From: Rhodoferax sp. TS-BS-61-7
GTDB taxonomy: Bacteria; Pseudomonadota; Gammaproteobacteria; Burkholderiales; Burkholderiaceae_C
Length of the DNA stretch: 64,000 nt
Direction: 5' to 3'
Assembly: GCF_002943465.1 (NCBI RefSeq)
Contig: NZ_PTQY01000005.1
Span: forward strand, 248,001-312,000
Shown: piece after piece, positions 1 through 64,000 of the stretch
Layout: every line of letters starts with the position of its first letter
Numbering within the stretch: the stretch's first letter is position 1
Notes under the pieces: generated by a model
The model's input: the letters and a program-made list of their open reading frames with translations, nothing else
What the model was told of the DNA's origin: nothing
Databases searched by the model: none
Program-made: the position numbers and the translations under genes

Positions 1-707
1 AGCTTGAGCCAGTCCAGTAGTTCGCTGGTGGAGGGCTTTTTCTTCAGGCCGGGCAGGTTGCGCACCTCAAAAAAGGTTTTCATGGCCGCGGCCAGCAGCT
101 CTTTCTTCAGGCCGGGAAAGTGCACCTCCACAATGCTCTGCATGGTGGTGGCATCGGGAAACTTGATGTAGTGGAAGAAGCAGCGGCGCAAAAACGCGTC
201 AGGCAGTTCTTTTTCGTTGTTGGAGGTGATGAACACCAGCGGGCGGTGTTTGGCCTTGATCAGCTCGCGCGTTTCGTAGCAGTAGAACTCCATGCGGTCG
301 ATTTCGCGCAACAGGTCGTTGGGGAACTCGATGTCGGCCTTGTCGATCTCGTCGATCAGCAGCGCGACCGGTTTGTCGGCGGTAAATGCCTGCCACAACA
401 CACCTTTGATGATGTAGTTGTGGATGTCCTTGACGCGTTCGCCGCCGTCAATGTCGGACAGCTGCGAGTCGCGCAGACGACTCACCGCGTCGTATTCATA
501 CAGACCCTGCTGGGCCTTGGTGGTGGACTTGATGTGCCATTGCAGCAGGGGCATGTCCAGCGCCTGCGCCACTTCCTCGGCCAGCATGGTTTTGCCGGTG
601 CCGGGCTCACCTTTCACCAGCAGCGGGCGCTGCAGCGTGATGGCCGCGTTGACCGACAGCATCAGGTCCTGGGTGGCGACGTAGTTCTTGGTTCCGTGGA
701 ATTTCAT
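1..707 (-). CDS. MoxR-family AAA+ ATPase (3' part outside window)
   Basis: Reading leftward from the ATG at 705-707, about 235 residues are visible before the window edge cuts the gene. Walker A (GEPGTGKT) is at residues 33-40 and a Walker B-like LLIDEIDKAD lies near residue 116, followed by a sensor-1 type segment (FITSNNEKELP) and the arginine-rich LRRCFFHYIKF stretch. This is the pattern of MoxR/RavA-type AAA+ ATPases, which act as chaperones for metal-cofactor enzymes or membrane complexes, usually with a VWA-domain partner encoded next to them. That partner would lie left of the window, so the client is unknown. It is divergent from the cytochrome c gene at 837. The family call is firm; the role is not. 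Confidence 0.88.
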   Translation of the reverse strand, partial: MKFHGTKNYVATQDLMLSVNAAITLQRPLLVKGEPGTGKTMLAEEVAQALDMPLLQWHIKSTTKAQQGLYEYDAVSRLRDSQLSDIDGGERVKDIHNYIIKGVLWQAFTADKPVALLIDEIDKADIEFPNDLLREIDRMEFYCYETRELIKAKHRPLVFITSNNEKELPDAFLRRCFFHYIKFPDATTMQSIVEVHFPGLKKELLAAAMKTFFEVRNLPGLKKKPSTSELLDWLK

Positions 708-797
708 GGCGTGGGCGGACAGGGCAAGGATGGGCGGACCCAACGAGGCAGAAAAAGCCTGCAAAGGGCACGGGTGGTGGTCGATATAATCGGCAGG

Positions 798-811
798 CTG
801 ATTTATATCAA
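798..811 (+). promoter_or_regulatory. FNR/CRP-type box near the cytochrome c promoter
   Basis: The 14 bases read CTGAT-TTAT-ATCAA, one mismatch from the FNR/Anr consensus TTGAT-N4-ATCAA. A perfect TATAAT lies just upstream at 785-790, so the box would fall around or just after the transcription start, a position that normally represses. No good -35 box is visible at the right distance. The sequence match is direct; regulation by an FNR-type protein is inference. Confidence 0.45.
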
Positions 812-836
812 TCACCGTCTGGATTGTCCCCGCAAA

Positions 837-1502
837 ATGAACAAATTCCTCTTCTCCGTGTCCGCTGCGCTTGTCGCCTCTGTGACCGTTTTCGCTGCCC
901 ACGCCCAGGGCGTCCAAGGTGACATCAAGGCTGGCGAAAAGAAGAACGCCATGTGTATTGGCTGCCACGGCATTGTGGGCTACCAAGCCAGCTTCCCCGA
1001 AATCCACAAGGTCCCCAAGATCTCGGGCCAGGGCGGCAAGTACATTGCCTCCGCCCTCAACGCCTACAAAACCGGTGAGCGCAAACACGCGTCCATGCGC
1101 GGCATTGCTGCCTCGCTGACCGACCAGGACATCGCCGACTTGGCCGCCTACTACGAAGCCAGCGGTGCGGTGGAAGGTGCTCCAGCCTTGGCTAAGGCGC
1201 CCGAGGCCTCGGAAAAAGTGAACGCGCTGCTGACCAAAGGCGCCTGTGCCTCCTGCCACGGCGATTCGTTCAGCAAACCCATCGACCCCACCTACCCCAA
1301 GATCGCTGGCCAGCACAGCGACTACCTGTTCGTGGCCCTGAAGGCCTACAAGGTAGAAGGCAACGCCCAAGTGGGCCGCGGCAACGCCATCATGGGCGGT
1401 GTGGCCAAGCAGTTCACCAATGCCGAGCTCAAAGAGCTGTCCAATTACCTGGGCAAGCTGCCAACCGACCTCAAGGTCGTGCCTCAAAACCGCTTCCGTT
1501 AA
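837..1502 (+). CDS. Dihaem cytochrome c4-type protein
   Basis: A 221-residue protein with a cleavable signal peptide (about residues 1-24, ending AHAQ) and two class I cytochrome c domains. The haem-binding motifs are CIGCH at residues 40-44 and CASCH at 137-141, and candidate methionine axial ligands sit in HASMRG and in NAIMGG. Two tandem domains of about 100 residues in the periplasm is the c4 arrangement, which typically carries electrons to terminal oxidases. The reading frame is open far upstream, but the ATG at 837 is chosen because it directly begins the signal peptide. A rho-independent terminator follows, so it is probably transcribed alone. Confidence 0.9.
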   Translation: MNKFLFSVSAALVASVTVFAAHAQGVQGDIKAGEKKNAMCIGCHGIVGYQASFPEIHKVPKISGQGGKYIASALNAYKTGERKHASMRGIAASLTDQDIADLAAYYEASGAVEGAPALAKAPEASEKVNALLTKGACASCHGDSFSKPIDPTYPKIAGQHSDYLFVALKAYKVEGNAQVGRGNAIMGGVAKQFTNAELKELSNYLGKLPTDLKVVPQNRFR

Positions 1503-1520
1503 ACCGGACAGCACCTCCCC

Positions 1521-1548
1521 AAAAAAGCCGCTCTTGAGCGGCTTTTTT
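1521..1548 (+). terminator. Rho-independent terminator after cytochrome c
   Basis: Stem GCCGCT/AGCGGC with a short loop, preceded by an A-run and followed by six T residues, 18 bases after the cytochrome c stop codon. The A-run makes it potentially bidirectional. Confidence 0.85.
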
Positions 1549-1601
1549 GTGTCTGGTTTTCCCTGCTTGTGGCGGTGAGTCATCGCTCCTAGACTGGTGC
1601 C

Positions 1602-2072
1602 ATGACTATTTCCCGCGACCAGCCTTTCTCGACCGAGGGTCTTGGCAAGGCCTTGTTTCGCCCCCATGGACGGGCAGACTGGCGCATTGATGGTGACGTG
1701 TTGCGCACCGACGTGGTGGGGCCGTTTAACCGGGAACTGGCCGAGGCGATCGGACCCATCTTGCACCAGGCCTATGCCTTGTTGTGTGCCCAGGGGCCGT
1801 GTGCCGAAGTGGTCATCGTGCACGGCAGTGCACTGGCCGGCCCCGAAGCGCTGACGGCGTTGACCGGGGAATTGCGCAAGTTTGTACAGGAAGGCCTGGC
1901 CCCGGTGGGCACGGCCTTTGTGATGGCGCCCGAGGTGGAGGGCAGCCACTTCATGCCCGCCTTGCTGGTGCAGAGTTTTGCACACGCCGGTTGGCCGGCC
2001 TGTCAGGTGTTTGCCACGGCGGACGAGGCCGAGGCCTGGGTGCAAGGGCTGCTCGCAGCCGCCCGGGCCTGA
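1602..2072 (+). CDS. Hypothetical protein, 156 aa
   Basis: I do not recognise a named family. The 156-residue product is soluble, with no signal peptide or membrane segment. It begins with a compact segment (WRIDGDVLRTDVVGPFNRELAEAI) reminiscent of the strand-helix start of STAS/SpoIIAA-like proteins, then alternates strands and helices up to an alanine-rich end. The STAS-like resemblance is only an impression. The gene stands alone after a terminator and ends directly against the convergent DUF1841 gene, whose stop codon begins at the next base. Confidence 0.72.
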   Translation: MTISRDQPFSTEGLGKALFRPHGRADWRIDGDVLRTDVVGPFNRELAEAIGPILHQAYALLCAQGPCAEVVIVHGSALAGPEALTALTGELRKFVQEGLAPVGTAFVMAPEVEGSHFMPALLVQSFAHAGWPACQVFATADEAEAWVQGLLAAARA

Positions 2073-2507
2073 TCAGTCTTTGGTAGCGTGCCGCTGCACG
2101 CAAGCAATGTAGGCATTGCCGTCGGGTGGGCGACCGGCGCGCTGGCTTTCCCACAGCATGGTGCCCAAACATTCCATAGCTTCGTGGTGCGCCTGGTGCA
2201 GCGAGTTGCGCTTGTGCGTGAGCAGCTCCACCGCCTGGCGAATGCCACGCGGCTGGTCGATGCTGCACTGCTCGCTGATCGACAGGTGCATAGAGAGGTG
2301 CAAAAACGGGTTGGTGCGGCCCTCGGTGGCCTCGTACATGGTGGCCAGCGCGGTGTCCACATCGGCAAAGTCGGCGGCGTACTCGGGGTGCTCGTCCATC
2401 CACTGGGATGCTATGGTTTCAATAGCTTCCAGCGCAACACCTGAGCGGGCCTTGGCATAAGTAGAGCAAAAAAATCGACGTACGTCTTCTTGGGAGGGAC
2501 TGAACAT
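2073..2507 (-). CDS. DUF1841 family protein
   Basis: The 144-residue protein matches the DUF1841 pattern found across beta- and gammaproteobacteria: an N-terminal FSPSQEDVRRFF segment, a central NPFLHLSMHLSISEQ motif and a conserved His/Glu-rich helix near the C terminus (HHEAMECLG). The conserved HLSMHLS histidines suggest metal or nucleotide binding, but the family has no established function that I know. It is convergent with the preceding gene. A divergent copy of the dispersed repeat lies inside its 5' part (2409-2454). Confidence 0.85.
   Translation of the reverse strand: MFSPSQEDVRRFFCSTYAKARSGVALEAIETIASQWMDEHPEYAADFADVDTALATMYEATEGRTNPFLHLSMHLSISEQCSIDQPRGIRQAVELLTHKRNSLHQAHHEAMECLGTMLWESQRAGRPPDGNAYIACVQRHATKD
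2409..2454 (+). repeat. Dispersed repeat family A, divergent copy in DUF1841 gene
   Basis: The bases follow the family A layout: GCTAT, a variable spacer, then ATAGCT, then CAGCGCAACAC. It lies antisense inside the DUF1841 coding sequence, which stays open. Similarity is weaker than in the full copies. Confidence 0.45.
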
Positions 2508-2654
2508 GGGGCCAAGGTTAGCACGCGTCTGTCACTCCGGTGCGGCCTTGCGGGCATGCCCCCAGGGCCGCACGGGCGCCGGGCCCTGTGTACCATGCGC
2601 ATCGGTGTGGGGCAGGGCATGGCGGTGGTGCTGGCGCGTGTGTAGGGCGGCTGG

Positions 2655-2710
2655 TTGCTATGGTTTTGGAAGCTGCTCACGCAGTATCCACGGGGGCTAG
2701 AGCCCTAAAA
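2655..2710 (+). repeat. Dispersed repeat family A, full copy
   Basis: Contains in order TTGCTAT, AAGCTGCT, CGCAGTATCCA and GGGGGCTAGAGCCCTAAAA, the complete consensus of the family found at about a dozen places in this window. It lies 11 bases upstream of the TSUP transporter start, so it covers that gene's leader or promoter region. Confidence 0.8.
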
Positions 2711-2721
2711 CACCCATATTC

Positions 2722-3477
2722 ATGACCTTTCCGCTGATCACCGATCCATTTTTCTACGCCGTCACCATCCCCGCCGTGTTGCTGCTGGGCATCAGCAAAA
2801 GTGGCTTTGGCGCGGGTTTTGGCTCTCTGGCCGTGCCCATGATGGCGCTTGCCGTCACGGTGCCCGAGGCTGCCGCCATCCTGATGCCGGTGTTGTTCCT
2901 CATGGACGTGCTGGGCATGGCGGCGTTTCGCAAAGACTTTGACCTGGCGTTGCTGAAGTTTCTGATTCCGTGTGGGCTGGTGGGCATCGCCATCGGCGCG
3001 CTGTTGTTCAAGGTGCTGAACCCGCACACGGTGGCGGCGCTGGTGGGCGGTTTCACGCTGCTGTTTCTGGCGCAGCGCTTGTTGTTTCCGCCCAAGCCCG
3101 ACAGCGCACCACCGCCGCGCTGGCTGGGCGCCATGCTCACCGCCACCTCGGGCTTTACCAGCTTCATTGCCCATGCGGGTGGCCCGCCCATCAACGCCTA
3201 TGTGATCCCGCTCAAGCTCACTCCCCTCAAGTTCACCGCCACCATGGCGTTTTTCTTCTTTGTGGTGAACCTGAGCAAATGGATTCCCTATGGAATGCTG
3301 GGCCTGCTGGACATGCGCAACATGGCCACCAGCCTGGTGCTGCTGCCCATCGCCCCGGTGGGTGTGTGGATTGGCGTGCGCCTGGCGCGGCGCATCAGCC
3401 AGCAGCTTTTCTACCGCTTTCTGTACGCCGGCATGTTCTTGACTGGTGTGAAGCTGCTGTGGGACGGGTTGGCCTGA
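2722..3477 (+). CDS. TSUP family sulfite/organosulfonate exporter (TauE/SafE)
   Basis: A 251-residue polytopic inner-membrane protein with about seven to eight hydrophobic segments. Family features include the N-terminal PAVLLLGISKSGFGAG segment and the internal FTSFIAHAGGPPIN segment, both typical of TauE/SafE (TSUP) transporters, which move sulfite, sulfoacetate or related small anions. Length is normal. There is no sulfur-metabolism gene nearby, so the substrate cannot be given. A family A repeat sits immediately upstream. Confidence 0.9.
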   Translation: MTFPLITDPFFYAVTIPAVLLLGISKSGFGAGFGSLAVPMMALAVTVPEAAAILMPVLFLMDVLGMAAFRKDFDLALLKFLIPCGLVGIAIGALLFKVLNPHTVAALVGGFTLLFLAQRLLFPPKPDSAPPPRWLGAMLTATSGFTSFIAHAGGPPINAYVIPLKLTPLKFTATMAFFFFVVNLSKWIPYGMLGLLDMRNMATSLVLLPIAPVGVWIGVRLARRISQQLFYRFLYAGMFLTGVKLLWDGLA

Positions 3478-3498
3478 GCCAGCCCGCCGTACACGCGC

Positions 3499-4272
3499 TT
3501 ATTTGGAAGCCCAGTAGGTGGCAGGGCCGGGCAGCGGGGTGGCCTCGTTGTCCAGCACCTTCATCCAGCGGGTGCCGGTCTCGTGTATCCAGCCCTGCAG
3601 GTGGCCGCGGTAGGCCAGGCTCGCATCCAGGTTGGCATCGGCGCGCAGCAGGAAGGTGATGCCCATGGACTTGCCGCGGAATTTGTTGCCATAGACGTTG
3701 ATCAGCACCGCGCTGACCGGGAAGTCGCTGGCGTAGGGCGTCAGGCTTGCCAACGTGGACTTCACCCAGCTGTTGGGGTGGTTGGGCGCGCTGGCAAGGA
3801 GTTGCCGAAAGTTGGAGATAGCATCGCCGCGGGCGCAGGCGAAGAGCATGGCGCTGGCGTTGAGGCCAAAGTCGTCCACCAGGCCTACCGGGTTGTCGGT
3901 GGTGCAGGGCTGGTTGCCCCAGTTGATGGGCAGGGAGTTGGGCGTGAAGTTCAGCGCCATCGCAAACAGGGGGCCACCTTGGCGGTCCAGGTTGCGCAGG
4001 GTGAGCGATACCCGTGGGGTGGTGCCCGGGCTGTCACTGCGCCCGCCCGTAAGGGACAGAGCTTCTTCGTGTTTGCTCACGACTTCCCACTGGCCTTCCG
4101 GCAGCGGAATGGGTTTGGAAAACAAGCCCAGTGCAATGCCACTGGCCGTGAGGGTGGTGCCCACTTCGATCTTGTCGTAAGCCACTTGGGCGTGGCTGGT
4201 GGTGCTGGTCATGCCGGCCGCCAGGCCGGCCAGAAGGCACGCGGTGGTGCGTGCGGTGCTGCAAAAACGCAA
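3499..4272 (-). CDS. Secreted hypothetical protein, 257 aa
   Basis: The product starts with a typical signal peptide (RFCSTARTT, a hydrophobic core, then SHAQ at about residue 29). The mature part is soluble with no motif I recognise. It includes a cysteine in QPCTTDNP and one in FACARGD that could form a disulfide, and a C-terminal segment HLQGWIHETGTRWMK. A periplasmic location is inferred from the signal peptide. It is convergent with the TSUP gene, and the diguanylate cyclase gene lies downstream of a 107-base gap on its 5' side, so it is probably a separate transcription unit. Confidence 0.75.
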   Translation of the reverse strand: MRFCSTARTTACLLAGLAAGMTSTTSHAQVAYDKIEVGTTLTASGIALGLFSKPIPLPEGQWEVVSKHEEALSLTGGRSDSPGTTPRVSLTLRNLDRQGGPLFAMALNFTPNSLPINWGNQPCTTDNPVGLVDDFGLNASAMLFACARGDAISNFRQLLASAPNHPNSWVKSTLASLTPYASDFPVSAVLINVYGNKFRGKSMGITFLLRADANLDASLAYRGHLQGWIHETGTRWMKVLDNEATPLPGPATYWASK

Positions 4273-4379
4273 AACTTGTCTCCCTATTATTGGTATTCAA
4301 ACTGCTGCGATGCTAACGGCCCGGGCAGTGGCGCACCATCCCCCAAAAGAGTGATTCGGGGGCGTGCCGCGCCAAGGGC

Positions 4380-6407
4380 TTAGCGCATTTCCGGGTTGGG
4401 GGTGGTGGTTTGGGCGTCGAACACGGCCACGCAGTTGCGCCCGGCCTGTTTGGCGGTGTAGCAGGCGGCGTCGGCGGCGCGCAGCACATCGGCCGCGGTG
4501 GTGAAGCTGCCGTTGACCTGCACCAGGCCAATGCTGGCACCCACACCAAAGCTCTGGCCCTCCCAGGCCAGGCGGTAGGCCACCACGGCACTACGCAATT
4601 TTTCGGCCAGGGCCACGGCCTGCGGCAGGGGGCAGCGGCTCAGCAACACGGCAAATTCATCGCCGCCCAGCCGGGCCACGGTGTCGGTCTGGCGCACCTG
4701 CGCGGCCAGTGCGTGGGCTACATCGCGCAGCAGGGCGTCGCCGGCGGCATGGCCACCGGTGTCGTTGACCTGTTTGAAGTGGTCCAGGTCAATGAACATG
4801 GCGCAGAACGGCTCGGTGTTGGCGTTCAGCGTGGCGCGCTCCAGCAGGGTCTCGAAGGCCGGGCGGTTGGCCAAACCAGTGAGTGAGTCGTGGCTGGAGG
4901 TCCAGGCCAGGCGCTCGCGCTGTTCGCGCGCTTCGGTCACGTCTTCCACCGTCCAGATGGTGCCTTGCGAGCGGTCACCGGGCACTACGGCACGCCCGCG
5001 CATGTGCGCCCAGAACAGCTGGCCCGAGCGGCGGATCAGCTCCACTTCGCCGTCAAAAGCGCCGTGCTGCATGAACGAGGGGTGGGCGCGGGCCGACAGT
5101 GCCTGGTAGGCCTCGTCGGAGGGGTGGATCATGCGGGTGGGCTGGCCGATGGCGTGGTGTTTTTCGCAGCGGAAAATATGGCAAAAGTGCCGGCTCACCA
5201 GCTCAAAATGGCCGTTGCGGGTGAGTGCAATGCCCACCTCGGCATGGTCCAGCACCGCCTCCAGTTGCATCAGCAGGGCCTGGGTTTCGGTTTGTTTTTG
5301 TTGCCGGTGTTCCACCACGTGTTGAAAGGCCAGCGCCAGCTCGCCCACTTCGCCGCCATCGCGGGGCCAGCCCTCGTTGGAGGGGGCGGTCTCGGCCAGC
5401 ATGCGCTCGGCCCGGTTGCGCAACTTGGAGATGGGCAGTGTCAAGTACCAGGCCAGCACCCCCGCCAGGGCCGCGGCCAAGAGGCCCACACCCATGGCGG
5501 CTTGCCAGGCGGTGGCTTGCGCAGCCTGCACCGGTTGCAAAGCCACGGCCCGTGGGGTAAGCCGCACCAGCACCCAGTCAGATACCGGAATGCCGGCCAT
5601 GGACACCAGGTGGTCTTCACTTAGTACGGCGCTGCCGGTGGTGTCGATGGGGCTGCCCATATCACTCCAGCGCTGGTACACCGCACGCAGGCCCTCCTCG
5701 TCCGCGGCCCGGCCCAGCACCCGTGTGGGATCCGGGTGGGCCAGCAGCACGCCTTTTCGGTCCATCACCAGCGTGCGCGATGGGGTGTCGCGTGCCAGGT
5801 GTGTCACGTCAGAGAACAGGCTGGTGGACTGCAGGCCTAGCGAGCCTGCGATCACGCCCACCACCTTGCCATCCGCGCCCAGCGCAGGGGTGGAGATGAT
5901 GAGGATGGGTGTTTTGCTCACCTTGCCCACCAGGGGTTCGGACACCACAGGCTGGTCGGTTTTGAGGCTTTGCTGAAAGTAGGTCCGGTCTGCGATGTTG
6001 GGCAGTTCGGTCGATGCCTGTCCCTTGACTAGCCGTGCCAGCATGACCCCGTCGGCCCGGGCTGCCAGCACGCTGTCAAACAGGGCACCCACAGCAGGCT
6101 TGTCGGCCAGGTAGCGGGTCATGGCCTCGGGCTGGCTCCACAACTCGGGGCGCACCTGGCGGGCCACGGCCCACAGCGAACCTTGCAGCATGTCCAGTTT
6201 GGTGGAGAGTAGCTCGGCGGTGCGCTGCACATCGTCACTGTTGCTTTGCAGCAGGACTTGCTGGATATTGCTCTTCGTCGTACTTAGAACCAACTGGGCC
6301 GTGACCACCGCAGACAGCACCCCGGTCACCGCAGCCATGGCCACAATTTTGAATTTAAGCGTGCTGACCCAGGCGAACCGGGTGCGATTCCAATTGGCGG
6401 CGTTCAT
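4380..6407 (-). CDS. Membrane diguanylate cyclase with Cache sensor, PAS and GGDEF domains
   Basis: A 675-residue protein that should make cyclic di-GMP in response to a periplasmic signal. A first membrane segment (about residues 20-42) is followed by a dCache-type extracytoplasmic region, with the family-like FSDVTHLARDTPSRTLVMD segment. A second membrane segment lies near 295-315, then a HAMP-like linker, a PAS domain (about 385-500) and a C-terminal GGDEF domain. The active-site motif GGDEF is intact at residues 581-585. An RxxD inhibitory site (RQTD) lies exactly five residues before it, so product feedback inhibition is likely. No EAL domain is present. It lies just downstream of the Kef antiporter gene (9-base gap), so co-transcription is possible. 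Confidence 0.93.
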   Translation of the reverse strand: MNAANWNRTRFAWVSTLKFKIVAMAAVTGVLSAVVTAQLVLSTTKSNIQQVLLQSNSDDVQRTAELLSTKLDMLQGSLWAVARQVRPELWSQPEAMTRYLADKPAVGALFDSVLAARADGVMLARLVKGQASTELPNIADRTYFQQSLKTDQPVVSEPLVGKVSKTPILIISTPALGADGKVVGVIAGSLGLQSTSLFSDVTHLARDTPSRTLVMDRKGVLLAHPDPTRVLGRAADEEGLRAVYQRWSDMGSPIDTTGSAVLSEDHLVSMAGIPVSDWVLVRLTPRAVALQPVQAAQATAWQAAMGVGLLAAALAGVLAWYLTLPISKLRNRAERMLAETAPSNEGWPRDGGEVGELALAFQHVVEHRQQKQTETQALLMQLEAVLDHAEVGIALTRNGHFELVSRHFCHIFRCEKHHAIGQPTRMIHPSDEAYQALSARAHPSFMQHGAFDGEVELIRRSGQLFWAHMRGRAVVPGDRSQGTIWTVEDVTEAREQRERLAWTSSHDSLTGLANRPAFETLLERATLNANTEPFCAMFIDLDHFKQVNDTGGHAAGDALLRDVAHALAAQVRQTDTVARLGGDEFAVLLSRCPLPQAVALAEKLRSAVVAYRLAWEGQSFGVGASIGLVQVNGSFTTAADVLRAADAACYTAKQAGRNCVAVFDAQTTTPNPEMR

Positions 6408-6416
6408 GGGCGCATA

Positions 6417-8243
6417 TTACCTATCCCAGTTGTGGGGCCGGCGCTGGGTTTGTTCGGCACGTTCCTGCGCCATCTGCTCTTCCAGCTGTTGGCGGCCTTG
6501 TTTGATCACGGCAATCAGCTTGGAGCTGTCTTTGTAGTGGGGGTGCAGCTTCTCGAACAGGTCCAGGTTGTGCTGGCGAAAACGCAGTGCGGTCTGGCGC
6601 GCTGCATGGGGCTCGTGGCCCAGCAGCTCCAGCACGCTGCGTGCGCTGCGCAGGCTGGACTCGAACAGCTCGCGCTCCACCAGCATCACACCGCGGTCGC
6701 GCAACTGGTTCCAGTGGGTCACGTCGCGCGCCCGCGCCACAATCTGCAGCTGCGGAAAATGCGCCTGCGCCAGGTCCACAATCTCCAGCGACTGTTCTAC
6801 ATCGTCTACCGCCACCACCAGCACCTTGGCGCTGGCCGCGCCCGCGGTGCGCAGCAGGTCCAGCCGGGTCGCGTCGCCATAAAACACGCGGTAACCAATG
6901 TTACGCGCCACTTCGATCATCTCGGCATCGTGGTCCAGCACGGTGGTAGCAATGCCCTCGGCCGTCAGCAGGCGGCCCACGATCTGGCCGTAGCGGCCAA
7001 AACCCGCAATCACGATGGGCGCCTCTTGCTGCTCGGAGATTTCCTCGAGCTGCGGTACGCCGCAGTTCGCGTAGCGCGGCAGCAGCAGCCGGTCCACCGC
7101 CACCAGGATCAACGGGCTCAGCAGCATGGACACGGCCACCGCGCCAATCAGCAGGGATGCGGTCTCGGCCGGGAACACCTTGGCCCCCGCCGCCGCCTGG
7201 AACACCACAAACGCAAACTCGCCGCCCTGGGCCAGCAGCAGGGTGAACACCGGGCGCTCCTGGAACGGCAGCTGGATGTGGCGCGCCAGCGCGTAAATCA
7301 CCAGGCCTTTGACGGCCAGAAACCCCAGCACCACCAGCGCCATCACACCGGGCGATTGCAGCAGCACCCCAAAGTCGATGCTCATACCCACGGCGATGAA
7401 AAACAGGCCCAGTAGCAGGCCCTTGAAGGGTTCGATGTCGGTTTCCAGCTCGCGCCGGTATTCACTCTCGGCCAGCAGCACGCCGGCCAGAAAAGCGCCC
7501 AGCGCCATGGACAGGCCCACTAGCAGCATCAGCGCCGAGATGCCCACCACCAGCAGCAGCGCCGCGGCGGTGAAGATCTCGGGCGTCTTGGAGCGCGCAA
7601 TCCAGCGCAGCAGCGGGCGGATGAGCAAGCGTCCACCGAGCACAATGCCGGCAATGACAGCTATGATTTTGATAGCTGCTTGCGCATATTCCATGGGGGC
7701 TGAGGCCTCATTTGTCACTGAAACGACGCCCAGCAGTGGCAGCAGCGCCAGGATGGGGATGGCTGCCACGTCCTGGAACAGCAGGATGGAAAACGCCGCC
7801 TGGCCGCTGCGGGTAGGCAGCAGGTTGCGCTCGCCCATCACCTGCAGCGCAATGGCCGTGCTGGACAGGGCCAGGCCCAGCGCGGCCACTACGGCCAGGC
7901 GCCAGCCCACGCCGCAGGCCATGGCCACCAGCGCCAGCAGCAGCGCACAACCCAGCACCTGCAGGCTGCCCCAGCCAAAGATGGAGCGGCGCAGGTTCCA
8001 CAGCCGCTTGGGCTCCAGCTCCAGGCCCACCAGGAACAACATCAGCACCACACCAAACTCGGCAAAGTGCAGGATGTCTTCCACATTCGTCACCAGGCCC
8101 AGGCCCCAGGGGCCAATGGCAATGCCCGCCGCCAGGTAACCAATGATGGAGCCCAGGCCCACGGCCTTGGAGAGTGGCACGGCAATCACCGCCGCACTTA
8201 AATAGATGAAGCTGTTGATCAGCCAGGTCGGTGCGTGTTCCAT
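6417..8243 (-). CDS. Kef-type K+/H+ antiporter with C-terminal RCK (TrkA-N) domain
   Basis: A 608-residue monovalent cation:proton antiporter of the CPA2/KefB-KefC group. The N-terminal two thirds hold about 12 membrane segments with the diagnostic LALSSTAIALQVMGER and LLFQDVAAIPILALL motifs. From about residue 405 a Rossmann RCK domain begins with IAGFGRYGQIVGRLL and contains the nucleotide-fold acidic residue in TVLDHD. The C terminus is charged. Such proteins expel K+ under electrophile stress when glutathione adducts bind. Its start overlaps the stop of the flavodoxin-like gene upstream by one base (TAATG), matching the KefG-KefB or KefF-KefC ancillary pairing. A family A repeat lies in its coding sequence at 7659-7714. 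Confidence 0.92.
   Translation of the reverse strand: MEHAPTWLINSFIYLSAAVIAVPLSKAVGLGSIIGYLAAGIAIGPWGLGLVTNVEDILHFAEFGVVLMLFLVGLELEPKRLWNLRRSIFGWGSLQVLGCALLLALVAMACGVGWRLAVVAALGLALSSTAIALQVMGERNLLPTRSGQAAFSILLFQDVAAIPILALLPLLGVVSVTNEASAPMEYAQAAIKIIAVIAGIVLGGRLLIRPLLRWIARSKTPEIFTAAALLLVVGISALMLLVGLSMALGAFLAGVLLAESEYRRELETDIEPFKGLLLGLFFIAVGMSIDFGVLLQSPGVMALVVLGFLAVKGLVIYALARHIQLPFQERPVFTLLLAQGGEFAFVVFQAAAGAKVFPAETASLLIGAVAVSMLLSPLILVAVDRLLLPRYANCGVPQLEEISEQQEAPIVIAGFGRYGQIVGRLLTAEGIATTVLDHDAEMIEVARNIGYRVFYGDATRLDLLRTAGAASAKVLVVAVDDVEQSLEIVDLAQAHFPQLQIVARARDVTHWNQLRDRGVMLVERELFESSLRSARSVLELLGHEPHAARQTALRFRQHNLDLFEKLHPHYKDSSKLIAVIKQGRQQLEEQMAQERAEQTQRRPHNWDR
7659..7714 (+). repeat. Dispersed repeat family A, full copy inside the Kef gene
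   Basis: Shows AGCTATGATTTT, GATAGCTGCTTGCGC, ATATTCCATGGGGGCTGAGG in family order. It lies antisense to the coding strand and in frame, encoding a segment between antiporter membrane helices (MEYAQAAIKIIAVIAG), so the insertion forms part of the membrane protein. Confidence 0.7.
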
Positions 8244-8992
8244 TAGTTACTGGCCCCCACGCTTGCCACTGCGTGTGCTGCGCTGCCCCCCGAGGGGGCC
8301 CTCGCGTCTTGGGGCGGCCCGGCGACGCTCAAGTCGCTATGGGTCGGCCGGTCCGTGTCAGGCACCACACAGGCCGGGCAGCTTTCCATCTCGTCCAGCT
8401 CGGGCCATGCCGGGTAGCTGGCCAGGCGCTCGGCGAACATGGCCACGTGGCTGTCCACCTCGGCGCTGTCCACGCGGTGTGCGCCGTGCAGCACCATCGG
8501 GGGTAGAAAACGCATGCCGCAGAGGGCGGCGGTCTGCTCATAAGGCGGCAAAAAGGCATCGAAGAAATAGCGGTTGTAGCCCTGGGGGTGGTACGAACCC
8601 TCGGGTCCGCCGGTGGTGGCCACCAGCCACAGGTCTTTGCCCTGCAGGGCGTGGCCGCCGCCATAGGCCCAGCCGTGGGTCAACACCTCGTCCAGCCAGA
8701 GCTTGAGCAGCGCGGGCATGGAGTACCACTGCACCGGGTGCAACAGCACCACGAGTTGTGCCGCTTGGAGCCTGGCCTGCTCCGTCGGGATGGCAATGCT
8801 GTAGTCCGGGTAACGCGCGTACAGGTCACACACGGTGGCTGTGTCGGCGGCGCGGGCGGCCTGCAGCAGGCGCCGGTTGACGCGGGATTCGCGCCAGTTG
8901 GGGTGGGCGGCGACCACGTAAACGGGTTTGGTCGGTGTGGCGGGCGGTGCTTGGTGTTCGGTGTCCATGCCGATAACATAGCGCAGTTCCAC
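8243..8992 (-). CDS. KefF/KefG-like NAD(P)H-dependent flavodoxin-fold oxidoreductase
   Basis: The 249-residue product has the flavodoxin fold of quinone oxidoreductases used as Kef regulators: the VVAAHPNWRESRVNRRLL nucleotide-binding start, HPVQWYSMPALLKLW in the middle and VATTGGPEGSYHPQGYN near the flavin site. Directly upstream of and overlapping the antiporter gene, it very likely activates it. The start is uncertain: a GTG at 8992 or an ATG at 8968, the latter giving a more usual N terminus. The last 30 or so residues are Ala/Ser/Gly-rich and come from a GC-rich dispersed repeat (8247-8345), an extension unlike KefF/KefG. Confidence 0.85.
   Translation of the reverse strand: MELRYVIGMDTEHQAPPATPTKPVYVVAAHPNWRESRVNRRLLQAARAADTATVCDLYARYPDYSIAIPTEQARLQAAQLVVLLHPVQWYSMPALLKLWLDEVLTHGWAYGGGHALQGKDLWLVATTGGPEGSYHPQGYNRYFFDAFLPPYEQTAALCGMRFLPPMVLHGAHRVDSAEVDSHVAMFAERLASYPAWPELDEMESCPACVVPDTDRPTHSDLSVAGPPQDARAPSGGSAAHAVASVGASN
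8247..8345 (+). repeat. GC-rich palindromic dispersed repeat at the oxidoreductase 3' end
   Basis: Contains the perfect hairpin GCCCCC-CGA-GGGGGC (8285-8299), flanked by CTTGGGGCGGCCCGG and a GCGTGGGGGCC-type block (seen on the reverse strand). I recall near-identical blocks at gene ends in many Comamonadaceae genomes, but no second full copy exists in this window, so the family assignment rests on memory. It encodes the C-terminal tail and stop of the overlapping gene. Confidence 0.5.
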
Positions 8993-9009
8993 CCTCCAAG
9001 GAGTCGTGT

Positions 9010-9630
9010 ATGCCCGTGGTTGTTGTCGCCAATCCCAAAGGCGGGGTGGGAAAGTCCACCCTGTCCACCCAGATCGCGGGCTACTTTGCCTCCCAGGGGC
9101 ATGCCGTCATGCTGGGGGATGCCGATCGGCAACAGTCCTCCCGGCTCTGGCTCACGCTGCGGCCCGCCGCGGCGCGGCCCATCAGCAGCTGGGAGGTGGG
9201 CGACGACCAAATCGCCAAACCGCCCAAGGGCACCACCCATGTGGTGCTGGACACCCCGGCCGGCCTGCATGGCAAGCGGCTGAAGGAAGTGCTCAAACTC
9301 GCCGACAAGGTGGTGGTGCCGCTGCAGCCCAGCGTGTTCGACATTTTTGCCACGCGCGCCTTTTTGGACGAGCTGGCCGACAGCGCCCATGCCGCCAAGA
9401 CGCAGATCGGCATCGTGGGCATGCGCGTGGACGAGCGCACCCGCGCAGCCGACCAGTTGCATACCTTTGTCGACAGTCTGGGCCTGCCGGTGCTGGGCTT
9501 TGTGCGCGACACGCAAAACTACATCCAGCTTGCCGCCCGCGGGCTTACGGTGTTTGACGTCACGCCGGGCCGCGTAGAGCGCGACCTGGTGCAGTGGGAA
9601 CCCATCTGCCGCTGGTTGAACGCCAAGTAG
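9010..9630 (+). CDS. ParA/MinD-family ATPase
   Basis: A 206-residue P-loop ATPase with the deviant Walker A motif KGGVGKST at about residues 10-17, a second conserved segment VVLDTPAGLHG and the VVVPLQPSVFDI switch-like strand. It belongs to the short orphan ParA group rather than chromosomal ParA, and there is no ParB gene beside it. Such proteins position cellular cargo or regulate partners at the membrane; the cargo here is unknown. A strong ribosome binding site (AAGGAG, 8998-9003) supports the ATG at 9010. It is divergent from the oxidoreductase gene with only 17 bases between starts. Confidence 0.85.
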   Translation: MPVVVVANPKGGVGKSTLSTQIAGYFASQGHAVMLGDADRQQSSRLWLTLRPAAARPISSWEVGDDQIAKPPKGTTHVVLDTPAGLHGKRLKEVLKLADKVVVPLQPSVFDIFATRAFLDELADSAHAAKTQIGIVGMRVDERTRAADQLHTFVDSLGLPVLGFVRDTQNYIQLAARGLTVFDVTPGRVERDLVQWEPICRWLNAK

Positions 9631-9699
9631 TCAGAACAGAAGGCCTGTTTGTCACCCGGCGGACACGCCGGTGCGCCGCGGCTGGCTACAGTGGACAGC

Positions 9700-10155
9700 A
9701 TGAAAACCTTTGCCACCCTAGCCGAACTTTCCGCCCTGGTGGGCCAACACGTGGCCACCAGCGAGTGGATCACCGTCACCCAGGAACACATCAACCTGTT
9801 CGCCCAAGCCACGGGCGACTACCAGTGGATCCATGTGGACGTGGAGCGCGCCAAGGCTGGCCCGTTTGGTGCACCCATCGCACACGGTTTCCTCACGCTG
9901 TCGCTGATCCCCCGCTTTTTTGAAAGCGCCATCACCGTGACCGAGGCGCGCATGGGGGTGAACTACGGCTTGAACAAGGTGCGCTTTATCGCCCCGGTGC
10001 CGGTGAGCAGCCGCCTGCGTGCCCAGGTGAAACTGCTGGCCAGCGACCCCATCGACAACGGCGGCCGCCAGCAGACTTGGGAAGTGACGATTGAGCGCGA
10101 GGGCTCGCCCAAACCGGTCTGCGTGGCCGAATCGCTGGCGCGCCAGTACCCTTAA
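9700..10155 (+). CDS. MaoC-like (R)-specific enoyl-CoA hydratase
   Basis: A 151-residue single hot-dog-fold protein. The hydratase motif is intact: the catalytic Asp in QATGDYQWIHVD with the paired His, followed by GPFGAPIAHGFLTLSL. Members hydrate trans-2-enoyl-CoA to (R)-3-hydroxyacyl-CoA, often feeding polyhydroxyalkanoate synthesis. The ATG at 9700 gives the standard N terminus; an upstream in-frame extension is unlikely to be translated. Its stop codon shares bases with the stop of the convergent trmL gene. Confidence 0.9.
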   Translation: MKTFATLAELSALVGQHVATSEWITVTQEHINLFAQATGDYQWIHVDVERAKAGPFGAPIAHGFLTLSLIPRFFESAITVTEARMGVNYGLNKVRFIAPVPVSSRLRAQVKLLASDPIDNGGRQQTWEVTIEREGSPKPVCVAESLARQYP

Positions 10156-10625
10156 ACGCTGGGGGTGGCAAACCCCTGCTGCCGCCAGGCCTCAAACACC
10201 GTCACGGCCACCGCGTTCGATAGGTTCAAGCTGCGCTGCCCCGCCATCATGGGCAGCCGCAGGCTGCGCGGGGCGTCAAACGCAGCGCGCACCGTGTCTG
10301 AAATTCCCTTGGTCTCCGAACCAAACACCAGCCAGTCGCCCGGCTGAAATGCCACCGCGTAAGGACTGCGCGTTCCGCGCGTGGTCAGCGTGAACATGCG
10401 ATCCGGGGCGGGCTGCTCGGTGTCCAAAAAGGTTTGCCAGTCCGCATGGCGCTTGAGCGCTGCGTACTCGTGGTAATCCAGCCCCGCACGGCGCATGTGC
10501 TTGTCGTCCATGGAAAACCCCAGCGGCTCCACCAGGTGCAGCGTGCAGCCGGTGTTGGCCGCCAGGCGGATGACATTGCCCGTGTTGGGAGGGATTTCGG
10601 GCTCGACCAGAACGATATGGAACAT
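10152..10625 (-). CDS. trmL: tRNA (cytidine(34)-2'-O)-methyltransferase TrmL
   Basis: A 157-residue SPOUT-fold methyltransferase that 2'-O-methylates the wobble base of tRNA-Leu isoacceptors. All three signature motifs are present: PEIPPNTGNVIRLAAN near the N terminus, WLVFGSETKGIS in the middle and LPMMAGQRSLNLSNAVAV in the C-terminal knot that binds S-adenosylmethionine. Length is the normal 150-160 residues. The ATG at 10623-10625 starts directly with the conserved MFHIVLVEPEIP. It is convergent with the MaoC gene, with stop codons overlapping by three bases, and lies just downstream of comF. Confidence 0.95.
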   Translation of the reverse strand: MFHIVLVEPEIPPNTGNVIRLAANTGCTLHLVEPLGFSMDDKHMRRAGLDYHEYAALKRHADWQTFLDTEQPAPDRMFTLTTRGTRSPYAVAFQPGDWLVFGSETKGISDTVRAAFDAPRSLRLPMMAGQRSLNLSNAVAVTVFEAWRQQGFATPSV

Positions 10626-10657
10626 GGCTGCTATTGTCGCGCGACCGTGGGGGCCAT

Positions 10658-11353
10658 TCATTCGGTTCGCGCAAAAACCAGTACCGTGATGTGCGCGGCT
10701 CCTGCTGTGCGCAAGGCGGTCGTGGCGGCGTGCAGCGAGGCGCCACTGGTCATTACATCGTCTACCAGCACCACGTGCCGGTCCCGCAATGCACCCACGC
10801 GCAGAGGTTCCACGGCAAACGCCCCTTGCACGCTGCGCAGGCGTGCGTGGCGTGGCAAGCTGCTTTGGGGTGGTGTGTCGCGCACCCGCAGCAGCAGTTC
10901 GGTGTGGACCTTGCCGGGTGCCAGGTGGCGCGCCAGTTCCAGTGCCTGGTTGAAACCACGCGTCTGCAGGCGCTGTGCCGACAAGGGCAGGGGCAGCACC
11001 AAGTGCGCGGCCTCCAGGGCCGGCTCCACCCAGGGGGCGCTGCGCATCAGCGTGGCCAGGGTACGGGCCCAGGCCGGGTGCTGCTGGAACTTGAACTCCA
11101 CCACCAGGCCTGACCAGGGGTAAGCGTAAGGCACGGCGGCCAGCGCGGCGTCCCACAGCGGTGGGGTGGTGATACAGGTGCCACAGCGCGGCATGCCAGC
11201 GGGCAGGGGCAGGGCACAGGTCTCGCAGCGGTGCACGGGTTGCGCGAACTGGGCCACGCAGTCCTCACACACGGCATGGGCCGGCCAGGCGTGGCACACG
11301 GCACACCGGCTGGGCAGGCGCTGCGATACCCCCTGGAGCAGCTGGAGGAACAT
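10658..11353 (-). CDS. comF: ComF family phosphoribosyltransferase-fold protein
   Basis: A 231-residue protein with an N-terminal four-cysteine zinc-ribbon region (CAVC, CEDC, CETC, CGTC) and a C-terminal type I PRTase domain carrying VVLVDDVMTSGAS, the phosphoribosyl-binding motif. ComF proteins take part in DNA uptake during natural transformation; ComF is required in Bacillus and Haemophilus. The ATG at 11353 is chosen because the open frame upstream would run into the divergent methyltransferase gene. The C-terminal ARTE end is typical of the family. Confidence 0.88.
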   Translation of the reverse strand: MFLQLLQGVSQRLPSRCAVCHAWPAHAVCEDCVAQFAQPVHRCETCALPLPAGMPRCGTCITTPPLWDAALAAVPYAYPWSGLVVEFKFQQHPAWARTLATLMRSAPWVEPALEAAHLVLPLPLSAQRLQTRGFNQALELARHLAPGKVHTELLLRVRDTPPQSSLPRHARLRSVQGAFAVEPLRVGALRDRHVVLVDDVMTSGASLHAATTALRTAGAAHITVLVFARTE

Positions 11354-11392
11354 GCAGGCAATATACTCGCCAGCGCTTTCCGCACCCACCCC

Positions 11393-12310
11393 ATGAGCAC
11401 CCAGCGCCCCCCCACCATCGACCCCGTTGCCGCCACCCGCTGGGCCACCCTGCCACCGCAGCAGACCGAGTCGCCCTGGTTGCACGAAGAGGTGGCGCGT
11501 CGCATGGAGGAACGCCTGCAGTGGATCGTGCAAAAACCCCGGCAGTGGGTGCACTGGGGCGCCCTGCAGGGTGGTTTGCAGGCCCAAGCCTTGCTCAGCA
11601 AGCGTTACCCGGAATCAGACTGTTTTGTGCTTGAAAGCACCGCAGGTCGTGCGCAAGCAGCTCGCAATTTAATAGCAAAACCCTGGTGGAATCCCCGTGG
11701 CTGGACGGGGCCTGCGGTGACGTTTGAGGCGCCTGCGCAGCCGGTGCAGATGTTGTGGGCGAATATGGCCTTGCATACTGCGGCTGACCCCGAAGCGCTC
11801 ATCGCCGAGTGGCACCGCCTGATCGCGGTCGATGGGTTTGCCATGTTTTCGTGCCTGGGGCCGGACACGCTGCGTGAGTTGCGCGCCGTTTATGCGCGCC
11901 TGGGTTGGCCGGTGGCGGGCCATGAGTTCACCGACATGCATGACTGGGGCGACATGCTGGTCCATGCGGGCTTCGCCGAGCCGGTGATGGACATGGAGCG
12001 CATCACCTTGACCTATTCCACACCCCAAAGTCTGCTGGCCGAATTGCGCTCGCTGGGGCGCAACCTGCACCCCCAGCGGTTTGCGGGCTTGCGCTCACGC
12101 GCCTGGCTGGCACGCCTGCATGCCGCGTTGGCAGAAGGACTCGCCTCGCCCGCAGGTGATGGGCGTTTGCAGCTCACCTTTGAGGTGGTCTATGGGCACG
12201 CCTTCAAGCCCGCACCCCGTCTGAACATCCAGGCCGAGACGACCGTGTCACTGGAGCAAATGCGATCCGTTCTCAAGCACGGCCCTGCGGGCCCCAAGGG
12301 TGGTGCCTAG
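11393..12310 (+). CDS. BioC-like SAM-dependent methyltransferase
   Basis: A 305-residue protein resembling the divergent malonyl-ACP O-methyltransferase (BioC) homologues of Burkholderiales. The DPVAATRW start, a LHEEVARRMEERLQW segment and a C-terminal FEVVYGHAFKP are typical. The canonical glycine-rich SAM motif is poorly recognisable here (HWGALQGGLQAQALL occupies its place), and it is followed by the less conserved AGRAQAARN strand, part of which is encoded by a repeat fragment (11651-11681). Catalytic competence in biotin synthesis is therefore uncertain. It is divergent from comF, with 39 bases between starts. Confidence 0.75.
   Translation: MSTQRPPTIDPVAATRWATLPPQQTESPWLHEEVARRMEERLQWIVQKPRQWVHWGALQGGLQAQALLSKRYPESDCFVLESTAGRAQAARNLIAKPWWNPRGWTGPAVTFEAPAQPVQMLWANMALHTAADPEALIAEWHRLIAVDGFAMFSCLGPDTLRELRAVYARLGWPVAGHEFTDMHDWGDMLVHAGFAEPVMDMERITLTYSTPQSLLAELRSLGRNLHPQRFAGLRSRAWLARLHAALAEGLASPAGDGRLQLTFEVVYGHAFKPAPRLNIQAETTVSLEQMRSVLKHGPAGPKGGA
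11651..11681 (-). repeat. Dispersed repeat family A, half copy in the methyltransferase gene
   Basis: On the reverse strand it reads TTTGCTATTAAATTGCGAGC followed by TGCTTGCGC, the left half of the family consensus. It lies in frame within the coding sequence. Confidence 0.5.
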
Positions 12311-12416
12311 GCGATTACCCGAGGCTGGTGGTTTGCCTTTTTGAGGCGGATCAACAGGTTGTCTGCACTACAATGCTAGGAATAAGAGGTAACGGCATTT
12401 CCCCCTGCAGTCTCGT

Positions 12417-12443
12417 CCCGGTTCGGTAACGACCGGGCCTTTT
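12417..12443 (+). terminator. Possible terminator or attenuator hairpin upstream of the cox region
   Basis: Stem CCCGGT/ACCGGG with a nine-base loop, then CC and four T residues. It lies between the methyltransferase stop and the DUF2244 start. It may end the upstream unit or shape the leader of the oxidase operon. Confidence 0.45.
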
Positions 12444-12455
12444 CGGGCAAGACGC

Positions 12456-12932
12456 ATGACGAATCTGGTTTTTCGCTTTGCGACGGTACAAGGGCGGCAC
12501 GTTCAGTGGTTTTTGCGGCGTAACTGCTCGGTTACGCCACTGCAACTGGTCTGGCTGTATGTGTCACTGTGTGTGGTGTCGCTTGGGATCGGGATGTTTT
12601 TCTGGTTCCAGGGCGCGCCCTTGGTGATTCCCTTTGCATCCCTTGAGCTGGTCGCAGTGGGTTTGGCGTTTCTGGCGTATGCCCGGCATGCCACCGACGG
12701 CGAGCATATCTCCTTGCAGGAGGGGCAGCTGGTGGTGGAATGGGAAAGTGCGGGCAAGCTGGAGCGTGCCGAGTTTCCGAGGGAATGGGTAAGGGTCGAG
12801 CCGCGGGCTGGCAACGGATCTTTGATCGAGTTGTCAGGGCGTGGCAAAACTATCCGGGTAGGTCGGTTTATCAGGCCAGAGCTGCGTCCGCTGCTTGCCA
12901 AAGAAATCCGACTCGCGCTGCGCGCAGCCTGA
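12456..12932 (+). CDS. DUF2244 membrane protein, first gene of the oxidase region
   Basis: A 158-residue protein with an N-terminal cytoplasmic segment (RRNCSVTPLQLVWLY), two closely spaced membrane helices (about residues 33-75) and a C-terminal soluble part with EFPREWVRVEP and KTIRVGRFI, the DUF2244 pattern. In betaproteobacteria this family is regularly found directly upstream of coxB, suggesting a role in oxidase assembly or stability; the biochemical function is unknown. It is followed within 60 bases by coxB. Confidence 0.88.
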   Translation: MTNLVFRFATVQGRHVQWFLRRNCSVTPLQLVWLYVSLCVVSLGIGMFFWFQGAPLVIPFASLELVAVGLAFLAYARHATDGEHISLQEGQLVVEWESAGKLERAEFPREWVRVEPRAGNGSLIELSGRGKTIRVGRFIRPELRPLLAKEIRLALRAA

Positions 12933-12990
12933 CGGGCCGCGTGCAGCTGCAGCGCATTTGGTAATTTTGGGGCTTAGAAAAGTGAATACG

Positions 12991-14175
12991 ATGAAGAGCA
13001 TATTGAACAAACTGGCTACCCCCTTGCTGGCGGTGGGCGCGTGGGTTGGCACAGCGGCACTGAGCTTGGCACATGCTGTCAATGATTTGCCGGGCGGGCC
13101 CGCAGTCAACCAATTGAATCTGCCGCCTGCGGTGACCAACATTGCCCGCGAACAGCAATGGCTGCACTGGTTCATGCTCATCATGTGCTCGGTCATTTTT
13201 GTCGCCGTGTTTGCCGTGATGTTTTATTCCATCTGGAAACACCGCAAGTCCCAGGGTTACAAGGCGGCGACTTTCCATGAGTCGGTCACCGTGGAAATCA
13301 TCTGGACCATTGTTCCTTTTGTTATCGTGATCCTGATGGCCCTGCCTGCCACCAAGGTGGTGGTTGCCATGAAAGACACCACCAACGCCGATCTGACCAT
13401 CAAGGCCACCGGCATGCAGTGGAAATGGGGCTACGACTACCTCAAGGGCGAAGGTGAAGGCATCGGTTTTGTGTCTACCCTGGATAGCGACCAGCGCGCC
13501 ATGTCTGATGCGGGCGGCCCCAAGAAGGGTGAGTCGATCGACAACTACCTGCTCAAAGTGGACAACCCGCTGGTCGTGCCCGTGGACAAAAAGGTCCGCA
13601 TCATCACCACTGCCAATGACGTGATCCACGCTTTTATGGTGCCAGCCTTTGGTATCAAGCAGGATGCGATCCCCGGCTTTGTGCGCGACACCTGGTTCCG
13701 TGCTGAAAAGGTCGGCGACTACTACGGCCAGTGCGCCGAGCTGTGCGGCAAAGAACATGCCTACATGCCCATCCATGTGAAGGTGCTGTCGGCAGAAGAC
13801 TACTCCGCCTGGGTGTCTGCCGAACAAAAGAAAATGGCTGCCAAGCAAGACGACCCGAGCAAGGTCTGGACCTTGGACGACATCAGCAAGCGTGGCGAGA
13901 AGGTGTACGCACAAAACTGCGCAGCCTGCCACCAGGCCAACGGCAAGGGCGCTGGCGCCATCAAGCCGGTGGATGGCTCTGCCGTGGTGCTGGACGCTGA
14001 CAAGAGCAAGCAGATTTTGGTGCTCCTGAATGGCCAAAACAACGGTGCGATGCCTGCCTGGAAGTCCTTGAGCGACACCGACATCGCCGCCGTCATCACC
14101 TATACCAAAAACAGCTGGTCTAACAAGACGGGCCAGCTGGTGCAGCCAGCTGATGTGTTGGCCTTGCGCAAGTAA
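12991..14175 (+). CDS. coxB: Cytochrome c oxidase subunit II with fused cytochrome c domain
   Basis: A 394-residue subunit II of the aa3-type oxidase. After an N-terminal signal/leader come two membrane helices (about residues 50-72 and 95-118) and a cupredoxin domain with the CuA ligands in QCAELCGKEHAYM and in the FGIKQ region. The C-terminal cytochrome c domain carries CAACH, making this a caa3-like fused subunit that can accept electrons directly. ATG at 12991 is chosen as the start of the hydrophobic leader; a GTG nine bases upstream is an alternative. It heads the core coxB-coxA-ctaG-coxC order. Confidence 0.95.
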   Translation: MKSILNKLATPLLAVGAWVGTAALSLAHAVNDLPGGPAVNQLNLPPAVTNIAREQQWLHWFMLIMCSVIFVAVFAVMFYSIWKHRKSQGYKAATFHESVTVEIIWTIVPFVIVILMALPATKVVVAMKDTTNADLTIKATGMQWKWGYDYLKGEGEGIGFVSTLDSDQRAMSDAGGPKKGESIDNYLLKVDNPLVVPVDKKVRIITTANDVIHAFMVPAFGIKQDAIPGFVRDTWFRAEKVGDYYGQCAELCGKEHAYMPIHVKVLSAEDYSAWVSAEQKKMAAKQDDPSKVWTLDDISKRGEKVYAQNCAACHQANGKGAGAIKPVDGSAVVLDADKSKQILVLLNGQNNGAMPAWKSLSDTDIAAVITYTKNSWSNKTGQLVQPADVLALRK

Positions 14176-14217
14176 TGTGCACCCAACAGAACGCAAAGAA
14201 TTGAGAAGGACATCAGA

Positions 14218-15834
14218 ATGAGCGCCGTACTAGACCACCACGACCACGCCCATGACGACCACCACCACGCCCCCACGGGCTGGCAGCGCTGGGTGTTTGC
14301 GACCAACCACAAAGACATCGGTACCCTGTACCTGTTGTTTAGCTTCACGATGTTGATCATCGGCGGCATCTTGGCCTTGCTGATCCGCGCTGAGCTGTTC
14401 CAGCCCGGCCTGCAACTGGTGAATCCCGAGTTGTTCAACTCGCTGACCACCATGCACGGCCTGATCATGGTGTTCGGCGCCATCATGCCGGGCTTCGTGG
14501 GTTTTGCGAACTGGATGATTCCGCTGCAAATCGGCGCATCCGACATGGCGTTCGCCCGTATGAATAACTTCAGCTTCTGGCTGATGATTCCTGCGGCTGG
14601 CATGCTGGTGGGCTCCTTCTTTATGCCCGGTGGCGCACCCGCTGCCGGCTGGACGCTGTACGCACCGCTGACCCTGCAAATGGGCCCCTCCATGGACGCT
14701 GGTATTTTTGCCATGCACATCCTGGGTGCTTCTTCCATCATGGGTTCGATCAACATCATCGTGACCATTCTCAACATGCGCGCGCCTGGCATGACGCTGA
14801 TGAAGATGCCCATGTTCGCCTGGACTTGGTTGATTACTGCCTATTTGCTGATCGCCGTGATGCCCGTGTTGGCTGGCGCGATCACCATGACGCTGACGGA
14901 CCGCCACTTCGGCACCAGCTTCTTCAACCCCGCTGGCGGCGGTGACCCGGTGATGTACCAACACATCTTCTGGTTCTTCGGCCACCCCGAGGTGTACATC
15001 ATGATTTTGCCGGCCTTCGGCATCGTGAGCCAGATTGTTCCCGCCTTTGCCCGCAAGAAGCTGTTCGGCTACGCCTCCATGGTGTACGCCACCTCTTCCA
15101 TCGCCATCCTGTCCTTCATCGTGTGGGCCCACCACATGTTTACCACCGGCATGCCGGTGACAGGCCAGCTGTTCTTCATGTACGCCACCATGCTGATCGC
15201 GGTGCCGACTGCTGTGAAGATCTTCAACTGGATCGCCACCATGTGGCAGGGTTCCATGACGTTTGAAACCCCCATGCTGTTTGCGGTGGGCTTCATCTTC
15301 GTATTCACCATGGGTGGTTTCACCGGCCTGATTCTGGCCATGGCGCCCATCGACATCCAGTTGCAAGACACCTATTACGTGGTGGCCCACTTCCACTATG
15401 TGCTGGTGGCAGGTTCCCTGTATGCCATGTTCGCCGGTTTCTACTACTGGGTTCCCAAGTGGACGGGCGTGATGTACAGCGAAACACGCGGCAAGATCCA
15501 CTTCTGGTGGTCGCTGATTGCGTTCAACATCACCTTCTTCCCCATGCACTTCCTGGGCTTGGCGGGTATGCCACGTCGGTATGCCGACTACCCCATGCAG
15601 TTTGCTGATTTCAATGCCGTGGCTACCGTGGGCGCATTTGCCTTCGGTCTGGCGCAGGTCTATTTCTTCGTCTGTATCGTGGTGCCCGCCATGATGGGCA
15701 AGGGCGAAAAAGCGCCCCAGAAGCCTTGGGAAGCCGCTGAAGGCCTGGAGTGGGAAGTGCCATCGCCTGCACCGTTCCACACGTTCGAGAACCCACCCAA
15801 GCTGGACGCCACAGCGACCAAGGTGATCGGTTAA
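14218..15834 (+). CDS. coxA: Cytochrome c oxidase subunit I
   Basis: The 538-residue catalytic subunit, with twelve membrane helices. It carries the haem a ligand region [11 protein letters not shown], the CuB/haem a3 site [14 protein letters not shown] with its tyrosine crosslink partner, [10 protein letters not shown] with two CuB histidines, and the haem ligand pair in [10 protein letters not shown]. The histidine-rich N terminus ([14 protein letters not shown]) may bind copper during assembly. An AAGGACATC ribosome binding site precedes the ATG. The stop codon overlaps the start of the next small gene (TAATG). Confidence 0.98.
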
Positions 15835-15947
15835 TGGCTACGCCAGAGCAAAAGAAAGCCAATCTACGCCTGGGCCTGATTTTGGCCTCGGTGGCGGTGC
15901 TGTTTTTTGTGGGCTTTATGGCACGCCTGGTTCTGCTGGGTAAATGA
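15834..15947 (+). CDS. Cytochrome oxidase small assembly protein, 37 aa
   Basis: A 37-residue protein with a short polar N terminus ([12 protein letters not shown]) and one membrane helix, ending LVLLGK. It overlaps coxA by one base (TAATG) and ctaG by four (ATGA), so translation is coupled. Burkholderiales have a single-helix protein at exactly this place, annotated as a small oxidase assembly protein. Function beyond that is not known. Confidence 0.85.
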   Translation: MATPEQKKANLRLGLILASVAVLFFVGFMARLVLLGK

Positions 15948-16546
15948 GCATGGGCCTCAAGCGCGAAAACTCCCGCATGTTGGGCAAGCTGGCGGTGATC
16001 ACCGTTGGCATGTTCGCGTTCGGTTACGCGCTGGTCCCCATTTACAAAACCATTTGTGAAATGACGGGCATCAATGTGCTGGCCTTGGGTGAGCAGATGC
16101 TGACCGGCCAGAAGGCGCAGGCGAGTAACACCCAGGTGGACACCAGCCGCACCATCACCGTGGAGTTTGATGCCAATGCGCGCGGGCCCTGGGAATTCAA
16201 ACCCGCGCAGCGTTCATTACAAGTACATCCCGGTGAACTGACGACGGTGGTCTACGAATTCCAGAATGTGCAAAACCGCCGCATGTCGGCGCAGGCCATT
16301 CCCAGTTATGCGCCCATGCAGGCCTCGGCGCATTTCAACAAGCTGGAGTGTTTTTGTTTCAACCAGTACACGCTGGAACCCGGTGAAAAGAAGTCGTGGC
16401 CTGTGGTGTTTGTGATTGATCCCAAGCTGTCCAAAGATGTCCGTACGATTACCTTGTCGTACACCTTTTTTGAGGTCGGTGGCAAAACGCCCCCCGCCCC
16501 GGTTGCGATCGTAAAACCCTCGGTTGCAGAAAGCGCAGGCTCCTGA
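15944..16546 (+). CDS. ctaG: Cytochrome c oxidase assembly protein CtaG (Cox11), CuB insertion
   Basis: A 200-residue Cox11-type copper chaperone that delivers copper to the CuB site of subunit I. One N-terminal membrane helix (about residues 14-36) anchors a periplasmic immunoglobulin-like domain. The copper-binding cysteines lie in the family motif CFCFNQYTLEPGE, with a further cysteine in KTICEMTG just after the helix. It overlaps the preceding small gene by four bases and the following DUF2970 gene by one base, so it is part of the same translationally coupled set. Confidence 0.95.
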   Translation: MSMGLKRENSRMLGKLAVITVGMFAFGYALVPIYKTICEMTGINVLALGEQMLTGQKAQASNTQVDTSRTITVEFDANARGPWEFKPAQRSLQVHPGELTTVVYEFQNVQNRRMSAQAIPSYAPMQASAHFNKLECFCFNQYTLEPGEKKSWPVVFVIDPKLSKDVRTITLSYTFFEVGGKTPPAPVAIVKPSVAESAGS

Positions 16547-16767
16547 TGGCTGCCGATGGTGTGAATACGGCGGACAAGCCCAAGGCCTCGTTTCTGCGCA
16601 GCGTGAAGCTGGTGGCGTGGTCTTTTTTGGGTATCCGCAGTAGCAAAGGCTACCGCGACGATCTGGCCAAAGTGAACCCCCTGCATGTGGTGCTGGTGGG
16701 CTTGGTCGGTGCAGTGGTGCTGGTAGTCGGTTTGATCAGTTTGGCGAAATGGGTCGTGGCCGCGTAG
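16546..16767 (+). CDS. DUF2970 single-helix protein
   Basis: A 73-residue protein beginning MAADGVNTADKPKASF. The conserved WSFLGIRSSKGYRDD motif precedes a C-terminal membrane helix (about residues 47-68), the DUF2970 pattern. It overlaps ctaG by one base and lies within the oxidase operon, so a role in aa3 assembly or stability is inferred from position only. Confidence 0.88.
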   Translation: MAADGVNTADKPKASFLRSVKLVAWSFLGIRSSKGYRDDLAKVNPLHVVLVGLVGAVVLVVGLISLAKWVVAA

Positions 16768-16820
16768 GCCATCGATTGGCGCATTTCAGAGATTTGGATT
16801 AGAGAAGGAATGGAGCAAAA

Positions 16821-17702
16821 ATGAGTTCAACAACGCATGGTGGAACCCCGTACTACTTTGTACCCGGCCCTTCACGCCACCCGGTCATGGCAGCTGCCGG
16901 GCTGTTTTTTGTGATTCTGGGTGCAGGCCAGTGGATCAACGGCGCAGACTGGGGCAAATATTCCCTGGCGCTGGGCATGGTCTGGTGGCTGGTGGTGTTG
17001 TACCAATGGTTTGGTGACGCCATTGCCGAGAGCGAAGGCGGGCAGTACGGTCGCAAGATCGACCTGTCTTTCCGCTGGAGCATGAGCTGGTTCATCTTCT
17101 CCGAAGTGATGTTTTTTGGCGCCTTCTTCACGGCCTTGTGGTGGGCACGCTCCCACTCGGTGCCCGCTTTGGGCAGCCTGGAAAATGCATTGCTTTGGCC
17201 TGACTTCAAAGCCGTATGGCCCAGCCTGGTAGCCGGTGTGACGGCTTCGCCGGCAGGCATTGTGGAACCCTTCACCACTATGGGACCGTTCTGGTTGCCC
17301 ACCATCAACACTGCTTTGCTGTTGACCTCTGGTGTGACTTTGACGATCGCCCACCACGCTTTGGTGGACGGTAACCGCAGCAAGACCATTGGTTTCATGT
17401 GGGCCACCGTGTTGCTGGGTGTGACTTTCCTCTTTGTGCAAGGGTATGAGTATTACCACGCGTACACCGCGTACAACCTTAAGCTCAGCTCGGGTGTGTT
17501 CGGTTCTACCTTCTACATGCTGACCGGTTTTCACGGTTTCCACGTGTTTGTGGGCATGTTGATGTTGTTGTTCATTACCTTGCGCCTGCAAAAGGGCCAC
17601 TTCACCTCGGAGCGCCACTTCGGTTTTGAAGGCGCCGCCTGGTACTGGCACTTTGTGGACGTGGTGTGGTTGGGCTTGTACGTGTTGGTGTACTGGCTCT
17701 AA
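16821..17702 (+). CDS. coxC: Cytochrome c oxidase subunit III
   Basis: The 293-residue subunit III, with seven membrane helices. Family features: YYFVPGPSRHPVMAA at the N terminus, SWFIFSEVMFFGAFF with the conserved glutamate that helps sustain proton uptake, FFTALWWARS, and GFHGFHVFVGMLML near the C terminus. A ribosome binding site (AGAAGGAA) lies upstream. The gene ends the rightward coxB-coxC run and is followed by a strong terminator at 17725. Confidence 0.97.
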   Translation: MSSTTHGGTPYYFVPGPSRHPVMAAAGLFFVILGAGQWINGADWGKYSLALGMVWWLVVLYQWFGDAIAESEGGQYGRKIDLSFRWSMSWFIFSEVMFFGAFFTALWWARSHSVPALGSLENALLWPDFKAVWPSLVAGVTASPAGIVEPFTTMGPFWLPTINTALLLTSGVTLTIAHHALVDGNRSKTIGFMWATVLLGVTFLFVQGYEYYHAYTAYNLKLSSGVFGSTFYMLTGFHGFHVFVGMLMLLFITLRLQKGHFTSERHFGFEGAAWYWHFVDVVWLGLYVLVYWL

Positions 17703-17724
17703 GTACTATTTGCCGCACAAAAAA

Positions 17725-17749
17725 AGGCACCGCTTGCGGTGCCTTTTTT
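17725..17749 (+). terminator. Rho-independent terminator after coxC (bidirectional)
   Basis: Stem GGCACCGC/GCGGTGCC with a TTG loop, A-run before and T-run after. It can terminate both coxC from the left and the DUF2909 gene from the right. Confidence 0.9.
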
Positions 17750-17760
17750 AATGGAGCGGT

Positions 17761-17982
17761 TTAGCTGCCCTGCGGAATGCCCGTGGGGTGGATATAACCC
17801 AGCTTCCAGGCCAACAAAATGCACACAAACAGCACAATGGAAAAGCCCACCCGCAAGGCTAACGCCCGCGCCATGCCGCGTGACTTGTTGCTGTGCGCCT
17901 GGCCGCCGCGCAACATGAAAAACAGGGCAGCGCCCAGGCTGGCCAGGATGGCGAGGAACGCAAGTGCGACGAGTAGGGTCAT
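17761..17982 (-). CDS. DUF2909 twin-transmembrane protein
   Basis: A 73-residue protein made of two membrane helices (about residues 2-24 and 42-63) separated by a basic loop (RGGQAHSNKSRGMAR). This is the DUF2909 pattern found next to oxidase assembly genes in many proteobacteria. It is the only leftward gene inside the oxidase region and shares a 15-base divergent start region with SURF1. Function unknown. Confidence 0.85.
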   Translation of the reverse strand: MTLLVALAFLAILASLGAALFFMLRGGQAHSNKSRGMARALALRVGFSIVLFVCILLAWKLGYIHPTGIPQGS

Positions 17983-17997
17983 GCGGGGGATTATCCC

Positions 17998-18744
17998 GTG
18001 AGTCTGCGTTGGCGTCGCGTGGTGGTGGGAATGGCCGCGGTTGCTGCGGTGGCGTTGGCCGTCTCGTTGGGGCGCTGGCAGCTGGACCGTGCGGCGCAGA
18101 AAGAGGCCTTGGCCCAGTCCATCCAGACCCAGGGCAGCAAAGCGGCGCTGGCGGCCGGCGACATCCTGCAGGCGACCCAGCGTGACACGCTGGTGTACCG
18201 CACAGTGCGCCTGCGCGGGCATTGGTTGCCCGAGCGTACGGTTTACCTGGACAACCGGCAAATGCAGGGCCGGGTGGGCTTTTTTGTGCTCACCCCGCTG
18301 CAACTGGCCGACAGCCCTGCCGTGGTGATGGTGCAGCGCGGCTGGGCACCCCGCAATTTTGAAGACCGCACCGCTTTGCCCACCGTGCACACCCCGGTCG
18401 CAGAGGTGGTGCTGGAAGGCCGGATGGCCCCGCCTCCGTCCAAGCTTTACGAGCCGGGTCCTTCGTCCGCGGGCGCAATCCGGCAAAATCTCGACCTGGC
18501 CCAGTTCCAACAGGAAACGGGCCTGCCGCTTGTACAAGACCTGAGCGTGGTGCAGACCGGTGCTGCCAGCGAAGGCCTGTTGCGAGAGTGGCCTGAAATC
18601 AATCTGGGTGTCGACAAACATTACGGTTACGCGGCGCAGTGGTTTGCACTGGCGGCCCTGATCGTGGTGTTGTACGCGTGGTTTCAGCTTCGTCCCGTTT
18701 TATTTGTTTCCAAGGATTCCCATGTCTCGCGCCAACCCGAATGA
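17998..18744 (+). CDS. SURF1 family oxidase assembly protein
   Basis: A 248-residue protein with an N-terminal and a C-terminal membrane helix enclosing a periplasmic domain, the SURF1 layout. The family motif SLGRWQLDRAAQKEAL follows the first helix, and YLDNRQMQGRVGFFVLTPL and GYAAQWFALAAL are further conserved segments. SURF1 helps insert haem a into subunit I. The start is a GTG at 17998 (no ATG is available before the first helix). It overlaps the next gene by 23 bases. Confidence 0.93.
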   Translation: MSLRWRRVVVGMAAVAAVALAVSLGRWQLDRAAQKEALAQSIQTQGSKAALAAGDILQATQRDTLVYRTVRLRGHWLPERTVYLDNRQMQGRVGFFVLTPLQLADSPAVVMVQRGWAPRNFEDRTALPTVHTPVAEVVLEGRMAPPPSKLYEPGPSSAGAIRQNLDLAQFQQETGLPLVQDLSVVQTGAASEGLLREWPEINLGVDKHYGYAAQWFALAALIVVLYAWFQLRPVLFVSKDSHVSRQPE

Positions 18745-19408
18745 CGACCACCCCCTGGGCCTGACCGTGCACTCCCTGCCAGTCCCCGAGCAGGGGTTGG
18801 CCGATGGCGGCCGCACGCGGGGCGGGCGCTGGAAGATGCTGCTGGTGCTGCTGGTCTGCGCCGCACCGGTGATTGCCTCCTACTTCACCTATTACGTGGT
18901 GCGGCCCGAGGGCCGGCGCAACTTCGGCACGCTGGTTGACCCGCAGCGGCCTTTGCCTGATGTAGTGGGGACGGCACTGGACGGCACCTCCGTAAACCTG
19001 CGCAGCCTCAAAGGCCAATGGCTGTTTGTGAGTGTGGCCGGCGCCGACTGCAATGCCGACTGTGCCCAACGCCTGTATTTGCAACGCCAGTTGCGCGAGG
19101 GGCTGGGCAAAGAGAAAGACCGTCTGGACTGGGTCTGGCTGATCAATGACACCCAGCCCGTGGCGGAGGCCCTGTTGCCCGCGCTCAAGGGCGCCACCGT
19201 CCTGCGTGTTCCGCAGGCCGACCTGACCGCCTGGCTGGTGGCCCAAGAGGGCGCGGCGGTGCCCGACCATCTGTATGTGGTGGACCCGATCGGCAACCTG
19301 ATGATGCGTTTTCCGCCCAAACTGGATGCCGAAGGCGCCCCCAAGGCCAAGCGTGACCTGGACCGCCTGATGCGTGCTGCCGCTTTCTGGGACAAGGCCG
19401 GTCGTTAA
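18722..19408 (+). CDS. SCO-like membrane-anchored thioredoxin-fold protein
   Basis: A 228-residue protein with one membrane helix (about residues 38-60) and a periplasmic thioredoxin-fold domain. The cysteines in GADCNADCAQRLY form a CxxxC as in SCO copper chaperones, although the surrounding motif differs from the canonical CPDVCP. A GxxLM loop (IGNLMMRFPP) near the end matches the SCO fold. In Burkholderiales this gene sits between SURF1 and ctaA and is often vaguely annotated as oxidase-related. Copper handling is inferred from the cysteines. The ATG at 18722 has an AAGGATT binding site just upstream. Confidence 0.8.
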   Translation: MSRANPNDDHPLGLTVHSLPVPEQGLADGGRTRGGRWKMLLVLLVCAAPVIASYFTYYVVRPEGRRNFGTLVDPQRPLPDVVGTALDGTSVNLRSLKGQWLFVSVAGADCNADCAQRLYLQRQLREGLGKEKDRLDWVWLINDTQPVAEALLPALKGATVLRVPQADLTAWLVAQEGAAVPDHLYVVDPIGNLMMRFPPKLDAEGAPKAKRDLDRLMRAAAFWDKAGR

Positions 19409-19428
19409 GACCGGGGGCCGCGCACACC

Positions 19429-20550
19429 ATGTCCACTGCCTTGTACGACCTGTCGCCCCTGCTGCGCCTGTTGCTGGTTGGTGTGGCGCTGGCTGCCGTG
19501 CCGCTGCTGTGGGTGCTGCTGCGCCACCGGCGCACCAGCCCCATGGGGCGTTACCAGGCGCTCACCATCATCACCTTGTTTCTGACGTTTGACCTGGTGC
19601 TGTTTGGCGCCTTCACCCGCCTGACCGACAGCGGCCTGGGGTGCCCCGACTGGCCCGGTTGTTACGGCAGCGCCAGCCCGCTGGGCGCCCGCGACGCCAT
19701 TGCCACCGCGCAGGCCGCCATGCCTACCGGCCCGGTGACACACAGCAAGGCCTGGGTGGAAATGGTGCACCGCTACCTGGCCACGGGTGTGGGGGGCTTG
19801 ATTCTGGTGTTGGCAGTGTCGGCCTGGCTGGGCCGCAAAAGTTACCTTCAGCAACACCGCGTGAGCCCGTGGTTGCCCACCTTTACCCTGGTATGGGTGT
19901 GTGTGCAGGGCGCGTTTGGCGCGCTCACGGTGACCATGAAATTGTTTCCCGCCATCGTGAGCCTGCATCTGCTGGGCGCCTATCTGCTGCTGGCGCTGCT
20001 GACGGTGCAGGTGGTGCGCAACGGCGGCATGGTGGCTGCCGGGGTGCCGTCCTGGGTCAAGCCCTGGGCCGCCGCCGCACTGGCCATGCTGGTACTGCAA
20101 GCTGCCTCCGGCGCCTGGGTCAGCACCAACTACGCGGTGCTGGCCTGTACCGAATTTCCCATGTGCCAGGGCAACTGGTGGCCGGCGATGGACTTTGCCG
20201 GTGCGCTGGAACTCTGGCGGCCCCTTGGCGTGAGTCAGGATGGCGGCCACATCAGCTTCCAAGCGCTGACCGCGATTCACTTCACCCACCGCCTGCTGGC
20301 CGTGTGCACCGTGCTGTTGCTGACCAGTTTGGCCTGGCGCCTGCGTGCCGTGGTGGCGCTGCACAAGCCTGCGCGCTGGCTCGGTGGTTTGTTGCTTTTG
20401 CAAGTGGCCACGGGCCTGAGCAATGTGGTGCTGGACTGGCCGCTGCTGGCGGCCGTGTTGCACACGGGTGGCGCGGGGGCTTTGCTGGTAACCCTGGTGT
20501 GGACTTTGACCCTGGCGGGCCAGCCCCCCTTGAACGGAAAAACGGAATGA
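19429..20550 (+). CDS. ctaA: Haem A synthase (Cox15/CtaA)
   Basis: A 373-residue protein with eight membrane helices, which oxidises haem O to haem A. Conserved features: [22 protein letters not shown] with the two loop cysteines, EMVHRYLAT with a haem-ligand histidine, and in the second half [10 protein letters not shown] with another ligand histidine. Length is normal for the proteobacterial type. It overlaps ctaB by four bases (ATGA), so the two haem A pathway enzymes are translated together. Confidence 0.95.
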
Positions 20551-21443
20551 CTGCGAACGCTTCTACGGCCAACCTCTCGGTGCTGCGCCAATTTCATGCG
20601 CTGACCAAACCCCGGGTGATTCAGCTCATCGTCTTCTGTGCCCTCATCGGCATGGTGCTGGCGGTGCCCGGTGTGCCCACCTTCCCGCAAATCGGCCTGG
20701 CCGCCATCGCCTGCGCGGGCATCTACCTGGTGGCGGGTGCGGCCGCAGCATTTAACTGCATTGTGGAAAAAGGCATTGACGCCAAGATGAAGCGCACCGC
20801 CTGGCGCCCCACGGCGCGTGGTGAGCTCAGCGACACGCAAACCCTGATTTTCTCGGCTCTGCTGTGCGTCGCCGGTTCGGCCATTCTGTATGTCTGGGTC
20901 AACCCGCTCACCATGTGGCTGACCTTTGCCACCTTTGTCGGTTACGCGGTCGTTTACACCGTCATCCTCAAGCCGCTCACACCACAAAACATTGTCATTG
21001 GCGGTGCATCGGGCGCCATGCCGCCGGTGCTGGGCTGGGCCGCCATGACGGGTGACGTGGGTCCCGAGGCGCTCATCCTGTTTCTCATCATCTTCTTGTG
21101 GACGCCGCCGCACTTCTGGGCGCTGGCCTTGTACCGGGTAGAGGACTACCGCAAGTCCGGCTTGCCCATGTTGCCAGTCACACACGGCAGCGAGTTCACG
21201 CGCCTGCAAATCCTGCTCTACACCATCATCCTGGCGGCGGCCTGTGTGTTCCCGTTTGTGTATGGCATGAGCTCCTGGCTTTACCTGGTGGTGGCGCTGG
21301 GCTTGAGCGCCGGCTTTTGCTGGTACGCCGTGCGCCTGCTGCGCAACTACTCGGACGAGCTGGCACGCGCCACTTTCCGCTTCTCCCTCATCCACCTGAG
21401 CGTGCTGTTTGCCGCACTGCTGGTAGACCATTACCTTCTGTGA
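20547..21443 (+). CDS. ctaB: Protohaem IX farnesyltransferase (haem O synthase)
   Basis: A 298-residue UbiA-superfamily prenyltransferase with about nine membrane helices, converting protohaem to haem O. Motifs: LTKPRVIQL at the N terminus, [24 protein letters not shown] region (first Asp-rich prenyl-diphosphate site, in part) and [24 protein letters not shown] in two halves for the second site. The frame is open upstream through ctaA by chance. The ATG at 20547 overlapping the ctaA stop gives the normal length. Confidence 0.95.
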
Positions 21444-21451
21444 GCCCTGCC

Positions 21452-22063
21452 ATGAATAAACGTTTTGCTCTTAAATCGATAGCTGCTGGCGCACTGTCCA
21501 TGGGCGCTATGGCCGTTTTGACTGCCTGTTCCGAGCAAAAGCCCTCGTTTGCCTCGGTGGACGTCACTGGCGCCAACTACGCCAAGGACTTTGAGCTGAC
21601 CGACCACAACGGCCAGCTGCGCCACCTGACCGATTTCAAGGGCAAGGTGGTGGTGATGTTTTTTGGCTTCACCCAGTGCCCCGATGTGTGCCCCACCTCC
21701 ATGGCCGAGCTGGCCGATGTCAAGCAGTTGCTGGGCAAAGACGGTGACCGTCTGCAAGGCCTGTTTGTGACGGTGGACCCGGAGCGCGACACGCCCGAGG
21801 TGCTCAAGGCCTACATGGGCAACTTCGACCCCAGCTTCTTGGCCCTGACCACCACGCCCGAGAAACTGGCCGTGCTGGCCAAGGATTACAAGGTCTATTA
21901 CAAAAAGGTGGAGGGTAAGACCCCCACCAGCTACACCATGGACCACTCGGCAGGCAGCTACATCTACGACCCGCAGGGAAATCTGCGCCTGTTCACGCGT
22001 TATGGCAGCGGTGCCAAGGTGCTGGCGTCCGACATCGCCCAGCTGCTCAAAAGCAGTTCCTGA
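21452..22063 (+). CDS. SCO1/SenC family copper chaperone lipoprotein
   Basis: A 203-residue protein for assembly of the CuA site. The N terminus is a lipoprotein signal with lipobox LTAC at about residues 23-26. The mature domain has the copper-binding CPDVCP (GFTQCPDVCPTS) and the distal histidine in YTMDHSAGSYIYD. Its signal peptide is encoded by a copy of dispersed repeat A (21464-21520): the hydrophobic core IAAGALSMGAMAV comes from it. It lies eight bases after ctaB and closes the oxidase assembly run. Confidence 0.95.
   Translation: MNKRFALKSIAAGALSMGAMAVLTACSEQKPSFASVDVTGANYAKDFELTDHNGQLRHLTDFKGKVVVMFFGFTQCPDVCPTSMAELADVKQLLGKDGDRLQGLFVTVDPERDTPEVLKAYMGNFDPSFLALTTTPEKLAVLAKDYKVYYKKVEGKTPTSYTMDHSAGSYIYDPQGNLRLFTRYGSGAKVLASDIAQLLKSSS
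21464..21520 (+). repeat. Dispersed repeat family A copy forming a signal peptide
   Basis: Reads TTTGCTCTTAAATC, GATAGCTGCTGGCGCA, CTGTCCATGGGCGCTATGGCC: all blocks of the family in order, with a one-base length change late. It encodes residues about 5-22 of the SCO lipoprotein, in frame and on the sense strand. Confidence 0.65.
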
Positions 22064-22074
22064 ACAAAATAAGA

Positions 22075-22130
22075 GCCAAATAGACTGCTAGCCCCCGTGG
22101 AATAAGCGCAAGCAGCTCCTATTTTTATAG
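22075..22130 (-). repeat. Dispersed repeat family A, full copy between sco and Bug genes
   Basis: On the reverse strand: CTATAAAAATAGGAGCTGCT, TGCGCTTATTCCACGGGGGC, TAGCAGTCTATTTGGC, all blocks in order. It fills most of the 82-base gap between two convergent genes. I see no separate classical terminator there. Confidence 0.8.
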
Positions 22131-22145
22131 TGGCTGGCGTCTTGT

Positions 22146-23135
22146 TCAGTCGATCTTGATGCCCTGGCTGGCGATGATTCCGCCCAACAACGCGGTGTCA
22201 GACTTCACGCGCAGGCGTAGGCCCTCAGCCGTGGTGCCCACCACCGTCCAGCCCTGCTGAAACAACTTTTGGCGCATCTCGGGGCTGCGCGCAATCTCGC
22301 TGAACAGTGTGGCCAGCTTGGCCGCGGCTGCCGGTGGCAGGCTGTTGGGGGCGGCCACGGCGTTCCAGATCTCCAGGTTGAAGTTCTTCACACCCGCTTC
22401 GGACAGGCTGGGAATCTCCGGCGCCAGCGGGCTGCGCACGCTGGCGGTCACTCCAATCGCCTTGAGCTTGCCGGCCTTGATTTGGGCGTTGGCCAGCGCC
22501 GGGGGCAGCAGGCTCAGGTGCAGGTCACCGGTAATCATGGCCGTGGCCACCTGCGGGTAGCCGGGGTAGGGCACATGCACCGGGGCAATCTTGGCCTGCG
22601 ACTTGAGCAGTTCCATGCCCAGGTGGCCCACGGTGCCCATGCCGGGGGTGCCGTAGTTCCAGCGGTCGCCGGCGGTACGCGCGGCCTGCAAAAACTCGGC
22701 GGCGTTGTTGCCTGGGGCGTTGGCCGGTGCCGTCAGTACCAAGGGCGACACACCGAGCAGGCTGATCGGCTGCAGGTCCTTGAGCGGGTCGTAACTCAGC
22801 TTGGGGTTGAGTAGCTTGGCAATCGTCATATTGCCGTTGATCATCAAGCCGATGGTGTGGTCGTCCGTGGCCTTGGCCACCGCATCGGCCGCAATGTTGC
22901 CGGCCGCGCCCACCTTGTTTTCCACAATCACCGGCTGGCCCAGCGCTTTGGACAGCGGCTCGGCAAAGGCGCGCGCCGTCAGGTCGGGCGAGGAGCCACC
23001 GGGAAAGCCCACGATGATGCGCAGCGACTTGCTCGGCCAGGCCGCGGTTTGAGGTGTTTTTTGGGCCCAAGCCTCCGTGGATAGTGCGCAAGCAGCTATA
23101 GAAAGTGTAGCAATGGTGAGCGTACGGCGTTGCAT
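22146..23135 (-). CDS. Bug-family (TctC-like) periplasmic solute-binding protein
   Basis: A 329-residue tripartite tricarboxylate transporter receptor of the Bug type, greatly expanded in Burkholderiales. After a signal peptide (ending AWAQ at about residue 25) it has WPSKSLRIIVGFPGGSSPDLTAR, the carboxylate-binding loop, then VENKVGAAGNIAADAVAKA and PELS-like late motifs. No TctA/TctB membrane genes are nearby, as is usual for orphan Bug proteins; the ligand is unknown. The signal peptide core (ATLSIAACALSTEAWAQ) is encoded by a family A repeat at 23057-23113. Confidence 0.92.
   Translation of the reverse strand: MQRRTLTIATLSIAACALSTEAWAQKTPQTAAWPSKSLRIIVGFPGGSSPDLTARAFAEPLSKALGQPVIVENKVGAAGNIAADAVAKATDDHTIGLMINGNMTIAKLLNPKLSYDPLKDLQPISLLGVSPLVLTAPANAPGNNAAEFLQAARTAGDRWNYGTPGMGTVGHLGMELLKSQAKIAPVHVPYPGYPQVATAMITGDLHLSLLPPALANAQIKAGKLKAIGVTASVRSPLAPEIPSLSEAGVKNFNLEIWNAVAAPNSLPPAAAAKLATLFSEIARSPEMRQKLFQQGWTVVGTTAEGLRLRVKSDTALLGGIIASQGIKID
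23057..23113 (-). repeat. Dispersed repeat family A copy forming the Bug signal peptide
   Basis: On the coding (reverse) strand: TTGCTACACTTTCTATAGCT, GCTTGCGCACTATCCACGGA, GGCTTGGGCCCAAAAAA, matching the family blocks in order. It encodes the hydrophobic core and cleavage region of the Bug protein in frame. Confidence 0.65.
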
Positions 23136-23154
23136 GGTGAGGTGTCTCCAGAAT

Positions 23155-23181
23155 AAAAAAGGCCCCTGCGGTGGGGGCCTG
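23155..23181 (-). terminator. Rho-independent terminator after rpoH or before Bug gene
   Basis: On the reverse strand a stem AGGCCCC/GGGGCCT with a six- to seven-base loop, followed by TTTTTT. It lies 50 bases past the rpoH stop and ends that transcript. Confidence 0.85.
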
Positions 23182-23230
23182 CAGGGGCATTGTCGCGCAA
23201 GCGCTGCAGCGCCTGGCTCGGGGTTGCTAC

Positions 23231-24172
23231 TCAGGCGTAGGCGGCCAGGGCAGTCTTCATCTTCTTCATGGCCGCCACCTCGATCTGGCGGATGCGCTCA
23301 GCGCTCACGCCGTATTCGGCTGCCAGGTCGTGCAGTGTCATGCCGCCCGAGCTGTCGTCGTTCACCTTGAGCCAGCGTTCTTCCACGATGCGGCGGCTGC
23401 GGTCGTCCAGGCTGGCCAGTGCGGTGGCAATGCCGTCGGTTGCCAGCACATCGCGCTGGCGCGCCTCAATCATGGCCACGGGCTCGTGGTTGGTGTCGGT
23501 CAGGTAGGCGATGGGGCCAAACGCGTCTTCACCGTCGTCAGACGGCGAGGGGTCCAACAGCACATCGCCACCGGACAGACGGGTTTCCATCTCCAGCACG
23601 TCTTCGGGCTTCACATTCAGCTCGCGTGCCATCGCGTCCACCTGGGCGGGGTTCAGTGTCTCGCGGTGGGTGTCCAGGTCGGCGGCGGCATCTTCACCTT
23701 TAAAACGCTGCTTCATGGAGCGCAGGTTGAAGAACAGCTTGCGCTGGGCCTTGGTGGTGGCCACCTTGACCATGCGCCAGTTCTTCAGGATGTATTCGTG
23801 GATTTCGGCCTTGATCCAGTGCAGCGCGTAGCTCACCAGGCGCACGCCCTGTTCGGGGTCGAAGCGCTTGACGGCCTTCATCAGGCCCACGTTGCCCTCC
23901 TGGATCAGGTCGCCGTGGGGCAGGCCATAACCCAGGTACTGGCGCGACACCGACACCACCAGGCGCAAGTGAGAGAGCACTAACTTACCGGCAGCGTCAA
24001 GGTCATTGTCATTCTTGAACTTGCGGGCAAACTCCTGCTCTTCTTCCAGCGTGAGCATGGGCAGGCGGTTGGCGGCAGAAATATAGGCATCCAGGTTCCC
24101 CAGCGGCGGCACCAGCGACCACGGATTGGCCGGGGCCAGGGCAGTTTGGGGCATAGCGAGCAGTGTGGACAT
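23231..24172 (-). CDS. rpoH: Heat-shock sigma factor RpoH (sigma-32)
   Basis: A 313-residue group 3-like sigma-70 family factor that directs transcription of heat-shock genes. Region 2 contains KLVLSHLRLVVSVSRQYLGYG and the core-binding GLPHGDLIQEGNVGLMKAVKRFDP. The RpoH box follows (KNWRMVKVATTKAQRKLFFNLR region), which separates RpoH from other sigma factors. Region 4 has the helix-turn-helix in LAAEYGVSAERIRQIE. Length (about 280-315) is normal. The ATG at 24172 is chosen for its AAGGAGG binding site. A CIRCE operator overlaps the promoter upstream. Confidence 0.96.
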   Translation of the reverse strand: MSTLLAMPQTALAPANPWSLVPPLGNLDAYISAANRLPMLTLEEEQEFARKFKNDNDLDAAGKLVLSHLRLVVSVSRQYLGYGLPHGDLIQEGNVGLMKAVKRFDPEQGVRLVSYALHWIKAEIHEYILKNWRMVKVATTKAQRKLFFNLRSMKQRFKGEDAAADLDTHRETLNPAQVDAMARELNVKPEDVLEMETRLSGGDVLLDPSPSDDGEDAFGPIAYLTDTNHEPVAMIEARQRDVLATDGIATALASLDDRSRRIVEERWLKVNDDSSGGMTLHDLAAEYGVSAERIRQIEVAAMKKMKTALAAYA

Positions 24173-24198
24173 GCAGAACCTCCTTGTGTTCAAACTTC

Positions 24199-24228
24199 AT
24201 ATTAGCACTCGTAGGGGTTGAGTGCTAA
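24199..24228 (-). promoter_or_regulatory. CIRCE operator (HrcA) overlapping the rpoH promoter
   Basis: TTAGCACTC-N9-GAGTGCTAA is present without mismatch at 24202-24228. On the coding strand its outer end runs into an extended -10 (TGC-TAATAT, 24199-24204), which would put the transcription start about 20 bases before the rpoH ATG. HrcA bound here should block rpoH transcription. The operator is seen directly; HrcA control is from the known HrcA-CIRCE system. Confidence 0.92.
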
Positions 24229-24300
24229 AGGGAAGTTCAATGACCCCAATAGGAATCGGATGAAGTTGTGTAAAGCCGCGTGTCCTTGATTTTTGGGCGC

Positions 24301-24322
24301 AAAAAAGGGGCCGAAGCCCCTT
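24301..24322 (-). terminator. Rho-independent terminator after the acyl-CoA ligase gene
   Basis: On the reverse strand GGGGC-TTCG-GCCCC followed by TTTTTT, 28 bases past the ligase stop. The UUCG-type loop is typical of strong terminators. Confidence 0.9.
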
Positions 24323-24349
24323 GTCCATTCAAAAGCAGGTGGGTGGCGC

Positions 24350-26029
24350 TCAGGCCCACTGCACCGTGCCTTTGCCGGCGTACCAGTTGCCCAGCTGGGT
24401 TTCCACGGCCGCTTCGATACGGTTGCGGCGGATTTTCATGGTGGGGGTCAGGAAGCCGTTTTCGATCGACCACGGTTCGGGGGCGATCACCAGCATCTGC
24501 AGCCTCTCGTAATCCGGCAGCTCGGCGTTCACGTCCTTGAGCAGCTGGGTCAGGTCGGCGGTGATCTGGGCTTTGACGGCGGGGTCCTTGACCGTGGGGC
24601 GCACGGTTTCGGCCAGCACCACCATGGCGTAGGCCGAGGGTTGGCCCACGCCCGACACCATGCTCAGCTCGATCAGCGGGCAGGCGTTGATGCGGTTTTC
24701 AATCGGCGCAGGTGCCACGTACTTGCCCTTGGAGGTCTTGAACAGCTCTTTCACACGGCCGGTCAGGCGCAGCAGGCCGTCGGCGCGGCGTTCGCCCTTG
24801 TCACCGGTGCGGAAGAAGCCGTCTTCGGTGAAGACTTCAGCGTCCAGGTCGGGGCGTTTGTAGTAACCCACAAACTGGCCGGGCGACTTGATCAACACCT
24901 CGCCGTCCTCGCTTAGCCGCACTTCCACGCCCTTGAGCGGCACGCCCACACAACCGGGGGCGTTCACCTTGTCGGTGGAGTTGTGCGAGTAGGCAAAGTC
25001 CTCCGTCATGGCGTAGCCTTCAATGAGGTTGAGCCCCAGGCGGCGGTACCAGGCAATCAGCTCAGCCGGAATGGGCGCAGAGCCGCTACCAGCCAGCAAC
25101 GCGTGGTCCAGGCCCAGGCCCTTGAGCACCTTGCGCCCGACGATCTTGCCCAGGATGGGAATGCTGAGCAGTCGGTCCAGCTTTTTGGGCGGCATTTTGG
25201 CAAACACGCCTTGCTGGAACTTGAGCCAGAGCCGCGGCACCGAGATAAAGGTCACGGGCTTGGCGCGGTTCAGGTCTTGTACAAAAGTCTCCAGCGACTC
25301 GGCGAAGAACAAATGGGTATTGCCATCGACCAGCGATGCGCTTTCCACCCAGGCACGCTCAAACACGTGTGCCAAGGGCAGGTAAGAGAGCATGCGGTTT
25401 TTCACATCTGCGCCAATGCGCGACTTGGTGTCGCGGTTGATGCCTTCGGCCGCCGCGGTGATGCGCTCAAAGCTGTGCATCACGCCCTTGGGCTGGCCGG
25501 TGGAGCCCGAGGTGTACATCAAGATGCCAATGTCGGTGGCTGCGCGCGCCACCTTGCCTTGCAGGGGCTGGGTGCGGGCAACCACGGCGTCCCAGCTCTC
25601 AAAGCTGTTCTTGGGCGCCAGGGGGAAGGCAATGCGGGGCAGGTCTGCCGGAATGCCGGGCAGCTGCTGGTCAAAGGTGTCGAGTTTGCCCACAAACAGC
25701 AGGCTGGCCTCGCTGTGCTCCAGCACGTAACGCACGGTGTCGGCCGTCTCGGTGGGGAAGATGGCCACCGTGGTGCCGCCGGCTAGCCAAATGGCCAGTT
25801 CCGCCATGATGAAGTGGGCGCAGTTTTTGGACAGGATGGCAATACGTGCGCCGGGCGCCAGGTTCTGCGCCTTCAGGTGCGTGGCCATGCGGCGCGACTC
25901 GTCCATCACCTGGCGCCAGGTGTAGTCTTTGACCTGGCCGCCCCCCACGGGTTGGGTCAGGTAGACCTGGTCGGCCAGCGTGGCCTCATGGTCGTAAACG
26001 TAGTCGAGGATGAGTTTGGCTTGGGCCAT
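24350..26029 (-). CDS. AMP-forming long-chain acyl-CoA synthetase-like protein
   Basis: A 559-residue member of the ANL superfamily, closest in style to FadD15-type long-chain acyl-CoA ligases. The AMP-binding motif ILMYTSGSTGQPKGVMHSF is intact, followed by YLPLAHVFERA, EGYAMTED (A5 motif) and FFRTGDKGERRADGLLRLTGR in two parts (A7/A8), with the C-terminal lysine-containing end IRRNRIEAAVE. It activates a carboxylic acid to its CoA ester; chain length cannot be read from sequence. The ATG at 26029 is chosen for the GGAGACA binding site in front; the frame stays open for 29 codons further upstream. Confidence 0.9.
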   Translation of the reverse strand: MAQAKLILDYVYDHEATLADQVYLTQPVGGGQVKDYTWRQVMDESRRMATHLKAQNLAPGARIAILSKNCAHFIMAELAIWLAGGTTVAIFPTETADTVRYVLEHSEASLLFVGKLDTFDQQLPGIPADLPRIAFPLAPKNSFESWDAVVARTQPLQGKVARAATDIGILMYTSGSTGQPKGVMHSFERITAAAEGINRDTKSRIGADVKNRMLSYLPLAHVFERAWVESASLVDGNTHLFFAESLETFVQDLNRAKPVTFISVPRLWLKFQQGVFAKMPPKKLDRLLSIPILGKIVGRKVLKGLGLDHALLAGSGSAPIPAELIAWYRRLGLNLIEGYAMTEDFAYSHNSTDKVNAPGCVGVPLKGVEVRLSEDGEVLIKSPGQFVGYYKRPDLDAEVFTEDGFFRTGDKGERRADGLLRLTGRVKELFKTSKGKYVAPAPIENRINACPLIELSMVSGVGQPSAYAMVVLAETVRPTVKDPAVKAQITADLTQLLKDVNAELPDYERLQMLVIAPEPWSIENGFLTPTMKIRRNRIEAAVETQLGNWYAGKGTVQWA

Positions 26030-26258
26030 GGATTTGTCTCCTGTTTTTAAAATACTTGCGGCATTGTCTGGTGATTTGGCGGCAGTAGAGAGCTTTGGGC
26101 GACTATTTCCCTGCAAAAACGCGGTTTTACAGTATTTACCCTAATCATTTACATGCGAAAACTTGGCATTTTTTGTCCTCTTGTGGTCTGCGCAGGTGCT
26201 TTCTGCGTCGGGCATGCTCCGTTAGCATGGGTCCATCTTTCATCGCACCGAGAACACC

Positions 26259-26834
26259 ATGTCCAAGTCCTCATCCCCCAAAGCCGCCCTTATCGTCATT
26301 GACGTGCAGGAGTCCTTCGCCCAGATGCCTTTTTGGTCGCAAGGCATTCACGCCCCGTTCCAGCAGGCGTTGCTAAAGCTGGATGCCGGTGCCCGCGCGG
26401 CCAGTGTGCCCGTGGTGCACATCTACCATGTGGGGCGCGCAGGTCCTTTCCTGCCCGAGTCGGGGTTTGTCAAACCCTTGGCCTGGCTGCCCGGTGACCC
26501 GGCGGTGCGTTTTGACAAACACACGCACAACGCCTTTACCGACACGGGGCTGGACCTGTGGCTGCGCCGCCAGGGCGTGACCAAACTGATCATCAGCGGC
26601 ATCCGCACCGAGCAGTGCTGCGAGACCACGGCCCGCGTGGGTGCGGACCTGGGCTACGACGTGGACTTTGTGTCCGAGGCCACGCTCACCTTCCCCATGA
26701 CGCACGCCGGCAGTGGCCGCACCTTCAGCGCCGAAGAGATCACCACGCGCACCGAGCTGGTGTTGGCGGACCGCTTTGCGCGCATCGTCGATGTAGACAC
26801 CTGCCTGGCCGGTCTGGCCCCGTCATCCAAATAA
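26259..26834 (+). CDS. Isochorismatase-like cysteine hydrolase
   Basis: A 191-residue enzyme of the isochorismatase/nicotinamidase superfamily. The catalytic triad is visible: the Asp in IVIDVQESF, a lysine in the RFDKHTHNAF segment, and the nucleophile Cys in GIRTEQCCETTARVG, preceded by the typical cis-peptide strand LIISG. Such enzymes hydrolyse amides or vinyl ethers; without a partner gene the substrate is unknown. It is followed after ten bases by DUF1272 and then a transporter and a regulator, all closely spaced, so the four genes may be one operon. Confidence 0.9.
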   Translation: MSKSSSPKAALIVIDVQESFAQMPFWSQGIHAPFQQALLKLDAGARAASVPVVHIYHVGRAGPFLPESGFVKPLAWLPGDPAVRFDKHTHNAFTDTGLDLWLRRQGVTKLIISGIRTEQCCETTARVGADLGYDVDFVSEATLTFPMTHAGSGRTFSAEEITTRTELVLADRFARIVDVDTCLAGLAPSSK

Positions 26835-26844
26835 GGAGAATCCC

Positions 26845-27114
26845 GTGCTGCAATTGCGCCCCAACTGTGAATGCTGCAATGTGGACCTGCCCCCCGCGGC
26901 CACCAATGCCCGCATCTGCTCGTTTGAATGCACGTTTTGTGCGGACTGCGCCGATACGCACCTGCAAGGCAACTGCCCCAACTGCGGCGGTGAACTGGTG
27001 CGCCGCCCCGTGCGCCCGGCAGGCAAGCTGCTCAACAACCCGCCATCGACCGAGCGCATCTTCAAACCCCAGGGGTGTGTGACGCCACCGCACCCTGCAC
27101 TGGCCACTGCATGA
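26845..27114 (+). CDS. DUF1272 cysteine-rich small protein
   Basis: An 89-residue protein with conserved cysteine pairs (CECC, CSFECTFCADC, CPNCGG) that look like two zinc-binding knuckles, the DUF1272 pattern. It starts with GTG at 26845 behind AAGGAGAA and ends by overlapping the EamA transporter start by four bases. Function unknown; zinc binding is inferred from the cysteine pattern. Confidence 0.87.
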   Translation: MLQLRPNCECCNVDLPPAATNARICSFECTFCADCADTHLQGNCPNCGGELVRRPVRPAGKLLNNPPSTERIFKPQGCVTPPHPALATA

Positions 27115-28040
27115 GCGCCGGCCTGCCCATGCGGCCCAAAGACCTGGGGCTGGCCCTGTTGGTCATCCTGGTCTGGGGCGTCAACTTTGCGGTCATCAAG
27201 GTGGGCGTGGTGGGCATACCGCCGCTGCTGCTGGGGGCGCTGCGTTTCATGTTGGCGGCATTCCCTGCGCTGCTGTTTCTCAAGCCGCCCAAGGTGCCGC
27301 TGCGCCTGTACCTGGCCTACGGCCTCACTATCTCGGTGGGGCAGTTTGCGTTTCTGTTCAGCGCCATCCATGTGGGCATGCCGTCGGGTCTGGCCTCGCT
27401 GGTGCTGCAGTCGCAGTCGTTCTTTACGTTGCTGTTGGCGGCCTGGTGGCTCAAGGAGCGCTGGCAGGCCAACCAGATGGCGGGCCTGTTGCTGGCGGCC
27501 GTGGGGCTGGTGCTGATTGGCAGCGCTAGCGGTGCTGCGAATGGCGTATCCATGCCCTTGCTGGGCTTTGTGCTCACCATTGCGGCCGCGGTCATGTGGG
27601 CCTGCGGCAACATCGTCACCCGCGCGGTAGGGCGCTACGGCCCCATGAACCAACTGGCCTTTGTGGTCTGGGCCAGCCTGGTACCACCGTTGCCGTTTTT
27701 GGGGCTCTCGTTTTGGCTGGAAGGGCCCGACGCCATGCTGCAAGCCCTGCAACACATCGACCTGGCCGCTGTGGGCGCCATCGCCTACCTGGCCTGGGCT
27801 GCCACGCTCCTGGGTTACGGCTTGTGGACCCACTTGATGTCGCGTTACCCCACCAACCGCGTGGCGCCGTTCACGCTGCTGGTGCCCATCGTCGGCCTGA
27901 GCACGGGCTGGCTGGTGTTTGGCGAGGCACTGCGCCCGATTCACTTTGCGGGCGGCGCGTTGCTCATGGCCGGGCTGCTGGTGAATGTGTTTGGCGCACC
28001 GCTGTTTGCACGCCTGAAAGGTGCGGCATGGAAGACCTGA
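27111..28040 (+). CDS. EamA/DMT-family transporter
   Basis: A 309-residue drug/metabolite transporter with ten membrane helices in two repeats of five. Each half carries EamA features, such as LLVILVWGVNFAVIKVG in the first and GLSTGWLVFGEALRP in the second. Substrates of the family include amino acids and nucleosides. ATG at 27111 overlaps the DUF1272 stop, which argues for translational coupling. It overlaps the next gene (regulator) by 13 bases. Confidence 0.9.
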   Translation: MSAGLPMRPKDLGLALLVILVWGVNFAVIKVGVVGIPPLLLGALRFMLAAFPALLFLKPPKVPLRLYLAYGLTISVGQFAFLFSAIHVGMPSGLASLVLQSQSFFTLLLAAWWLKERWQANQMAGLLLAAVGLVLIGSASGAANGVSMPLLGFVLTIAAAVMWACGNIVTRAVGRYGPMNQLAFVVWASLVPPLPFLGLSFWLEGPDAMLQALQHIDLAAVGAIAYLAWAATLLGYGLWTHLMSRYPTNRVAPFTLLVPIVGLSTGWLVFGEALRPIHFAGGALLMAGLLVNVFGAPLFARLKGAAWKT

Positions 28041-28993
28041 CACTTTCCATCTACCTGGTGCTCACGCCCAATGTGCTGATGCTGGACTACGCCGGCCCGG
28101 CCGAGGCGCTGCGTATGGCGCGTGACATGGGCGCCCCCATTGCGCTGCATACCTGCGGGCCGCAGGCGCAGATCAGCACCTCGCTCAGCACCAGCCTGTC
28201 GGGGCTGGAGCCCTTGCCCGCGCAACTGCCACCGCGCAGCCTGGTGCTGGTGGTGGGCAACAGCAACGAGGTGGTGGACTACGCCACGGAGGCCGCCCGC
28301 ACCGTGGTGCAGTGGCTCAAGACCGCTCCGCAGACCGATACACGGCTGGCCAGCATCTGCTCGGGCGCGCTGCTGCTGGCGCAGGCCGGTTGTTTGGATG
28401 GGCGGCACTGCACCACCCACCACACCCTCATAACCGACCTGCAGGCCTGCGCCCCCACCGCCCAGGTGGTGACTGACCGCATCTTTGTGGACGACGGCCG
28501 GGTGCTCACCAGTGCCGGTATCACCACCGGTATTGATCTGGCGCTGTATATCGTGGAGCAGGCCGCAGGCCCCGAGTTGGCGGCCCGTGTGGCGCGCCGG
28601 TTGGTGATGTACCAGCGCCGCGGCGCGCACGACCCACAAATGTCGCCCTGGCTGGCGCACCGCAACCACATGCACCCTGCAGTGCACCGCGCGCAAGACG
28701 CCGTGGCCCGCGAGCCCGAACGTGGCTGGACGTTGGAAGAGCTGGCGGAGGTGGCCTGTGTGAGCCCGCGCCACCTGAGCCGCCTGTTTGCACAGCACAC
28801 CGGTATCAGTGTGGTGGCCTACCAGCAGCAACTGCGCATCGCGCGGGCGCAGGAGATGCTGACGCACAACCCCACGCTGTCGCAGGAGCGGTTGGCACAG
28901 GCCTGTGGGTTTGCCTCGGCGCGCGATTTCAGGCGCGTGTGGCAGCGCTGCAGCGGCCCGGCATCGGCTAGGAGCCGAGGTTCTGCGCAATGA
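28028..28993 (+). CDS. GlxA-type AraC-family transcriptional regulator
   Basis: A 321-residue regulator with an N-terminal DJ-1/PfpI-like amidotransferase fold (residues about 5-185), including the nucleophile-elbow position SICSGALLLAQAG, and a C-terminal AraC domain with two helix-turn-helix units (LEELAEVACVSPRHLSRLF and ERLAQACGFASARDFRRVW). GlxA-like proteins sense small nitrogenous ligands. It overlaps the EamA gene and may control it or the adjacent hydrolase. The 3' end overlaps the convergent binding-protein gene by 26 bases. Confidence 0.9.
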   Translation: MEDLTLSIYLVLTPNVLMLDYAGPAEALRMARDMGAPIALHTCGPQAQISTSLSTSLSGLEPLPAQLPPRSLVLVVGNSNEVVDYATEAARTVVQWLKTAPQTDTRLASICSGALLLAQAGCLDGRHCTTHHTLITDLQACAPTAQVVTDRIFVDDGRVLTSAGITTGIDLALYIVEQAAGPELAARVARRLVMYQRRGAHDPQMSPWLAHRNHMHPAVHRAQDAVAREPERGWTLEELAEVACVSPRHLSRLFAQHTGISVVAYQQQLRIARAQEMLTHNPTLSQERLAQACGFASARDFRRVWQRCSGPASARSRGSAQ

Positions 28994-29729
28994 TTTTGGG
29001 AATGTCGCCGCGTGTGTAGCCGCGTTTGATGACCTGGTTGAACGTGGCCAGCCAGGGCTTCATCTGCATGCTTTTGGGAAACGCCAGAAAGTTCGGGTCG
29101 CTGCGCAGCGGCACGGGCAGTACCACCAGCATGTCGCGCAGCCCTTCCAGGGCCTTGTTGCTGCGAAGCAGCTCTTCAAACCCGGCTTTGCCCGCGTTGA
29201 ACAGTGCGCAGTCCAGGCGACCCAGCACCAGTTTGTTGATGCGGTCGGCGGCGCCACCGTCGCCATCCACCACAAACAGGCCCGCCTCGCGGGCTTTTTC
29301 AAACGCCTCGCCGTAGCTGCCACCGCGCCCCAGGCCTACGCGTTTGCCTTGCAGGTCGGCCAGCTCCTTGAAGCTGAACTGTTTGTCCTTGCGTACCACA
29401 ATCACCACGTCGTCCACATACACCGGGTCTGAGTAATCAAACAGGGCAGAACGCTCCTGGGTCCATGACAGGCCCACAACTCCGCCCACACCGCTGCTTG
29501 CATAACGGTAGGCGCGGGCCCAGGGGTAGAGCTCAATGCGCAGCTCGTCTTCGCGCAACTCTTGGTCCGCGTACTGAAGGATGTCGATCAGGATGCCGCG
29601 GTTTTTGCCGTCTTGCAGGTACATCTTGGGGGGAGAGCTGTCACCGCCGAAGATAGTGAGTTCCATGCCCCAGGCCGCACTTGCCAGCAACAGCCCCAGC
29701 AGAACACCAAGGATTTTTTTCAAGGCCAT
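28968..29729 (-). CDS. Orphan family 3 periplasmic solute-binding protein, copy 1
   Basis: A 253-residue protein with a signal peptide (MALKKILGVLLGLLLASAAWG) and a bilobed substrate-binding family 3 domain (SBP_bac_3 style). Features include GGDSSPPKMYLQDGKNRG in the first lobe and VGLGRGGSYGEAFEKA in the second. The ATG at 29729 has GAAGGAG in front; the frame extends upstream without support. The next gene is a paralogue of the same length, with an almost identical 3' end. No permease or ATPase gene is adjacent, so it could feed a remote ABC importer or act as a sensor. Confidence 0.88.
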   Translation of the reverse strand: MALKKILGVLLGLLLASAAWGMELTIFGGDSSPPKMYLQDGKNRGILIDILQYADQELREDELRIELYPWARAYRYASSGVGGVVGLSWTQERSALFDYSDPVYVDDVVIVVRKDKQFSFKELADLQGKRVGLGRGGSYGEAFEKAREAGLFVVDGDGGAADRINKLVLGRLDCALFNAGKAGFEELLRSNKALEGLRDMLVVLPVPLRSDPNFLAFPKSMQMKPWLATFNQVIKRGYTRGDIPKIIAQNLGS

Positions 29730-29827
29730 CTCCTTCTCATGCACTCCAACGCAATGCGAAAGCTCTGCGCAGTATGCCGCCTTTTCGGGGCATGTGCGTG
29801 CCTGAGCTGCGGGCAAGCCGGTGCAGG

Positions 29828-30589
29828 CTAGGAGCCGAGGTTCTGTGCAATGATTTTGGGAATATCGCCGCGCGTGTAGCCGCGTTTGATGACCTGGTTG
29901 AACTCGGTCAACCAAGGCCGCATGTGCATGCTTTTGGGAAACGCCAGAAAGTTCGGGTCGCTGCGCAGTGGGACGGGCAGCACCACCAGAGAATTTTTGA
30001 AGGGCAAAAACTCCTTGTGGATGCGCAAGGTTTCTTCAAAACCCGCCTTGCCCACATTAAAAAGTGCGCAGTCAATGCGCCCCGCCACGAGCTTGTGCAA
30101 GCGGTTGCTGGCCCCGTTGTCGCCATCCACCACAAACACGCCCGCATCGCGGGCTTTCTCAAAAGCCTCGCCATAACTGGCACCCCGCACAATGCCCACA
30201 CGCTTGCCACGCAGATCACTCAGCGTCCTGAACGGAAACTCGCTCCCCTTGCGCACCACCACGACCACCTCGTCAAAAAACAGCGGCTCCGAGTAATCGA
30301 ACAAATCGTCCCTGCGCTGTGTCCATGACAAACCGACAATGCCGCCGTCTCCCGACGAGGCCTGCAGGTACGCGCGGGCCCAGGGGTAGAGCGCCAGACG
30401 CAGGCTGTCGTCGTGTAGCTGTTGGTCTGCGTATTGCAGGATGTCGACCAGAATGCCGCGGTTTTTGCCTTCTTGCACGTACATTTTGGGCGGCGAACCA
30501 TCGCCGCTGAACACGGCAATGTCAGCAGCCCCTGCACCAGGCCACACAAGCAATCCAAACACGAAAGCAATCAGCGACTTCACACACAT
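29828..30589 (-). CDS. Orphan family 3 periplasmic solute-binding protein, copy 2
   Basis: A 253-residue paralogue of the neighbour at 28968, equal in length. The signal peptide is different (MCVKSLIAFVFGLLVWPGAGA), while the mature parts share SPPKMY, KNRGIL, YPWARAY and a run of identical residues at the C terminus (LPVPLRSDPNFLAFPKSM, then the last 20 or so residues). The DNA of the last 60 or so bases is nearly identical. A tandem duplication is evident. Conserved tryptophan and aromatic residues may form the ligand pocket. No transporter genes are attached. Confidence 0.88.
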   Translation of the reverse strand: MCVKSLIAFVFGLLVWPGAGAADIAVFSGDGSPPKMYVQEGKNRGILVDILQYADQQLHDDSLRLALYPWARAYLQASSGDGGIVGLSWTQRRDDLFDYSEPLFFDEVVVVVRKGSEFPFRTLSDLRGKRVGIVRGASYGEAFEKARDAGVFVVDGDNGASNRLHKLVAGRIDCALFNVGKAGFEETLRIHKEFLPFKNSLVVLPVPLRSDPNFLAFPKSMHMRPWLTEFNQVIKRGYTRGDIPKIIAQNLGS

Positions 30590-30720
30590 CCTTTAGTTTG
30601 ATGGGCAAATAAAGCATAACCTGCAAACCCGCGTGCCTGGCGCTGGCTTGATCTGGATAAACACATGCCCGCGCTGGCCGTGTTTCAATAGCCCGCTGCA
30701 CAGCCCACTTTCCCCTCGCC

Positions 30721-31953
30721 ATGAACCCCGACGCCCTCAAACTCTGGCGCGCCCCGCAATGGGCGTTCTCCATCCTGCTGGCCCTGTTGGGCATGTTGGG
30801 TCCGTTCTCCATCGACACCTACATCCCCGCGTTCTCGGGCATCGCCCAGTCGCTGGGCGCCACGCCGGTGCAGATGCAGCAAACGCTGTCGGCCTACCTG
30901 TTTGGGTTTGCCTTCATGGCGCTGTTCCACGGGGCTTTTTCGGACAGCTTTGGCCGCCGCCCGGTGGTGCTGTGGGGGCTGGCGGCGTTCACCATCGCCT
31001 CCATCGGCTGCGCGCTGGCGCAGAGTATTGGCCAGCTCATCTTCTTCCGCGCCATGCAGGGCCTGTCCACCGGCGCGGGCATTGTGGTGTCGCGCGCCGT
31101 CATTCGTGATGTGTATCCGCCCTCGCAGGCGCAAAAGGTCATGAGCCAGGTCACCATCTTTTTTGGGGTGGCCCCGGCCATTGCGCCCATGGTGGGCGGC
31201 TGGCTGTTGGTGCACGCCAGCTGGCACGGCATCTTCTGGTTTCTGACCGCGGTGGGCGTGGCGCTGTGGGTGGCCAACTACTTCTTGCTGCCCGAGACGC
31301 TGCGCCCTGCCGACCGCCAGCACTTCCATGCCAAAAACCTCATGGCCGGCTACTGGCAGCTCGGCTCCGACCCGCGCTTTGTGCTGCTGGCGCTGGCCAG
31401 CGGCATTCCGTTCAACGGCATGTTTTTGTATGTGCTGAGCGCGCCGGTGTTTCTGGGCGACCACTTGGGCCTGCAGCCCCAGCAGTTCTTCTGGTTTTTT
31501 GTGCTCACCATCAGCGGCATCATGGGCGGCGCTTTTGTCAGCGGCCGTGTGGCCGGCAAGGTCAGCCCCAAACGGCAGATCCGCAACGGCTTCCTCATCA
31601 TGCTCATCATCGGTTTGCTCAACCTGGCGGCCAACCTCGTTTTCAAGGCCCACGTGAGCTGGGCCTTGTTCCCCATCGCCATCTTCGCCTTCGGATGGGC
31701 CATGATGGTGCCGGTGGTCACCCTCTTGGTGCTGGACCTGCACCCCGACCGCCGCGGCATGGCCTCCAGCCTGCAGATGTTTGTGGGGTCCAGTGCCAAC
31801 GGCCTGGTGGCCGGTGTCATCTCGCCGCTGGTCATGCACTCCACCGTCGGGCTAGCTGCATCGTCGGTGCTGATGATGTGTCTGGGGCTGGTGGCCTGGA
31901 TGTTTATCCGCAAACGCTGGCCCGAGATTGGACAGAAGGTGGACGGGTTGTGA
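30721..31953 (+). CDS. Bcr/CflA family drug efflux transporter (MFS)
   Basis: A 410-residue major facilitator with 12 membrane helices. The MFS loop signature GAFSDSFGRRPVVLWG is present between helices 2 and 3, and the DHA1 group motif IAPMVGGWLL in helix 5, both diagnostic of Bcr-type exporters. The family exports bicyclomycin, chloramphenicol, cysteine-like compounds and other small molecules. A GTG just before its stop codon starts the next gene, giving an overlap that suggests coexpression. Confidence 0.92.
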   Translation: MNPDALKLWRAPQWAFSILLALLGMLGPFSIDTYIPAFSGIAQSLGATPVQMQQTLSAYLFGFAFMALFHGAFSDSFGRRPVVLWGLAAFTIASIGCALAQSIGQLIFFRAMQGLSTGAGIVVSRAVIRDVYPPSQAQKVMSQVTIFFGVAPAIAPMVGGWLLVHASWHGIFWFLTAVGVALWVANYFLLPETLRPADRQHFHAKNLMAGYWQLGSDPRFVLLALASGIPFNGMFLYVLSAPVFLGDHLGLQPQQFFWFFVLTISGIMGGAFVSGRVAGKVSPKRQIRNGFLIMLIIGLLNLAANLVFKAHVSWALFPIAIFAFGWAMMVPVVTLLVLDLHPDRRGMASSLQMFVGSSANGLVAGVISPLVMHSTVGLAASSVLMMCLGLVAWMFIRKRWPEIGQKVDGL

Positions 31954-32477
31954 GGGGCGCCGCGGTGCGATTGGCGGGCCGTGTGTTTTCACCTATCTGC
32001 GCGGTGCTCATGGCCGGTGTGCTGGTCGTTCTGGCTGGGTGCTCTTCAGTGCCGCAGGCATCAGCACCGCCGGTGGCAGCACCCCAGCCCGCTGGCCGCC
32101 TGACGCTGGAACAAGCCAACGACGTCACCGTCATGGCCATTGGTTTGGTGGGTACACCCTACCGTTATGGCGGCAACACGCCCGCCAGCGGTTTTGATTG
32201 CAGCGGCCTCATCGGTTATGTCTACAAACAACGCGCCGGTGTCGTGGCACCGCGCTCTACGACGGGGTTGATTGATTGGGGTACCAGCATTCCAGCGCCA
32301 AGTCTGCGCACGGGTGATCTGGTCGTCTTCGCGCAGAACGGCCGCGCTACGCATGCTGGCATTTATGTGGGGGAGGGGCGATTTGTGCACGCGCCCTCTA
32401 CGGGCGGGACGGTGCGGCTGGATAGCCTCAAGTCGACTTACTGGGCGAAGCAGCAGGTGAGTTACCGGAGGCCGTAA
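31950..32477 (+). CDS. NlpC/P60 family cell-wall peptidase lipoprotein
   Basis: A 175-residue peptidoglycan endopeptidase of the Spr/NlpC group. A basic n-region and hydrophobic core lead to the lipobox LAGC, followed by a Pro/Ala-rich linker. The catalytic triad is complete: Cys in GFDCSGLIGYVY, His in ATHAGIYVG and His in FVHAPSTGG. The GTG at 31950 overlaps the bcr stop and gives a proper signal; an ATG at 32010 is an alternative with a short n-region. It likely cleaves peptide stems at the outer membrane or in the periplasm. Confidence 0.9.
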   Translation: MRGAAVRLAGRVFSPICAVLMAGVLVVLAGCSSVPQASAPPVAAPQPAGRLTLEQANDVTVMAIGLVGTPYRYGGNTPASGFDCSGLIGYVYKQRAGVVAPRSTTGLIDWGTSIPAPSLRTGDLVVFAQNGRATHAGIYVGEGRFVHAPSTGGTVRLDSLKSTYWAKQQVSYRRP

Positions 32478-32544
32478 GAGGCAGCACTGTTGTGGATGAA
32501 GCGTTTTGGGTTCTTGGCGACCAGTTGGGTTGACTGCCAGGAAA

Positions 32545-32571
32545 TCAAAAACAGGAGCCGCAGCTCCTGTT
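32545..32571 (-). terminator. Rho-independent terminator after the PEP-CTERM gene
   Basis: On the reverse strand AACAGGAGC/GCTCCTGTT with a four-base loop, then a T-rich tail. It lies 33 bases past the stop of the PEP-CTERM gene. A read-through stop for the rightward NlpC gene is also possible. Confidence 0.85.
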
Positions 32572-32603
32572 GAATCGCAATCCTGAATCCGGCGCGTTGT
32601 GCT

Positions 32604-33473
32604 TTATAGGCTCTTTTTTCGCCGACGAGCCGCCCAGCCTACGAGGCCGAGACCAGACAGAAACAGCGCATAGGTTTCTGGCTCCGGGACTGGTGCGGCT
32701 GCGATGGCATATGACCTGCCTTGTATCCAGCTCAAGACAGTAATGGATCCGGCAAGGTCGTGATCTGTTTGGTTTTCGAACGATACGTTCACCAGGCGTT
32801 CAAAAGAAAAACTGGTTCGATTACCTGCATAGCTGCCATATGTCGTTTCGCTAAGGCCAGAGTAGCTACGCTGAATGCCAGTTCCGTTGATTCCTATCCC
32901 GGTGAGATCGAGGGTGGCTAGCGCAAACGCAGAGTCCCCATCGCGGAAAATGTTTGCCCTGTTGTCTGCGTAGCCTGCTATGGAGACAAGAGCAGAGAAA
33001 GTGACCTTGGAATTGGCAGACAGTGTGAAGCTTGTGTCGTATACGGTCGAGAAACTTTCGTATAGCGCGTAGTCAAATAGGTAATTGGCTGAGGGAGCAG
33101 GTGTTTGCGCCCCTCCCGCAATCGATAGCTGTGCCCCGATGGGCGTCGCCGATGTCGCACCTGTCAAGGATGCGGTGGCCCATGCCAGAGGGGTGTGTGC
33201 GGATTCGCTTAGTGTGTCCCACGGATGGTCTCCAAGAGAGACGTATCGGTCTTGGAGATTGAGTTTGGGTTGGAATGTGTTCGCAACAACCGCAGTATCT
33301 TCGGCCTTGTTGTTGGGCGAGAAGGTGACAGAGGATGTGATGCCATCCGTTAAGTTCAAGTCATAGACGGTCACAGCAATCGGCCCGATGGAGGCCTGCG
33401 ACCCACTGGATGCCCAAGCTGGCAATGCACTTGCTGCGGCCAGCGCGATGGCCATGGCGTGAAGTTTCTTCAT
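32604..33473 (-). CDS. PEP-CTERM sorting-signal exported protein
   Basis: A 289-residue exported protein. The N-terminal signal peptide ends ALPAWA, and the C terminus has the PEP-CTERM signal: VPEPETYA, a hydrophobic helix LFLSGLGLVGWA and a basic end ARRRKK. These proteins are handled by the exosortase EpsH/XrtA and moved to the surface, often linked to exopolysaccharide production. No exosortase gene lies in this window, so one must be sought elsewhere. GGAGGAAAAC in front supports the ATG. The rest is low-complexity, Ser/Thr-rich, and lacks a recognised enzymatic domain. Confidence 0.92.
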   Translation of the reverse strand: MKKLHAMAIALAAASALPAWASSGSQASIGPIAVTVYDLNLTDGITSSVTFSPNNKAEDTAVVANTFQPKLNLQDRYVSLGDHPWDTLSESAHTPLAWATASLTGATSATPIGAQLSIAGGAQTPAPSANYLFDYALYESFSTVYDTSFTLSANSKVTFSALVSIAGYADNRANIFRDGDSAFALATLDLTGIGINGTGIQRSYSGLSETTYGSYAGNRTSFSFERLVNVSFENQTDHDLAGSITVLSWIQGRSYAIAAAPVPEPETYALFLSGLGLVGWAARRRKKSL

Positions 33474-33565
33474 GTTTTCCTCCCTTGGTTTTTGTCCGGA
33501 AATTCTAGTCTCTGTAAGGCTTTTGCTGCGAAGACTAGTCCGATGGGTGCCGGATGCCGTTGTTT

Positions 33566-34150
33566 TTAGGTATCTACCTTCACTCCCTCCCCAATCACAA
33601 AAAACTGTCCCCCTGCCACATAGTGCAAGGTCCGCAACGCATCCGGCGCCTTGTCAAACTCCCAATGCCCGTTGACGAACACGCGGCTGTCGGCCCAGGC
33701 TTGGGTCACCTCGCCGATGAACAGGTCATAGGTGTGCTGGTTGTGCGGCTCGGGCACCAGCTTGCACAGCAGCCAGCCCACGCAACCTTGCACCAGCGGT
33801 AGTTCGCTGCCCTCCACGGCAAAGGTCTGGATGCCATGGCGTCGTAGCTTGTCGGGCGTGCTGGCCGCGCTGTCGCTGCCCACGCCCAGCGTGGCCTGGG
33901 CCAGGGCGCGGGCCGGTACGTTCAGCGCAAACCAGCCACTGCCTTCCACCAGCGCCCGCGTGCGCGTGGCCTTGTCGATCACCACCGTCACCTTGGGCGG
34001 GCTGAAGTCCAGCGGCATGGACCAGGCTGCGGCCATGACGTTGTGCTGGCCCGCGTGGGCGGATGACACCAGCACGGTGGGGCCGTGGTTGAGCAGGCGG
34101 TAGGCTTTGTCCAGCGGGACGGGGGTGCAGAAGGCGGGCAGGGCGGTCAT
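33566..34150 (-). CDS. Flavin reductase-like split-barrel protein
   Basis: A 194-residue protein of the flavin reductase/FMN-binding split-barrel group. The family motifs are visible: PTVLVSSAHAGQHNVMAAAWSMPLDFSPP in two halves, the binding of flavin near KATRTRALVEGSGWFALNVPA, and the late YDLFIGEVTQAWAD. Such proteins supply reduced flavin or act as redox sensors. The ATG at 34150 is chosen because a longer start has no binding site. It shares the upstream region with imuA on the other strand. Confidence 0.85.
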   Translation of the reverse strand: MTALPAFCTPVPLDKAYRLLNHGPTVLVSSAHAGQHNVMAAAWSMPLDFSPPKVTVVIDKATRTRALVEGSGWFALNVPARALAQATLGVGSDSAASTPDKLRRHGIQTFAVEGSELPLVQGCVGWLLCKLVPEPHNQHTYDLFIGEVTQAWADSRVFVNGHWEFDKAPDALRTLHYVAGGQFFVIGEGVKVDT

Positions 34151-34227
34151 GCGGGCCACTCTAGCAAAGCCGCCAAAAGCCAGAGCCGTGGCAACCCCCG
34201 CTGGGGCTTGCAAGCCTGTTCTTGATT

Positions 34228-34255
34228 TTGATAGCAGGAGTGTTTTCCATATACT
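34228..34255 (+). promoter_or_regulatory. Candidate imuAB promoter
   Basis: -35 TTGATA (34228-34233), 16-base spacer, -10 TATACT (34250-34255) directly overlapping the LexA box. The -35 lies in TTTTGATAGC, which looks like a degraded family A repeat. The boxes are seen directly; use as promoter is inferred. Confidence 0.6.
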
Positions 34256-34269
34256 GTGTATAAATACAG
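34254..34269 (+). promoter_or_regulatory. LexA (SOS) box upstream of imuA
   Basis: CTGT-GTATAAAT-ACAG matches the CTGT-N8-ACAG SOS box, with the AT-rich core typical of LexA sites. It lies 21 bases before the imuA start and overlaps the -10 of the candidate promoter. Confidence 0.93.
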
Positions 34270-34290
34270 TTATAAGCCAAAACCCTCGCC

Positions 34291-35010
34291 ATGACTAGCC
34301 TTGCGCGCATCAGCACCGGTTCGCCGGACCCGCAAGACATCCACGCCGATGTCTGGCATGCGCACGCGCTGGCAGGCAGCCCGCAGGTGGTGCAGCCTAC
34401 GGGCGATGCGCTGCTGGACGCGCAGTTGCCCGGCGGTGGCTGGCCCGTAGGCGCGCTGGTGGAGCTGCTGCAGCCCGCTGGTGTGCACAGCGAATGGCGG
34501 CTGTTGCTGCCCGCACTGGCGCGCTGTGGCCAGGGGCCGGTGGTGCTGGTGGGGGCGCCTTACCTGCCGTTTGTGCCGGCCCTGGCGGCGCTGGGCTTGC
34601 GCGCCAGCCGCCTGCTGGCGGTGGGTGCAGTTCAAGACGGAAGGCTCTGGGCCACCGAACAGCTGCTGCGTTGTGCCGAGGTGGACGCGGTGCTGGCTTG
34701 GCTACCGCAGGCGCGCAGCGACCAGCTGCGCCGCCTGCAAATGGCCGCGGCCGAGCACCACAAGCTGCTGTTTGTGATGCGCCCGGCTTCACTGCAGGCC
34801 GACGCCTCGCCCGCGGCCCTGCGGCTGGTGCTGCAGCCCCAGCCGCCAGCGCAGAGCCCAGGGCTGGATGCGCTGGCGGTGCACATCGTCAAACGCCGCG
34901 GCCCGCCATTGGCCCAGCCGCTGCAGCTGCAGGCGCGCGCGGCCCGCCTGGCCGTGCTGTTGGCGGCGGAGGGTGCCTATGCACTGGATCGCACTGCGGC
35001 CCACGCCTGA
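34291..35010 (+). CDS. imuA: Translesion synthesis accessory protein ImuA
   Basis: A 239-residue RecA/SulA-fold protein that works with ImuB and DnaE2 in damage-induced mutagenesis. It has the ImuA features: a VWHAHALAGSP start, the LPGGGWPVGALVELL segment replacing a true Walker A, and a C-terminal helix rich in Arg/Leu. The LexA box 21 bases upstream places it in the SOS regulon. It overlaps imuB by 32 bases, giving tight coupling. Recognised from context and sequence; individual function in this organism is inferred. Confidence 0.9.
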   Translation: MTSLARISTGSPDPQDIHADVWHAHALAGSPQVVQPTGDALLDAQLPGGGWPVGALVELLQPAGVHSEWRLLLPALARCGQGPVVLVGAPYLPFVPALAALGLRASRLLAVGAVQDGRLWATEQLLRCAEVDAVLAWLPQARSDQLRRLQMAAAEHHKLLFVMRPASLQADASPAALRLVLQPQPPAQSPGLDALAVHIVKRRGPPLAQPLQLQARAARLAVLLAAEGAYALDRTAAHA

Positions 35011-36349
35011 TGCCGCCGCCTCGCCCGAGCCCACCCTGGCCGATGTGCACACCGCGCTGGCCTGGTGGGCACTGCGCTTCACGCCGCTGGTGGCGCGGGT
35101 GGAGGACGCGCTGGTGCTGGAGGTGTCAGGTAGCGAGCGCTTGTTTGGCGGGCGCAGCGCCTTGCTGCAGCAGATTTTTGAGCCAAATCAGCCTCTGGCG
35201 CCCGTGGAATATGCGCAAGGTGCTACGTCTTTGATAGCGTTGGGGCGCCTGTGGAATGGGCGCGAGGTGGCGCCCGAAGCGCTGTCGGCGCATGTGCTGG
35301 CCGCCGCCCGGCCGCACCTGCCCACGCTGGCGCGCTTGGGCGTGCGCACCTGGGGCCAGCTGCGGGCGCTGCCGCGTGGCGGGCTGGTGCGGCGTTTTGG
35401 CGCGGAGCTGGTGGATGCGCTGGACCGCGCCTGGGGCCAGCGCCCCGAGGTCTACCCCTGGCTCACGCTGCCCGAGGTGTTTGACGCGCCGCTGGAGCTG
35501 GCGGCCAGCGTGGAGTCGGCCCCGGCACTGCTGTTTGGCGCACGCCGCCTGCTGGCGCAGCTGCTGGTGTGGCTGCGCGCACGCCAGCACGGCGTGCTGG
35601 CGCTGGAGCTGCTGTGGGACCTGGACGCACGCCGTGCCAACACCCGCCACGTGGACGCCCACCACACGGGTGGCCAGCAGGGCCGACTGGAGCTGCGCAC
35701 CGCCCAGGCCACGCAAGACATGGCGCATTTGCAGCGCATTCTGGGCGAGCAACTGGCGCGGGTCACGCTACCCGCACCCGTGCTCTATCTGCGCCTGCGC
35801 AGCCTGCAAACCCAGCCGCTGGCGGGCGAGAGCCACAGCCTGCTGCCCGACGAGGTGCGCAAGGGTGACAGCCTGCACCAGACGCTGGAGCGCCTGGCCG
35901 CGCGCCTGGGCGCCGCGCAGGTGCAGTGCGCCACCCCGCTGACCGACCACCGGCCCGAGCAGATGCAGCGTTGGGCGCCGTGGCAGGCCGATACGCCAGC
36001 ACAAAATGCTATGAAATCAGGAGCTGCTGGCGCAATATTTATAAGGGCTAGAGGCCTAAAAGACTATGAATTGCACCCCCAGGCCAGCGTCTGGCCTACC
36101 TGGCTCTTGCCCAGCCCGCAGCGTCTGCCGGTGCGTGGGCACTGCCCGCAGTACCAGGGCGCGCTGGCCCTGCTGGTGGGGCCGCAGCGGCTGGAGGCGG
36201 GCTGGCTGGACGGCACGCCGGTGCTGCGCGATTACTTCATCGCCCGCAGCCCGCAGGCGGGGCTGGTGTGGGTGTACCGCGAAAAGCTGGGTAGCGAAGC
36301 CGCCACCGCGCAGGACGCGCCCTGGTACCTGCACGGGCTGTATGCGTGA
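34979..36349 (+). CDS. imuB: Y-family polymerase-like protein ImuB
   Basis: A 456-residue Y-family relative. The palm-like region has VEDALVLEVSGSERLFGG in place of the polymerase catalytic motif SIDEAYLD, so it is probably not itself an active polymerase; ImuB is thought to be a hub that binds ImuA, DnaE2 and the sliding clamp. A helix-hairpin-helix DNA-binding part (LARLGVRTWGQLRALPRGGLVRRFG) and little finger follow. Two family A repeats are translated within it (35180-35241 and 36006-36062), the second adding GAAGAIFIRARGLKDYE near the C terminus. The ATG at 34979 overlaps imuA. Confidence 0.9.
   Translation: MHWIALRPTPDAAASPEPTLADVHTALAWWALRFTPLVARVEDALVLEVSGSERLFGGRSALLQQIFEPNQPLAPVEYAQGATSLIALGRLWNGREVAPEALSAHVLAAARPHLPTLARLGVRTWGQLRALPRGGLVRRFGAELVDALDRAWGQRPEVYPWLTLPEVFDAPLELAASVESAPALLFGARRLLAQLLVWLRARQHGVLALELLWDLDARRANTRHVDAHHTGGQQGRLELRTAQATQDMAHLQRILGEQLARVTLPAPVLYLRLRSLQTQPLAGESHSLLPDEVRKGDSLHQTLERLAARLGAAQVQCATPLTDHRPEQMQRWAPWQADTPAQNAMKSGAAGAIFIRARGLKDYELHPQASVWPTWLLPSPQRLPVRGHCPQYQGALALLVGPQRLEAGWLDGTPVLRDYFIARSPQAGLVWVYREKLGSEAATAQDAPWYLHGLYA
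35180..35241 (-). repeat. Dispersed repeat family A copy inside imuB
   Basis: On the reverse strand: ACGCTATCAAAGACGTAGCA, CCTTGCGCATATTCCACGGG, CGCCAGAGGCTGATTTGG. It lies antisense within imuB, in frame, and all blocks are present. Confidence 0.7.
36006..36062 (+). repeat. Dispersed repeat family A, full copy in imuB
   Basis: Reads ATGCTATGAAATCAGGAGCT, GCTGGCGCAATATTTATAAG, GGCTAGAGGCCTAAAAGA; on the sense strand, in frame with imuB. Among the best preserved copies in the window. Confidence 0.85.
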
Positions 36350-36355
36350 AGAGGT

Positions 36356-36850
36356 TTAGAACAGGCGGAACTTCACTTGCACCACCAGGGCACCGTCGAT
36401 CTTGGCCACGTTGGGGATCAGGCTGAGGTTGACGCCGAAACGCTTGCCTTCGTAGCTGACCATGGGCAAGACCGCAACAAAGTAGTTGCCGTTTTTGACG
36501 GCGGGGTAGCCATTCATCACCCCCACGGCCAAGCCCAGCTTCCAGTCGTTCAGGGCGATGGGTTGCCAGTTCACGGCGGCGTAGTGGGTGTCACGGCGCA
36601 CGCTGTTGTAGAAGCTGCCCACCATGACCGAGGTGTCGGGGCGAAACTGGTACTCCACGCCCAGGCCATGGTTGTTCTCGTTGTAGCCCTTGCTCTGGTT
36701 GGAGTGGTAGGTCAATGCCCCCACGTTGACCCAGAGCGCGTTTGGGGGCGCTTCCTCGGGGGGCTCTTGGGCCCATGCGGCGGGTACGGTGCAGACCAGT
36801 GCAACAGCCCAGGCGTACAGGTGGCTGTGGGGCAGGCGGGGGCGGTGCAT
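36356..36850 (-). CDS. Probable small outer-membrane beta-barrel, 164 aa
   Basis: A signal peptide (AWAVALVCTVPAAWAQ) precedes a mature region of about 136 residues with alternating strands (HGLGVEYQF, SVMVGSFYNSV, YFVAVLPMVSYEG) and a terminal phenylalanine (KFRLF), the sign of an outer-membrane barrel. Eight strands and this size resemble small lipid-modifying or structural barrels such as PagP, but no catalytic residues are identifiable. Its start overlaps the DUF1993 stop by one base, and both may be coexpressed. Convergent with imuB. Confidence 0.75.
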   Translation of the reverse strand: MHRPRLPHSHLYAWAVALVCTVPAAWAQEPPEEAPPNALWVNVGALTYHSNQSKGYNENNHGLGVEYQFRPDTSVMVGSFYNSVRRDTHYAAVNWQPIALNDWKLGLAVGVMNGYPAVKNGNYFVAVLPMVSYEGKRFGVNLSLIPNVAKIDGALVVQVKFRLF

Positions 36851-37368
36851 CAGCGAGCCTGCCCAGCGGTGTAGACATGCCAGCCATCAAAGTCGCCCTT
36901 GCTCAAGGGCAGGCCCTGTTGGCGCAGGATGGCGTAGACCATGCTGGTGTGGAAGAAGAAGTTGGGCAGTGCGTACTGCTGCAAAAACGTGCTGCCATCG
37001 AGTGTGACTGTGGTCTCGCCCGCCGGGTCGCTGATCTGGCGCTGCGCGGCATCGGCAAAGTCAGCCGGAGCCAGTGTGTCAAGAAAGGCCAAGCCCTCGG
37101 CCACACGCGCCTGCAACGTGGCGAAATTTTGGCGGGGTTCACCAAAGGGCGGCAGCGCCTGGCCAGCCAGCGGCGCGCAGGCGCGAAACACAAAGTTCAC
37201 CGCCACCTCTACCTGCACGGCCAGCGGCAGCATGTCGGGCGCCAGCCGCGCCTGCAGCAGGGGGGGCGTGGGCCGGTCGTGCTGTGCGGCCCGCACCAGC
37301 AGCGCGTGCAACTGCAACAGGTAGCGGCGGAACACGGGAACACTGGCGTCAAACAAGGGGGCGTGCAT
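36850..37368 (-). CDS. DUF1993 family protein
   Basis: A 172-residue all-helical protein of the DUF1993 type, related to DinB/YfiT-like four-helix bundles. Its conserved late motif LPNFFFHTSMVYAILRQQG and FDGWHVY end match. The fold suggests a metal-dependent hydrolase or thiol-transfer function, but none is established. ATG at 37368 gives the usual length. The stop codon overlaps the barrel protein start (ATGA). Confidence 0.85.
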   Translation of the reverse strand: MHAPLFDASVPVFRRYLLQLHALLVRAAQHDRPTPPLLQARLAPDMLPLAVQVEVAVNFVFRACAPLAGQALPPFGEPRQNFATLQARVAEGLAFLDTLAPADFADAAQRQISDPAGETTVTLDGSTFLQQYALPNFFFHTSMVYAILRQQGLPLSKGDFDGWHVYTAGQAR

Positions 37369-37414
37369 GGGCCGCAATATAGCCCGGCGGGGCCGCTCTT
37401 TTACACTCGGGGCC

Positions 37415-37903
37415 ATGAACCTCCCCACCCACCAACTCAGCATGACCGTGCTCATGTCGCCCGACATGGCCAACTTCTCTGGCAATGTGCACGGCGGCGC
37501 TATTTTGAAACTGCTGGACCAGGTGGCCTACGCCTGCGCCAGCCGTTATGCCTCGCGCTACGTGGTCACGCTCAGTGTGGACCGGGTGCTGTTTCTGCAG
37601 GCCATCCATGTGGGCGAGCTGGTCACCTTTCTGGCCAGCGTCAACTACACCGGCAAGTCGTCCATGGAGGTGGGCATCAAGGTGATTGCCGAAAACATCC
37701 GCAGCCAGGAAGTGCGCCATGTGAACAGCTGCTTCTTCACCATGGTGGCGGTGGACGATGCCGGCAAGGCCGCGCCCGTACCCCCCCTGCAGCCCGAGAC
37801 ACCCGACGAGGTGCGCCGCTTTGAGGCTGCGCAAATGCGCAAACAACTGCGCCACGAGCTGGAGCAGAAGTTCCGCCAGACGCGCCAGAGCGGCACGGTC
37901 TAG
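37415..37903 (+). CDS. Acyl-CoA thioesterase (hot-dog fold)
   Basis: A 162-residue hot-dog-fold thioesterase of the YciA/BFIT acyl-CoA hydrolase type. Conserved segments: MSPDMANFSGNVHGGAILKLLDQVAY, which in pieces carries the Asn/His/Gly-rich catalytic region and the acidic catalytic Asp, then SVDRVLFLQAIHVGELVTF. The C-terminal third is charged and helical. It hydrolyses acyl-CoA esters to free acid and CoA. Its start lies 46 bases from the divergent DUF1993 start. Confidence 0.92.
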   Translation: MNLPTHQLSMTVLMSPDMANFSGNVHGGAILKLLDQVAYACASRYASRYVVTLSVDRVLFLQAIHVGELVTFLASVNYTGKSSMEVGIKVIAENIRSQEVRHVNSCFFTMVAVDDAGKAAPVPPLQPETPDEVRRFEAAQMRKQLRHELEQKFRQTRQSGTV

Positions 37904-37990
37904 CCTTTGCCCCCTGGGGTGGGGGAATTAAGGGAAAACCCTATACTGGTCCGCAGCTGCATGTCCTCGTGTGCAACGAAAGGACTTCCT

Positions 37991-39085
37991 GTGATCGACC
38001 TTCCCACCTCCGCCCGGCGTCTTTTGCCGTCTGCTGGCAGCCGCCTGTTCAAGCGTCTGTGGCGCACGCGGCTGGGCACCCCAGCTCCCGCCCGGATCAA
38101 CCTGGCCCTGCAGGGCGGCGGTGCGCATGGCGCCTTTACCTGGGGCGTGCTGGACGCGCTGTTGCAAGACCCGCGCATGCACATCGAGGGCATCAGCGGC
38201 AGCAGCGCCGGCGCCATGAATGCGGTGGTGATGGCGCAGGGCTGGATGACGGGTGGGCGCGAAGGCGCACGCGAAGCGCTGGCCCAGTTCTGGACCGAGG
38301 TGAGCCAGCAGCTGCCCTGGGGCATGCTGACCACGGGCGGGGGCGATGCGATCAGCCTCTCGCCTGCCACCAAGATGTTGGCGCAATGGGCTGGCTTCTT
38401 TTCTCCCACCGAGCTGAACCCGCTGGCCATCAACCCGCTGCGCAGCCTGCTCAAACGCCAGATCGACTTTGAACGCCTGCGCGCCGAGAGTCCATTCAAG
38501 CTGTTTGTCGGTGCCACCCAGGTCAACACCGGCAAGCTGCGCCTGTTCCGCGAACATGAGCTGACGTTGGACATGCTGCTGGCCTCGGCCTGTCTGCCCA
38601 AGATTCACCACACGGTAGAGATTGAGGGTGAACCGTATTGGGACGGTGGTTTTGCGGCCAATCCCGCCGTGTTCCCGCTGTTTTACGACTGCGCAGCGGG
38701 CGATGTGCTGCTGGTGCTGTTGGCGCCGCTCAAGCACGAAGGCACGCCGCACACCATGGATGAGATTGAGGCGCGTATGGAGGAGCTGGGCTTTAAGGCC
38801 CACTTCATGCGCGAGATGCAAATGTTTGCCCGCGTGCAGGACGCGGCCCACGTCACCCAGCACCAGGGCCCGCTGGAGCAACGCCTGCAAAGCGTGCGTT
38901 TCCACATGATTGACTCCAGCAACCTGGAGAGCCTGCAGCGCAGCGAGACCAAGATGCTGGCGCATGCGCGTTTTTTGAACCTGCTGCACGACCAGGGCCT
39001 GCACCGCGGCCAGCAGTGGCTGGCCGAGCACGCCAGCGCCGTGGGCCAACGCACCACGGTGGATATGCAGCAATGGCTGGTGTGA
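37991..39085 (+). CDS. Patatin-like phospholipase
   Basis: A 364-residue serine lipase of the patatin group with the complete catalytic set: oxyanion-hole GGGAHGAFTWG, nucleophile elbow GISGSSAGAMNAVVM and the dyad Asp in WDGGFAANPAV. It releases fatty acids from membrane lipids or wax-like esters. No signal peptide is evident, so it is likely cytoplasmic or peripheral. The GTG at 37991 has AAAGGAC in front and gives a normal N terminus; the open frame further upstream is not used. Confidence 0.92.
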   Translation: MIDLPTSARRLLPSAGSRLFKRLWRTRLGTPAPARINLALQGGGAHGAFTWGVLDALLQDPRMHIEGISGSSAGAMNAVVMAQGWMTGGREGAREALAQFWTEVSQQLPWGMLTTGGGDAISLSPATKMLAQWAGFFSPTELNPLAINPLRSLLKRQIDFERLRAESPFKLFVGATQVNTGKLRLFREHELTLDMLLASACLPKIHHTVEIEGEPYWDGGFAANPAVFPLFYDCAAGDVLLVLLAPLKHEGTPHTMDEIEARMEELGFKAHFMREMQMFARVQDAAHVTQHQGPLEQRLQSVRFHMIDSSNLESLQRSETKMLAHARFLNLLHDQGLHRGQQWLAEHASAVGQRTTVDMQQWLV

Positions 39086-39095
39086 GGGTGGCGGT

Positions 39096-39566
39096 TTAGG
39101 CTTCGCCCAAGCGCAGCGGCTGGTCTTCAAACTCGGTGTTCAGCACCACGGTGCTGGTGGTGCGGGCCACGCCGGGAATCGCCTTGATCTGCAGCAGCAC
39201 CGCTTCCAGGTCGCGTGCGTGCGCCGTGCGCACCTTGGCCAGCAAATCGTACTCACCCGCCACGCTGTGCAGCTCTTGCACTGCACTCACCTCACGCAGG
39301 CGCGCCGCAATGTCGCGGCAGTGCGCACCGCCGTCGTTGCGAATCGCCACAAAGGCCGTGAAGTTCAGCCCCACCGTGAGTGGGTCCACGCTGATGGAGA
39401 AGCGGCGGATCACACCGCGCTCCAGCATCTTCTTCACCCGCTCGTGCACGGCGGCGGTGGACAGGCCCACCTCGGCCCCCACCTCGGCGTAAGAACGACG
39501 GCCATCTTCCCCCAAGGCCGTAAGAATTTTGGCGTCGATGGCGTCTGTCTGAATAATTACTTGCAT
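39096..39566 (-). CDS. Lrp/AsnC family transcriptional regulator
   Basis: A 156-residue regulator with an N-terminal helix-turn-helix (ALGEDGRRSYAEVGAEVGLSTAAVHERV in part) and a C-terminal RAM ligand-binding domain (VAGEYDLLAKVRTAHARDLEAVL). The family senses amino acids. It is divergent from an EamA exporter gene, and a perfect 7+7 palindrome lies between (39610-39624), so regulation of that exporter is a reasonable inference. Confidence 0.93.
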   Translation of the reverse strand: MQVIIQTDAIDAKILTALGEDGRRSYAEVGAEVGLSTAAVHERVKKMLERGVIRRFSISVDPLTVGLNFTAFVAIRNDGGAHCRDIAARLREVSAVQELHSVAGEYDLLAKVRTAHARDLEAVLLQIKAIPGVARTTSTVVLNTEFEDQPLRLGEA

Positions 39567-39609
39567 TGGGCGTATTTTTTAGTAATATCACGCCTATCGG
39601 CGCTTGTTG

Positions 39610-39624
39610 CCGTAAATTTTACGG
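39610..39624. promoter_or_regulatory. Palindromic operator candidate for the Lrp-type regulator
   Basis: CCGTAAA-T-TTTACGG is a perfect inverted repeat in the 65-base gap between the Lrp-type regulator and the EamA gene, eight bases before the exporter start codon. AT-rich palindromes like this are typical of Lrp-family sites. Confidence 0.6.
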
Positions 39625-39631
39625 ACTATTC

Positions 39632-40576
39632 ATGATTTCGGCACTCAATATTCAGCACGGCTGGCGTTTGTCTCCTTTTTGGCGCCTCATGGTGGCGCTG
39701 TGGTTGGTCTACATCGTCTGGGGCACCACCTACTTTGCCATTGGCATTGCGGTGCAAAGCTTCCCCCCGCTGTGGATGAACGCCACACGTTTCACGCTGG
39801 CCGGCGTGATCATGCTGGCCTGGGCGCTGTGGCGCGGCGAGAAGCTGCCGAGCTGGCGCCAGTGGCGCAACGCGGCCGTGGTGGGCGGGCTCATGGTGTT
39901 TGGTGCCATGAACCTGGTGGTGTTTGCGCAGCAGCACGGCATTGGCTCGGGCCTGATGGCTACCGTGGTGACCACCATGCCCATGTGGCTGGCGCTGTGG
40001 ACGCGCCTGGGCGGCGAGCGTGTACCCATGACGAGCTGGATTGGCTTGGTGCTGGGTGTGGGCGGTGCGCTGCTGCTGGCCATGGAAGGCGACTTCTCGG
40101 CCAGTTGGCTGGGCGCGCTGGCCGCCTTTGGTGCCCCGCTGTGCTGGAGCGTGGGCTCGTATGCGTCCCGCAAGCTGGACCTGCCAGGCCCGGCCATGGC
40201 GTCCGCCACCGAGTGGCTGGCCGGCGGGCTGATGGGGGTGGTGGCTGCGTCCTTGATCGAGCCACAGAACGCCTTGAGCAACGTGACGCATGAAGCCTGG
40301 CTGGCCTGGTGGTACCTGCTGGTGTTTGGCACGTTGATCGCGCTCAACGCCTACCTGTGGCTGCTGCAAAACACCACGGCCGCCGTGGCCGGCAGTTACT
40401 CGTTTGTGAACCCCGCCGTAGCGCTGGTGGTGGGCGTATTGATTGGCAAGGAAGTGTTGACCGGTTGGGTGTTCCTGGCGCTGCCGTTGATTGGCGGCGC
40501 ACTGGCCATGATCATGTACGGCCCGGCCATCGTGGCGTGGTTGCGCCGCCAAAGTCGCCCATCGGGCGGGGCGTAA
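39632..40576 (+). CDS. EamA/DMT-family exporter
   Basis: A 314-residue transporter with ten membrane helices. The EamA N-terminal motif is VYIVWGTTYFAIGIAVQSFPP, and SYSFVNPAVALVVGVLIGKE marks the second half. The closest named relatives are YedA/RhtA-type amino acid and metabolite exporters. The ATG at 39632 is chosen; the frame is open upstream but crosses the regulator's promoter. Divergent from the Lrp-type gene. Confidence 0.9.
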   Translation: MISALNIQHGWRLSPFWRLMVALWLVYIVWGTTYFAIGIAVQSFPPLWMNATRFTLAGVIMLAWALWRGEKLPSWRQWRNAAVVGGLMVFGAMNLVVFAQQHGIGSGLMATVVTTMPMWLALWTRLGGERVPMTSWIGLVLGVGGALLLAMEGDFSASWLGALAAFGAPLCWSVGSYASRKLDLPGPAMASATEWLAGGLMGVVAASLIEPQNALSNVTHEAWLAWWYLLVFGTLIALNAYLWLLQNTTAAVAGSYSFVNPAVALVVGVLIGKEVLTGWVFLALPLIGGALAMIMYGPAIVAWLRRQSRPSGGA

Positions 40577-40591
40577 AGCACCTCTGGCAGG

Positions 40592-41353
40592 TCAGACCGA
40601 GGTCATCCCGCCGTCCACCGTGTGGGCCAGGCCGGTCACAAAACTGGCCGCGTCCGAACTAAGCCACAACACAGCGGCGGCCACCTCGTCGGCCTCGCCA
40701 ATGCGGCCAATCGGGTGCGCACTGGCCACTGCCGGCCCTACTTTGGGATCAGCGGCCACGGCGCGGTCAAACATCTGGGTGCGGATCACGCCAGGGCATA
40801 CCGCATTCACTCGGATGCCTTTGCGGCCGTACTCCACCGCCGCTGATTTGGTGAGGCCGATGACCGCGTGTTTGCTGGCGCTATAGGCCGACATCTTGGG
40901 CGCGCCAATGAGGCCCGCCACCGAGGCGGTGTTGACAATGCTGCCCCCGCCCTGGGCCAGCATCTGCTGGATCTGGTACTTCATGCACAGCCACACGCCT
41001 TTGACGTTGACGCCCAGGATGCGGTCGAAGGTGGCCTCTTCGCAGTCGGCCAGGCGCATGTGTTCTTCCTCGATGCCCGCGTTGTTGAAGGCGCAGTCCA
41101 GTCGGCCAAAGTGCGCCACGACATGCGCCACCATGGCCTGCACCTGCGCAGCCTGCACCACGTCGGCGGCCACAAACAGCGCCTCGGCACCCAACGCGCG
41201 CACCTGGGCGGCCGTCTCTTCGCCGGCCGGCACATCGCGGTCCGTTACCGCCACTTTGGCGCCCGCACGGGCAAAGGCCAGCGCACTGGCCCGCCCAATG
41301 CCACCGCCACCGCCGGTGACCAGCACCACTTTGTTGTCAAAACGCAAGTCCAT
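40592..41353 (-). CDS. Short-chain dehydrogenase/reductase (SDR)
   Basis: A 253-residue classical SDR. The cofactor motif VTGGGGGIGRAS is at about residues 12-23, NNAGIEEE follows at about 88 and the catalytic Ser/Tyr/Lys lie in NTASVAG and MSAYSASKHA. The downstream PGVIRTQM is also typical. An acidic residue in TDRDV after the second strand suggests NAD rather than NADP. The substrate is unknown; the gene stands alone between convergent/divergent neighbours. Confidence 0.92.
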   Translation of the reverse strand: MDLRFDNKVVLVTGGGGGIGRASALAFARAGAKVAVTDRDVPAGEETAAQVRALGAEALFVAADVVQAAQVQAMVAHVVAHFGRLDCAFNNAGIEEEHMRLADCEEATFDRILGVNVKGVWLCMKYQIQQMLAQGGGSIVNTASVAGLIGAPKMSAYSASKHAVIGLTKSAAVEYGRKGIRVNAVCPGVIRTQMFDRAVAADPKVGPAVASAHPIGRIGEADEVAAAVLWLSSDAASFVTGLAHTVDGGMTSV

Positions 41354-41498
41354 GGAATCCCCTCAGCAAAAGCCGTGCAAAAAGCCATCTTAGGAGGCCG
41401 TGGCTGGCGCTGGCGCGTTTGGCGTAACCCGCGCGACAGTGCGGTGCCGTGCCCCATGCCGTGCCCTATAGTGGCCAGCTAATGACAGGGAGAACACG

Positions 41499-42386
41499 AT
41501 GACACCACCCCGCCACACCTGGGCCCTGGCCTTGCTGGCTGCGCTGCACGGCAGCGCAGGCGCTTTGACGCCTGAAGAGCGCCCTTACCCGGGCGGCTAC
41601 ACCAGCGGCTCTGTGGACACGGTGAGCCAGATCATGCTGCTGGACGACAACACCTTTTGCTTCCGCTTCATGGGCGGGTCACTGGACATGCTGGTGGCTG
41701 GCCACTGGAAGGCCCTGCCCGGCAAAGACGCCGGTGTGCGCCTGCAGGAGGTGCGCAAGGCGCAGACGCTGTTTCCGGCCTTTGCCAAGGCGGGGCCGGG
41801 CAGCGACTTGGTGTTTGACTTCCATGGTTACACCTTGAGCGAGGCCTTGGCCCCGGTGTTTGCCACCTCGGCCACCGCTGCCTGGCCCAGCAGCCTGCGC
41901 CCCCTGTTTAGCAACGACCGGCACAGCTGGGCCGAGAGCTACCCACTGCCTGCCATGCCCGTTGCCACGGCCCGCTACTTTTATATCGGCCAGGTGGAGA
42001 TGGACGCCCGCGGCCAGCCGCAACAGCTGCGGGTGACCCAGTACCAGCTGCCAGCCGCGCTGCGGGGCGGCACGGTGCGCCTGGGTTTTGACACCCAGCA
42101 GGCCCGGCCCCCGCTGAACCTGGTGGCATTGCTCAAAGGAGAGCGCCTGCAGGTGGATGGCCAGCCTTTTGGCAAGCGGGATGTTTTAAAGCCGGAGCAA
42201 GTGGCCGAGATCCGTGCGGCCTGCGTGGCCCCGGTGCTGGCACCCGGCAAGGGCCGGCCGGTAATGGGCCCTGACGATGACGAGGCCCCGCGCGAGCGCA
42301 CGCCGGCTTTGGTGCCACTGGGGAGCAAGGTGCTGCCGCTGTCCAGCGTGCAGGGGGAGCCGTTTTTTCCATCCCCCGCAAACTGA
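41499..42386 (+). CDS. Secreted hypothetical protein, 295 aa
   Basis: Starts with a signal peptide (WALALLAALHGSAGA) and continues as a soluble periplasmic protein. Visible features are LLDDNTFCFRFMGGSLDMLV near the N terminus and a C-terminal tail rich in Pro/Asp/Glu (VMGPDDDEAPRERTP). I do not recognise a family. An AGGGAGAA binding site precedes the ATG. The next gene is convergent. No functional inference is possible from context. Confidence 0.75.
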   Translation: MTPPRHTWALALLAALHGSAGALTPEERPYPGGYTSGSVDTVSQIMLLDDNTFCFRFMGGSLDMLVAGHWKALPGKDAGVRLQEVRKAQTLFPAFAKAGPGSDLVFDFHGYTLSEALAPVFATSATAAWPSSLRPLFSNDRHSWAESYPLPAMPVATARYFYIGQVEMDARGQPQQLRVTQYQLPAALRGGTVRLGFDTQQARPPLNLVALLKGERLQVDGQPFGKRDVLKPEQVAEIRAACVAPVLAPGKGRPVMGPDDDEAPRERTPALVPLGSKVLPLSSVQGEPFFPSPAN

Positions 42387-42413
42387 GTCACGGGGATGGC
42401 GGGGAGCCGGAGC

Positions 42414-42983
42414 CTAGTGCTCCAGGCCCATCACGTCGGCCAGGTCGCCGCGCTGCAGCGGTTTGGCAAACGAGCCCAGCACGCGCAGACCGTCGGACAC
42501 GGCCACTTCGGCGGCAATCGACAGCATCAGGCTGTCGCCGCCGCTGAGCAAAATCACCCCGCCGCGGTACTGCGCCTTGGCCAAGTGGCCCAAAAAGTCG
42601 ATGCCATCGGTGTGTGGCATGACCATGTCACAAATCAGAAAGTCGGGCGGTGCGGGCATCTGGGCCAGCACCTCGGCGCCGCTGCTGCCGTCGCGTGCGG
42701 TGTGCACCTCGGCCACGCCCAGGCTCAGCAGCATTTCGCGCAGCACGGTGTGGCTGAAATCGTCATCGTCCACCACCAGCACGCGCAGCGGGCCGGTGTG
42801 GGCCTCTTGCTGCTGGCTGGCTGCTTCGGCACGCATGGCGGCCATGTGGCGGCGGCGCTCCAGGCTTTCCAGCACGGAGGTCAACACGAACTCGGACAGC
42901 GATTCTTGCGAGTCGAGCAGAGACTCAATGTCCGCACGCAGGGCGGCAGTGATGGGGATGGCAGGCAGCGAAGACAGTTGCAT
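42414..42983 (-). CDS. Receiver-domain protein with ribbon-helix-helix-like N terminus
   Basis: A 189-residue protein. Residues 66-189 form a response-regulator receiver domain: acidic pocket Asp72-Asp74 (VVDDDD), phosphoacceptor Asp119 in FLICDMVMPHTDG, switch Ser147 in ILLSGGD and Lys174 in SFAKP. Residues 9-50 read like an antitoxin-type ribbon-helix-helix segment (IPITAALRADIESLL, SLSEFVLTSVLESLERRR). There is no output domain behind the receiver. It is divergent from dnaE2, and the LexA box at 43026 lies 43 bases before its start, so SOS control is possible. The ribbon-helix-helix call is a pattern impression. Confidence 0.8.
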   Translation of the reverse strand: MQLSSLPAIPITAALRADIESLLDSQESLSEFVLTSVLESLERRRHMAAMRAEAASQQQEAHTGPLRVLVVDDDDFSHTVLREMLLSLGVAEVHTARDGSSGAEVLAQMPAPPDFLICDMVMPHTDGIDFLGHLAKAQYRGGVILLSGGDSLMLSIAAEVAVSDGLRVLGSFAKPLQRGDLADVMGLEH

Positions 42984-43025
42984 GGTCGAAGTGTAAGGGA
43001 ATGTTAATGTCTTTACAGATATGAC

Positions 43026-43041
43026 CTGTATATAACTACAG
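43026..43041 (+). promoter_or_regulatory. LexA (SOS) box between dnaE2 and the receiver-domain gene
   Basis: CTGT-ATATAACT-ACAG fits the CTGT-N8-ACAG SOS box. It lies in the divergent control region of dnaE2 (start 43087) and the receiver-domain gene (start 42983), so LexA may control one or both. Confidence 0.93.
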
Positions 43042-43086
43042 TTATTGGTCATAATTACATTCCCTGATGCACTGGGGCACGCCAAT

Positions 43087-46000
43087 ATGCTTCCAGACTA
43101 CGCAGAACTGTACAGCCTCTCGTCCTTCAGTTTCCAGCGCGGCGCCTCGCAGCCCGAAGAATTGGTGCAGCGCGCCCACGCGCTGGGCTACCGCGCGTTG
43201 GCCATCACCGACGAATGTTCGGTGGCCGGTGTGGTGCGTGCGCACGTGGAGGCCAAGCGCCTGGGCCTGCAGCTGCTGCCGGGGGCGGAATTTGCAGTGG
43301 CGCTGCCGGGTGGCGCGCAGTTCACGCTGGTGGCGCTGCCGCACACGTTGTCGGGCTGGGGCAACCTCTGCGAGTTCATTACCCAGGCCCGCATGGCGGC
43401 ACCCAAGGGCGAGTACCGCACCACCTGGGCAGCGTCGCCCTGGGCGCTGCTGGCGGACTGTGAAGTGCTGCTGGCCTTTCCATCTGCTATCAATACAGAA
43501 GCTGCTTGCGCAATATCCATAAGGGCCAGAGGCTTATTTGGTTCAAATTGTTGGCTGGCGGCCAGTGTGGGGCTGGTGGCGGGGGATGCGCTGCAGCGTG
43601 TGCGCGTGCAGCAACTTTCTGTGCTCAGTGGTCTGCCGGTGCTGGCCACGGGCCAGGTGTGCATGCATGTGCGCTCGCGCAAGCCGCTGCACGATGTGCT
43701 GACCGCCGTGCGCCTGGGCCAGCCGGTGTCGGCCTGCGGCTTTGCACTGCAGGCCAATGCGGAGGGGCACCTGCGTTCGCGTGTGCGGTTGGCGGCGTTG
43801 TTCCCGCCGGAGTGGTTGGCCAATACGCTGGCCGTGGCGCAGCGCTGCACGTTCAGTCTGGACGCATTGCGTTACCACTACCCGCTGGAGGCCGTGCTGC
43901 CGGGCCAGACGGCGGCGCAGACCCTGCGCCATTACGTGGAGGAGGGCGCACGTGAGCGTTACCCGGCGGGCATGCCCGAGGACATCCGCCCGCGGGTGGA
44001 GCACGAGCTGGCGCTGATCGAGGAACTGCGCTTCGAGATGTATTTCCTCACGGTGCACGACATCGTGAAGTTTGCGCGGCGCGAACACATCCTGTGCCAG
44101 GGGCGCGGCTCGGCGGCCAACTCGGTGGTCTGTTACTGCCTGCACATCACCGAGGCCAACCCACATGAGAGTTCGCTGCTGTTCGAACGTTTCATCAGCC
44201 GCGAACGCAACGAACCGCCCGACATCGACGTGGACTTTGAGCACCAGCGCCGTGAGGAAGTGATCCAGTACATCTACGCCAAATACGGCCGCGAGCGTGC
44301 GGCCATTGCGGCCACCGTCATCAGCTACCGCCCGCGCAGCGCTCTGCGAGATGTGGGCCATGCGTTGGAGATTCCTGAGGACCTGATCACCGCCATGGCC
44401 AAGGAGCACCCCGGCATGTACGGCCGGGAGGTGCTGGCAGAGCGACTGCAATTTGCTATAGAAAAAGTAGCTGGTGGCGCAGGTGTGGCGGGTGCCGGGA
44501 GCCTGGGCGGCAGAGCGCCCAGCTCCGTGTCCCCCGCCCGCGGTGCGGGCTCCTCCTTGACCTACGCTGAACGCCCTGCCGCCCAGACTCCCGGGGGGCA
44601 GGGTGGTCTTGCACCTCATCTCTCGCGCCGCCTGCAACTCTGGCTGGAGCTGAGCACCACGCTGCAGGGCTTTCCGCGCCACCTGAGCCAGCATGTGGGC
44701 GGTTTTGTGCTGACGCAGGGACCACTCACCCGGCTGGTGCCGGTGGAGAACGCGGCCATGCCAGACCGCTCCATCATCCAGTGGGACAAGGACGACCTGA
44801 GCGCCGTGGGCCTGATGAAGGTGGACGTGTTGGCCCTGGGCATGCTCAGCGCCATCCGCCGTTGCCTGGAGATGGTGACGCAGCGACGTGGCCTGGCAGA
44901 ACCGTTGCGCATGCAGGACATTCCGCGCGGCGACGAAGCCACCTACGACATGATTTGTGCGGCCGACACGGTGGGCGTGTTCCAGATCGAGAGCCGCGCA
45001 CAGATGAGCATGCTGCCGCGCCTGCAGCCCCGCTGTTATTACGACCTGGTGGTGGAGGTGGCCATCGTGCGGCCAGGGCCCATCCAGGGCGGCATGGTGC
45101 ACCCGTATCTGAAGGCGCGCAAAGACCCGGAAGCCGCCAAGTCACCCTATCCCGCGCTGGAAAAAGCCTTGCACCGCACGCACGGCGTGCCGATTTTTCA
45201 GGAGCAGGTGATGCAGATCGCCGTGCTGGCGGCCGGCTTCACGCCGGGCGAGGCCGATGGCCTGCGCCGCTCCATGGCCGCGTGGAAGCGCCATGGCAAT
45301 GTGAGCCAGTACCACGACCGGTTGGTGGGCGGCATGGTGGAGCGGGGCTACCCGCTGGACTTTGCCGAGGCCATCTTCAAGCAGATGGAGGGTTTTGGTG
45401 AATACGGTTTCCCCGAAAGCCACGCGGCCAGCTTTGCGCTGCTGGTCTACATCAGCAGCTACCTCAAGTGGCACGAACCGGCCTGTTTTCTGGCCGCGCT
45501 GCTCAACAGCCAGCCGCTGGGTTTTTACGGCCCGGCGCAGTTGGTGCAAGACGCGCAGCGCCACGGCGTGACGGTGCGCGCGTTGGATGTGGCGCACAGC
45601 GATTGGGACTGTACGCTGGAGGGGGATGACGTTCGCTTGGGGCTGCGTCTGGTTAGCGGTTTCACGAAGCCAGTGGCAGAGCGCATCACCGATCAACGTC
45701 GGTTGGCTCCCTTCACCAGCACCCAAGACCTGGCTCTGCGCTGCCAGCTTGACGCGGGCGACCTCAAGGCCCTGGCCAGTGCGGATGGGCTGCAGTCGCT
45801 CAGCGGCCACCGCCGCCAGCAGGTGTGGGACGCCTCGGCCCTGCTGCCCGCACCCGCGCTGCTGCAGGGCGTGCCGATTGACGAAGATGAACTGATGTTG
45901 CCCGCCGCGGGTGAGGGCGAAGAGGTGAGCTTTGACTACGCCGCAGTTGGGCTCACTTTACGCTCCCACCCCTTGCTGTTATTGCGTGAGCCGCTATCAA

Positions 46001-46341
46001 AACAGAAGCTGCTGACGGCCGCGCAGATGCGCGACTACCCCAGCGGCCGGCTGGTGCGGGCCTGCGGCATCGTTACTGCACGCCAGCGGCCGCAGACGGC
46101 CAAGGGCGTGATCTTTGTGACGCTGGAGGACGAGACCGGCAGTGTGAATGTGATTGTGTGGAAGAGCGTGCACGAACAATTTCGCGACGTGGTCTACCGC
46201 GCGCGGCTGATGGCGGTGTATGGCGTGTGGCAGCGCGACGACGAAAGCGGCGGCCAGGTGCGCCACGTGGTGGCCAAGCGGGTGGTGGACCTCACCCACC
46301 TGCTGGGTGACCTGGCCACCACCAGCCGGGACTTCCATTAA
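43087..46341 (+). CDS. dnaE2: Error-prone DNA polymerase III alpha-type subunit DnaE2 (ImuC)
   Basis: A 1084-residue C-family polymerase that extends past lesions together with ImuA and ImuB. The PHP domain is N-terminal (YAELYSLSSFSFQRGASQPEELV), the palm catalytic acids lie in PPDIDVDFEHQRREE near residues 379-383, followed by ILCQGRGSAANS-type and SQHVGGFVLTQGPL motifs, and the C terminus has an OB fold (VIFVTLEDETGSVNVIVW). It is longer than usual because of repeat insertions at 43484 and 44452-44594 that stay in frame. The start at 43087 gives the family-like N terminus; an ATG at 43045 abuts the LexA box and is less likely. Confidence 0.95.
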   Translation: MLPDYAELYSLSSFSFQRGASQPEELVQRAHALGYRALAITDECSVAGVVRAHVEAKRLGLQLLPGAEFAVALPGGAQFTLVALPHTLSGWGNLCEFITQARMAAPKGEYRTTWAASPWALLADCEVLLAFPSAINTEAACAISIRARGLFGSNCWLAASVGLVAGDALQRVRVQQLSVLSGLPVLATGQVCMHVRSRKPLHDVLTAVRLGQPVSACGFALQANAEGHLRSRVRLAALFPPEWLANTLAVAQRCTFSLDALRYHYPLEAVLPGQTAAQTLRHYVEEGARERYPAGMPEDIRPRVEHELALIEELRFEMYFLTVHDIVKFARREHILCQGRGSAANSVVCYCLHITEANPHESSLLFERFISRERNEPPDIDVDFEHQRREEVIQYIYAKYGRERAAIAATVISYRPRSALRDVGHALEIPEDLITAMAKEHPGMYGREVLAERLQFAIEKVAGGAGVAGAGSLGGRAPSSVSPARGAGSSLTYAERPAAQTPGGQGGLAPHLSRRLQLWLELSTTLQGFPRHLSQHVGGFVLTQGPLTRLVPVENAAMPDRSIIQWDKDDLSAVGLMKVDVLALGMLSAIRRCLEMVTQRRGLAEPLRMQDIPRGDEATYDMICAADTVGVFQIESRAQMSMLPRLQPRCYYDLVVEVAIVRPGPIQGGMVHPYLKARKDPEAAKSPYPALEKALHRTHGVPIFQEQVMQIAVLAAGFTPGEADGLRRSMAAWKRHGNVSQYHDRLVGGMVERGYPLDFAEAIFKQMEGFGEYGFPESHAASFALLVYISSYLKWHEPACFLAALLNSQPLGFYGPAQLVQDAQRHGVTVRALDVAHSDWDCTLEGDDVRLGLRLVSGFTKPVAERITDQRRLAPFTSTQDLALRCQLDAGDLKALASADGLQSLSGHRRQQVWDASALLPAPALLQGVPIDEDELMLPAAGEGEEVSFDYAAVGLTLRSHPLLLLREPLSKQKLLTAAQMRDYPSGRLVRACGIVTARQRPQTAKGVIFVTLEDETGSVNVIVWKSVHEQFRDVVYRARLMAVYGVWQRDDESGGQVRHVVAKRVVDLTHLLGDLATTSRDFH
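43484..43542 (+). repeat. Dispersed repeat family A, full copy in dnaE2
   Basis: Reads CTGCTATCAATACAGAAGCT, GCTTGCGCAATATCCATAAG, GGCCAGAGGCTTATTTGG. It lies on the sense strand and in frame, adding INTEAACAISIRARGLFGS to the PHP region of the polymerase. Confidence 0.85.
44452..44486 (+). repeat. Dispersed repeat family A, left-half copy in dnaE2
   Basis: TTTGCTATAGAAAAAGTAGC then TGGTGGCGCAGG match the left half of the family; the right half is replaced a few bases later by the inverted-repeat element at 44495. Confidence 0.5.
44495..44594. repeat. 100 bp inverted-repeat element inside dnaE2
   Basis: Terminal arms of 23 bases (44495-44517 and 44572-44594) are inverted copies matching at 21 positions, with the arm core CTGGGCGGCAG. 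The 54-base middle holds a second hairpin GCCCGC-GGT-GCGGGC (44536-44550), so the whole can fold into a branched stem. The element is translated in frame as an Ala/Ser/Gly/Pro-rich loop just before the conserved FPRHLSQHVGG block of the polymerase. Confidence 0.88.
45990..46013 (+). repeat. Possible short fragment of dispersed repeat family A in dnaE2
   Basis: CCGCTATCAAAACAGAAGCT followed by GCTG matches the left part of the family over 24 bases. It is too short to exclude chance. Confidence 0.3.
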
Positions 46342-46345
46342 TCGC

Positions 46346-46951
46346 TCAAAACTTGTGCCGGTAACCAATGGTCAAAAAGTCTTCGCCGTTGGCACCGTAG
46401 TTGTTGAGCAGGTCATAAATGGCGCAGCGGTGGTGCAGGCGCACAAAAACCTCGTGCTCCTTGGCCTGCGGCCGGGAGAACGCTGCTTCCACAAACAGGT
46501 AGTTCAGCGTGCGGCTGCCCTGGCCGTTGGCGCCCAGCTCCAGCGGGCTCACGCTGCTGGTGTACGAAATACCCAGGGGCGCCAGCCGCAGGTCGGTGCG
46601 CAGCACGTCGCGCCACGGAAAACCGCTCCATCGCAATACGGGCGCCACCGCCACCTCGGTCAGGCTGGCCTGACCCCACTGCTGGCCCAGCATGCCGTCC
46701 AGCTCAATCGACAGGGGCAGGGTGCTGGAGCGCCACAGCGTCTTGCTGGCGGTGACCGCCAGCAGGTACTGGTTGAGGTAATTGGCCCGGCCCGCAATGG
46801 CGCCGGCCGGTTCGGCATCGTGGTACTGCCCGGTGTAGACGCCGATGCTCCAGTCGGACTCGTGGGCCCATGCGCCCAGCGGCATGGCGATGAGGACCGC
46901 CAGCCAGCCCGTGGCCCATCTGGTTTTCAGGGTACTGAATGGTGCGCGCAT
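46346..46951 (-). CDS. Probable outer-membrane barrel, acyloxyacyl hydrolase/PagL-like
   Basis: A 201-residue protein with a signal peptide (WLAVLIAMPLGAWA), then a barrel of alternating strands (WSIGVYTGQYHD, NYLNQYLLAVTASKT, LNYLFVEAAFSR) ending in a terminal phenylalanine (GYRHKF). The last strands contain VRLHHRCAIYDLLNN, resembling the active-site region of PagL-type lipid A deacylases, where a histidine and a serine are catalytic; here a cysteine occupies the likely serine position. The assignment is tentative. It is convergent with dnaE2, with four bases between stops. Confidence 0.6.
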   Translation of the reverse strand: MRAPFSTLKTRWATGWLAVLIAMPLGAWAHESDWSIGVYTGQYHDAEPAGAIAGRANYLNQYLLAVTASKTLWRSSTLPLSIELDGMLGQQWGQASLTEVAVAPVLRWSGFPWRDVLRTDLRLAPLGISYTSSVSPLELGANGQGSRTLNYLFVEAAFSRPQAKEHEVFVRLHHRCAIYDLLNNYGANGEDFLTIGYRHKF

Positions 46952-47029
46952 GGGGAGAATCTACCCATCCCCACTGCGCTGCGCAATCAACCCTGCAAAA
47001 AACAGGTGTTTGGGCAGGTGTTTTGGCGC

Positions 47030-47833
47030 CTATTGCGAGGCGGTGATGCCGCCATCCAGGTACAGCACCTGCCCGGTCACAAAGGCCGCGCCGGGCGAGG
47101 CAAAAAATACCGCCGCCCCGGCCACGTCCTGCGGGTCCGCCACGCGGCCCAGGGGAATGCGGTCCAGCACCTGTTTGCGCGTCTCGGGGTTTTCCAGCCA
47201 GTGGCGCGCCATTTCGGTCTTCACCACCGTGGGGGCAATGCCGTTGACGGTGATGCCGTGCGGCGCCAACTCACTCGCGTGCTGGCGGATCAGCATGACC
47301 AGGCCACCCTTGCTGCTGCAGTAGGCCGAGTAGCCGCGCCCGCGCAGGCCCAGCTGCGCCCGCACCGACAGCAGGTGCACCTGGGCGCCACCGCGTCCAC
47401 CGGCAATCTGCTTTTTGGCCGTGGCCTGGGCTAGGAACATGGCCGCCTTCAGGTTGACCTGGATGACCTCGTCAAACGCTTCTTCGGTCACCTCCAGCAG
47501 TGCTTCCTCGCGCTGCAGGCCCACGCAGTTCACCAGAATGTCCAGCCCGCCAAAGTGCTGGGCCACTGTGTCTACCGAGGCCTGCATGTGCGGCACCGAG
47601 TGTGCGTCCATGGCCAGGCCCACGGCGTCGTGCCCTGCAGCCTGCAGGGCTGCGGCCACCGCCACGGCCTTGCCTTCGTCGCGGCCCGACACGGCCACAC
47701 GGGCCCCGGCCAGGGCCAAGCCCCAGGCAATGGCTTCGCCAATGCCGCCGTAACCGCCGGGTACATAGGCGGTTTTGCCGCGCAGGTCGAACAGGCCACT
47801 CAGGGCCTGGGTGAAATCAATCTTGGGTGTCAT
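47030..47833 (-). CDS. SDR oxidoreductase in the RpiR cluster, gene 8
   Basis: A 267-residue classical SDR, last gene of the leftward unit. The cofactor loop reads VPGGYGGIGEA, where a Pro replaces the usual Thr before the glycines. The catalytic Tyr/Lys are intact in YSAYCSSKGG, and NCVGLQRE takes the place of the usual NNAG motif. It lies 29 bases after the next SDR gene. By position it may oxidise a polyol or sugar acid brought in by the Liv-type transporter; the substrate is unknown. Confidence 0.88.
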   Translation of the reverse strand: MTPKIDFTQALSGLFDLRGKTAYVPGGYGGIGEAIAWGLALAGARVAVSGRDEGKAVAVAAALQAAGHDAVGLAMDAHSVPHMQASVDTVAQHFGGLDILVNCVGLQREEALLEVTEEAFDEVIQVNLKAAMFLAQATAKKQIAGGRGGAQVHLLSVRAQLGLRGRGYSAYCSSKGGLVMLIRQHASELAPHGITVNGIAPTVVKTEMARHWLENPETRKQVLDRIPLGRVADPQDVAGAAVFFASPGAAFVTGQVLYLDGGITASQ

Positions 47834-47862
47834 GTCTATGGAATTGTGTGCTGGCCCGTGGC

Positions 47863-48618
47863 CTAGTCCATCAGCAGGCCGCCGTTGATGTCGATGATCT
47901 CACCGGTGATGAAACCCGCCAGCGGCGAGGCCAGAAAGCGCACCACATGGGCAAACTCTTCGGGTTCGCAGAAGCGCCCCACGGGAATGTCTTTGAGCAA
48001 CTTCTGGCGCTGCTCTTCGTTGAGCTGTTCGGTGATCATGGGGGTCTTCACATAGGCGGGGGCAATCGCGTTGGCAGTCACGCCAAAGCTGGCCAGTTCA
48101 CGCGCCAACGAGAAGGTCAGCGCGCTCATAGCGCCCTTGGACACCGAGTAGGCCGTGCCCGCCGTCAATCCGCCCGTCTTGGCGGCCAGCGAGCTGGTGT
48201 TGATGATGCGGCCAAAGCGCTGGGCCTTCATGGCCGGTACCACCTGCTGCGACAGGTAGAAGGCGCCGTCCAGGTTGGCGCCCATCACGCGGCGCCATTC
48301 CTGCGCGTCGGTGGCTTCTACCTTGTTGTTGGAGAGGATGCCGGCGTTGTTGACCAGAATATCCACCGTGCCCAGCGTCTGCACGATGCGTGCATGGCCC
48401 TCCTGCACCGCCTCGGCGTCGCTGATGTCGAACGAAAAGGCCGCAGCATTGGGGCCCAGCTCGTCGGCCAGGGCCTTGTTGCGGGCGTGGTTGAAGTCCA
48501 CCAGTGCGACTTTGCAGCCGTCTTCGAGCAGCACACGCACGGCGGCCAGGCCCATGGTGCCAGCGGCACCGGTGACCAGGGCCACTTTGCCCAGGAGAAC
48601 TTTCGCGGTATCAGACAT
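47863..48618 (-). CDS. SDR oxidoreductase in the RpiR cluster, gene 7
   Basis: A 251-residue classical SDR with VTGAAGTMGLA at the cofactor site (Met in place of Ile), NNAGIL, catalytic Ser in NTSSLAAKTGG and Tyr-Lys in AYSVSKGAMSAL. An Asp in LVDFNHARN suggests NAD. Its ATG at 48618 overlaps the livH stop by eight bases, so it is coupled to the permease gene. It is a candidate sugar or polyol dehydrogenase for the transported compound. Confidence 0.92.
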   Translation of the reverse strand: MSDTAKVLLGKVALVTGAAGTMGLAAVRVLLEDGCKVALVDFNHARNKALADELGPNAAAFSFDISDAEAVQEGHARIVQTLGTVDILVNNAGILSNNKVEATDAQEWRRVMGANLDGAFYLSQQVVPAMKAQRFGRIINTSSLAAKTGGLTAGTAYSVSKGAMSALTFSLARELASFGVTANAIAPAYVKTPMITEQLNEEQRQKLLKDIPVGRFCEPEEFAHVVRFLASPLAGFITGEIIDINGGLLMD

Positions 48619-49540
48619 CGAGAACACTCTTCTTTCCAAACAGGCCGCGGGAGCGGAAGGTCACCACGGCAATGAACAACAAATACATGGACATCAGCGA
48701 CCACTCCGAGGCATAGGCCCCGGTGATGCCCACCACCATGCCCACCATGAGCCCGGCAATCACCGCACCCCAGAGCGAGCCCACACCGCCCAGCACGATG
48801 ATCAGGAAGGCGGGCACGACAGCGTCCACCCCCACGTGGGGCCGGATGCCCCAGATGGGCGCCATGACCACCCCGGCAATCGCGGCCAGTGCCACACCCA
48901 GGCCAAACACAAACAGGCGCAGGCGTGACAGGTTGATGCCCAGGGCACGCACCATTTCGCTGTCATGGGCGCCCGCCTTGATGATGGCGCCGAACGGGGT
49001 TTTCTGCAAAAACACCCACAGCAGCAGAATCATCACGATGGCAAAACCGCTGGCAAACAGCCGGTAGTTGGAATACAGGATGTCACCCACCATAAAGGCC
49101 CCCGAGATGGCGGGCGGCAGCAGCAGCTGTTTCTCGGAAGAGCCCCACAACAGGCGGATGCCTTCTTCAATCACCAGTGCGGCACCAAAGGTCAGCAGCA
49201 GGCCATACAGCGGGTCGCGCCCATAGGTGCGGCGCATACACAGCTCCAGCAGCATGCCAAACAGGCCGACAAAAATGGGGGCCAACAGCAGTGCCAGCAC
49301 ATAACGCGTTTCTATGCTCAGTGCCATGTACCAGGCTTGCAACTCGGGAAACATGCCGAGCTGCGGCGCCACGATGAAGAGGGCGAAATACATGCCCAAC
49401 GCAAACAACGAACCGTGCGCGAGGTTGATGGTTTCCATCACCCCCACGATCAGCATGAAGCCCAGGGCAATCAGCGCAAAAAGCAGGCCCAGCGAAATGC
49501 CGTTGGCCAGATGGGGCAGTAGTGAAAGAAGAAAGTCCAT
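48611..49540 (-). CDS. Liv-type branched-chain ABC permease (LivH)
   Basis: A 309-residue inner-membrane permease of the branched-chain amino-acid (HAAT) ABC family with about eight helices. Typical segments are LLFALIALGFMLIVGVMETINLAHGS and, near the end, IVLGGVGSLWGAVIAGL. The partner permease LivM and both ATPases are encoded on the other side of the regulator, so the importer genes are split between two divergent units. ATG at 49540 starts the first helix; an eight-base overlap couples it to the SDR gene. Confidence 0.93.
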   Translation of the reverse strand: MDFLLSLLPHLANGISLGLLFALIALGFMLIVGVMETINLAHGSLFALGMYFALFIVAPQLGMFPELQAWYMALSIETRYVLALLLAPIFVGLFGMLLELCMRRTYGRDPLYGLLLTFGAALVIEEGIRLLWGSSEKQLLLPPAISGAFMVGDILYSNYRLFASGFAIVMILLLWVFLQKTPFGAIIKAGAHDSEMVRALGINLSRLRLFVFGLGVALAAIAGVVMAPIWGIRPHVGVDAVVPAFLIIVLGGVGSLWGAVIAGLMVGMVVGITGAYASEWSLMSMYLLFIAVVTFRSRGLFGKKSVLDV

Positions 49541-49578
49541 AAGGATGTCTTGGTAGTGGTAAGCGATGAAAGGGCGGG

Positions 49579-50871
49579 TCAGGGCTCGTAGCTCGGGGTG
49601 GCGGCGTACGACTCCAGCTTGCATTGCTGCACGCTGCTGCTGTCTTCCACTTCATCGGGCCGCAGGCGCGCGAGGATGTGAAAAATGTCGTCGCTCCCCC
49701 GGGGGAACGAGTTGTAAGAGGCGATGTAAATATTCTGTTGCAGCTGGTGGGTCAGCGGGTTCATGTAGGCGTCTTCATGCTGCATGCGTCTGATTGCAGG
49801 AATGCGCAGGTTTTCCAGCTCCTTGATGACCTTGAGGTTGTGGGTGCTGCCCACGCGTTCAATCGCGTTGAACAGCTCATGGGTGGCCATGTAGCCGTTG
49901 TAAAACACATTGCCCGGCACCTTGATGCGGTAGTTCGGGTTGGTGCGCTGGTAACGCTCCACAAACTCCTTGATACCGGGCAGTCGCATGCCCCAGTACC
50001 AGGTGGTGCCAAAAATGCCAAACATGGCTTCGCGCCCCAGGCCGTACACATCGGGCCAGTCTTGCTGGTTGTTGATCCAGCCAAAGCTGCGGTCCATGCC
50101 AGCCTTGCGCACCTGGTCGCGCAGGGCCTTCAGGTCCTCGCCCCCCACCGCCGTGGCAATCACGCCGGGTTTGATGTGCTGAATTTTTTGCAGCAGGCTG
50201 GAGAAGTCGCGGGTGTTCTGTGGCACCAACAGTTCTTCCACAATCCGCCCACCGTTGCCCTCCACCAGTGTGCGGATACCGCGTGCCGTGTTGTGCCCCC
50301 ACTGGTAGTCACTGGTCAGCAGCAGCCAGTCGTGGCCGAAACCTGTCATGGCCCCTTTGACCACCGAGGTGGAAAAGTTGGTGCCGTTGCCGTCCCAGAC
50401 AAACTTGGTGCGGTGGCAGTCCTTGCCGGCCTCGGTCGGTGAGCTGGAGTTGGTGTTGAAGTAGATGCAACCGTACTTTTGCGCCACCTGGGAAATGGCG
50501 TTGGCTGCGCCTGAATGCACACCACCGAGCAAGAACGCGACCTCATTTTTGGCGAGCATGGTTTTCGCCACCTCTGCTGCCTGCACCGCATCCCCCCCGG
50601 TGTCCGCATGCACGGTTTCAATACGCCGGCCCAACACCCCACCCCGTGCATTCACCTCGCTGATCGCCATCAGAATGCCGCGCTGCTCGTCTTGCCCACT
50701 GGACGCATACGGTCCCGTGTCGTCTGTGGACAAGCCGATCAGCAAAGGCTTTTTGGCACCGGTCTGCGCCCAGGCGCGGTGCACATTCCAGGGGCCCAGA
50801 AAGCCCAGTGCGGTGGCACCGGCGCCCTGGATCAGCCGCCGCCGCTGCACGGAGGTGGTGGGGGATGTCAT
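49579..50871 (-). CDS. Liv-type ABC substrate-binding protein, copy A
   Basis: A 430-residue binding protein of the peripla_BP_6/LivK type. An N-terminal Arg-rich start (VQRRRLIQGAGATALGF) resembles a Tat signal. Mature motifs include LLIGLSTDDTGPYASSGQ, HSGAANAISQVAQKYG, FNTNSSSPTEAGKDCHRTKF and LLVPQNTRDFSSLL. It shares long stretches with the neighbour at 50883, so the pair is a tandem duplication. It lies 11 bases after that gene. The ligand is unknown; see the cluster for context. Confidence 0.92.
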   Translation of the reverse strand: MTSPTTSVQRRRLIQGAGATALGFLGPWNVHRAWAQTGAKKPLLIGLSTDDTGPYASSGQDEQRGILMAISEVNARGGVLGRRIETVHADTGGDAVQAAEVAKTMLAKNEVAFLLGGVHSGAANAISQVAQKYGCIYFNTNSSSPTEAGKDCHRTKFVWDGNGTNFSTSVVKGAMTGFGHDWLLLTSDYQWGHNTARGIRTLVEGNGGRIVEELLVPQNTRDFSSLLQKIQHIKPGVIATAVGGEDLKALRDQVRKAGMDRSFGWINNQQDWPDVYGLGREAMFGIFGTTWYWGMRLPGIKEFVERYQRTNPNYRIKVPGNVFYNGYMATHELFNAIERVGSTHNLKVIKELENLRIPAIRRMQHEDAYMNPLTHQLQQNIYIASYNSFPRGSDDIFHILARLRPDEVEDSSSVQQCKLESYAATPSYEP

Positions 50872-50882
50872 GGTCGTGGTGC

Positions 50883-52229
50883 TCAGACTTCGTAGGTGGG
50901 CGTAGCTTCGTAGCTCTCCAGCTTGCACGCGCCTTGCGAATCCTTGTCTTGCACGTCCTTGGGGTCGGACTGGGTCAGGATCTTGTAGATGTCGTCCTTC
51001 TCGGCCGGCTGGTCGTTGTAGGTCGCCATGTAGATGGTCTGCTGGCACTGGTGGGTGACCGGGTCGATCCACGCATCAAAGTGCTGCAGGCGGTCAGCGG
51101 CAGCCATCTTGCGGCCTTCGAGCTTCTTGATCACGGCGATGTTGTTGGTCGTGCCGGCTTCTTCCACGCAGCGCAGCAGTTCACGTGTGGCCATGTAGCC
51201 GTTGTGGTACACGTTGCCGGGCACGCGAATGGCCATGCCGGGGTACTGTTTCTGGTAAGCCGCGACGAACTCTTTCACGCCGGGCAGTTGCAGGCGCCAG
51301 TACCAGGTGGTGCCAAACACGCCGAAGATCTGCTCGGGTCCCAGGCCGTAGACATCTGGCCAGTCTTGCTGGTTGTTGATCCAGGCCATGGTCTGGTTCA
51401 TCTTGAGCTGCACCACTTGCTGGCGCAGCGCCTTGATGTCATCGCCGCCCACGGCCGTGGCCACCACGTTGGGCTTGAGCTGTTGCAGCTTGAGCAGGTA
51501 GGCCGAGAAATCACGGGTGTTTTGTGGCACCAGCAGTTCTTCCACAATCTTGCCGCCGTTGGCTTCCACAATGGCGCGCGTGGCCTTGGAGGTAGTGTGG
51601 CCCCACACGTAGTCGTTGGTCAGCAGCACCCAGTTTTTGCCATTGTTTTTGATGGCGTTGCGCACCGTGGCATTGGAGAAGTTGGTGCCATTGCCGTCCC
51701 AGACAAATTTGGTGCGGTGGCAGTCCTTGCCGGCCTCGGTGGGCGAGCTGGAGTTGGTGTTCAAAAAGATCGTGCCGTACTTCTGGGCGACTTGCGAGAT
51801 GGCGTTGGACACGCCGGAGTGCACCGCACCGATCAGGAAGGCTGCCTCGTTGCGGGTGATCATGCGCTCGGCCACACGCGAACCGGTGGCCGGTGTGGTT
51901 TCGGTGTCGATGTGAATCGCCTCGATGCGGCGGCCCAGCACACCGCCCTTGTCGTTGAACTCCTTGATGGCCATCATGGCGCCCAGGCGCTCCATGCCAC
52001 CGGAGGCGGCGTACAGACCCGAGGCGTCCATGGTCAGGCCAATGGTCAGCGGTTTCTTTTGTGCGGCCTGGGCCCACACGGTGTTGTGTTTCCAGGGGCC
52101 CATGAAAGGTGCCGCGCCATACAGGCCCACGCCTGCCACGGCCAGGCTGGTGTGTTTGAGCAGCGAACGGCGCGATGCCGAAACACTCTCGGGTTGGGTT
52201 TTGGTGGTGGTGTTGTCAGATTCGCTCAT
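50883..52229 (-). CDS. Liv-type ABC substrate-binding protein, copy B
   Basis: A 448-residue paralogue of the preceding protein. The N terminus has a clearer Tat signal (SASRRSLLKHTSLAVAGVG), then LTIGLTMDASGLYAASGG, HSGVSNAISQVAQKYG and the same FNTNSSSPTEAGKDCHRTKF-like block in one copy as LNTNSSSPTEAGKDCHRTKF. Both contain a conserved WINNQQDWPDVYGLG stretch. Why two binding proteins are kept is not clear; they may bind related ligands. Part of the eight-gene leftward unit. Confidence 0.92.
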   Translation of the reverse strand: MSESDNTTTKTQPESVSASRRSLLKHTSLAVAGVGLYGAAPFMGPWKHNTVWAQAAQKKPLTIGLTMDASGLYAASGGMERLGAMMAIKEFNDKGGVLGRRIEAIHIDTETTPATGSRVAERMITRNEAAFLIGAVHSGVSNAISQVAQKYGTIFLNTNSSSPTEAGKDCHRTKFVWDGNGTNFSNATVRNAIKNNGKNWVLLTNDYVWGHTTSKATRAIVEANGGKIVEELLVPQNTRDFSAYLLKLQQLKPNVVATAVGGDDIKALRQQVVQLKMNQTMAWINNQQDWPDVYGLGPEQIFGVFGTTWYWRLQLPGVKEFVAAYQKQYPGMAIRVPGNVYHNGYMATRELLRCVEEAGTTNNIAVIKKLEGRKMAAADRLQHFDAWIDPVTHQCQQTIYMATYNDQPAEKDDIYKILTQSDPKDVQDKDSQGACKLESYEATPTYEV

Positions 52230-52276
52230 GGTTGTCTCCTCGGTGGTTTTGGGAAATAGAACAGGTACGAGAACGC

Positions 52277-53179
52277 TTAACGGGGAACGATCTTCACGTC
52301 GTTTAATTTTTCTTGGGCTTCGAAAAGGGAGGCGATCAGCTTGTCGCCAAAACCGGCGTTGCTGGCCTGGATCAGGCTCTGGTGGGTGGCCTCACCCATC
52401 AGGCTGGCCACAGGCAGCATTTCCGCCAGGTGGGTGTAGTAACGCAAGTCTTTTTGGGCGTTGGAGATGCCGAACTTGAAGCCGGTCACGTCGCCTTCTT
52501 TCAGGGTCTTGGTGGCCATCATCTGGAAGATGCCGCAGTTCACGCCGCCGGCGGTGATCACGTCATACAGGCGGTTCAGGTCCAGCCCGCTTTTGGCGGC
52601 CACGGCAAAGGCTTCGGCAATCGCGGCGGCAAAGGTCATGGCCATCATGTTGTTGACCAGCTTGAGCACATGGCCGTGTCCGGGCGGGCCCACGTGGAAA
52701 ATGTTTTCGCAGAAGGCCTTGAGCACAGGCTCCAGCACCTTGAAGTCTTCGGCGTCAGCGCCCACCATGGTGTTCAGGCGGCCTTCTTCGGCTTCCTTGG
52801 GGGTGCGGGCCAGCGGGGCGTCCACCAGCTTGATGCCTTTGGTGGCCAGGTCGTTGCGGATGCGGGTGCTGGACGAGGGTTCTGCCGTGGAGGTATCCAC
52901 CACGATCAGGCCGGTGCGGCCGCACTCCATCAGGCCCTGGGGGCCATAGACAATTTGCTCCACCTGCGGCGAGCCGGTCACGCAAATGAACAGAATGTCC
53001 GACGCCTGCGCGCACTCGGCATTGGTGCTGGCCTCTTTGGCGCCTGCGGCGATCAGGTCGGCCAGGTTGTCGCGGTTGCGGTTGACCTTGAAGGTCAGCG
53101 GGAAGCCTTTGGCCAGCAGGTTCTTGGTCATGCCGTGGCCCATCATGCCGATGCCGATAAATCCGATTTTCTGTGTCAT
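52277..53179 (-). CDS. 3-hydroxyisobutyrate dehydrogenase-like beta-hydroxyacid dehydrogenase
   Basis: A 300-residue member of the HIBADH/tartronate-semialdehyde reductase family. The NAD motif GFIGIGMMGHGMTKNLLAKG is N-terminal, the substrate loop is DAPLARTPKEAEEGRL (normally DAPVSGG), and the catalytic Lys is in GHVLKLVNNMMAM. The family oxidises or reduces 3-hydroxy acids and their semialdehydes, so it could handle a semialdehyde downstream of the IolC-type aldolase step. The substrate loop variation is notable. Seventeen bases separate it from iolC. Confidence 0.9.
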   Translation of the reverse strand: MTQKIGFIGIGMMGHGMTKNLLAKGFPLTFKVNRNRDNLADLIAAGAKEASTNAECAQASDILFICVTGSPQVEQIVYGPQGLMECGRTGLIVVDTSTAEPSSSTRIRNDLATKGIKLVDAPLARTPKEAEEGRLNTMVGADAEDFKVLEPVLKAFCENIFHVGPPGHGHVLKLVNNMMAMTFAAAIAEAFAVAAKSGLDLNRLYDVITAGGVNCGIFQMMATKTLKEGDVTGFKFGISNAQKDLRYYTHLAEMLPVASLMGEATHQSLIQASNAGFGDKLIASLFEAQEKLNDVKIVPR

Positions 53180-53196
53180 GGTTTTCCTTGGGTCAT

Positions 53197-55131
53197 TCAA
53201 ATGGTGGCTGCGGTGGCTTCCACGGGCTGGGTGGCCCGGGCTGCGTCCCACAGCGTGATCAGGCGGGCATAACGCGCCGCAATGTCCTTGACGACATCGG
53301 CGTCACCCATCTGGTCGGCGAACCAGCTGTTGGCGGCGTCGGCGAAGATGGAGCGGCCCACGGCAAAGCCGCGGCAGATGGGGTGGGGTGCTGCCACCTG
53401 GAAGCTGCGTTCCAGCTTGTCTTCGCTGGCTTCCAGGCCCAGCACGAGCACGCCGCGGCAGTGCGGGTCATGGCGTGCAATCACCCGGGCAATGGCTTCC
53501 CACTCGGCGGCCGAGGCCGCAGGTGGCAGCTTCCACCAGTCGGGGTAAATGCCGGCGCGGTAGATCTGTTCCATCGCCTCGGGCAGGGTGGTCTCGTCCG
53601 AAGCCATCTCGCGCGGCGGAATCACCTCGACCAGAAATTCATGGAAGGTGTCCACGCTGGCTTTTTGTAGCTCGGCCAGACGCGCGAGCTGGGCTTCGCG
53701 CAGGGGCACTGCATCGTGCGGGTGGTAGTAGACCAGGCACTTGGCCACATGCTCGCCGGGCCAGGCGCGCATGGCCGAGGCCAGGTGTGAGCCAGCCTCG
53801 AACTGCAGAGGGCGCGAGCCCGGCAGTTCCACGGGGCGTGCGACCCACCAGCCGGTGCCGGTCATGGGGGGGAACACGTCTTCGCCAAAACGGCCGTCGA
53901 CGATGATGCCCACGCCCGCGCGCTTGCCAGCGCCCTGGCGTGCGCCTTCGGCAATCAGCAGCTTGAGTGCGGGGATGCGCGCGTGGTTCGCGCCATGGCG
54001 GTCGGCCAGCTCTTCGAGCTGCATGCGGTGGTCAAACGCGAGAATGACCAGATCGTTGTCCCAGCGGCGCGTGCGGGTGCTGACGCGGTGCAGGTGCTCC
54101 AGCTGCAGGTCTTCGCGCAGACGGCGGGTGTTGGAGCCGTGGTCCAGGAAAAACTGCAACTCTTCCCAGCTGGCCATGGCCGGCGCGCAACCGTGGCGGG
54201 ACACCACCAGCGCACCACAGGCATTGGCATAGGCGCAGCAGCGGGTCAGCGGCTCGTCGCGAATCCAGCCGCGCAGGAAACCCGCCATGAAAGCGTCACC
54301 CGCACCCAACACGTTGTACACATCGACCGGAAAGCCCGGACCTTTGAGGCCCTTGTCCAAGCTGTCGGGAATTGCACCTTCAAACACCACACATCCCATG
54401 GGGCCGCGCTTGACCACCAAGGTGGCGTCGCTGAGTTCGCGCAGGCGGCGCAGGGCCACCAGGGTGTCGGTACTGCCACCGGCGATGTGGATTTCTTCCT
54501 CGGTGCCCACCACCAGGTCGCAGGCGCTGATGACGGTTTGCACATGGGCACTGACTTCGGCCGATGGCACAAACCGCTGTTCGCCCAGACCGGGGCTGGT
54601 CAGTCCCCACAACACGGGGCGGTAGTCAATGTCCAGTACCACGCGGGTGCCGGCTTCCTTGGCCAGGGCAATCGCCTTGCGGCAGCTGGTGTAGGTATAG
54701 GGCTGCGACAGATGGGTGCCGGACAGCAGCAGGGCCTTGCTAGAGGCGATGTAAGCCGCATCGAAGTCGCTTTCACTGATGGCCATGTCGGCACAGTTGT
54801 CGCGGTAGAAGATCAGCGGGAAGGTGTCGCGGTCCTGGATGCCCAAAAACACCAGCGCGGTCAGGCGCTTGGGGTCGGTGGTGACATGGCTCACATCCAC
54901 GCCCTCGGCCTGCAGCGTTTCACGTACAAAGCGGCCGTTGTGCTCATCACCTACCCGGGTCAGCATGGATGACTTCAGGCCCAGACGCGCGGTTCCCACG
55001 GCGGTGTTGGCCGGCGAACCTCCCATGTATTTGGTGAAGGTGTGCATGTCTTCCAGGCGGCCTCCAATCTGTTCTCCATACAGATCAACCGCGGCGCGGC
55101 CCATGCAGATCACATCCAGTTTTCGACTCAT
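53197..55131 (-). CDS. iolC: IolC-type 5-dehydro-2-deoxygluconokinase fused to DUF2090
   Basis: A 644-residue bifunctional protein. Residues about 1-320 form a PfkB-family sugar kinase with GRAAVDLYGEQIGGRLEDM at the start and the ATP/Mg motif VLGAGDAFMAGFLRGW. Residues about 330-644 are a DUF2090 domain, a class I aldolase-like barrel that accompanies IolC in many proteobacteria. In inositol breakdown, IolC phosphorylates 2-deoxy-5-keto-gluconate and an aldolase then splits it. The four-base overlap with the RpiR gene and the MmsA/IolA-type gene across the control region support a related pathway, although IolE, IolD, IolB and IolG are not in this window. Confidence 0.92.
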   Translation of the reverse strand: MSRKLDVICMGRAAVDLYGEQIGGRLEDMHTFTKYMGGSPANTAVGTARLGLKSSMLTRVGDEHNGRFVRETLQAEGVDVSHVTTDPKRLTALVFLGIQDRDTFPLIFYRDNCADMAISESDFDAAYIASSKALLLSGTHLSQPYTYTSCRKAIALAKEAGTRVVLDIDYRPVLWGLTSPGLGEQRFVPSAEVSAHVQTVISACDLVVGTEEEIHIAGGSTDTLVALRRLRELSDATLVVKRGPMGCVVFEGAIPDSLDKGLKGPGFPVDVYNVLGAGDAFMAGFLRGWIRDEPLTRCCAYANACGALVVSRHGCAPAMASWEELQFFLDHGSNTRRLREDLQLEHLHRVSTRTRRWDNDLVILAFDHRMQLEELADRHGANHARIPALKLLIAEGARQGAGKRAGVGIIVDGRFGEDVFPPMTGTGWWVARPVELPGSRPLQFEAGSHLASAMRAWPGEHVAKCLVYYHPHDAVPLREAQLARLAELQKASVDTFHEFLVEVIPPREMASDETTLPEAMEQIYRAGIYPDWWKLPPAASAAEWEAIARVIARHDPHCRGVLVLGLEASEDKLERSFQVAAPHPICRGFAVGRSIFADAANSWFADQMGDADVVKDIAARYARLITLWDAARATQPVEATAATI

Positions 55132-56000
55132 AGGGTTCCCTTTTTGCGAGGCGTACTGCGCCCCGGTGGTGTGGTTGGTTTTTCGGCAAGCTGATGTCCC
55201 ACGCTGACGACCAAGGCCTGGGCCAGGCACAGCGGCGCCACCAGCGAGCGGAAAGGTTTGGACGAGTCGTCTGCCAGCTCCAGGCAGACGTGGGCAGACG
55301 GTTTGAGCGGGGAGAGTGGTCCATCGGTGATGGCGATCACCTGCACGCCCAGGGCGCGGGCCTTGGCGGCCATGTCAATCACATCGGGCGAATAGTTGCG
55401 AAAGCTGGAGGCCAGTAGTACGTCGCCTTTGGACATGGCGCGCAGGCTTTCACGCAACATGCCACCGCTGCCGTCCAGCAGGTGGGTACGCAGCTCCAGC
55501 TGGCCCAGTGCATAGGCCAGGTAACCCGCCACCGGAAACGCGCGGCGCTGTGCCAGCACAAAAATGCGCGGCGCATTGGAGAGGAGTTTGACCGCGGCCT
55601 TGAGGTCTGACTGCAGGATGGTTTCTTCCAATTGCCCCAACTCGGCGACCGATTCACTCACCAGTTCGTGCAGCACCCCAGCGGGGGCACGGGCACCCCG
55701 GTTTTTTTTGCTGCGCATCTGGTCGATGCGTTCACGGTAGCTGTCAGAGCGTTCCAGCAAATGGCCGCGGAACACCTGCTGCATTTCCGAGAAGCCCTTG
55801 TAGCCCAGCGCGTTGGCAAAACGGATCATGGCCGAGGGCTGCACTTCGGTGGCCTCGGCCACGGTGGCCACGGTACCCAGTGCCAGGTCGTTGGGTTGCT
55901 CCAGGGCAAAACGTGCAATGCGCTGCAATTGTTTGGACATGTCCGGGTAGATCCGGCCAATCAGGTCCTTCAATTCGTCGTAGGTCGTTACTGGGTCCAT
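55128..56000 (-). CDS. RpiR/MurR-family transcriptional regulator
   Basis: A 290-residue regulator with an N-terminal HTH_6 domain (TYDELKDLIGRIYPDMSKQL, VATVAEATEVQPSAMIRFANAL) and a C-terminal SIS domain (APRIFVLAQRRAFPVAGYLAYAL), which binds a phosphosugar. It overlaps iolC by four bases. It faces the rightward LivM operon across 174 bases that contain three similar inverted-repeat sites (56072-56148). IolR of Sinorhizobium is an RpiR-type repressor of inositol genes, so this is likely the local regulator of both units; the ligand is unproven. Confidence 0.92.
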   Translation of the reverse strand: MDPVTTYDELKDLIGRIYPDMSKQLQRIARFALEQPNDLALGTVATVAEATEVQPSAMIRFANALGYKGFSEMQQVFRGHLLERSDSYRERIDQMRSKKNRGARAPAGVLHELVSESVAELGQLEETILQSDLKAAVKLLSNAPRIFVLAQRRAFPVAGYLAYALGQLELRTHLLDGSGGMLRESLRAMSKGDVLLASSFRNYSPDVIDMAAKARALGVQVIAITDGPLSPLKPSAHVCLELADDSSKPFRSLVAPLCLAQALVVSVGHQLAEKPTTPPGRSTPRKKGTL

Positions 56001-56059
56001 AAGCTGCTCGTTGCCATTCAGGGAATGTGTAGGGGTTGTCTCTTCAAGCTCTGCATTTA

Positions 56060-56148
56060 GTTCTTAAATTTAGAACAAATGTTCTTGCATGTTTGAATAA
56101 TAGAACGTATATTCTGTTTTGTCCAGATCTTTTCGGAACATTTATTTC
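56060..56148. promoter_or_regulatory. Three spaced operator-like sites in the RpiR/LivM divergent region
   Basis: Sites AGAA-N6-TTCT at 56072-56085, AGAA-N6-TTCT at 56102-56115 and GGAA-N6-TTTC at 56135-56148. Centres are 30 and 33 bases apart, about three helical turns each. A further inverted repeat GTTCT-N7-AGAAC overlaps the first (56060-56076). The pattern resembles the GGAA-N6-TTCC motif I recall for the RpiR-type IolR. The second site overlaps the -10 box of the rightward promoter. Confidence 0.7.
56085..56113 (+). promoter_or_regulatory. Sigma-70 promoter of the LivM operon
   Basis: -35 TTGCAT (56085-56090), 17-base spacer, -10 TATATT (56108-56113), a good sigma-70 match. Transcription would begin near 56120, about 55 bases before the livM start. 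The middle operator site covers the -10, a repressor position. Confidence 0.75.
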
Positions 56149-56174
56149 AAACCTAAAACAGAGACACCTTCCCC

Positions 56175-57188
56175 ATGCAACTTGCTTCAGGCCGTGCGCC
56201 ACTGTTCCCCCTGCCCATGCTGTTAGCAGTGGCAGTCTTCTTATCCACCCCGCTCTGGATTACCCAGGCGGGCCTATACCAATACCTGGCGCTTGAAATC
56301 ATGATCTGGGTGTTGTTTGCCATGGGCTACAACCTGTTGCTGGGCTTCACCGGGCTGCCGTCGTTTGGCCATGGGGCTTTTTTTGGCATCGGTGCCTATG
56401 CGTTTGGCTTGTTGCAGCACAAGATCTGGCCCAACCTGTGGTTCGACCTGGTGGGTGCCGTGGTGGTGACCGCCGTGCTGGGCGGACTGGTAGCCCTGTT
56501 CATCTCGCACCGGCGCGGAATTTATTACTCCCTGCTCACCATTGCGTTTGGCCAGGTGTTCTGGTTCATCGCCAACAAATGGAGCAGCGTGACCGGTGGG
56601 GAAGACGGCCTCTTGAGCATCAAGCGCCTGCCCGCCGACCTGGGTTTCGTCTCCTTCGACCTGGCCAGCAACAACGCGCTGTTTTTCTTCTGCCTCATCC
56701 TGTTTGCACTGGTGCTGGTGGGTCTGTGGCGCCTCATCCATTCGCCGCTGGGGCGCATCTTCAGCGCCATCAAGCAGAACGAAACCCGCGCCTCGTTTGT
56801 GGGCTACAACGTGTGGCTCTACAAGTGGTTGGCGTTCACCATTTCTACCGCCGTGGCAGGTCTGGCTGGTGCCATGTTTGCCATGGCACAGCAGTCGGCC
56901 TACCCCAATGTGATGAGCCTGCAAACCTCGGGGTTTGTGGTGATGATGGTGTTGATTGGCGGTGGTCTGGTGAGCTTCTGGGGGGCACTGATTGGTGCCA
57001 CCTTCTTTATCCTGGCACGTGATTTGTTGGGTGCCTACACCGAGACCTGGCTGCTCTGGTACGGCCTGGTTTTCATGGTCATGGTGCTGTTCAAGCCGGA
57101 AGGCATTGCCGGTGCCTGGCAAGCCTGGCGCAACCGCCCCCGCAAGACGGTGGCCACCTCCGCCGCTGCGACAGGAGGTGCCCTGTGA
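56175..57188 (+). CDS. Liv-type branched-chain ABC permease (LivM)
   Basis: A 337-residue permease with about nine helices, partner of LivH on the other strand. The typical GYNLLLGFTGLPSFGHGAFFGIGAYAFG region (in pieces) and the late IGGGLVSFWGALIGA segment are present. It overlaps livG (GTG) by four bases. First gene of the rightward unit behind a good promoter and operator sites. The substrate is set by the two binding proteins encoded leftward. Confidence 0.93.
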   Translation: MQLASGRAPLFPLPMLLAVAVFLSTPLWITQAGLYQYLALEIMIWVLFAMGYNLLLGFTGLPSFGHGAFFGIGAYAFGLLQHKIWPNLWFDLVGAVVVTAVLGGLVALFISHRRGIYYSLLTIAFGQVFWFIANKWSSVTGGEDGLLSIKRLPADLGFVSFDLASNNALFFFCLILFALVLVGLWRLIHSPLGRIFSAIKQNETRASFVGYNVWLYKWLAFTISTAVAGLAGAMFAMAQQSAYPNVMSLQTSGFVVMMVLIGGGLVSFWGALIGATFFILARDLLGAYTETWLLWYGLVFMVMVLFKPEGIAGAWQAWRNRPRKTVATSAAATGGAL

Positions 57189-57928
57189 AGTTATTCGAAG
57201 CGACCGGCCTGTCCAAACGTTTTGGTGCCCAGGTGGTGTTGCAAGACATCACGCTGGGGTTCGAAGAGGGCCACCTCAACGGCATCATGGGCCCCAACGG
57301 CGCCGGCAAAACCACCTGTTTCAACGTGCTCACGGGCCGCTACAAACCTGACCGCGGCAGCGTCACGTTTGCGGGGGAAGACATCACCGGTTTGTCCCCC
57401 CGCGAGATCGCCTGCAAGGGCATCTCCCGCTCGTTCCAGATCATGAACCTGTTTGACAGCTACACCGCGCTGGACAACGTGCTGATGGCAACCCCCCATG
57501 TGCGCAAACAAGGCTTCAACCCCTGGCGCGACCTGGGTGCAGACCGTACCGCGCAAGACCTGGCCGCGGCCGTGCTGGAGCGCGTGGGCCTGAAGGGCAA
57601 GGAACGTGTGTTGGCCAGCAGCCTCTCGTATGGCGAGCGCCGTGCGCTGGAGATTGGTGTGGCCCTGGCGGCCGAACCCCGCATGCTGTTTCTGGACGAA
57701 CCCACCGCCGGCCTGGGTGCCGAGGGCACGGCCCGTCTGGCCGAGCTGGTGAAAACCCTCAAACGCCAATTGACCATTGTGATCATCGAACACGACATGA
57801 ACTTTCTTTTCAGCCTGGCGGACCAGATCTCCGTCATCCATTGGGGCCAGGTGATCGCCCAGGGCACACCCGATGCGCTGCGTCAAAACGAGTGGGTTCG
57901 CCGCTCCAACCTGGGAGCACTGGCATGA
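57185..57928 (+). CDS. Liv-type ABC ATPase (LivG)
   Basis: A 247-residue ATPase with Walker A GPNGAGKT, signature LSYGERRALEIGVALA (variant LSYGE), Walker B MLFLDEP and the switch His in VIIEHDMNF. A GTG start overlaps the livM stop by four bases; the gene ends overlapping livF by four. All catalytic motifs are intact, in contrast to the shorter ABC protein downstream. Confidence 0.95.
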   Translation: MKLFEATGLSKRFGAQVVLQDITLGFEEGHLNGIMGPNGAGKTTCFNVLTGRYKPDRGSVTFAGEDITGLSPREIACKGISRSFQIMNLFDSYTALDNVLMATPHVRKQGFNPWRDLGADRTAQDLAAAVLERVGLKGKERVLASSLSYGERRALEIGVALAAEPRMLFLDEPTAGLGAEGTARLAELVKTLKRQLTIVIIEHDMNFLFSLADQISVIHWGQVIAQGTPDALRQNEWVRRSNLGALA

Positions 57929-58656
57929 GCGCCGTATTAAAACCCGCTGCGGCGGCATCGATGTTGTCCATTGACCACATCGACACCTTCTATGGCGAGA
58001 CCCAGGTTTTGTTCGATGTGTCGCTGCAGGTAGGCCCCGGCGAAGTGGTGGCCCTGCTGGGCCCCAACGGTGCCGGCAAGACCACCACGCTGCGTTCCAT
58101 CCTGGGGCTCACACCACCGCGCAAGGGCGCCATTGCATTCGATGGCAAAGACATCATACGCACGCCCACACACGAGATTGCCAAGGCCGGCCTGGGCTGG
58201 GTGCCGGACGACCGGCGCATTTTCCCCACGCTGACGGTGGCCCGCAACCTGGCTATTGCGCGAAAGCAGACCCGTTTTCGCAAGTGGAACGAGAAAGAGT
58301 GTTTCGAGATCTTCAGCGCCATGGAGTACTTGATGGAGCGCGAGTGCGAAAACCTCTCGGGTGGCGAGATGCAGATGGTGGCCATCTCGCGTGCGCTGCT
58401 GGGCTCGCCCGGTCTGGTGCTGTTTGACGAACCCAGCCAGGGCCTGGCGCCCAAGGTGGTGCAAGACGTGATGAAAACCATCACCCGGCTCAAGGCCGAG
58501 GGCATTGCGGTGCTGGTGGTGGAGCAAAACGTGCAGAGCGCGCTGGCCGTGGCCGACCGCGTGTACGTCATGAACCTGGGCAAAGTCATTCACGAAGGCC
58601 CTGCGGCCGATGTACGCAACGACCCTGCGTTGCGCCAACAGCTTTTGGGAGTCTAG
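57925..58656 (+). CDS. Liv-type ABC ATPase (LivF)
   Basis: A 243-residue ATPase, partner of LivG. Walker A GPNGAGKTT, signature NLSGGEMQMVAISRALL, Walker B LVLFDEPSQGLAP and switch VVEQN are complete. The N terminus has an extra short leader before the conserved LSIDHIDTFYGETQVLFDVSL. It overlaps livG by four bases and is followed by the degenerate ABC protein after a five-base gap. Confidence 0.95.
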   Translation: MSAVLKPAAAASMLSIDHIDTFYGETQVLFDVSLQVGPGEVVALLGPNGAGKTTTLRSILGLTPPRKGAIAFDGKDIIRTPTHEIAKAGLGWVPDDRRIFPTLTVARNLAIARKQTRFRKWNEKECFEIFSAMEYLMERECENLSGGEMQMVAISRALLGSPGLVLFDEPSQGLAPKVVQDVMKTITRLKAEGIAVLVVEQNVQSALAVADRVYVMNLGKVIHEGPAADVRNDPALRQQLLGV

Positions 58657-58661
58657 TCAGC

Positions 58662-59282
58662 ATGAACCAACCAATCTTGCGTGTGGAAAACCTGGCCAAG
58701 CAATACCAGCGCGGCGTTTTCAAGAAGACCACCACCTTTTCGCTGAATGCGAACTTCGAAATTGCCAAGCCCTGCGTGGTCGGCGTCATGGGGCCCAATG
58801 GCTCCGGCAAGACCACGCTGTTTGAGCTGATCACCGGCAGCAACCTGCCCACCAGCGGCCGCGTCATCGTCAACGGGCAGGACATCCACGAGGTGAAAAC
58901 CCTGCAGCGTGACCGCATGGCGGTGCACTACCACCAGTCGTACCAGGTGCGGTCGTTCCAGAAGAAGAAGCCCGACTTTCTACTCTCGAACGCGACCGAA
59001 AAATCGCCGCTGATCCACCTGTTTGACGAACCCCAGTTCAACACCCAGGACGGCTACATCGGCTTCATGCTGGATTTTTTCACGCGCCTCAAGCAAAGCG
59101 GAAAGCTCGTGTTCCTGTGCATGCACCCCAACGAGCCCTTCCACATCGACATCCTGCGCGAGCAATGCGACAGCTTTGTGTTTGTGCAAAAAGGTGTGGT
59201 CACCCAGGCGCCGGACTTCACCACGTTGACCAACGACGAGCGTGTGCGCACCTACCTGGGCGCCCTGGCGCCCCAGCGTTAG
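58662..59282 (+). CDS. Shortened ABC-type ATPase without the signature helical domain
   Basis: A 206-residue protein with an ABC-like core. Walker A GPNGSGKTTLF is at residues 44-54, a Q-loop-like VHYHQSYQ at 88-95, Walker B LIHLFDEP at 117-124 and a switch-like histidine in LCMHPNEP near 155. Only about 25 residues separate the Q-loop from Walker B, where 70-80 are normal, and no LSGGQ signature exists. It therefore cannot form the usual ATP sandwich by itself. It is coupled to a complete Liv importer and may regulate it or pair with another subunit. Confidence 0.85.
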   Translation: MNQPILRVENLAKQYQRGVFKKTTTFSLNANFEIAKPCVVGVMGPNGSGKTTLFELITGSNLPTSGRVIVNGQDIHEVKTLQRDRMAVHYHQSYQVRSFQKKKPDFLLSNATEKSPLIHLFDEPQFNTQDGYIGFMLDFFTRLKQSGKLVFLCMHPNEPFHIDILREQCDSFVFVQKGVVTQAPDFTTLTNDERVRTYLGALAPQR

Positions 59283-59328
59283 AGCACCACGTCTTCCCCT
59301 CCACCTCACCACCAGCGAATCCCCACTG

Positions 59329-60834
59329 ATGTCAACCCTTCCCGTTATCCAGCACCTGATCCACGGCGACCTCGTGGACGGCGGCAGCCGCACCCAGCCG
59401 GTCTACAACCCCGCCACCGGCCAGGTGCAAAAAACCTTGCTGCTGGCCGACACCGCCACCGTGGAGCAGGCCATTGCCAGCGCACAGTCGGCCTACCCGG
59501 CATGGCGCGCCACGCCGCCGCTCAAGCGCGCGCGGGTGATGAGCAAACTCAAAAACCTGCTCGAAGAAAATGCAGCCGGCATCTGTGCGCTGGTGACCGC
59601 CGAACACGGCAAGGTGCTGGCAGACGCCATGGGCGAGTTGCAGCGCGGCATAGAGAATGTGGAGTACGCCAGCTACGCACCCGAGCTGCTCAAGGGTGAA
59701 CACAGCAAAAATGCCGGCCCCGGCATTGACTCGTGGAGCGAGTTCCAGCCGCTGGGTGTGACGGCCGGCATCACACCGTTCAACTTTCCCGTGATGGTGC
59801 CTTTGTGGATGTGGCCCATGGCCGTGGTGTGTGGCAACACCTTCATCCTCAAACCTTCGGAGCGCGACCCCAGCAGTGCCCTGCTGGTGGCCCAGCTGGC
59901 TTTGCAGGCCGGTCTGCCACCCGGGGTGCTCAATGTGGTCCATGGCGACAAGGAGGCGGTGGACGCCTTGTTGGCCGACAAGCGGGTACATGCGGTGAGT
60001 TTTGTGGGCTCTACCCCGATTGCCGAGAGCATCTACGCCACCGGCTGTGCCAACGGCAAACGCGTGCAAGCCCTGGGCGGCGCCAAAAACCACGCCGTGG
60101 TCATGCCCGATGCGGACATAACCAATGCCGTGACCGCGCTCATGGGCGCGGCCTACGGTTCGTGTGGCGAACGCTGCATGGCCATCCCACTCGTGGTGGC
60201 GGTGGGCGATGCCACGGCCGATGCGGTGGTGGCCGGCCTGAAGGTGGAGATCGCCAAGATGCGCGTGGGCCCTGGCACCCATGCCCGCAGTGACATGGGG
60301 CCGTTGGTGACCAAAGCACACCGGGACAAGGTGAAGGCCTATGTGGACCAGGGCGTGCAAGAGGGCACCACCCTGGTGGTGGATGGCCGCAACGCCGTGG
60401 TGCAGGGCTATGAAGAGGGTTACTTTCTGGGCCCCTGCCTGTTCGACAACGTCAAGCCCGGTATGGTGATTTACCAGGAAGAAATTTTTGGCCCGGTGCT
60501 GGGTGTGGTGCGCGTCAAAACCTTGCAAGAAGCGATGGACTTGATCGACGCCCACGAATATGGCAACGGTACCTGCATCTTCACCCGCGACGGTGAAGCG
60601 GCGCGTTACTTCACCGACAACATCCTGGTCGGAATGGTAGGTGTGAACGTGCCCCTGCCCGTGCCCGTGGCCTACCACTCGTTTGGCGGCTGGAAACGTT
60701 CGCTGTTTGGTGACCTGGGTGCTTATGGCCCGGACGCGGTGCGTTTCTACACCAAGCGCAAAACCATCTCGCAACGTTGGCCGTCGGCCGGGGTGCGCGA
60801 GGGGGTTGCCTTCAGTTTCCCCAGCAACCGTTAA
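59329..60834 (+). CDS. mmsA: CoA-acylating methylmalonate/malonate-semialdehyde dehydrogenase
   Basis: A 501-residue aldehyde dehydrogenase of the MmsA/IolA type. The nucleophile Cys is in YGSCGERCMAIP, GVTAGITPFNFPVMVPLWMWP carries the nucleotide and substrate region, and the HSFGGWKRSLFGDLGAYGPD ending is typical. The enzyme converts (methyl)malonate semialdehyde and CoA to acetyl- or propionyl-CoA without ATP; in inositol breakdown (IolA) it makes acetyl-CoA. That fits the IolC-DUF2090 gene on the other side. It could instead serve valine breakdown. Confidence 0.92.
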   Translation: MSTLPVIQHLIHGDLVDGGSRTQPVYNPATGQVQKTLLLADTATVEQAIASAQSAYPAWRATPPLKRARVMSKLKNLLEENAAGICALVTAEHGKVLADAMGELQRGIENVEYASYAPELLKGEHSKNAGPGIDSWSEFQPLGVTAGITPFNFPVMVPLWMWPMAVVCGNTFILKPSERDPSSALLVAQLALQAGLPPGVLNVVHGDKEAVDALLADKRVHAVSFVGSTPIAESIYATGCANGKRVQALGGAKNHAVVMPDADITNAVTALMGAAYGSCGERCMAIPLVVAVGDATADAVVAGLKVEIAKMRVGPGTHARSDMGPLVTKAHRDKVKAYVDQGVQEGTTLVVDGRNAVVQGYEEGYFLGPCLFDNVKPGMVIYQEEIFGPVLGVVRVKTLQEAMDLIDAHEYGNGTCIFTRDGEAARYFTDNILVGMVGVNVPLPVPVAYHSFGGWKRSLFGDLGAYGPDAVRFYTKRKTISQRWPSAGVREGVAFSFPSNR

Positions 60835-60870
60835 GCCGTTGTCGATGCGGCCTGGTACGGAGGTGGGACA

Positions 60871-60896
60871 CCCGTCGCCCATCGGCGGGGCTTTTT
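60871..60896 (+). terminator. Weak terminator candidate after mmsA
   Basis: A GC-rich imperfect stem around CGCC/GGCG with mismatches, followed by five T residues. It separates the LivM operon from pntAA. Confidence 0.4.
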
Positions 60897-60915
60897 ATTG
60901 TTCAAGGAATACCAA

Positions 60916-62058
60916 ATGCAAATAGGCGTACCCACCGAGACTGCGGTGGGCGAGACCCGGGTCGCGGTGACCCCGGAGACGGTGAAAAAACTCGTAGCCC
61001 AGGGGCACGTGGTGCGTGTGCAATCGGGTGCGGGGGTGGCGGCCAGCGTGACGGATGAGGGCTATGTGGCGGCCGGCGCTGGCATCACCGATGCGGCGGG
61101 TGCGTTGGGGAGCGAGCTGGTCCTCAAAGTGCGCACCCCGTCAGACGCTGAGGCCACCCAGATGAAGCCGGGTACCACCCTGGTGGGCATGCTCAATCCG
61201 TTTGATACCGAAGGCCTGCAGCGCTTGGCCACGGCCGGGCTCACTGCCTACGCTTTGGAAGCCGCGCCGCGCACCACGCGGGCGCAAAGCATGGATGTGT
61301 TGTCCAGCCAGGCCAACATCGCCGGCTACAAGGCGGTGATGTTGGCGGCTGACACCTACCAGCGCTTCTTCCCCATGCTGATGACGGCGGCCGGTACGGT
61401 GAAGGCCGCACGCGTGGTCATCCTCGGAGTCGGTGTGGCGGGCCTGCAAGCCATTGCCACGGCCAAGCGCTTGGGCGCCGTCATCGAGGCGTCGGATGTG
61501 CGCCCCAGCGTGAAGGAACAGGTCGAATCCTTGGGCGGCAAGTTCATTGACGTGCCCTACGAGACCGATGAAGAGCGAGACGCCGCTGTGGGTGTAGGTG
61601 GTTATGCGAAACCCATGCCGGCAAGCTGGCTGGAACGCCAGAAAGTCGAGGTGGCCAAGCGTGTGGCCCAGGCAGACATCGTCATCAGCACGGCGCTCAT
61701 CCCCGGCCGCCCCGCGCCCACCTTGATCACCGAGGACATGGTCCAGTCCATGAAGCCCGGCTCGGTCATCGTGGACATTGCCGCAGGCAAGGGCGCGATA
61801 GGCCCGCATGGCTCGGGCGGCGGCAACTGTCCGCTGTCGGAGGCAGACAAGACGGTGGTTAAACACGGTGTCACCCTCATCGGTGAAACCAACCTGCCGG
61901 CCCTGGTGGCGGCGGATGCGTCGTCGCTGTACGCCCGCAATGTGCTGGACTTCCTGAAGCTGGTGATCAACAAGGAAGGCGCCCTGCATGTGGACCTGGA
62001 AGACGACATCGTGGCCGCCTGCCTGGTTGCGCACGGTGGTGAAGTTCGTCGCAAATAA
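60916..62058 (+). CDS. pntAA: NAD(P) transhydrogenase alpha subunit part 1
   Basis: A 380-residue soluble NAD(H)-binding domain I of proton-translocating transhydrogenase, in the three-gene arrangement. The N-terminal GVPTETAVGETRVAVTPETV and the Rossmann VVILGVGVAGLQAIATAKRLGA motifs are conserved, and MSRPDMREL-type loops are replaced by family-like PASWLERQKVEVAKRVAQADI. AAGGAAT precedes the ATG at 60916. It uses the proton gradient to pass hydride from NADH to NADP+, supplying NADPH. Confidence 0.95.
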   Translation: MQIGVPTETAVGETRVAVTPETVKKLVAQGHVVRVQSGAGVAASVTDEGYVAAGAGITDAAGALGSELVLKVRTPSDAEATQMKPGTTLVGMLNPFDTEGLQRLATAGLTAYALEAAPRTTRAQSMDVLSSQANIAGYKAVMLAADTYQRFFPMLMTAAGTVKAARVVILGVGVAGLQAIATAKRLGAVIEASDVRPSVKEQVESLGGKFIDVPYETDEERDAAVGVGGYAKPMPASWLERQKVEVAKRVAQADIVISTALIPGRPAPTLITEDMVQSMKPGSVIVDIAAGKGAIGPHGSGGGNCPLSEADKTVVKHGVTLIGETNLPALVAADASSLYARNVLDFLKLVINKEGALHVDLEDDIVAACLVAHGGEVRRK

Positions 62059-62083
62059 CAACCTCTACAACAAGAAGAACACC

Positions 62084-62404
62084 ATGGAACTGGTATCCCC
62101 CACCATCCTCAACCTCATCATCTTTGTGCTGGCCATCTATGTGGGTTACCACGTGGTGTGGACCGTCACCCCCGCGCTGCACACCCCGCTGATGGCGGTG
62201 ACCAATGCGATCTCTGCCATCGTCATCGTGGGCGCCATGCTGGCGGCCGCCTTGACCGAAACGACCTTGGGCAAGTCCATGGGCGTGCTGGCCGTGGCGC
62301 TGGCAGCGGTTAACGTCTTCGGTGGCTTCATGGTCACGCGGCGCATGCTGGAGATGTTTAGAAAGAAGGACAAAAAATCCGCCCCCGCAGGAGCCAAAGA
62401 ATGA
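62084..62404 (+). CDS. pntAB: NAD(P) transhydrogenase alpha subunit part 2
   Basis: A 106-residue membrane part of the alpha subunit, with about three helices (VSPTILNLIIFVLAIYVGYHV start) and the late basic RRMLEMFRKKDKK tail. It ends overlapping pntB by four bases (ATGA). Splitting alpha into AA and AB is common in alpha- and betaproteobacteria. Confidence 0.93.
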   Translation: MELVSPTILNLIIFVLAIYVGYHVVWTVTPALHTPLMAVTNAISAIVIVGAMLAAALTETTLGKSMGVLAVALAAVNVFGGFMVTRRMLEMFRKKDKKSAPAGAKE

Positions 62405-63837
62405 GCTTGAACCTCGTCACCCTGCTGTATCTGTTCGCCAGTGTCTGCTTCATCCAGGCGCTCAAGGGCCTGTCGCATCCCACCACCTCTATCCGTGGCA
62501 ACCTGTTTGGCATGGTCGGCATGGCCGTGGCCGTGCTCACCACCGCGGCGCTGATCTTCAAGCTGGCCGGCCAGTTGGGTCAGGACGGCTTCACCGGCAT
62601 GGGCTGGGTGCTGGGCGCCTTGCTGGTGGGCGGCACGGCCGGCACGCTGATGGCCCAGCGTGTGGAGATGACCAAGATGCCCGAGCTGGTGGCCTTTATG
62701 CACAGCATGATCGGTCTGGCCGCCGTCTTCATCGCCGTGGCCGCCGTGGCTGAGCCCTGGGCCTTCAGCATTGCGGCCAAGGGCGCGGAGATTCCGGGTG
62801 GCAACCGCATCGAACTGGCGCTGGGGGCTTTCATTGGCGCCATCACCTTCAGCGGCTCGGTCATCGCGTTTGGCAAGCTGTCTGGCAAGTACAAGTTCCG
62901 CCTGTTCCAGGGCGCACCCGTGCAGTTCGCCGGCCAGCACAAGCTGAACCTGGTGCTGGGCCTGGCCTCGGTCTTCTTCATCTTCGGCTTCTGGCACTCG
63001 CAAAGCGCCATGGACTTTGGCCTGGTCTTGGCCCTGGGGTTTGCGATGGGCGTGCTCATCATCATCCCCATTGGCGGGGCTGACATGCCGGTGGTGGTGT
63101 CCATGCTCAACAGCTACTCGGGCTGGGCGGCGGCGGGCATTGGTTTCAGTCTGAACAACAGCATGCTGATCATTGCCGGCTCACTGGTGGGCTCCAGTGG
63201 CGCCATCCTGAGCTACATCATGTGCAAGGCCATGAACCGCTCGTTCTTCAACGTGATCCTCGGTGGCTTTGGGGGTGACGCCACTGCCGCTGCTATCGGC
63301 ACAGCCGTGCAAAGGTCCGTCAAAACCGGCAGTGCCGATGACGCCGCCTTTGTGCTGGGCAATGCCGAGACCGTGGTGATCGTGCCGGGCTACGGCCTAG
63401 CCGTGGCGCGCGCCCAGCATGCGGTGAAAGAGCTGGCCGCCAAGCTGACCGAGAAGGGCATCACCGTCAAATACGCCATCCACCCCGTGGCCGGGCGCAT
63501 GCCGGGCCACATGAACGTGCTGCTGGCCGAGGCCGAAGTACCTTACGACCAGGTGTTCGAGATGGAAGACATCAATGGCGAGTTTGGCCAAGCCGATGTG
63601 GCCATCATCCTGGGCGCCAACGATGTGGTGAACCCTGCCGCGCATACCAAAGGCAGCCCGATTTACGGCATGCCGATTCTGGAGGCCTACAAGGCCAAAA
63701 CCATCATCGTGAACAAGCGCTCCATGGCGGCAGGTTATGCCGGGCTGGACAACGAACTCTTCTACATGGACAAAACCATGATGGTGTTTGGCGACGCCAA
63801 GAAGGTGGTGGAGGACATGGGTAAGGCTATTGAGTAA
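62401..63837 (+). CDS. pntB: NAD(P) transhydrogenase beta subunit
   Basis: A 478-residue subunit: about nine membrane helices followed by the NADP(H)-binding domain III (from about residue 305), with VIVPGYGLAVARAQHAV as the nucleotide motif, GRMPGHMNVLLAEAEVPYD and ILGANDVVNPAA. The proton channel runs through the membrane part. It completes the pnt operon and is followed by an 83-base gap before the next gene. Confidence 0.96.
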   Translation: MSLNLVTLLYLFASVCFIQALKGLSHPTTSIRGNLFGMVGMAVAVLTTAALIFKLAGQLGQDGFTGMGWVLGALLVGGTAGTLMAQRVEMTKMPELVAFMHSMIGLAAVFIAVAAVAEPWAFSIAAKGAEIPGGNRIELALGAFIGAITFSGSVIAFGKLSGKYKFRLFQGAPVQFAGQHKLNLVLGLASVFFIFGFWHSQSAMDFGLVLALGFAMGVLIIIPIGGADMPVVVSMLNSYSGWAAAGIGFSLNNSMLIIAGSLVGSSGAILSYIMCKAMNRSFFNVILGGFGGDATAAAIGTAVQRSVKTGSADDAAFVLGNAETVVIVPGYGLAVARAQHAVKELAAKLTEKGITVKYAIHPVAGRMPGHMNVLLAEAEVPYDQVFEMEDINGEFGQADVAIILGANDVVNPAAHTKGSPIYGMPILEAYKAKTIIVNKRSMAAGYAGLDNELFYMDKTMMVFGDAKKVVEDMGKAIE

Positions 63838-63920
63838 TCAGGGCCAGCCCGCCTGCGCGGTGTGTTGGCTTTGGTAAGCGGACGTCGATTGGAACGTGAA
63901 CAGAAGAATGGATAAAAAAT

Positions 63921-64000
63921 ATGAAGACAAAACGCATCGCTATCCGTGCCTGGTTCAACAACGTCAAGCTGCGCACCAAACTGGTGGTGGGGTTGTCGGT
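63921..64000 (+). CDS. N terminus of a probable membrane sensor or chemotaxis protein (cut by window edge)
   Basis: Twenty-six residues are visible: a basic stretch (MKTKRIAIRAWFNNVKLRTK) then the start of a hydrophobic segment (LVVGLSV). The pattern LRTKLVVG is common at the first membrane helix of methyl-accepting chemotaxis proteins and histidine kinases. Nothing more can be said from this window. Confidence 0.5.
   Translation, partial: MKTKRIAIRAWFNNVKLRTKLVVGLS

Follow-up and report, generated by a model that had tools for sequence, protein, structure and literature searches.

A ribbon-helix-helix-like domain joined to a receiver domain in a protein encoded beside dnaE2 in Rhodoferax

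Rhodoferax sp. TS-BS-61-7 carries, divergent from the gene for the error-prone DNA polymerase DnaE2, a small gene for a receiver-domain protein with an unusual N terminus. This locus raises the question of what output such a protein has and whether it ties two-component signalling to error-prone repair. The initial annotation of the window (the whole stretch of 64,000 nucleotides analysed here) described a ribbon-helix-helix (RHH)-like segment joined to a receiver domain at 42414–43041; that span takes in both the start and the end of the gene, but coding ends at 42983 and the remainder is part of the intergenic region. Based on the features below, the fusion protein is most likely an intact response regulator that arose recently within a small clade.

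42414..42983, minus strand: RHH-like/receiver fusion gene, translated as 189 aa plus stop; the orthologues in loci L038 and L039 are 84% and 86% identical
42846..42983, minus strand: residues 1–46, predicted YlcI/YnfO-type (ParD-like) N-terminal domain (NF041551; model; ParD-entry matches; dN/dS 0.08–0.14)
42789..42845, minus strand: residues 47–65, variable linker (dN/dS 0.31–1.03; 2-codon indel)
42423..42788, minus strand: residues 66–187, receiver domain (PF00072; fold match to 3eqz_A; dN/dS 0.07–0.09)
42627..42629, minus strand: codon of D119, the expected phosphorylation site (translation and orthologue alignment)
43026..43041, no strand: perfect LexA box between the regulator gene and dnaE2, CTGTATATAACTACAG (CTGT-N8-ACAG scan)
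43087..46341, plus strand: dnaE2, error-prone DNA polymerase, divergent from the regulator gene (NF004225, 1388.6 bits, cut-off 939)

Domain content and altered antitoxin residues

The receiver family PF00072 matches residues 68–158 (E 1.4e-14), and D72/D73, D119, S147, and K174 are identical in the alignment of the three orthologues, so that the complete phosphorylation site (D119, S147, K174) described in the initial annotation is intact in each of them. From established receiver biochemistry, we take D119 to be the phosphorylated residue. In the full-length model (pLDDT 71.2), the receiver part has its best solved match in 3eqz_A (Z 16.4, 120 residues, 2.3 Å). Its top NCBIfam match is NF052596 PvrR, at 69.6 bits far below the cut-off of 580 for that family. 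A PADLOC search gave a weak match only, confined to the receiver part (E 0.0014), and a plasmid search returned 15 records that match the receiver part only, none covering 80% of the protein.

The receiver subtype is common to the fusion and to single-receiver and receiver-EAL (PvrR-like) proteins, and short receivers of the genus match it down to 9.3e-45. Apart from the three fusions, however, no match listed in the genome searches reaches residues 1–13; a few alignments start at residues 14–34, mostly in frames longer than 1300 aa or with internal stops. In other congeners (loci L050, L053, L060, and L062), related short receivers adjoin larger receiver proteins with frames of about 400–470 aa.

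The segment before the receiver resembles a family of antitoxins. In isolation, the N-terminal 60 residues match the curated profile NF041551 (YlcI_YnfO_N) at 32.7 bits (E 5.6e-8, cut-off 30); the genome searches gave 32.6 bits, the full-length protein scores slightly below the cut-off at 29.1 bits, and the N terminus of the L039 orthologue reaches 35.5 bits. No Pfam family matches the segment, PHROGs gave no match for two of the three orthologues and one at E 0.17 for the third, and a plasmid search with the N terminus alone returned none at E 1. One standalone relative (L139) was found on viral contigs, while three further viral-contig scans returned none.

Standalone proteins with this domain are widespread, with a YlcI_YnfO_N match at E 0.001 in 60 of the 103 genus genomes and at 1e-6 in 93 of 299 genomes of the family sample. 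We inspected 31 neighbourhoods, namely 30 loci of the genus (L070–L099) and the viral L139. A protein starting with MKTAT is readable in 27 of them, the other four being off-pattern, and in all 27 it overlaps an ORF of 102–106 aa by exactly 4 nt; the two such ORFs that were scanned both match ParE_toxin. This overlap with a ParE-type ORF means that the domain ordinarily forms the front of a ParDE-type antitoxin, and it suggests that the YlcI/YnfO_N family is an antitoxin family. Among 20 long frames with the domain, selected from the genus and family-sample matches, every one has 25–53 residues after the match and no room for a receiver. The N-terminal 42 positions, the core residues, and a gapless register are common to these antitoxins and the fusion, which has the receiver in place of their different C-terminal part and showed no ParE-type partner ORF beside it.

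Within this shared register, a set of residues has changed in the fusions. The comparison uses a profile from seven standalones with no residue fixed, by which 47 of 51 loci were aligned; L086, L176, L177, and L179 remained unaligned, the last three resembling another antitoxin type by eye. P7, R16, L23, E27, and R44, each present in all 47 standalones, are kept. K2 and R10, equally invariant in the standalones (47/47 each), are replaced identically by Q and P in all three fusions; E34 and R38 (45/47 each) are both replaced by L in the same three; and P13 (43/47) is also changed. The net charge of residues 1–45 is −3, −2, and −3 in the fusions versus a mean of +0.36 in 42 standalones, a set drawn with a pattern that fixes P13, proline at 7, R/P/K/T/Q at position 10, and R/H at position 16.

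As a rule RHH domains bind DNA, with strand side chains reading it in the major groove, and the contacts made with the operator differ greatly from one member of the fold to another. On this general binding mode, rather than on a structure of the YlcI/YnfO family, R10 would face the DNA. A proline at this place, together with the lost basic residues, makes canonical base reading by the fusion doubtful; the evidence is suggestive, coming from three close sequences, and is not proof. The invariance of P10 weighs little because these three sequences are the only ones that carry the fusion. With residues that are fixed in the standalones, the strand arginine included, replaced in all three fusions, the DNA-binding protein of the initial annotation is not supported in the form in which it was proposed.

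The reading that we tentatively prefer is a young dimeric response regulator, in which the RHH-like domain of a YlcI/YnfO-type (ParD-like) antitoxin has been joined via a loose linker to a receiver. The RHH part would most likely act as a constitutive dimerisation module, D119 would be phosphorylated, and the phosphorylated dimer would contact a protein partner. If the canonical base-reading surface is lost, as the altered residues suggest, output through protein-protein contact becomes more likely than classical operator binding.

A phosphorylation-controlled DNA-binding regulator, whose RHH dimer binds DNA with changed specificity, perhaps in the intergenic region between the regulator gene and dnaE2, and is switched by the receiver, is a possible second choice. 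An RHH-type domain retained under selection (see below) agrees with it, as does the divergent placement, which is typical of a local regulator, and 7-bp inverted repeats lie near the LexA box in L100, L102, and L103. Against this stands the loss of the antitoxin-family residues K2, R10, and R38 from all three fusions. Moreover, we rejected the inverted repeats as evidence for an operator: repeats at least as good arose in 51, 37, and 27 of 300 shuffles, so that none is significant individually, neither their sequence nor their spacing from the box is constant, and L101, without the regulator gene, has a 7-bp repeat too. The dimerisation module and the DNA-binding regulator are not sharply separable on present data.

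Fold of the N-terminal segment and selection on it

Both of these readings assume a folded N-terminal domain. Structure prediction and fold comparison, which the initial annotation had named as a check on the segment, gave a mixed picture, with helices like those of ParD (Z 4.5–5.2) but neither a strand nor a significant Foldseek E-value. The model of residues 1–62, built from four sequences, has a pLDDT of 85.8 and contains helices at 13–22 and 29–61; in the N terminus the monomer models contain no strand. Foldseek returned nine matches, all with E above 1 (2.4 or worse) and none at E ≤ 0.001, three of them being chains from ParD or ParDE entries. On realignment these rank first: 8c24_E (Z 5.2 over 49 residues, 1.6 Å), 7b22_A (4.6), and 7r5a_D (4.5), with 8c24_E and 7r5a_D taken as antitoxin chains from their length. 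According to the comparison tool's own warning, Z values below 8 can reflect merely a common arrangement; here they carry weight because the NF041551 profile match is independent of them.

The solved ParD antitoxins (8c24, 7b22, and 7r5a) share the same two-helix arrangement with the fusion over 47–49 residues (1.6–2.4 Å), with 13–16% identity and a beta-ribbon that the monomer model of the fusion lacks. A single-sequence search of the segment against the sequences of solved structures returned no match, and a profile search returned four (E 0.039–1.1), three of them in other kinds of protein and the fourth, 2k6l_A, over the second helix (E 1.1).

Comparison of the three orthologues shows selection on both modules. 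Their dN/dS values are 0.08, 0.14, and 0.09 for residues 1–46 and 0.09, 0.09, and 0.07 for the receiver, versus 0.31, 1.03, and 0.95 for the linker. The low values on either side of a high one indicate two conserved modules joined by a free linker.

These results bear on an improbable third explanation, in which the N terminus forms nothing more than a coiled coil or a helical linker and the protein is an ordinary single-receiver protein that lies beside dnaE2 by chance. The closest receivers of the genus are indeed mostly short, lack this N terminus, and in several cases lie beside genes for larger receiver proteins; the second helix of the model continues to residue 61; and the gene is rare and missing from the dnaE2 site of the nearest dnaE2 relative (G312, discussed below). 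This explanation does not account for the curated NF041551 match above the cut-off in the isolated N terminus, for the helix break at residues 22–29 and the 47–49 residues that align with ParD entries, or for the sharp dN/dS contrast between linker and N terminus. Profile and model thus argue that the N terminus is a real domain and not a mere linker, and the antitoxin-type RHH-like segment of the initial annotation is supported.

Least probable of all is a relic or partner of a toxin-antitoxin system in which the RHH part would pair with antitoxins or with a ParE toxin: the same domain does head the standalone proteins that overlap a ParE-type ORF, but in the fusion the receiver has taken the place of what follows the domain there, the neighbourhood of the fusion gene showed no ParE-type gene (a convergent ORF comes next, and neither of two minus-strand ORFs downstream matches a Pfam family), and the genome contains a single NF041551 match at E 0.001.

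The LexA box and the SOS context

The sharing of a LexA box with dnaE2 was borne out, as a perfect CTGT-N8-ACAG site at 43026–43041 lies between the two starts, 42 bp from the ATG of the regulator gene and 45 bp from that of dnaE2 (43087). It is one of only two perfect sites in the 64-kb window; the other precedes imuA.

34254..34269, no strand: second perfect LexA box, before imuA (CTGT-N8-ACAG scan)
34291..35010, plus strand: imuA (NF033429 ImuA_translesion, 192.5 bits, cut-off 150)
34868..36349, plus strand: probable imuB, start uncertain (ORF)

By sequence and position we take the ORF at 34868..36349 to be imuB; searches of Pfam (E 0.01) and NCBIfam (1e-4) gave no match for it. Other genes, spanning about 6.7 kb, separate imuA and the probable imuB from dnaE2, and each part has its own perfect LexA box.

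When the 103 bp between the two genes (42984–43086) were shuffled 20,000 times, a perfect site arose 17 times. The window as a whole shows no enrichment of sites with at most one mismatch (12 found, 26 expected). Throughout the genome, a narrower LexA pattern has 27 matches by strand versus 2 for a reversed control. Several of these sites precede imuA and ORFs that, judged by eye, we take to be umuD, radA, topoisomerase parE, and an alkB-like gene; others lie inside or before unrelated ORFs.

Because the regulator gene shares its intergenic region and LexA box with dnaE2, its transcription probably rises after DNA damage, and joint SOS induction with dnaE2 is probable from this arrangement. 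The box could also serve dnaE2 alone. A promoter scan found no sigma-70-like promoter on either strand, and no ribosome-binding site is obvious by eye before the ATG of the regulator gene. Ahead of this ATG, 17 bases (ACATTCCCTTACACTTC) show no difference among the three orthologues, despite wide divergence at synonymous sites, and may represent a promoter element. By eye, the dnaE2 side of the same region in the window (42984–43086) also contains ACATTCCC as an inverted copy.

A broader proposal, which we consider unlikely on balance, is that an antitoxin RHH domain captured by a receiver has become a phospho-switch under LexA that acts at the shared promoter to tune the error-prone polymerase DnaE2; SOS mutagenesis would then be gated by a second, environmental signal. 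If the protein does act on dnaE2, mutagenesis could be adjusted in response to a signal other than DNA damage.

Distribution beside dnaE2 and nearest known systems

The full-length fusion occurs in three of the 103 genus genomes, the present one included. The other carriers are Curvibacter sp. GWA2_63_95 (genome G307, locus L039) and Rhodoferax sp. TH121 (G309, L038). Among the scored matches in overlapping samples of the family (299 genomes, E limit 1e-10), order (399, 1e-20), and class (369, 1e-25), only the present genome carries it; in these searches and in that of the genus, part of the candidates was scored per genome where they were many (for example, 11 of 55 for the present genome in the family search). 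A pattern scan of an 84,980-species collection, which detects close relatives only, returned the two orthologues and one receiver-only locus. A general link to dnaE2 in related genomes, which the initial annotation had named as a check, is not supported: the fusion gene adjoins dnaE2 in all three carriers, but 84 of the 103 congeners have dnaE2 and the nearest dnaE2 relative lacks the gene.

The box itself is more widespread. Within 250 bp of the motif used for orientation, 29 oriented dnaE2 loci of 30 contain a perfect box upstream in 21 cases, a site with one mismatch only in 6, and none in 2. G307 and G309 have a box with one mismatch, and the one-mismatch boxes of L102 and L103 lie at about the same distance from dnaE2 as the box at 43026–43041. 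Since most of these dnaE2 loci have the box, it is an old property of dnaE2 and the regulator is a latecomer beside it. Several upstream regions among L104–L129 have longer palindromes at the LexA box, with arms of up to 11 bp in L117.

We compared this distribution with a tree of 28 DnaE2 fragments from the 30 loci (L124 was too short, and L128 could not be oriented). On it, the three carriers group with G312 in a single clade (support 100/100), in which G312 is the sister of the present genome (98/92). Presence of the regulator gene requires two changes on this tree, most simply one gain and one loss, with two gains also compatible. At the G312 site, the place next to dnaE2 is occupied by a gene that in L038 and L039 comes after the regulator; a search for regulator remnants there gave only chance-level matches inside dnaE2 (E 1.6 and 1.9). 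The G312 assembly is 82% complete, and the dnaE2 site itself is present. The gene is therefore dispensable next to dnaE2, and the G312 site provides a natural comparison. Neighbouring ORFs differ among the dnaE2 loci L104–L129, which indicates that the dnaE2-adjacent site changes often.

An output part that precedes the receiver, as in the fusion, is known from bacterial PhyR, which has a sigma-like domain instead of an RHH domain. In the archaeal HTH-REC regulators FilR1 and LtrR, the output part likewise stands first but is an HTH (PMC5847659, available text); thus, while an output-type segment does precede the receiver as the initial annotation noted, the reversed order as such is already on record. 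Lokiarchaeum RHH-HisKA-REC proteins combine RHH and receiver in one chain; unlike the fusion, they are archaeal and contain HisKA (PMC5847659), and they are not known to be linked to SOS. In the accessible part of PMC11237479, RHH and receiver domains occur in different proteins. In Myxococcus xanthus, DdiA is induced independently of LexA and directly or indirectly raises dnaE2 expression, but it is an XRE-family HTH protein, not a response regulator, and its gene lies beside pomXYZ, not dnaE2 (PMC12288472, available portion).

A literature search of titles and abstract starts, partial in coverage with subscription journals mostly outside it, listed no paper on the present protein, on a bacterial RHH-receiver fusion, or on a response regulator beside dnaE2; the nearest printed case found is the archaeal RHH-HisKA-REC arrangement, as given in the available text of PMC5847659. 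The present locus illustrates a possible route by which two-component signalling may acquire a DNA-binding module from a toxin-antitoxin system.

The polymerase gene beside the regulator has features of its own. A 68-bp stretch at 43483–43550 belongs to a dispersed repeat that is translated in frame within DnaE2 and has at least 40 matches in the genome (40 of 257 candidates scored), and a peptide similar to its translation (IRARGL) can be seen by eye in the probable ImuB. Roughly in the middle of DnaE2 (43087–46341) lies a Gly/Ala/Ser-rich insert, GGRAPSSVSPARGAGSSLTYAERPAAQTPGGQ, which by eye differs among three relatives and may be another translated repeat.
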